A stretch of DNA of 18,934 nt from Myxococcales bacterium. Its GTDB lineage: Bacteria > Myxococcota_A > UBA9160 > SMWR01. Both the position numbers and the translations under genes were made by a program. The notes under the pieces were generated by a model that made no database searches, was not told the DNA's origin, and saw only the letters and a program-made list of their open reading frames with translations. Of this stretch, positions 1-18,934 are shown in pieces. Location: the NCBI GenBank assembly GCA_022572485.1, contig JACZVU010000036.1, positions 1-18,934 of the forward strand, read 5' to 3'. Within the stretch, counting starts at the first letter, position 1. Every line of letters begins with the position of its first letter.

Positions 1-200
1 GTTCGCCCGGGACAAAAAGGGCTCAGCAGGTCGTGGGGAATCTTGTACGCCCAGCCTTCGGGCGCAGCGATGACCTCGGGCGCAGCGGTGGTTTCGGGCG
101 CAGCAGGGGCCTCGCCCGCTGCGGTCGCGGTCGAGACACCGAGCAGAAGAGTCGCGAAGATCCCCGCAAAACCGAGCATTCGCAAGCGCACTTTCACCAC
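1..200 (-). CDS. CcmH-like secreted protein, N-terminal part only
   Basis: The gene reads leftwards and runs off the left edge, so only about 66 residues are visible. A signal peptide is clear: basic start (VKVRLR), hydrophobic core (LGFAGIFATLLLGV) and small residues (STATAA). A spacer of three AAPE units follows, then the segment YKIPHDLLSPFCPGR. That segment resembles the start of CcmH/CycL-type cytochrome c maturation proteins, which are periplasmic thiol proteins that present apocytochrome to the heme lyase. Start: GTG at 200 (or 197) lies 6 nt after a strong GGAGGG; ATG at 179 is possible but has no ribosome site. The start overlaps the stop of the upstream ATPase gene by 7 nt, so the two are probably co-translated. 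The thiol motif beyond the first Cys lies outside the window, so the family call is moderate. The signal peptide and the gene itself are much surer. Confidence 0.6.
   Translation of the reverse strand, partial: MVKVRLRMLGFAGIFATLLLGVSTATAAGEAPAAPETTAAPEVIAAPEGWAYKIPHDLLSPFCPGR
51..104 (-). repeat. Three 18-bp tandem units encoding AAPExx
   Basis: Positions 51-68, 69-86 and 87-104 are three head-to-tail 18-bp units with an invariant core (tcgggcgcagc). In the CcmH-like gene they encode AAPETT, AAPEVI and AAPEGW. The unit length is a multiple of three, so copy number can change without breaking the frame. It probably serves as a flexible linker just after the signal peptide. Confidence 0.75.
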
Positions 201-1081
201 GATTCACCCTCCGGCCCCGGCAGCTGGTAGGCGTCGACCCGAGCGGCGAGCTGCACCAGGGCACGACCTGCGACGGACTCTATCCCCTCAGCTTCGAGAA
301 ACGGGCGGCCTCGGTCGGCGGCTGCCGCGAGACCCGCGTCGAACGGGATCCGCGCCAGCACCTCCACGCCGAGACCCTCCACGACCCCGGTGTCGACAGT
401 CTCGCGAAACAGCGGCCCTTCCGCTCCGCATTTCGTACAAATCGACGTGCCGAAGTTTTCCACCAGCCCAATCAGTGGGAAACCGGCTTCGCGAGCGCGG
501 CGCAGAGAGCGCTCGACCGCCAGCAGGGCCACCTGCGTGGGGATCGCGACCACGAGCGCGGCGGCGATGCGCGGAAGCCATTGACCGAGCGCGGGCAGTC
601 GATCCGCACCGGGCGCGAGGTCGACCACCAGAAAATCGAGCTGCCCCCAAGCGGTGCGACCGAGCAGATCCCCTAACGCGGCCTGCTCGAGCGCGCTTCG
701 AACGCTCGCCGCTTCGCCCCGTGGGCCGTCCCAGTCCAGGGCCTGATTGCCTTGAAGAAAGAAATCCATGCTTTGAACGAGAAGCCCCTTCGGGCCAGTC
801 GCGGCCCGAAGCAGGCCATCGCCCGTGACCCGCACAGGATGGCCGCGCAGGCCGAGCATCTTCGACACCGATGGGCCGTTCAGATCCGCATCCAGCAAAC
901 CCACGCGACGGCCGAGCTGCGCGAGGCCATAGGCGAGGTTGACAGCCACGGCGCTCTTGCCGACGCCACCCTTGCCGCTCATCACCACCACGATGCGGTC
1001 GACTTCGGCGAGCCGTTCGGCGACGCGCGCGCGAACCACCTCGACATCTTCGACGAGTTGGGAAGCATCGAATCCAGACAC
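194..1081 (-). CDS. Mrp/NBP35-like P-loop ATPase (iron-sulfur carrier family)
   Basis: This 295-residue cytoplasmic ATPase belongs to the MinD/Mrp branch of SIMIBI proteins. The deviant Walker A is at residues 36-43 (GKGGVGKS), with D64-A-D66 in the A' region. The late C215-T-K-C218 pair matches the CxxC that Mrp/ApbC/NBP35 proteins use to hold a bridging Fe-S cluster, and it follows the GLVEN segment typical of Mrp. Family members assemble or carry Fe-S clusters for apoproteins. The usual switch DLPPGTGD reads D154-LAPGAD here, a divergence that could affect ATP hydrolysis. Start: GTG at 1081 with GGAGG at 1093-1097, an 11-nt gap that is slightly long. No N-terminal MIP18/DUF59 domain is present. 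The stop overlaps the start of the CcmH-like gene. The family is well supported; the target protein is unknown. Confidence 0.87.
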   Translation of the reverse strand: MSGFDASQLVEDVEVVRARVAERLAEVDRIVVVMSGKGGVGKSAVAVNLAYGLAQLGRRVGLLDADLNGPSVSKMLGLRGHPVRVTGDGLLRAATGPKGLLVQSMDFFLQGNQALDWDGPRGEAASVRSALEQAALGDLLGRTAWGQLDFLVVDLAPGADRLPALGQWLPRIAAALVVAIPTQVALLAVERSLRRAREAGFPLIGLVENFGTSICTKCGAEGPLFRETVDTGVVEGLGVEVLARIPFDAGLAAAADRGRPFLEAEGIESVAGRALVQLAARVDAYQLPGPEGESW

Positions 1082-1177
1082 GGTCGCGAAGACCTCCGCG
1101 GGCGAGCGTGAGGCGCTCGCAAAGCAGCGATCGTCGAGTGTAGCTCACGGGCGCTGCTGGGTTCTTCGGCCCGGGCA

Positions 1178-1204
1178 TCGACCTTCGATCGAATCCCCTA
1201 CAAT
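1178..1204 (+). promoter_or_regulatory. Candidate promoter with -10 very close to the Nudix start
   Basis: TACAAT at 1199-1204 matches the sigma-70 -10 box at 5 of 6 bases. The best -35 is weak (TCGACC, 1178-1183, 15-bp spacer). The -10 ends only 11 nt before the ATG at 1216, and I see no Shine-Dalgarno in that gap, so the transcript could be almost leaderless. The 134-bp gap must also hold the promoter for the leftward ATPase gene, which I could not pick out. Confidence 0.35.
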
Positions 1205-1215
1205 CCGGGCCGACC

Positions 1216-1674
1216 ATGACGGAGCGCAGGGAAGTCAGCGCTGGGGGGGTTCTCTATCGCCGAGTCGGGGGGGGGATCGAGGTCGCGCTCGCCGAGCAAT
1301 GCGATCGCATCACGCATCGGACGACCACCCGGCTCCCGAAGGGCAAGATCGACCCTGGCGAAAGCGCCGAAGAGGCTGCGGTGCGCGAAGTGGCCGAGGA
1401 AATCGGCTTCCGGGCGCGCGTGATCGGCGCGCTCGGTACCGTCGAGTACGACTACACGGAAGATTCCGAGCGGGTTTGCAAAGAAGTGCACTACTTCCTG
1501 ATGGAGTGGGTTCCCGGAGAACCGCTCGAGCTCGATGGCGAGATGGATCGGACCTATTGGTGCGCGATCGGCAAGGCGGAAAAGAAGCTCACGTTCGAAA
1601 CCGAGCAGCGCGCGATCGCTTGGGCGCGCGCACGGCTCGAAGCCGAGGAACGCGGCACACGCCGCGGGGGGTGA
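1216..1674 (+). CDS. Nudix hydrolase
   Basis: This 152-residue single-domain protein carries a perfect Nudix box (G-x5-E-x7-REVAEEIGF, roughly residues 43-65), the Mg-binding loop that cleaves nucleoside diphosphates linked to another moiety. The N-terminal SAGGVLYRR strand and the TRLPKGKI segment before the box are typical of the diadenosine-polyphosphate/(di)phosphoinositol-type Nudix group. The substrate cannot be read from sequence. The protein stays soluble in the cytoplasm; there is no signal peptide. Start ATG at 1216 has no clear ribosome site but sits 11 nt from a -10-like box. The stop lies 4 nt before the start of the nuclease gene, so both are very likely one operon, suggesting nucleotide or DNA maintenance. 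Confidence 0.92.
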   Translation: MTERREVSAGGVLYRRVGGGIEVALAEQCDRITHRTTTRLPKGKIDPGESAEEAAVREVAEEIGFRARVIGALGTVEYDYTEDSERVCKEVHYFLMEWVPGEPLELDGEMDRTYWCAIGKAEKKLTFETEQRAIAWARARLEAEERGTRRGG

Positions 1675-1678
1675 TCGG

Positions 1679-2542
1679 GTGTCGCAGATCTACAGCCACT
1701 CGCGTCTCGCGACCTTCGAGGATTGCCCGAAGCGCTTCGAATACCGCTACGTGCTCAAAATTCCGACGGACACCGAGGGCATCGAGGCTTTCGTGGGAAA
1801 GCGCGTCCACGAAACCCTCGAACGCCTCTACAAAGCCGTCCAGCGGGAGCAGGTGCCCTCGCTCGAAAAGGTCATCTACCGCTATCACCAACTCTTCGAA
1901 GAAGGCTACGACGCAGATCGCGTGCGGATCGTCCGCGAAGGAACTTCGGTCGAGTTCTACCGACAGTCCGGCGAGCACTGCCTCACCGCCTACTACCGTC
2001 GCCACTATCCGTTCGATGGCGACGAGACCCTCGGGATCGAAGAGCGGGTGATCTTCGCGCTCGACGAGAAGCGCGAATACCGCTTTCAGGGGATCGTCGA
2101 CCGACTCGTTCGCGCGCGAGACGGCACCATCGAGATCCACGACTACAAGACGAGCCGGCGCGCTTCAACCCAGAAGCAAGTCGACGCAGATCGCCAACTC
2201 GCCCTCTACCAAATCGGATTCACGGAGCGATTCCCCGATCAGCCGATCCGGCTGGTCTGGCACTATCTTCAGCAGGACCGGAAGCTCACCTCGACCCGCA
2301 CGCCCGAACAGCTGCGCACCCTGCGCGAAGACACCATGAGCGTGGTCGACCGCATCAACACGGAATTCGACTTCAAACCGAAGCGCAGCGCGCTGTGCGA
2401 TTGGTGCGAGTACAACGACCGCTGTCCGATCTACCCGAAAGAACGCCTTCCCAAGGGCAATTCGGCCGCACCGCCAGTCGCAGCCGGGAAAGCGGGGCAA
2501 CTGCTACTCTTTGACAAGAAGCCACAAGCCGATCCCGGCTAG
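1679..2542 (+). CDS. PD-(D/E)XK nuclease with Fe-S cysteines (RecB/Cas4-like)
   Basis: This 287-residue protein of the RecB-type exonuclease superfamily carries the nuclease motifs in order: a start of SxLxxFxxCPKRF with C16, H44 in GKRVHETLE, D131 in GIVDRL, D145-Y-K147 in HDYKTS, and QLALY around 163-167. The C-terminal C230-x2-C233-x5-C239 together with C16 forms the four-cysteine [4Fe-4S] pattern seen in Cas4 and AddB. The family resects or trims DNA in repair or adaptation. No helicase domain is attached and no cas genes are nearby, so it is a stand-alone version. Start GTG at 1679 follows a G-rich stretch (GGGGGG at 1667-1672) and lies 4 nt after the Nudix stop; the frame stays open further upstream but only inside the Nudix gene. 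The last 35 residues are Pro/Ala-rich and end in QLLLFDKKPQADPG, which could be a binding tail. Confidence 0.88.
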   Translation: MSQIYSHSRLATFEDCPKRFEYRYVLKIPTDTEGIEAFVGKRVHETLERLYKAVQREQVPSLEKVIYRYHQLFEEGYDADRVRIVREGTSVEFYRQSGEHCLTAYYRRHYPFDGDETLGIEERVIFALDEKREYRFQGIVDRLVRARDGTIEIHDYKTSRRASTQKQVDADRQLALYQIGFTERFPDQPIRLVWHYLQQDRKLTSTRTPEQLRTLREDTMSVVDRINTEFDFKPKRSALCDWCEYNDRCPIYPKERLPKGNSAAPPVAAGKAGQLLLFDKKPQADPG

Positions 2543-2856
2543 CGAGTCCCGCAGAATACCGTGACACCGGTTCCCGACGAGGATCGGTGTAACCCGATTC
2601 CGCGATCCTCTCTAGCTGGGGAAGCCTTCAACTTCCCTTGCGGCGTCACGCAACACCGGCTCGGGGTCGCGCTCCTAGCGCTGCACCCAGCTCTTCATCC
2701 GCATGCAAACCTCCACCTCGAATCGCGGCTCCGCCACCGTGCCGCCGCCCCATCCGTAAGCCTTCGGTCTTCGCCAACCAGGCATTCCCACTGCGTCGCC
2801 GCTGACGCTCAGCTGCCGAGTGGAAGCTTGCGGAGCCGGCCGCTAGCCTCGATGGC
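2543..2856. other. 314-bp intergenic stretch without a convincing gene
   Basis: No strand holds an ORF with good coding character. A short inverted repeat is present at 2564-2569/2585-2590 (ACACCG/CGGTGT, 15-nt loop), and a 5-bp hairpin (AGCCG-atcc-CGGCT) at 2527-2540 covers the end of the nuclease gene; neither has a T-run. A 36-residue minus-strand ORF (2675-2785) has no ribosome site. The stretch must contain the promoter of the glyoxalase gene, but no good -35/-10 pair stands out. Confidence 0.5.
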
Positions 2857-3615
2857 ATGGCGTTGAAAGTCGAGCGGATCCCCACACTCGGAGACAACTA
2901 CACCTACCTCCTCATCTGTGACGAAACCAATGAGGCTGCGGTGGTCGATGCGCCGGAGGCTGAGCCCGTGATCCGGCGGGTGGATGCACTCGGCGTGCGG
3001 GTGACCCAGATTCTCTCCACCCACCATCACTGGGATCACTCGGCCGCCAACCCGGATCTCGCGAAACACTGGGGCGTCCCGGTATTCGGCCACAGCGGGG
3101 ATGCAGATCGCCTGCCGGGGCTCACCGATCGCCTCGAAGCAGGCGATACGGTCTCCGTCGGTAATCAGTCGGCGCGCGTCCTCTTCATCCCCGCGCATAC
3201 CAAGCACCACATCGCCTACCTGTTCGACGACGCGGAGGCCCTCTTCTGCGGCGACACGCTCTTCGTGGCGGGCTGCGGGCGGCTTTTCGAAGGCACACCC
3301 GAGATGATGTTCACCGCCCTCGTCGAAACGCTCGGCGTGCTGCCAGACGCGACCCGTGTCTTCTGCGGCCACGAGTACACCGAGAGCAACTTGGTCTTCG
3401 CCGCCCACGTCGAGCCCAACAACCGAGACATTCGGGCAAAACTCGAGCAGGTACGCGCGATTCGCGCCAACAAAGCCGCGGACTGGCACGATGCCACACC
3501 CGAAGAAATGACGATTCCCTCGACGATCGGTGAGGAGCGCCTGACGAACCCCTTCTTGCGAGCTGTGGATGCTGGCGAACTCGGCCGGATACGCGCCGAA
3601 AAGGATGGCTTCTAG
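2857..3615 (+). CDS. gloB: Hydroxyacylglutathione hydrolase (glyoxalase II)
   Basis: This 252-residue metallo-beta-lactamase-fold thioesterase hydrolyses S-lactoylglutathione to lactate and glutathione, the second step of methylglyoxal detoxification in the cytosol. All metal ligands are visible: THHHWDH (H56, H58, D60, H61), H114 in PAHTKHH, D133 in CGDTLF and H172 in CGHEYT. The glyoxalase II hallmarks GCGRLFEGT and EPNN are present, and the C-terminal domain ends in NPFLR followed by a basic tail, the usual family end. Length fits the family (about 250-260). The HTxGH segment reads HTKHH, a mild change. ATG at 2857 has no clear ribosome site; the reading is fixed by the N-terminal VERIPTLGDNYTYLL. 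The next reading frame starts 2 nt after the stop and is a thioesterase stump. Confidence 0.95.
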   Translation: MALKVERIPTLGDNYTYLLICDETNEAAVVDAPEAEPVIRRVDALGVRVTQILSTHHHWDHSAANPDLAKHWGVPVFGHSGDADRLPGLTDRLEAGDTVSVGNQSARVLFIPAHTKHHIAYLFDDAEALFCGDTLFVAGCGRLFEGTPEMMFTALVETLGVLPDATRVFCGHEYTESNLVFAAHVEPNNRDIRAKLEQVRAIRANKAADWHDATPEEMTIPSTIGEERLTNPFLRAVDAGELGRIRAEKDGF

Positions 3616-3617
3616 AC

Positions 3618-3719
3618 GTGTCCGAATCGCCGAGCACGCTTCCAGGCGGCGCGGCAGTGTCGACATACCGCCATCGGGTGGCGTTTTTCGAAACCGATGC
3701 AATGGGCATCGTCCACCCG
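3618..3719 (+). pseudogene. Truncated hotdog-fold acyl-CoA thioesterase (YbgC-like) stump
   Basis: Starting at GTG 3618, two nt after the gloB stop, about 34 residues read into YRHRVAFFETDAMGIVH. That matches the start of YbgC/4-hydroxybenzoyl-CoA thioesterases (Y..ETD..G.VHH.NY, where the Asp is catalytic). Immediately after the first VH the similarity stops: the frame goes on as PAEPSTPPAQPARN, low-complexity sequence antisense to the neighbouring DUF1232 gene, and ends at 3902. The HxNYxxxxE core and the rest of the roughly 130-residue domain are missing. I read it as the 5' remnant of a gene once in an operon with gloB, cut by a deletion or inversion close to 3717-3720. The exact break cannot be fixed without a relative. 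Confidence 0.65.
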
Positions 3720-3728
3720 GCGGAACCG

Positions 3729-4202
3729 TCAACCCCGCCCGCGCAACCGGCGCGGAATCTTCTCCAACAGAATCGACGCCGACCAGCGCGCGGCGCGCTG
3801 AATCGCGTCGAGGACATCACCCTGCCCCGACCAGTGAGAGCGCACGATGTCCGGGTGGACCTGGTTGAGAATTTTCGACAGGGCAGCGGATACGACCAGT
3901 AGATCATCCACGAGACCGATCGGGCCGACGAGGAGGCTCGGAATCAGGTCGATCGGAGAGAGCGCGTAACCAACGCCGAGCAGAGCGATCACCTTGCAGG
4001 AGATCGGAACCCGTGAATCGCGCAGGAGCCGCAGCAACAAGACGGTGAGATCAGGGAGCAGCAAGATCACATCACGGATTCCCAAAGCGGACCCTGGGCG
4101 CACCTTCACGACCCGCGCGCGCAGCCGATCGTAGAGCCGACGCTCGCGCGGATTCAGCTCGATGATGACAGATTCGTCTGCGGGTTCGATTCTTCCGTTC
4201 AA
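3729..4202 (-). CDS. YkvA/DUF1232 family membrane protein
   Basis: This 157-residue protein has the DUF1232 signature in its middle: KVIALLGVGYALSPIDLIP followed by a hydrophobic run and GLVDDLLVV. Two hydrophobic segments (about residues 44-62 and 68-107) suggest membrane association. The molecular role of the family is unknown. It is the last gene of operon A; its TTG start at 4202 overlaps the acyltransferase stop (TTGA), so translation is probably coupled. The C-terminus is rich in Arg. The TTG start is chosen for the overlap, with GAG-rich sequence upstream inside the acyltransferase. Its stop lies about 10 nt from the thioesterase stump on the other strand, so the rearrangement that cut that gene ended just outside this one. 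Confidence 0.85.
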   Translation of the reverse strand: MNGRIEPADESVIIELNPRERRLYDRLRARVVKVRPGSALGIRDVILLLPDLTVLLLRLLRDSRVPISCKVIALLGVGYALSPIDLIPSLLVGPIGLVDDLLVVSAALSKILNQVHPDIVRSHWSGQGDVLDAIQRAARWSASILLEKIPRRLRGRG

Positions 4203-5083
4203 CTGAAAATTCCCTCTCGTTCGCGACGGCCCCGCGCGAGCATCCCCGTGATCGTCGCCTTCACTTCCTCCACCTTGGCGTCGATGACCGCGTCCTCATC
4301 GGAGGCCTCCCCTTCGAAGTGCTGCGGTTCGCCAAAGTAGATGCGGTATTTGACCGGCAAGGGGAGCAACCCCAGCGGGCCGAGCCAGGGAAAGGTCAGC
4401 GTGATCGGCAGTGCAGGCGTACCGAACATGCGGGCGAGGCCCTCCAGGTTCGCGAAGCTCGGCTGCTGCTCTTCGGATCCAACGATGGCTACAGGTACGA
4501 TGGGCGTGTCCGTTTCGAGCGCCAAGCGCATGAAACCCGTCCCGAAGCGCTGCAGCCGATAGCGCTGCGAGAAGAGCTTGTTCATACCGCGAACGCCCTC
4601 GGGAAATGCGACGACGCATTCGCCGTTTTCCAGCATATGGATGCAATTTCGTGGCGTTCCGACCAGGGTCCCAGTGCGCGCGGCGAGAATACTCACCCAC
4701 GGCAGCTGCGGAATCCAATACTCGCCCATCGAACGCGCGATCCGGGGGGGTCGTGCCTCCATCAGCAACGCCAGCGCCAACATCGCCGCATCGAAGGGAA
4801 GCTGGCCCGCGTGGTTGGCGATCACGAGTACGCGCCCTTCGGGTAGGCGGTCGATGTCTGATACCTCGACGCGAAAGTAGTAGCGGTAGAGCAGCGCGAA
4901 GGGCAACAACACGCGGCGCATCCAAAGCGGGCTCATCCCGTACGCGTCGTAGCCGTACTCGTTGAGTTTATTGGGGACTTGGCTGAGGTGGTCGTCGATG
5001 ACCATCTGGAGGTTGCGGGCTCTCAGCGGCAGCATCGCTCCCGCAAAGTCGACCAACGCATCGAGTGCACTGGAGCGCGTCAT
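4199..5083 (-). CDS. Lysophospholipid/MGAT-like acyltransferase (copy A)
   Basis: This 294-residue PlsC-superfamily protein transfers an acyl chain to a glycerol or lysolipid hydroxyl at the inner face of the membrane. The catalytic block is N90-H91-AGQLPF-D98, with His and Asp six residues apart instead of the four in classical PlsC; I associate this spacing with the MGAT-like branch. The acceptor motif is F150-PEG-VRG, followed by PIVPVAIVG and the FPWLGPLGLLPLPVKYRIYFGEP block. A hydrophobic, aromatic stretch (LLPFALLYRYYF) precedes the active site. ATG at 5083 lies 3 nt after the SDR stop; the end overlaps the DUF1232 start by 3 bases. A paralogue with the same blocks is at 10082-11281. 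The substrate is not readable. Confidence 0.9.
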   Translation of the reverse strand: MTRSSALDALVDFAGAMLPLRARNLQMVIDDHLSQVPNKLNEYGYDAYGMSPLWMRRVLLPFALLYRYYFRVEVSDIDRLPEGRVLVIANHAGQLPFDAAMLALALLMEARPPRIARSMGEYWIPQLPWVSILAARTGTLVGTPRNCIHMLENGECVVAFPEGVRGMNKLFSQRYRLQRFGTGFMRLALETDTPIVPVAIVGSEEQQPSFANLEGLARMFGTPALPITLTFPWLGPLGLLPLPVKYRIYFGEPQHFEGEASDEDAVIDAKVEEVKATITGMLARGRREREGIFS

Positions 5084-5086
5084 CGC

Positions 5087-6004
5087 TCAGCTCCGCACGC
5101 TCTGCAGGGTCTCTTTGAGCCCGAACAGCGGCTGAAAACCCGTCGCATCCGCGAACCGCTCGCCGGAAAGCGTGATCGGATATTTGAGGAAGTCGATCGC
5201 GCCCGATGGATAGGCGCTCAGACCCATCCGGAACAGGCGTCGCAACAGCGGCCGCAAGATCGATTCGGGGATCGACCAGGCGTCGCCACCCGCCTCGCGG
5301 ATCGCAGTGCGCAGGGGAACTTCACCTGGGCCCGTGACGTTGAACACGCCTTGAAGGCGATGCTCGACGGCCCGCTCAATGGCTGCGCTCAGGTCTTCTT
5401 CGTGAATGAATTGCATGATCGGATCGAAACCCATCACGGTGGGAACGCGCCGCTCGCGTAGGTAGCGGCTGATCATCGAATGCGCGTAATACCCGAGCAC
5501 ATTCACAGGCCGGAGGACACAGGTCCGGATCTGCGGGTACCTCCAGAGGAACGCCGTGACCAGGGTATCGATCTCGACGCGGTCGCGGATTTCCGGATAG
5601 GAACGGCTCGCGGAAAGTGGAGAATCCTCGTCCATGTAGTAGGGGTTCTCGGGGGAGGCACCGTACACGTAGCCGCTCGAGAGCACGACCAGACTTTCCA
5701 CGCCGTTGTGAATGCAGTGATCGAGCAACTGCTTCGTGCCCATCACATTGACGTCGTGCCGCTCGCGCTCATCGATGCGAAAATCCTGAATGAAACCCAT
5801 GTGAACCACGCAGGCAGGTTTTTCCGTGCGGATCACGCCTGCGAATTTCTTCTTTCGCAGATCGACCCAATAGGGGCGAACCCCCCTCGGGTGCCCCTCC
5901 CATCGAGCCCGATCGACGCCACAAACCTCGAAACGCTCGCTGAGGCGACGGGCCAAGAGCCGCCCCTGGCCTCCCGCAATTCCGGTGATCAACACCTTTT
6001 TCAT
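5087..6004 (-). CDS. Extended SDR, NAD-dependent epimerase/dehydratase-like (copy A)
   Basis: This 305-residue Rossmann-fold protein has an intact cofactor motif T7-G-IA-G11-GQ-G14. S109-S110 followed by GYVYG lies where SDR catalytic Ser sits, and Y136 lies 26 residues later, the normal distance. The usual Lys four residues after Tyr is Arg (Y136-PEI-R140). The C-terminal half has the epimerase pattern LRPVNVLG, then FDPIMQFIHEEDLSAAI and GVFNVTGPG, so a nucleotide-sugar-like or lipid-linked substrate is plausible but unproven. ATG at 6004 follows GGAG with 7-nt spacing. It is the first gene of operon A (SDR, acyltransferase, DUF1232). A divergent hydrolase begins 104 bp away. A paralogue lies at 11278-12291. 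Confidence 0.9.
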   Translation of the reverse strand: MKKVLITGIAGGQGRLLARRLSERFEVCGVDRARWEGHPRGVRPYWVDLRKKKFAGVIRTEKPACVVHMGFIQDFRIDERERHDVNVMGTKQLLDHCIHNGVESLVVLSSGYVYGASPENPYYMDEDSPLSASRSYPEIRDRVEIDTLVTAFLWRYPQIRTCVLRPVNVLGYYAHSMISRYLRERRVPTVMGFDPIMQFIHEEDLSAAIERAVEHRLQGVFNVTGPGEVPLRTAIREAGGDAWSIPESILRPLLRRLFRMGLSAYPSGAIDFLKYPITLSGERFADATGFQPLFGLKETLQSVRS

Positions 6005-6092
6005 TTGTACTCCAAGGGCTTGCGGCTTCGGTGCGGCATTATTGAGGTGTGTCAGCCCCTCCCCGAAACGGCCGGATTGGGATAGAGTAGCG

Positions 6093-6104
6093 CCCCCGGA
6101 GGGG
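6093..6104 (+). promoter_or_regulatory. Shine-Dalgarno within a small GC hairpin before the hydrolase
   Basis: GGAGGGG (6098-6104) is a strong ribosome site 4 nt before the TTG at 6109 and decides that start. It is preceded by CCCCC, so CCCC (6093-6096) can pair with GGGG (6101-6104) around a CGGA loop. This could mask the site, but the stem is only four pairs. Regulation is speculative. Confidence 0.45.
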
Positions 6105-6108
6105 TCCC

Positions 6109-6825
6109 TTGGTCGAACCGTCAGCCCGCTTCGAAGAAATCAAAATACCTCTCCACGAATCTGCCCGCGGCGTGACGGAAGTCTCGGCGATCCTGGGTGT
6201 CCCGCAGTGGTGGCCCACCGGTCAGCGCATCGGTGTTGCCCTCGCTCACGGCGTCGGACGCGACCTATCCGATCCCGTGCTCGAGTTCTTGCAGCGCGAG
6301 CTCACCGAGCGCCGCTGCCTTACCTTGCGCTTCAATTTCCCGTTCGGAGAGGCCGGCAAGAAGCGGCCCGATCCCCCCGAGGTGTTGCAGCGGACCTTCC
6401 GCGCCGCGATCGCCACACTGGCCCGGGATCCGAACGCCGCACCCGCTCACCTGTTCCTGGGCGGAAAGGGGCTCGGAGGCGCCGCTGCCGCGAGCCTCGC
6501 GGGTGACCGGGCGCGGGTTGACGGAGCGTTTTTCATGGGCTTCCCCCTGCACCCCATCGGCAAGCCGGAACTCGTTTCACCCGAAGAACTCTTCCGCGTC
6601 ATTTCACCGATGCTCTTTCTTCAGGGCGAACGCGATCGCCAATGCAACCTCGATGTACTCAGGCGCACGCTCACCCGCGTGGGGGCACCGACGACCCTGC
6701 AGGTTCTCGAAGAGGCCGACCAACATTTCAGGGTGCTGAAGAGATCCCGCCGCACCAACGAAGAGGTTCAACAGGAACTCATCGCCTACATCTACGCGTG
6801 GATCCAGAAGATCGCCGACGCCTGA
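6109..6825 (+). CDS. Alpha/beta hydrolase of the KANL3/Tex30 type lacking the nucleophile serine
   Basis: This 238-residue dienelactone-hydrolase-like protein contains ALAHGVG (oxyanion region), LRFNFPFGEAGKKRPDP, a nucleophile-elbow segment, then D176 in LQGERD and H206 in DQHFRVLKRS. These fit the KANL3/Tex30 group, in which the elbow normally reads GGxSxGG. Here it is G118-G-K-G121-L-G-G, so glycine (codon GGG) replaces serine while the Asp and His are kept. Two base changes would separate GGG from AGC, which argues against a single sequencing error. The product may be a non-catalytic binding protein or use another residue. Start is TTG at 6109, chosen for GGAGGGG just upstream; no signal peptide. 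It is divergent from operon A and may share regulation with it. Confidence 0.85.
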   Translation: MVEPSARFEEIKIPLHESARGVTEVSAILGVPQWWPTGQRIGVALAHGVGRDLSDPVLEFLQRELTERRCLTLRFNFPFGEAGKKRPDPPEVLQRTFRAAIATLARDPNAAPAHLFLGGKGLGGAAAASLAGDRARVDGAFFMGFPLHPIGKPELVSPEELFRVISPMLFLQGERDRQCNLDVLRRTLTRVGAPTTLQVLEEADQHFRVLKRSRRTNEEVQQELIAYIYAWIQKIADA

Positions 6826-6976
6826 ACACCCATCGCGCACCGAAGCCGGATCGACCCGCAACGGCGCAACGTCGAGCAGTCTCCACAGGTTCCAATGCCA
6901 GCGCTGATCGCGAGCCATTGCGGACGGCCTCAACACCTCCAACGAACGGACGGGATGTAGCGCTAAGCCCCAGCGT

Positions 6977-7005
6977 GGCGCCCTCCGCCATCGACGGAGG
7001 GCGCC
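6977..7005. terminator. Perfect 11-bp GC hairpin between the hydrolase and etfB
   Basis: GGCGCCCTCCG (6977-6987), a 7-nt loop, and its exact complement CGGAGGGCGCC (6995-7005). No T-run follows on either strand, so it is not a standard intrinsic terminator; it may terminate weakly, protect an mRNA end, or act in the etf leader. The surrounding gap 6826-7160 (335 bp) holds no supported gene. It contains only a poor promoter candidate (TTGTCA at 7061-7066, 17 bp, TAGTTT) ahead of etfB. Confidence 0.5.
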
Positions 7006-7160
7006 CGAACCACAGCCCAATCGATTTCAGAGACGGCAAAGACTTCAGTGCAACAACAACTTGTCATGGATCATTTGGTCGGGTAGTTTCCCCGCGCTTT
7101 GGCGACCTCGGGCGCGGTCGGCCCGGAGCGCACACCCTCAATTTCGGAGGCCCACCCCCC

Positions 7161-7943
7161 ATGAAGATCATGGTTTGCCTCAAGCAGGTTCCCCACCAAG
7201 ATGCGCGCCTCGATGTCCGACCGGATGGCACCTGGATCCAGGAAGACAACCTCAAATTCGAAATCAACAGCTACGACACCTATGCACTCGAGGAGGCCCT
7301 GCAAACCAAGGATGCAGGTGAGTGTGAGGTCATCGCGGTTTCGATCGGGCCGGATCGCGTCACTCAGGTGTTGCGAACCGCTCTCGGAATGGGCGCAGAC
7401 CGCGCCATCCACGTCAAGGATGATGAAGCCGAAGGTTCGGACACACTCGGTGTGGCAAAGATTCTCGCGGCCGTCGCGAAGCAGGAGAACCCGGACCTGA
7501 TCTACATGGGTTTGATGGCCGACGACGGCAACTTCGCAGCCGTGCCTCCGATGCTCGCCGAACTCCTGGGGATCCCCCACACCACGGCGGCCCTGAAGGT
7601 GAGCCGCGAAAACGGCAGCGTTCGGGTGGATCGCGAAATCGAAGGCGGTGCTCACGAAGTCGTGGAGCTGCAGAGTCCGTGCCTCATCGCCGTACAGACC
7701 GGACTCAATCAGGTTCGCTACGCATCCCTCAAGGGGATCATGGCCGCGAAGAAAAAACCCCTCGACGTCAAGACGATCGCCGATCTCGGATTGTCGGGCC
7801 AGGTAGGCGCCGCAAACGCCAAGATCGCGATCGAGAAGGTCAGCATGCCGCAAAAGGGCACAAGCGCTGAACTCGTCACCGGCTCCGCCGACGAAATGGC
7901 GGCCGGCCTGCTGAGCAAGATCAAGGAATTGGGGCTTCTCTAA
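7161..7943 (+). CDS. etfB: Electron transfer flavoprotein beta subunit
   Basis: This 260-residue subunit of the EtfAB heterodimer binds AMP and helps pass electrons from acyl-CoA and related dehydrogenases to ETF:quinone oxidoreductase. It begins MKIMVCLKQVP, followed by INSYDTYALEEAL, and has the beta-subunit block DDGNFAAVPPMLAELLGIP and the signature region VDREIEGGAHEVVELQSPCLIAV. Then comes NQVRYASLKGIMAAKKKPL, the usual recognition-loop/arm region. The glutamine usual before the DxD segment is Met here (GLMADDGN). ATG at 7161 is preceded by GGAGG (7146-7150) with 10-nt spacing. etfA follows after 93 bp, so the pair is one operon. No acyl-CoA dehydrogenase lies in the window, so the electron donor is elsewhere. 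Confidence 0.97.
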   Translation: MKIMVCLKQVPHQDARLDVRPDGTWIQEDNLKFEINSYDTYALEEALQTKDAGECEVIAVSIGPDRVTQVLRTALGMGADRAIHVKDDEAEGSDTLGVAKILAAVAKQENPDLIYMGLMADDGNFAAVPPMLAELLGIPHTTAALKVSRENGSVRVDREIEGGAHEVVELQSPCLIAVQTGLNQVRYASLKGIMAAKKKPLDVKTIADLGLSGQVGAANAKIAIEKVSMPQKGTSAELVTGSADEMAAGLLSKIKELGLL

Positions 7944-7957
7944 CCTCGGAACGTCCC

Positions 7958-7977
7958 CGCGGCCGCGACTTGCCGCG
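7958..7977. other. GC-rich inverted repeat between etfB and etfA
   Basis: CGCGGC (7958-7963) pairs with GCCGCG (7972-7977) around an 8-nt loop, and 7958-7967 alone is a 10-bp palindrome. It lies in the 93-bp gap between the etf genes, where an mRNA hairpin could adjust the relative expression of the two cistrons. There is no T-run. Confidence 0.3.
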
Positions 7978-8036
7978 AACCGGGCCCATCCGACAGGCGC
8001 CTAAAACTGGCAGGCACATAAACAGGGAGTGATCCG

Positions 8037-9008
8037 ATGGGCAGCATCCTCATCGTCGCAGAAATTCAAGGTGGCCAGATTCGCGAGTCCAGCTTCGAGC
8101 TGGCTACCTACGCGCAGAAGATCGCAGCCGCGACTGGGCGCGAGATCACGAGCGTCGTGCTCGGCCAAGACGTTGCTGACCTTGCGGACCATTTCGCGAA
8201 GAAGGGCGGTGGCAAGGTCTTCGTCACCGACGACGCGCTCTTGGCCAACTACTGTGTGGAGAGCGCGAATGCGGCGATCCGAGCGGCCATCGAGGCCTCG
8301 GGCGCCGACGTGATCCTGTTTTCCAATACGCCGAGCGGCTGGGACGTCGCTCCGCGCATCGCCGCTGGGCTCGATGCCGCTTTCGTGAGCGACTGCTCCG
8401 ATGTCGCTCAAGAGGAGGGTGCGCTCGTCTTCGAGCGGCGCATCTTCAACGGCCGACTGGGCGCACAGGTCCGCATCAAATCGGATCTCGTCGTCGCAAC
8501 CATGCAACCCGGAGGCACGGAGCCCTTCGGTGGCAGCACCGATGGAAGCGTCGTCAAACTCGAAGTCTCGCTCTCTTCCGACAAGGCGAAGTTCATCGAA
8601 ACCAAGATCGCCGAGAGCAAGGGCGTCGATCTGAGCAAGGCCGACATCATTGTTTCCGGCGGCCGGGGCATGGGCGCCCCAGAGAAGTTCAGTGGAATAC
8701 TCCAACCCCTCGCGGACGCACTGGGCGGCGCGCTGGGCGCTTCGCGCCCCGTCGTCGACGCGGGCTGGCTTCCCCATGAATACCAGGTGGGCTCCTCGGG
8801 CCAGATCGTGACCCCGAAGCTCTACATCGCCGCGGGCATCTCGGGAGCGATCCAACACCTCGTGGGCATGAAGGGTTCGAACTTCATCATCGCGATCAAC
8901 AAAGATCCGGACGCACCGATCTTCGAAGTCGCCGATCTTGGAGCTGTCGGTGACCTCTTCGAAATCATTCCCGCTCTCACCAAGGCAGTCCAACAAGCGA
9001 AGGAATAG
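8037..9008 (+). CDS. etfA: Electron transfer flavoprotein alpha subunit
   Basis: This 323-residue FAD-binding partner of EtfB has an N-terminal Rossmann-like domain (from [12 protein letters not shown]) and a C-terminal FAD domain. The latter contains S207-[17 protein letters not shown] (234-244), [13 protein letters not shown] and the family signature [13 protein letters not shown] (262-274), ending in [13 protein letters not shown] and the D-L-F helix. All FAD-contact blocks of group I ETFs are present, and length is normal. ATG at 8037 follows AGGGAG (8024-8029). It is transcribed with etfB. Nothing follows for 213 bp until operon B. Confidence 0.97.
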
Positions 9009-9074
9009 GCGGCCAGCGCCGAGGGGTTTTGACACCAAAGCGACACCCAATCGCGCCCGACAATCATTTCGCCA

Positions 9075-9103
9075 TTGACACGCTGGTGCCCGAACAGTAG
9101 GGA
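9075..9103 (+). promoter_or_regulatory. Weak candidate promoter for operon B
   Basis: TTGACA (9075-9080) is a perfect -35 box; at 17 bp spacing the -10 position reads TAGGGA, a poor match. It is the best -35 in the 213-bp gap before the ParA gene. A second TTGACA at 9029-9034 has no -10 at usual spacing. The long leader also holds a 14-codon ORF (9123-9167). Confidence 0.25.
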
Positions 9104-9221
9104 TTAAGAGACAGGGCCATCGATGGAAACGCGTCTTCGCACCCGAGGCGACTACTACCTGCGCTGAGATCCGGAAGCGAGCGGTTGCCAATCGAACGAG
9201 GGCGCTCTCCAAGGGGGGGGT

Positions 9222-10085
9222 GTGTTCACTCGGCGGATAGCGATCATCAACGAGAAGGGTGGCAGCGCCAAAACAACACTCGTCTCGACGATTGGTGCGT
9301 ATCTCGCTCTTCACCGCGGTCGACGAATTCTCGCGATCGACATGGACCCCCAGGGCCAACTCGGCAAGGTGCTGGGCGTCGAGACGCGCGCTCGGGGTCG
9401 CTCGGCGATCAACCTGCTACTCGACTCGGTGCTGGGCGACGCTTCTTCGCTGGATTACAGCTACGAGAACGCTGCCAATCCCGCGTTTCGACCCACCTCG
9501 ACTCTCCCCATTTCGACCACGCGAATACCGCAGCTCGATGTGATCACAGCCAACAAATCCCTGGGGTTGTTTCCGATCCTCGAGGGTGACGAAGCGGATC
9601 CGACCGGGCGCTTGAGTCGCACGCTGGATTCCGCGCCGGAACTCGAGACGTACGACTTCATCCTCTTCGACGCGCCGCCGTCGTTCGGGCCGCTGACCCT
9701 TAACGTACTACGCGCCGCAACGGAAATCGTGATACCCGTCCCACTGACCTACCTCGCGTTAGACGGTTGCGCGGAGATCGTGCGCACGATCGCGACGGTC
9801 CGCAAACGCTACGACCACCCAAACCTTCACATTACGATGATCGTTCCGACCTTCTACCGGAGAACCAAGCTGGCAAACGAGATTCTCGATCGACTCAAGC
9901 AGCGCTTCCCGAAGGAAATTTCCCATACCGTCGTCGGCTATCACGTGAAGATCGACGAGGCGCAGTCCAGAGGGCTATCCATCTTCGAGTACGCTCCGAA
10001 AGATCGCTCAGCCTCCGTGATGGCAGAACTCGCCGAAGAACTCGAGCTTCGCGGTAAGCCCGGGCACGCTGGGAACCCCGCGTGA
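9222..10085 (+). CDS. ParA/MinD-type ATPase heading an acyltransferase operon
   Basis: This 287-residue ParA-family protein has the deviant Walker A K12-GGSA-K17-TT, keeping the signature Lys but with Ala where ParA usually has Gly. The A' motif is D40-M-D42-PQGQ, Walker B is LFD150-APPS, and the late segment KIDEAQSRGLSIFEYAP is typical of ParA/Soj. The basic YRRTKLANE segment corresponds to the region used for DNA contact in ParA proteins. Such ATPases position plasmids, chromosomes or protein clusters by cycling on the nucleoid. No ParB gene or parS-like array is beside it. The start is GTG at 9222 after a run of eight G. The stop overlaps the acyltransferase start (GTGA), so its partner is more likely a protein of this operon than a ParB. 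Confidence 0.93.
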   Translation: MFTRRIAIINEKGGSAKTTLVSTIGAYLALHRGRRILAIDMDPQGQLGKVLGVETRARGRSAINLLLDSVLGDASSLDYSYENAANPAFRPTSTLPISTTRIPQLDVITANKSLGLFPILEGDEADPTGRLSRTLDSAPELETYDFILFDAPPSFGPLTLNVLRAATEIVIPVPLTYLALDGCAEIVRTIATVRKRYDHPNLHITMIVPTFYRRTKLANEILDRLKQRFPKEISHTVVGYHVKIDEAQSRGLSIFEYAPKDRSASVMAELAEELELRGKPGHAGNPA

Positions 10086-11281
10086 GCGAAATCGAACCGC
10101 CCCGAGCCGTTGAAGAAATCGCAAACCCGCTCGCCGCGCCGGGCCGCGTCCTGGGCCACGATCCTTTCGACGATTTCGCCGATCCCGATCCGCTCGAGGA
10201 GCGGCTCGACCAGCTGGAAGCACGGCTCGCCAGCAGCCCGGCCGTCCGGCACCGCGCGCCGAAGATGACCGCAAAGCCGGTGACAGTCGGAACGGCGACG
10301 GAGGAGCCGTCGCTGGCAACAAAATGGACAACCCGGCGGGCCGATGCGCGCCGTGAAGAGGCTCTGCCAAGCCGCAACAATCTCGCGCGACTCTCTCGTC
10401 GACGCTGGTCGACCACTCCGCCTCTTGCGGAAATCGAACTTCCGCCGGCAAAGGGTTGGGTCGACCGCCTGCTGAACCCCAACGAAAGGCGTGTTCTCGC
10501 AGCGCTCGCGCACCTCGTCGAAGGCGATGCGCCGTACGATCGATTCGGTTACTCGCCGGAGGCGGTAAAGAGCGCATTCCCGTTCTTCCACGCGCTCTAC
10601 CGGTTCTATTTCCGCGTCCGAAGCGAAGGGCACGAACACATTCCAGTTGAGGGGCCCGTCGTGCTCGCCGGCAATCACGGCGGGCTCCTGCCCTTCGACG
10701 CCGCGATGGCGATCGTCGACGTCACGCTGCATACGGACCCCCCTCGGCTGATTCGCGCCATCGTGGATCGCTGGGCGGGCGCACTCCCCTGGATCAACAT
10801 CTTCTACGCGCGCCTCGGACAGGTCGTCGGAACGCGCGAGAACTTCGCCAAGCTACTCGAGGAGGGGCAGCTGCTCCTGGTCTTCCCGGAAGGCATCGAA
10901 GGCATCCGCAAGACGATCGCACACCGCTATCGGCTCCAGAAATTTCGAGTGGGCTTCATCGAGCACGCTTTGCGCGCGCGTGTGCCGATCGTTCCAGTAG
11001 CGTTCATCGGGAGCGACGACCAATCACCGATCCTCTTCGACATCAAACCGCTGGCCCGTAGAATCGGCGTTCCTGTTGTGCCGATAACGCCGACGTTTCC
11101 GTGGTTTGGCCCACTCGGCCTGCTTCCCTACCCCGTTTCGTATCGAATCATCTACGGAGAACCCCTCTGCTACCACGAGCGTTTTGGACCCGAGGCAGCC
11201 GACGACTCCCGCCTGGTCCGCTATCTCGCCAATCAGGTGCGGCGCACCGTTCAACTGCTGATCGATCGGAATCGCTCATGA
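10082..11281 (+). CDS. MGAT-like acyltransferase with long N-terminal extension (copy B)
   Basis: The protein has 399 residues. The C-terminal 240 match copy A block by block: GYSPE, ALYRFYFRVR, N198-H199-GGLLPF-D206 (again His and Asp six apart), RLGQVVGTREN, F268-PEG-IEG, PIVPVAFIGSDDQ and FPWFGPLGLLPYPVSYRIIYGEP. So it should be an active membrane-surface acyltransferase. Residues 1-150 have no counterpart in copy A. They are charged, with an acidic stretch (DPFDDFADPDPLEERLDQLEARL) and then Arg-rich sequence (RREEALPSRNNLARLSRRRW), and look disordered with a short helical stretch. A tail like this could contact the ParA ATPase encoded just upstream. GTG at 10082 overlaps the ParA stop, and the stop overlaps the SDR ATG by 4 nt. 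Substrate unknown. Confidence 0.92.
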   Translation: MSEIEPPRAVEEIANPLAAPGRVLGHDPFDDFADPDPLEERLDQLEARLASSPAVRHRAPKMTAKPVTVGTATEEPSLATKWTTRRADARREEALPSRNNLARLSRRRWSTTPPLAEIELPPAKGWVDRLLNPNERRVLAALAHLVEGDAPYDRFGYSPEAVKSAFPFFHALYRFYFRVRSEGHEHIPVEGPVVLAGNHGGLLPFDAAMAIVDVTLHTDPPRLIRAIVDRWAGALPWINIFYARLGQVVGTRENFAKLLEEGQLLLVFPEGIEGIRKTIAHRYRLQKFRVGFIEHALRARVPIVPVAFIGSDDQSPILFDIKPLARRIGVPVVPITPTFPWFGPLGLLPYPVSYRIIYGEPLCYHERFGPEAADDSRLVRYLANQVRRTVQLLIDRNRS

Positions 11282-12291
11282 CCCACATTCTCGTCACCCA
11301 CGCCGACGAGCCGATCGGGCGCAGGGTGATCAAGAATCTCTACCACGACCCGGATGTCGAAGTCATTTTCGCTCTCGGCAGCGGCCCGCCGCCGCGCAAG
11401 TTCGACGCCTATCTCGCGGGCAGCGACCCGAGGGTGACCTATACGCGGTTGGACCTCACCAAGCACCGCCCGACCCACGATCTCTTTCACTCTGCTCTGT
11501 TCCGAGCCGCCGAGATCGACACCGTCGTCTACGTGCCGCGCCACGGCGCGGGCGCATCGGTAGCAGCACCGCTGCTCGGTGGCCTGTCCGAGCGAACCGC
11601 CGAGAGCCGCCTGCTCCTTCAGCACTGCCTCGAAACCCGTATGATCCGGAATCTGATCGCGATCGGGAGCGCGTTCGTCTACCGCCTTCCACCGGGCAAT
11701 GCGAATCACCTGAGCGAAGACAGCGAACTCAATCTCGACCCGGACGTCATGCCGGAGATTCGCGCCTGGATCGATTGCGACATGATCTTCCACAGCGAAG
11801 TCCACAACGATCGACTCCGCGTCGTGTTGCTGCGTGTTCCGACCGTCGTAGCCGCGGGCGGCTATGTTTATCTGCACCCCTCACTGGCCGGTCGACCCGG
11901 TTCACGGGTGCGCGCCCTCGGATTCGATCCAATCTGCGCGCTCGTTTCCGACAAGGATGTCGCGCGTGCGGTCCGGGCTGCGATCAAGGCTCCGGTTTCG
12001 GGGATCTTCAACATCGCGGGGGGCGAAGCGGTACCGCTATCGGTGCTCGCCCGCTGGACGGGTCATACGAGCATCCCCCTGCCCGGCCCGTTGCTCAGCA
12101 TGGTCGATATGGCCGAGCGAGCGCTCGGCATCGAGTCCCGCCTCGGAACTGGCGGCGGAGCGCACCTGCGCTACGGCTTCACGCTCGACACCGACCGCGC
12201 CGCCGCGGAACTGGGATTCCGCTGCCAATACCGGATCGGCCTGGCACGTGCCGGCGATGGCGCCCTGCGCCTCGAGACCGCCTCGGTCTGA
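11278..12291 (+). CDS. Degenerate SDR/epimerase-like protein (copy B), probably non-catalytic
   Basis: This 337-residue protein is homologous to copy A in the Rossmann half (ILVTH...IGRRV), the SAFVYR strand, the PEIR segment, LRVPTVVAAG, the shared GFDPI block, DKDVARAV and SGIFNIAGGE. The cofactor loop is broken: T7-H8-A-D-E11-P-I-G14, so two of the three conserved Gly are gone. The catalytic Tyr is Met158 and the Lys position is Arg162. It probably cannot act as a normal oxidoreductase and may serve as a scaffold or ligand-binding subunit. ATG at 11278 overlaps the acyltransferase stop (ATGA). It is the third gene of operon B and ends before a 259-bp gap. Alternative: a divergent enzyme using another chemistry. 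Confidence 0.87.
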   Translation: MTHILVTHADEPIGRRVIKNLYHDPDVEVIFALGSGPPPRKFDAYLAGSDPRVTYTRLDLTKHRPTHDLFHSALFRAAEIDTVVYVPRHGAGASVAAPLLGGLSERTAESRLLLQHCLETRMIRNLIAIGSAFVYRLPPGNANHLSEDSELNLDPDVMPEIRAWIDCDMIFHSEVHNDRLRVVLLRVPTVVAAGGYVYLHPSLAGRPGSRVRALGFDPICALVSDKDVARAVRAAIKAPVSGIFNIAGGEAVPLSVLARWTGHTSIPLPGPLLSMVDMAERALGIESRLGTGGGAHLRYGFTLDTDRAAAELGFRCQYRIGLARAGDGALRLETASV

Positions 12292-12416
12292 ACCGGTGTT
12301 CGTTGGGCCGGCGATTGGGCCGTCCGGTAAAAGCGCCCCCGCTCACGCGCCAGTACCCGCCAGAGCAAGTGTAGGGGCGTGACGCGCGCTCGCGCACGGC
12401 GGGGCCCCCAAACTGT

Positions 12417-12446
12417 TTGACTTATCGTCGGCGATCACGCGAAAAT
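12417..12446 (+). promoter_or_regulatory. Candidate sigma-70 promoter for the sugar dehydrogenase
   Basis: TTGACT (12417-12422, 5 of 6) and GAAAAT (12441-12446, 4 of 6) with an 18-bp spacer, about 100 bp before the ATG at 12551. The 259-bp gap shows no gene. GGGGCCCC lies just upstream at 12401-12408. Confidence 0.35.
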
Positions 12447-12550
12447 GCCGCTCGCGCCTTGAGGAGAACGCACGAACTCCATCTCGATTCCGGCGCCGAT
12501 GTTGCCCGAGGTCGTTAACGGTCCTCCTGTTGTGGAATGGGTGATCTTCG

Positions 12551-13960
12551 ATGCTGAGCGGACGGACAATTGCGATCGCGATTTCGAGCGCGCTCTTGGC
12601 ACTCTCACAAGTCAATGCAGCTGCTGCAGCAACGCCGCTGACAACCAAACGCGTCGCCTCCAGGCTCACCAAGCCCCTGTACGTGACCCACGCACCCGAG
12701 GATTTCGACCGCATCTTCATCGTCCAACAGACCGGCGAGATCCTGATCTTGGAGCTTCAGACCGAAAAGTTGCTGAGCACGCCCTATCTGGATTTGTCGA
12801 CGACCGTATCCTGCTGCATCGAACAGGGTTTGCTCGCATTGGCGTTCCACCCCGACTACGCGAGCAACGGGTATTTCTTCGTGTATTACACGAACGCCTC
12901 GGGGGATACCGTGGTCGAGCGTTACTCGGTGTCCGGCGACCCCGAGACGTCGAATGTCGCGGACGCCCAAAGCGCTTATCCAATTCTCGTCATCTCGCAA
13001 CCTGCGCTGAATCACAACGGTGGCTGGCTGGGTTTCGGACCCAATGATGCCTATCTCTACATCACGACCGGAGACGGGGGATTTTTGTGTGATCCGGATC
13101 AACGCGCGCAAGACATCACCAATGAAATGCTCGGAAAGATCCTGCGCATCGATGTAGACAGCGGCAGCCCGTACGCAATTCCGAGCGGAAATCCTTTTGC
13201 GAACCGGCCCGGAGACGGCGAAATCTGGGCCTATGGTTTGAGGAATCCCTTTCGCTCCGCGTTCGACTCCGAGACGGGAGATTTCTACATCGCCGACGTC
13301 GGAGCGAGTCACGTGGAAGAAGTGAACATCCAATTGGCATCGAGCAGCGGGGGCGAAAACTACGGCTGGGATTGCATGGAAGGCGACCAGTGCAGCACGG
13401 TGAGCGGCTGTGAGACCAGCGGCTGTACGTGCAACGAACCCGGGCTCACACTGCCCGCCTATCAGTACACACACTCGGTGGGTACAGCCATCACCGGTGG
13501 AGAGGTCTACCGAGGCTGCGCGATCTCCGATCTGGACGGATCGTACTTCTTCGCCGATTTTGGGAGCAACCGCATCTGGAGTTTCGAGTACGCCACAACC
13601 GTACAGAACCTGACGGAGCGAACCTCGGAGCTGGACCCGAGAAGAGGCAAGGACATCGGGACGATCTCCTCATTTGGCCGTGACGCGTTCGGAGAAATCT
13701 ACCTCTGCGATTGGATCGACGGAGAAGTCTTCAAAATCATTCCGAACGCGGCGGGGCCCTCCACGGACTGCAACGCAAATGCGATCGAAGACGCCTGTGA
13801 CATTCGAAGTGGTACGAGCCAAGACACCAATCTGGACGGCAAGCCGGACGAGTGCGTCACGCAAGTGCCCGCGCTGTCTCGATCCGGTCTCGCATGCGTC
13901 GCTCTGCTGATATTCGCAACCGGGGCACTGACCGTACTGCGCATGCGTAGACAAGCCTGA
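12551..13960 (+). CDS. Secreted PQQ-type glucose/sorbosone dehydrogenase with CTERM-like tail
   Basis: The protein has 469 residues. A signal peptide (residues 1-27, ending AAAAA) precedes a six-bladed propeller domain of the GSDH family (about 33-400). The conserved catalytic segment N154-HNGG with H155 is followed by FGPNDAYLYITTGDGG, EMLGKILRIDVD, WAYGLRNPFR and a late GEIYLCDW blade. This family oxidises sugars with PQQ and Ca, or has lost that role in some members. An insertion at 275-294 holds six Cys, suggesting disulfides in an oxidising compartment. Residues 406-435 carry two EF-hand/thrombospondin-3-like repeats (DCNANAIEDACD, DTNLDGKPDEC). The tail VPALS, a hydrophobic helix (446-460) and RMRRQA resemble IPTL/PEP-CTERM-type sorting signals. 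ATG at 12551 has only a weak ribosome site. No PQQ biosynthesis gene is nearby. Confidence 0.9.
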   Translation: MLSGRTIAIAISSALLALSQVNAAAAATPLTTKRVASRLTKPLYVTHAPEDFDRIFIVQQTGEILILELQTEKLLSTPYLDLSTTVSCCIEQGLLALAFHPDYASNGYFFVYYTNASGDTVVERYSVSGDPETSNVADAQSAYPILVISQPALNHNGGWLGFGPNDAYLYITTGDGGFLCDPDQRAQDITNEMLGKILRIDVDSGSPYAIPSGNPFANRPGDGEIWAYGLRNPFRSAFDSETGDFYIADVGASHVEEVNIQLASSSGGENYGWDCMEGDQCSTVSGCETSGCTCNEPGLTLPAYQYTHSVGTAITGGEVYRGCAISDLDGSYFFADFGSNRIWSFEYATTVQNLTERTSELDPRRGKDIGTISSFGRDAFGEIYLCDWIDGEVFKIIPNAAGPSTDCNANAIEDACDIRSGTSQDTNLDGKPDECVTQVPALSRSGLACVALLIFATGALTVLRMRRQA

Positions 13961-14092
13961 AAGAGCGTCTCGGGGCTCCAGCACCGCAGGTCTCGTACGC
14001 TCCCCCCCGCCCCCCGGCTTGTGTCGCCCGGAGTTCGGCAGCCCCAACGCTCGCCCCTCAGGCCAGGACCCACATTTCTTTGAAGGGTGCCG

Positions 14093-14386
14093 TCACGTGC
14101 CACGGGTCTCGGCACCCTTGGGGAGTGATGCAATGTCACCCTTCTTCAGATCGAGCGTTGCACCGCCGGCAATCTCGATCCGCACCGACCCCTCGAGGAT
14201 GATGATCGTCTCCCGCATTTCGGATTTGAACGAAATCGGTTTCTCGGGCGCTTGCTGGATTCGCGAGAGGCCCGCCTGGACACCGTCTATATCGCACAGC
14301 ATGTGAACCTCTCCACCCACCTCCGTATCTTCTTCCCAATCGTCCGTTGATTCGTTCGACACGAACACGCCCGGCTGCAGTTCCAT
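14093..14386 (-). CDS. Small cupin protein, probably frameshifted near its C-terminus
   Basis: This short single-domain cupin (DUF861-like) reads about 97 residues. Its core is ETIIILEGSVRIEI, a G-A-T-L-D-L strand and KKGDIASLPKGAET, which matches the second cupin motif G-D-x-x-x-x-P-x-G. The frame stops at 14093-14095 right after ETRGT. In the next frame, from about 14103 to the stop at 14058, sequence reads WHVTAPFKEMWVLA, the kind of final strand these cupins end with. A one-base loss in the GAGACCCGTGG stretch (14100-14110) would explain this; the intact gene would span 14058-14386. Start: ATG at 14386 has GGAGGGAG just before it; ATG at 14398 has none. The gene diverges from the FAD oxidoreductase. 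Substrate unknown. Confidence 0.75.
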   Translation of the reverse strand: MELQPGVFVSNESTDDWEEDTEVGGEVHMLCDIDGVQAGLSRIQQAPEKPISFKSEMRETIIILEGSVRIEIAGGATLDLKKGDIASLPKGAETRGT

Positions 14387-14540
14387 AGCTCCCTCCATTT
14401 AGTAGGAAACACCCAGCATACTCGGCTCCGGCGCAATGCGGATCCCATCGCGGAAATGGACGCCGCTGGAAAGGGCGCCCCATCCAGGCGATGCTTTCGA
14501 GCGGAATTGCCGAGCCCCAAGCGAACCGAAAGGAGACAGC

Positions 14541-15782
14541 GTGAGCGAGAGACCCGACGTGCTGGTCGTGGGTGGGGGCGTGGTGGGCGTCTGCATCGCC
14601 CACTACCTCGTCGAACGGGGGGTGCATACGACGCTGCTCGAGCGCGGCGAGATCTGCTCGGGCGCCTCTCACGGCAACGGCGGCTGGATCTTCCCGAGCG
14701 AGAGCGCACCCATCCCCGGGCCCGGCGTCATCCGGGAGGCGCTTCCGTGGCTGTTCAACCCGGAGAGCCCCTTCTGGATCCGACCGCGCGCAAGCCTTGC
14801 GCTGTTGCGCTGGCTCTGGGATTTCCGCCGAGCGTGCAACGCGAACGCGGCACGCGAGAGCTTCCGGCTACGGCGCGCGCTCAGTCTCGCGAGCCTCGAG
14901 CGCTTCGCCGAGTTCGCAAAGACATTGGATTTCGGCTTCACGCAGCGCGGGCTCGCACTGATCTTCCGAACCGCAAAGGCCATGCGAGACGCACAACGCG
15001 ATGTCGATCTGCTCGAGGCCACGGGCGGAAGTGCAAAGTGGCTAGATGTCGAGGAGTTGCGCGGACGCGTCTCGAGCCTCTCACCCGACCTCGCCGGTGG
15101 ACTCGAATTTTCCGACGACGCCCACATCACACCGGGTGACTTCGTACGCGGCCTGGCGGCGGACGTTGCGCGACGCGGTGCAGCGATCGAGACCCACGCC
15201 GAGGTGCTCGGCGTGGAGTGGTCGCGCCGTGGACCGGTGCGTGTTCGCACGACCCGCGGCGACTTCAGAGCCGACGAGGTCGTGCTGGCCGCAGGGGCAT
15301 GGACACCAGAGCTGACCCAAGGCCTCGGCCTCCGCCTGCCCGTCGAAGCCGCCAAGGGTTACAGCATCACCGTCGAGAGGCCCGAGGGCCATCCCGACCT
15401 GCTCCTCGCGCTGGTCGAGGGCAAGATATTCGTCACACCGATGGGATCGCGGCTGCGCTTCGGCGGCACGCTCGAGCTCGCGGGGCTCGACATGCGCATG
15501 AATCAACGCCGCGTCGATGCGCTCTCCCGCACCGCACGCAGCTATCTGCCGGGTATTCTTCGCACACCCACCGTGGAGATCTGGCGGGGCCTGCGCCCGT
15601 TGACGCCCGACGACCTGCCAATCCTTGGCCGACCTGCGGGGACTTCGGGCCTGATCCTCGCCACCGGTCACGGCATGTCGGGGATCTCTCAAGGGCCCAT
15701 CACCGGCGAGCTGATCGCCCAACTCGCCAACGGCGAGACACCCGAGATCGACCTCGCACCCTTTTCGCCCGACCGCTTTTAA
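14541..15782 (+). CDS. FAD-dependent amine oxidoreductase, DadA/glycine oxidase-like
   Basis: This 413-residue protein of the DAO superfamily oxidises a C-N bond of an amino acid or N-alkylated amine with FAD. The N-terminal dinucleotide motif is V10-GGGVVG-VCIAHYL, followed at the end of the second strand by LLERG and CSGASHGNGGWIFPSES. The C-terminal FAD-contact block reads LRPLTPDDLPILGRP and GLILATGHGMSGISQGPITGELIAQL, which is the DadA-type end. The middle carries substrate-domain segments (KGYSITVE, FGGTLELAGLD). No signal peptide or Tat motif is present, so it is cytoplasmic or peripheral. GTG at 14541 has AAGGAG 6 nt upstream, which fixes the start against ATG at 14436. D-amino acid, glycine or sarcosine are all possible substrates. 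Confidence 0.92.
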   Translation: MSERPDVLVVGGGVVGVCIAHYLVERGVHTTLLERGEICSGASHGNGGWIFPSESAPIPGPGVIREALPWLFNPESPFWIRPRASLALLRWLWDFRRACNANAARESFRLRRALSLASLERFAEFAKTLDFGFTQRGLALIFRTAKAMRDAQRDVDLLEATGGSAKWLDVEELRGRVSSLSPDLAGGLEFSDDAHITPGDFVRGLAADVARRGAAIETHAEVLGVEWSRRGPVRVRTTRGDFRADEVVLAAGAWTPELTQGLGLRLPVEAAKGYSITVERPEGHPDLLLALVEGKIFVTPMGSRLRFGGTLELAGLDMRMNQRRVDALSRTARSYLPGILRTPTVEIWRGLRPLTPDDLPILGRPAGTSGLILATGHGMSGISQGPITGELIAQLANGETPEIDLAPFSPDRF

Positions 15783-15923
15783 AACACGTCCGGGTGACGG
15801 AGAAGAAGGCATCGGCCGAGAAGGCCGTTCGAGAAATCCCGGCGCAAGACGCGACGAAGCCAAAGAAAAGCTGCTGTAAAAAAACCCGCTCCGTCCAGAA
15901 TCGCCTCGGAGGGCCGTACGGGC

Positions 15924-15929
15924 TATTCT
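15924..15929 (+). promoter_or_regulatory. Possible -10 box before efp
   Basis: TATTCT, 29 nt before the efp start, is a 4 of 6 match to the -10 box; the -35 position at 17 bp is poor. The 175-bp gap between the oxidoreductase and efp makes a separate efp promoter likely, but this box is only a weak candidate. Confidence 0.22.
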
Positions 15930-15957
15930 GTTGCGCCTGCAATTTCACGGAGAACCC

Positions 15958-16521
15958 ATGGCGCTGGCGACATCGGATTTCAAGAACGGCCTCAAGATTG
16001 AAATCGGCGGGGAGCCCTACACGATCGTCTATTTCCAGCACGTCAAGCCGGGCAAAGGTGGCGCATTCGTGCGGACCAAGATCAAGAATCTCAAGAATGG
16101 GAAGACCCTCGAGAAAACTTTCCGCGCGGGCGAGAAGGTCGGCGAGCCGGACATCGAAGACCGCAAGATGCAATATCTCTATTCGGATGCTGAATCACTC
16201 ATCTTCATGGACACCGAAACCTACGATCAGATTCCCTTCTCGAAGGAGCAAGTCGGCGACGCGCGAAAATATCTGACGGAAAATATCAACGTCAACGTGC
16301 TCTTCTGGAACGGAAAGCCGATCAACATCGATCTTCCGCCCTTCATCGAAACCGCCATCACCCAATGCGATCCCGGAATGAAGGGGGACACCGCGCAGGG
16401 CGGGACCAAACCCGCCACCGTCGAGACTGGAGCCGTCGTTCTGGTGCCGCTCTTCCTCAAGGAGGGCGAGCGCATTCGGATCGATACCCGCTCCGGGGAA
16501 TACGTCGAGCGAGTTGGCTGA
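15958..16521 (+). CDS. efp: Translation elongation factor P
   Basis: This 187-residue three-domain EF-P binds between the ribosomal P and E sites and relieves stalling at polyproline. Domain I has the tip loop V29-KPG-K33-GGAFVR; the Lys at 33 is the residue modified by beta-lysylation (EpmA type) in many bacteria, so the Arg/EarP type is excluded. The linker ENINVNVLFWNGKPINIDLPPF and domain III (GDTAQGGTKPATVETGAVVLVPLF, then GERIRIDTRSGEYVERV) are complete and of normal length. ATG at 15958 follows GGAG (15949-15952). It stands apart from its neighbours by 175 bp upstream and 93 bp downstream. No epmA/epmB is in the window. Confidence 0.98.
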   Translation: MALATSDFKNGLKIEIGGEPYTIVYFQHVKPGKGGAFVRTKIKNLKNGKTLEKTFRAGEKVGEPDIEDRKMQYLYSDAESLIFMDTETYDQIPFSKEQVGDARKYLTENINVNVLFWNGKPINIDLPPFIETAITQCDPGMKGDTAQGGTKPATVETGAVVLVPLFLKEGERIRIDTRSGEYVERVG

Positions 16522-16614
16522 ACCGGAACCCGCGATTCTGCACGACGGCCGCCCGCGCCCGAAGCGCGCGCAGGCCTTCTCTGGCGAACCGCTCGAATCG
16601 GATCTCTAAACGGT

Positions 16615-17595
16615 ATGCGTGGCGACCAACTCGCGCGCCAATGGCAGTTGATCCAACGACTGGCCAAGAGCCGATCCGGGGCGGCGCTGGACGACCTGGC
16701 CGAAGAACTCGGCTGCGTGCGTCGCACCGTCTATCGCGATCTCGACGCCCTGATGTTTGCGGGCTTCCCGGTGATCAGCGAGCGCCGGGAGGGCCGCGTC
16801 TACTACCGCTTTCTCGACACCTTTCAACTGGGTGACGTGCCCTTCACCCCCGACGAGATTCTCGCCCTCGCCTTCAGCGAAGACCTCCTCCGCACACTCG
16901 AGGGCACGGTCTTCCACGATTCGATCTGCTCTGTGCTGCGCAAGATCCGCGCCGGGCTGGGGCCCGAACTCACGAAATACCTCGCACAGCTCGCAGATGC
17001 GTTCCGCGTGCTACCGGGGCCACACAAGAACTATGCGCAGTATCGCGACACGATCCAGACCTTGAACGATGCCGTGCTCAAGCGACGCACGCTCCACATG
17101 TGTTACCGGACCGGACGGACCGGATCCGTAGCAACCCGGGATCTGGATCCCTACCGGGTGTGGTATCGCAGCGGAGGGCTCTACGTGGTGGGCCTCGACC
17201 ACAAGTCTGGAGAGGTTCGTACGTTCGCGGTCGATCGAATCCGCCGGCTCGAAACCAGCGACGACTGTTTCAAGGTGCCCGAAAGTTTCGATTTCGACAG
17301 CTACATCGGCTCTTCGTTCGGCGTCATCGCTGAGCAAGCCGTGCGGGTTCGGATCCTCTTCGAACCCCGCTGGGCGACGTACGTCGAAGAGCGCAACTGG
17401 CACGAGAGCCAGACTTTCAAGAAGGGCCTCGGCGGGAAGATCGAACTCAGCATGGATGTGGGCAGCACGCCGGACCTTCGAAGTTGGATCCTCTCTTTCG
17501 GCTCTGGAGCCGAAGTTCTGGAACCCGCGGAATTGCGCGCGGAAGTCGCTCGCGAACTCGAAGACGCGCGCATCCGCTACGAACCCGCACCCTGA
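16615..17595 (+). CDS. HTH-WYL transcriptional regulator (YafY/DeoR-like)
   Basis: This 326-residue regulator has an N-terminal winged helix (about 9-66: ALDDLAEELGCVRRTVYRDL, then a wing VISERREGRVYYRF). A helical linker follows, then a WYL domain at about 150-212 and a WCX-type C-terminal domain (about 230-325). The WYL triplet itself reads L189-Y-V in GGLYVVG, while the following VRTFAVDRI with R202 keeps the ligand-binding basic residue. WYL domains sense nucleic acids or nucleotides in characterised cases. ATG at 16615 lies 93 bp after efp, with weak ribosome sequence. The gene converges tail-to-tail with the Nudix gene, with 7 bp between stops. Targets cannot be told from sequence. Confidence 0.93.
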   Translation: MRGDQLARQWQLIQRLAKSRSGAALDDLAEELGCVRRTVYRDLDALMFAGFPVISERREGRVYYRFLDTFQLGDVPFTPDEILALAFSEDLLRTLEGTVFHDSICSVLRKIRAGLGPELTKYLAQLADAFRVLPGPHKNYAQYRDTIQTLNDAVLKRRTLHMCYRTGRTGSVATRDLDPYRVWYRSGGLYVVGLDHKSGEVRTFAVDRIRRLETSDDCFKVPESFDFDSYIGSSFGVIAEQAVRVRILFEPRWATYVEERNWHESQTFKKGLGGKIELSMDVGSTPDLRSWILSFGSGAEVLEPAELRAEVARELEDARIRYEPAP

Positions 17596-17602
17596 AACCC
17601 GA

Positions 17603-18109
17603 TTACCAGACCTCGTGATCGAGCATCACGTCGGCATCGAAGATGAATCGACCCGTAAAAGGCGCACCCGCGATGAGCCGGGGCAACCAGATCCGATCGT
17701 CCTCCCACATCTCCTCATAGGGGATGCGATCGTCGTCGACCCAGATCGGAACCGCCTCCGGAGTCTCGGTGGGCGTCCCTTCGAAGTCCGTCGCGCGATA
17801 GACGTGCACATGAATCGCGTAACCGTCGATGAATTGAAAGCGCAGCTCACCCGCTCGCTCGAGGTTCTTCGGCGTGATTCGAAGCTCCTCCTGGAGCTCG
17901 CGAACCGCGCAAGCCTCGAGCGCCTCGCCGGGTTCGACACGGCCACCGGGGCCGTTGATTTTGCCCGCACCGAGACCACGCTTCTTGTGGATCAGGAGCA
18001 GGCGCTCGTCCCGATGAACGAAGACGAGCGTCGCGATGTCCGTCGCTTTCCAGCTCGCCCAATCGATGTCCGAGATCCGTTGCGGCAGCATCGGGTCCGA
18101 GTGTGCCAC
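17603..18109 (-). CDS. MTH1/MutT-like Nudix hydrolase
   Basis: This 168-residue Nudix protein most resembles MTH1 (NUDT1), which hydrolyses 8-oxo-dGTP and 2-hydroxy-dATP so that oxidised nucleotides are not built into DNA. The block KKRGLGAGKINGPGGRVEPGE is like MTH1, and the box reads G-x5-E-x7-RELQEELRI, with Arg in place of the last Gly. The C-terminal half keeps MTH1 features: IPYEEMWEDD (substrate-contact Trp), WLPRLIAG, FTGRFIFD and the final LDHEVW. GTG at 18109 gives the longest form; ATG at 18091 is an alternative, and neither has a good ribosome site. It faces the WYL gene tail to tail. It is unrelated to the Nudix gene at 1216-1674 beyond the box. Confidence 0.9.
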   Translation of the reverse strand: MAHSDPMLPQRISDIDWASWKATDIATLVFVHRDERLLLIHKKRGLGAGKINGPGGRVEPGEALEACAVRELQEELRITPKNLERAGELRFQFIDGYAIHVHVYRATDFEGTPTETPEAVPIWVDDDRIPYEEMWEDDRIWLPRLIAGAPFTGRFIFDADVMLDHEVW

Positions 18110-18236
18110 AACGAAACTGGAAATCGCGAAGCCGCCTCAGGCGATTGGTGAACGCGGCGGTACCCGATGACGCCGCAGCCCACCCAGCACAGAGCGACCA
18201 CTCGCGAACTCCGCAACGGGTTCTGGAAGCCCCGTT

Positions 18237-18266
18237 TTGACGTCATTGAATTTCCACTTTGTTACT
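18237..18266 (+). promoter_or_regulatory. Candidate promoter before the GH18-like gene
   Basis: TTGACG (18237-18242, 5 of 6) with GTTACT (18261-18266, 3 of 6) at an 18-bp spacer. It lies about 35 bp before the TTG at 18301. A small hairpin with a GCGA loop (GAATC/GATTC, 18283-18296) sits directly before the start codon. Confidence 0.35.
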
Positions 18267-18300
18267 GTGTCGGAACCCCTCTGAATCGCGAGATTCCGCT

Positions 18301-18934
18301 TTGAAGATCGGGAAGGCCTGGAAGATCGGTACGTTCGCGCTGCTGGCGGCGGCAATCGGCCTCGGCGTCGCGGTGTTTCAGACCTATCCGAAGAGCCAAC
18401 ACAGTTTCGATACGGCTGCCAATGGCATCTGGGTTGGGCATCGCTGGTACACGGGCCGTGAGGTCAGCACAGGAAATCGGGTGCCCGAGACCCAGATCGA
18501 TTTGCTCGTCAAGCGCCTGAAGAGCGCTGGAGTCCGATACCTCTACGTCCACGCGGGGCCTCTGCTCGCGGACGGATCCATTGAAGATTCAGCGGATCCG
18601 TTTTTTTCGACGCTGCGCCAGGCGCATCCGGACGGCATCTTTCTCGCGTGGCTCGGTGCGCGGATCGAGAAGGTCCGGCTCGGAGAAGAAGAGTGGCGGC
18701 GCGCGGTGGTCCGCGTGGTCGAGCGCCTGGCCGATGAGGGCTTCGACGGCGTCCACTTCGACCTGGAGCCGCTGCGCGACGCCCACCCTGGATACCTCGA
18801 GTTGCTTTCGGAAGTGCGCAACCAGATGGGTGACGATTGGATCATCAGCCAGGCCACGCCTCGCTCCGCGCCACTCGGCATCTCCATCGGTCCACTGCGC
18901 AGGAACTTCTGGTCGGGTGCGTTCTACCGGGCCA
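18301..18934 (+). CDS. Membrane-anchored GH18-like TIM-barrel protein, 5' part
   Basis: The gene runs off the right edge; 211 codons are visible. The N-terminus has a basic start (KIGKAWKIG) and one hydrophobic helix (TFALLAAAIGLGVAVF, about residues 11-26), so the product is a signal-anchored or secreted protein. After a GIWVGHRWY strand come TQIDLLVKRLKSAGVRYLYVHAGP and GFDGVHFDLEP (D149, D154, E156). This resembles the GH18 DxxDxDxE strand, except that His replaces the second Asp. Together these suggest a polysaccharide-active or sugar-binding barrel facing the envelope. I chose TTG at 18301 because it begins the basic segment; the frame stays open back to 18250, and there is no convincing ribosome site. 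Alternative: a barrel of a related family without chitinase activity. Confidence 0.75.
   Translation, partial: MKIGKAWKIGTFALLAAAIGLGVAVFQTYPKSQHSFDTAANGIWVGHRWYTGREVSTGNRVPETQIDLLVKRLKSAGVRYLYVHAGPLLADGSIEDSADPFFSTLRQAHPDGIFLAWLGARIEKVRLGEEEWRRAVVRVVERLADEGFDGVHFDLEPLRDAHPGYLELLSEVRNQMGDDWIISQATPRSAPLGISIGPLRRNFWSGAFYRA

What the first reader, a model, noticed from the sequence alone, without database searches (positions are those of the whole stretch)
9222..12291. Operon B: ParA-type ATPase translationally fused to an acyltransferase and an SDR
Seen: three genes joined by GTGA and ATGA overlaps, with no ParB gene and no parS-like repeats nearby. The ATPase has full ParA motifs (with Ala in Walker A), the acyltransferase has a charged extension of about 150 residues absent from copy A, and the SDR has lost catalytic residues. 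Known: orphan ParA ATPases position cargo complexes through partners with a basic or disordered N-terminal tail. Inference: the acyltransferase extension recruits the ATPase, which positions a lipid-modifying complex or lipid body. I know of no described system of this layout.
Basis: partly seen in the sequence, partly recalled or inferred. Interest (0 to 1): 0.75.

Follow-up and report, generated by a model that had tools for sequence, protein, structure and literature searches.

The report
ParA-tagged acyltransferase positioning operon
Three overlapping genes encode a ParA-type positioning ATPase, a lipid acyltransferase whose floppy N-terminal tail carries a short tag (LGxDPF) that seems to mark it as that ATPase's cargo, and a degenerate partner enzyme; the same tag sits on quite different proteins next to related ATPases in other phyla.

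Summary
The operon is real: ParA (9222-10085), acyltransferase (10082-11281), SDR (11278-12291), with GTGA and ATGA overlaps. It is conserved: in a class of 90 genomes 43 carry this ParA, and the acyltransferase follows directly in 40; in the other 3 the contig appears to end.

The acyltransferase tail is mostly disordered but keeps a tag, LGx[DN]P[FL]: exact in 30 of 35 ParA-adjacent acyltransferases read in that class, degenerate in 5, missing in 5 of 5 relatives read from ParA-less genomes. In Myxococcus-type genomes an unlinked long acyltransferase carries it: 41 of 41 readable ParA+ genomes, 4 of 16 ParA- genomes. One ParA-less lineage kept the tail but lost the tag. In Nitrospinota and Nitrospirota, 8 of 8 related ParAs are followed by the tag, on a CheW-domain protein in the 7 with a complete gene, recalling ParC/ParP.

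Best reading: the tag hands the acyltransferase to a ParA positioning machine. No contact was tested; a lipid-body cargo is plausible, not shown. The SDR looks like a conserved pseudoenzyme. A search of held papers for six spellings of the tag found no ParA link.

The parts
9222..10085 (+). ParA-type ATPase, GTG start, 287 aa
   Evidence: lies in a ParA subfamily that a tree parts from 11 generic ParAs with 100/98 support
9255..9278 (+). deviant Walker A, KGGSAKTT (residues 12-19)
   Evidence: residue 16 is A or T in close relatives and A, C or G in distant ones
10082..10085 (+). GTGA overlap of ParA stop and acyltransferase start
10082..11281 (+). acyltransferase AT_B, 399 aa, PlsC-like fold
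10151..10168 (+). tag LGHDPF (residues 24-29), consensus LGx[DN]P[FL]
10190..10234 (+). short predicted helix after the tag (residues 37-51)
10235..10405 (+). variable, low-confidence linker (residues 52-108)
   Evidence: pLDDT under 50 over 55-108; variable length in A2
10673..10699 (+). NHGGLLPFD (residues 198-206), a widened NHX6D acyltransferase motif
   Evidence: N198, H199, G201, L203, P204, F205, D206 invariant in A2
11278..11281 (+). ATGA overlap of acyltransferase stop and SDR start
11278..12291 (+). SDR_B, extended-SDR fold, degenerate NAD and catalytic motifs
4199..5083 (-). copy A acyltransferase (AT_A), no tail and no tag
5087..6004 (-). copy A SDR (SDR_A), PF01370, TGxxGxxG kept
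3729..4202 (-). DUF1232 protein overlapping AT_A
   Evidence: beside AT_A/SDR_A in several relatives too

Best explanation
This is a ParA/MinD-type positioning system whose cargo adaptor is the acyltransferase itself. Shown by sequence comparison: the three genes overlap and are conserved; the ATPase belongs to a distinct ParA subfamily; the acyltransferase has an N-terminal tag LGx[DN]P[FL], a mostly disordered linker and a C-terminal PlsC-like domain; the tag recurs on CheW-domain neighbours of the same ParA subfamily and is missing from most acyltransferases read in ParA-less genomes. Inferred: the tag binds the ATP-bound ParA and probably stimulates its ATPase, so that the acyltransferase, and whatever membrane patch or lipid body it sits on, is moved, spaced or held at a site. 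Inferred more weakly: the SDR is a non-catalytic partner subunit, and the cargo is a lipid or storage-granule assembly.
For: Cis conservation: AT_B directly follows ParA in 40 of 43 ParA+ genomes of a 90-genome class. Tag: exact in 25 of 27 ParA-AT loci with a readable tail and in 30 of 35 class genomes read, the rest degenerate (the sets overlap). Trans partner: 41 of 41 readable ParA+ Myxococcota genomes have a tagged long acyltransferase (2 of them MGNDPF) against 4 of 16 ParA- genomes; Fisher p 2.6e-9, not corrected for kinship. Co-loss: G208, G181 and G212 lack ParA and their long tails lack the tag; their sister G153 lacks ParA but has it, as if ParA went first. Other cargo: 8 of 8 CheW-type loci; control, 0 of 12 generic ParAs from the same search has a tagged downstream gene (L118-L129). 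Precedent: ParP has an N-terminal ParC-binding domain, a proline-rich linker and a CheW-like C-terminus (passages of PMC5706961).
Against: No physical contact was tested or modelled. L051 has SDR-ParA-acyltransferase without the tag. Four ParA- genomes keep a tag or near-tag (G153, G133, G145; G078 reads LGSNPF). The 12 tagless rows make only about four groups on the tree, and one (G196) falls among the short acyltransferases, so the comparison partly sets paralogues against each other. Described ParA partners use positively charged N-termini (passages of PMC10241942 and PMC7993993); this tag is not basic. The stretch of Soj that I recall as DNA-contacting is only partly kept (VGYHVKI against IPRNVRL), so nucleoid binding is unproven.
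Confidence: 0.72

Rival explanations
1. ParA is an enzyme switch, not a mover: tag binding by ATP-bound ParA turns the acyltransferase on or off, or gates its membrane access, with no spatial transport.
For: The same co-conservation and tag data would follow; in the window's group ParA is encoded next to the enzyme.
Against: The same tag on CheW-domain proteins, whose described ParA link, ParC/ParP, is array positioning (passages), favours positioning over an enzyme-specific switch.
Confidence: 0.15
2. The tag binds a third factor (for example a pole marker or a chaperone) that happens to be used by genomes with this ParA.
For: No direct ParA contact has been shown; 4 of 16 ParA- genomes keep a tag or near-tag; L051 has the ParA but no tag.
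Against: In loci found by ParA alone the tag is on the next gene, be it acyltransferase or CheW, and in one lineage the tag is missing only inside a group that already lacks ParA.
Confidence: 0.1
3. An ordinary chromosome or plasmid partition ParA that happens to sit upstream of lipid genes.
For: The closest solved structures by sequence are Soj/ParA.
Against: No ParB family among 16 scanned window proteins and no parS-like site; the tree parts it from 11 generic ParAs with 100/98; adjacency to the acyltransferase in 40 of 43 genomes.
Confidence: 0.03

Closest known systems
ParC/ParP chemotaxis-array positioning (Vibrio); the L055-type ParA + CheW pairs look like it
   Same: ParA-like ATPase plus an adaptor with an N-terminal binding region, a long linker and a C-terminal cargo domain (PMC5706961 passages)
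   Different: here the cargo domain is an acyltransferase and an SDR is coupled; whether Vibrio ParP carries LGxDPL was not examined
McdA/McdB carboxysome positioning
   Same: the N-terminal 20 residues of McdB are necessary and sufficient for binding its ParA-type ATPase (PMC12204374, a preprint; passages)
   Different: three lysines matter in McdB; the tag here is LGx[DN]P[FL]; the partner here is an enzyme
PomX/PomZ (Myxococcus xanthus)
   Same: a 22-residue N-terminal peptide stimulates the ParA/MinD ATPase (PMC7993993 passages)
   Different: charged peptide with K13 and R15 essential; division-site cargo; whether any ParA of this report is PomZ was not tested
PhaM/PhaF/PhaH and AlgP granule tethers
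   Same: attach storage granules to the nucleoid (PMC13052382 passages)
   Different: [quoted passage not shown] the review's table gives ATP dependence as unknown
PlsC-type acyltransferases paired with an SDR (copy A; mycobacterial galE2/Rv0502, a pairing I recall)
   Same: acyltransferase domain and SDR neighbour
   Different: copy A has no tail, no tag and no ParA; motif here is NHX6D, not HX4D

Membership tests
ParA/MinD (A/D) ATPases | deviant Walker A xKGGxxK[T/S] (as used in PMC10241942) | tested here: met
   NEKGGSAKTT; K12 G13 G14 and K17 T18 T19 invariant in A1; PF13614, E 2.8e-30
ParA/MinD (A/D) ATPases | ATP-dependent dimer and binding to nucleoid DNA or membrane | not testable with these tools
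   the Arg before TKLA is kept, the IPRNVRL region reads VGYHVKI; no assay possible
ParA/MinD (A/D) ATPases | a partner protein whose N-terminus binds the ATPase | tested here: inconclusive
   comparative support for LGx[DN]P[FL], no binding test
ParABS partition systems | ParB gene and parS sites nearby | tested here: not met
   no ParB family in the 16 window proteins scanned; 0 parS-like sites within 3 mismatches; beyond the window not searched
ParC/ParP chemotaxis positioning | CheW-like (AIF) domain in the partner | tested here: not met
   the window's partner is PF01553; CheW partners were seen beside related ParAs elsewhere
PlsC/LPLAT acyltransferases | family profile and fold | tested here: met
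   [not shown]
PlsC/LPLAT acyltransferases | HX4D active-site motif (named in a passage of PMC10593935) | tested here: not met
   H199 to D206 is HX6D, invariant in the 29 rows of A2, AT_A included
Extended SDR (NAD-dependent epimerases) | fold | tested here: met
   [not shown]
Extended SDR (NAD-dependent epimerases) | TGxxGxxG and YxxxK (recalled) | tested here: not met
   THADEPIGRR and VMPEIRAW at these places; no Pfam family at E 0.01

The most novel reading that the evidence does not exclude
One ParA subfamily reads a transferable address tag, LGx[DN]P[FL], that evolution has fitted to different cargoes in different phyla (acyltransferases, in cis or in trans, and CheW-domain array proteins). 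In Myxococcota this gives an ATP-driven system that positions and partitions a lipid or storage-granule assembly.
Probability: 0.35. Interest if true: 0.85.

Novelty: new variant of a known kind. Interest (0 to 1): 0.72.

Why it matters
Many ParA/MinD ATPases are called orphans because the partner is unknown (PMC10241942 passage). A short tag that points to the partner from sequence alone, even when it is encoded elsewhere in the genome, makes the question directly testable, in Myxococcus xanthus among others. It also suggests lipid acylation as a new kind of cargo next to chromosomes, arrays, carboxysomes and flagella, and bears on how storage inclusions are spaced, where a 2025 review leaves the need for ATP open (PMC13052382 passages).

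Tried and rejected
Genome-wide tag scans: the strict DNA pattern (V-L-G-x-D-P-[FL]-x-R) hit once in the 9.1 Mb M. xanthus genome, at the long acyltransferase, and twice in the 13.8 Mb Archangium genome, one of them about 1 kb upstream of an acyltransferase hit, the other not looked into; it hit nothing in the two CheW genomes, whose tags lack that R. A looser pattern over 146 genomes drowned in matches (its reversed control gave similar numbers) and its listing was cut; not used for counts.

The tag letters are not unique to tails: the SDRs have a kept internal stretch LG[FYH]DP[ILM], far from the N-terminus, also in copy A as MGFDPI; I read it as an SDR feature and did not count it. One search also gave one tag-like hit in a frame 5.9 kb upstream of ParA in L021. 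Background: of 840 non-overlapping ORFs picked in L001-L080, 7 had the tag in the first 120 aa, all ParA neighbours; the picking was crude, since it missed most of the tagged genes known.

ParA-tail complex: I looked for loci with ParA and partner in one frame, so that a natural read-through could be modelled as one chain; none was found and I built no joined chain. Negative control with other CheW proteins is small: of 12 loci fetched, 5 distinct CheW frames were recognised by my signature, none with the tag. Literature listings for ParA with acyltransferase and Myxococcus, ParA with lipid droplet and triacylglycerol (10 of 218 listed), and ParA family ATPase with acyltransferase and gene neighborhood showed nothing on this system; six spellings of the tag occur in one paper, on seed-meal peptides. 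The library lacks most subscription papers. Copy A as an equivalent system: rejected, no tail, tag or ParA. Promoter, terminator and repeat scans around the operon gave nothing telling.

Rows dropped or not read. In some searches, G260, G256 and G286 have ParA without a linked AT_B: G256 and G286 lie at contig ends, and G260's ParA matches L015, whose contig ends 173 bases after ParA. Of the 40 linked genomes 35 were fetched. Of 7 ParA-less class genomes with an AT_B-like hit, G247 and G272 start at contig edges and were not read. In one search, 5 ParA+ regions (G200, G136, G188, G140, G174) were cut upstream and left out; 39 of the 85 ParA+ genomes with such an acyltransferase were not fetched. 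Two regions picked as short (G165, G113) proved to be the tagged long class and were counted there.
Full report

Is it conserved. A scan of GTDB contigs with a ParA alignment found 146 relatives and kept the best 80. Thirty of these are 52% or more identical to the window's ParA (L001-L029, L040). AT_B follows in 27; in the other 3 (L015, L023, L040) the contig ends within about 310 bases of ParA. SDR_B is matched after AT_B in 24 of the 27 (two of them partial); L002 and L019 end first, and L026 shows no SDR_B match although its contig goes on. In one class of 90 genomes, 43 have this ParA at E 1e-60 or better; by coordinates AT_B lies on the same strand within 300 bases downstream in 40, and the other 3 appear to be contig ends. 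More distant relatives (L030, L031, L051, L245) have the order SDR-ParA-acyltransferase.

The tag. Aligning AT_B homologues showed a strongly kept piece in the tail, LGxDPF, followed by DPFxERLDxLE and a linker of very variable length. Of the 27 loci with a readable tail, 25 have exact LGxDPF; L016 and L019 keep only RDPF. In the class set I read 35 of the 40 linked acyltransferases: 30 exact LGx[DN]P[FL], 5 degenerate; in 5 of 5 relatives read from ParA-less genomes of the class it is missing, though these are only 50-57% identical and may be another paralogue (this set overlaps the former). Distant triplets: both acyltransferases downstream of ParA in L030, and those of L031 and L245, carry it; L051 does not.

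Same tag, other cargo. In Nitrospinota and Nitrospirota the related ParAs (4, 4) are each followed by a gene whose N-terminus reads LGx[DN]PL (IGRNPL in L117) and then DSIW: 8 of 8 (L055, L080, L115, L116, L117, L241, L242, L243). In 7 the gene is complete and has a C-terminal CheW domain (PF01584); in L080 the contig ends first. None of the 12 generic ParAs returned has a tagged gene just downstream. Known ParP has an N-terminal ParC-binding domain, a long proline-rich linker and a CheW-like C-terminus (passages of PMC5706961). The shared tag on partners of different families is the strongest argument that it addresses the ATPase.

Partner in trans. Myxococcaceae have a ParA about 44% identical to the window's with no acyltransferase beside it. 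I asked whether a tagged acyltransferase exists elsewhere. In M. xanthus it does: MAKGVLGNDPFKRGAAS, then a long Ala/Lys/Pro-rich tail and the acyltransferase domain; the strict DNA form of the tag occurs once in that genome. On the same 146 Myxococcota genomes, 88 have the ParA at E 1e-60 or better, and 85 of these have a matching acyltransferase at E 1e-50 or better, against 20 of 58 without ParA (my counts from the tables). I fetched 80 acyltransferase regions. Readable ones from ParA+ genomes: 41 of 41 have the tag, 39 as LGxDPF and 2 as MGNDPF. From ParA- genomes: 4 of 16 (G153, G133, G145, and G078 with LGSNPF). Fisher p 2.6e-9, without correction for kinship. Of 20 regions picked as short acyltransferases, 18 lack it and 2 turned out to be the long, tagged class. 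On the tree the 12 tagless rows form about four groups, one row (G196) among the short acyltransferases, so the effective number of independent losses is small.

A natural experiment. In that tree G153 (no ParA, tag kept) is sister to G208, G181 and G212 (no ParA, no tag), and the four sit beside ParA+ G209 (100/99 and 100/96 support). G212 begins MAKGTPRASES where G153 has MAKGVLGNDPFQRGAAARSPES; G181 and G208 begin MARSRATPPRAS. The long tail stays, the tag is gone. G133 and G145 are likewise sisters of ParA+ genomes (G115, G169). So three of the four exceptions look like recent ParA losses, or gaps in assemblies, in which the tag has not decayed.

The ATPase subfamily. In a tree of 55 ParAs, 44 of this subfamily (L051 and the trans type included) part from 11 generic ParAs with 100/98 support; the CheW type is one clade. 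The generic set came from one phylum sample. Residues that mark the subfamily include E11, K49, K112, T176, D181, E185, R213, D245 and Q248, candidates for a tag-binding site.

Function. Published work has short N-terminal partner peptides that bind or stimulate ParA-type ATPases (McdB, PomX; passages of PMC12204374 and PMC7993993), described as positively charged. I infer that LGx[DN]P[FL] plays this part here, so that the acyltransferase rides on, or is spaced by, the ParA. Whether the cargo is a membrane site, a lipid body or a granule is open. Hints for storage: DAGAT profile matches over the cut-off in the L030, L031 and L245 acyltransferases (24.7, 23.0 and 26.2 bits against 22), below it in M. 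xanthus (16.4) and none in the window; and a gene with a PHB_acc_N-type signature in 42 of 46 myxobacterial-type loci (two such genes confirmed with Pfam). The window has no such signature.

Limits.

Noticed in passing
L032-L079 and L130-L159: The myxobacterial-type ParA sits beside a gene with a PHB_acc_N-type signature in 42 of 46 and 23 of 30 loci (short flanks and shared genomes in the second set); a link between this ParA and storage granules is untested.
   Followed up: partly
window 3729-6004 (-): DUF1232, AT_A and SDR_A form a second, ParA-free acyltransferase/SDR cluster that lies upstream of the ParA operon in several relatives too.
   Followed up: partly
window 7161-9008 (+): Electron-transfer flavoprotein genes (PF01012, PF00766) lie directly upstream of ParA, and an ETF match lies upstream of ParA in several relatives.
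   Followed up: no
window 9222-10085, residues about 73-95: The window's ParA group has an insertion of about 20 residues that most distant relatives lack.
   Followed up: no
SDR_B residues about 214-219; L030, L031 SDRs: The SDRs carry an internal LG[FYH]DP[ILM] stretch that resembles the tag by letters; taken as an SDR feature, not tested further.
   Followed up: partly
L041: A record titled Comamonas sp. KCTC 72670 carries a myxobacterial-type ParA locus, so the record may be mislabelled or contaminated.
   Followed up: no
L030 (801-1430, 5110-6363, 6384-7613): One contig carries three acyltransferase matches around SDR-ParA; the two genes downstream of ParA both start with the tag.
   Followed up: partly
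window 194-1081 (-): A second P-loop ATPase, of the Mrp/NUBPL kind (PF10609).
   Followed up: no
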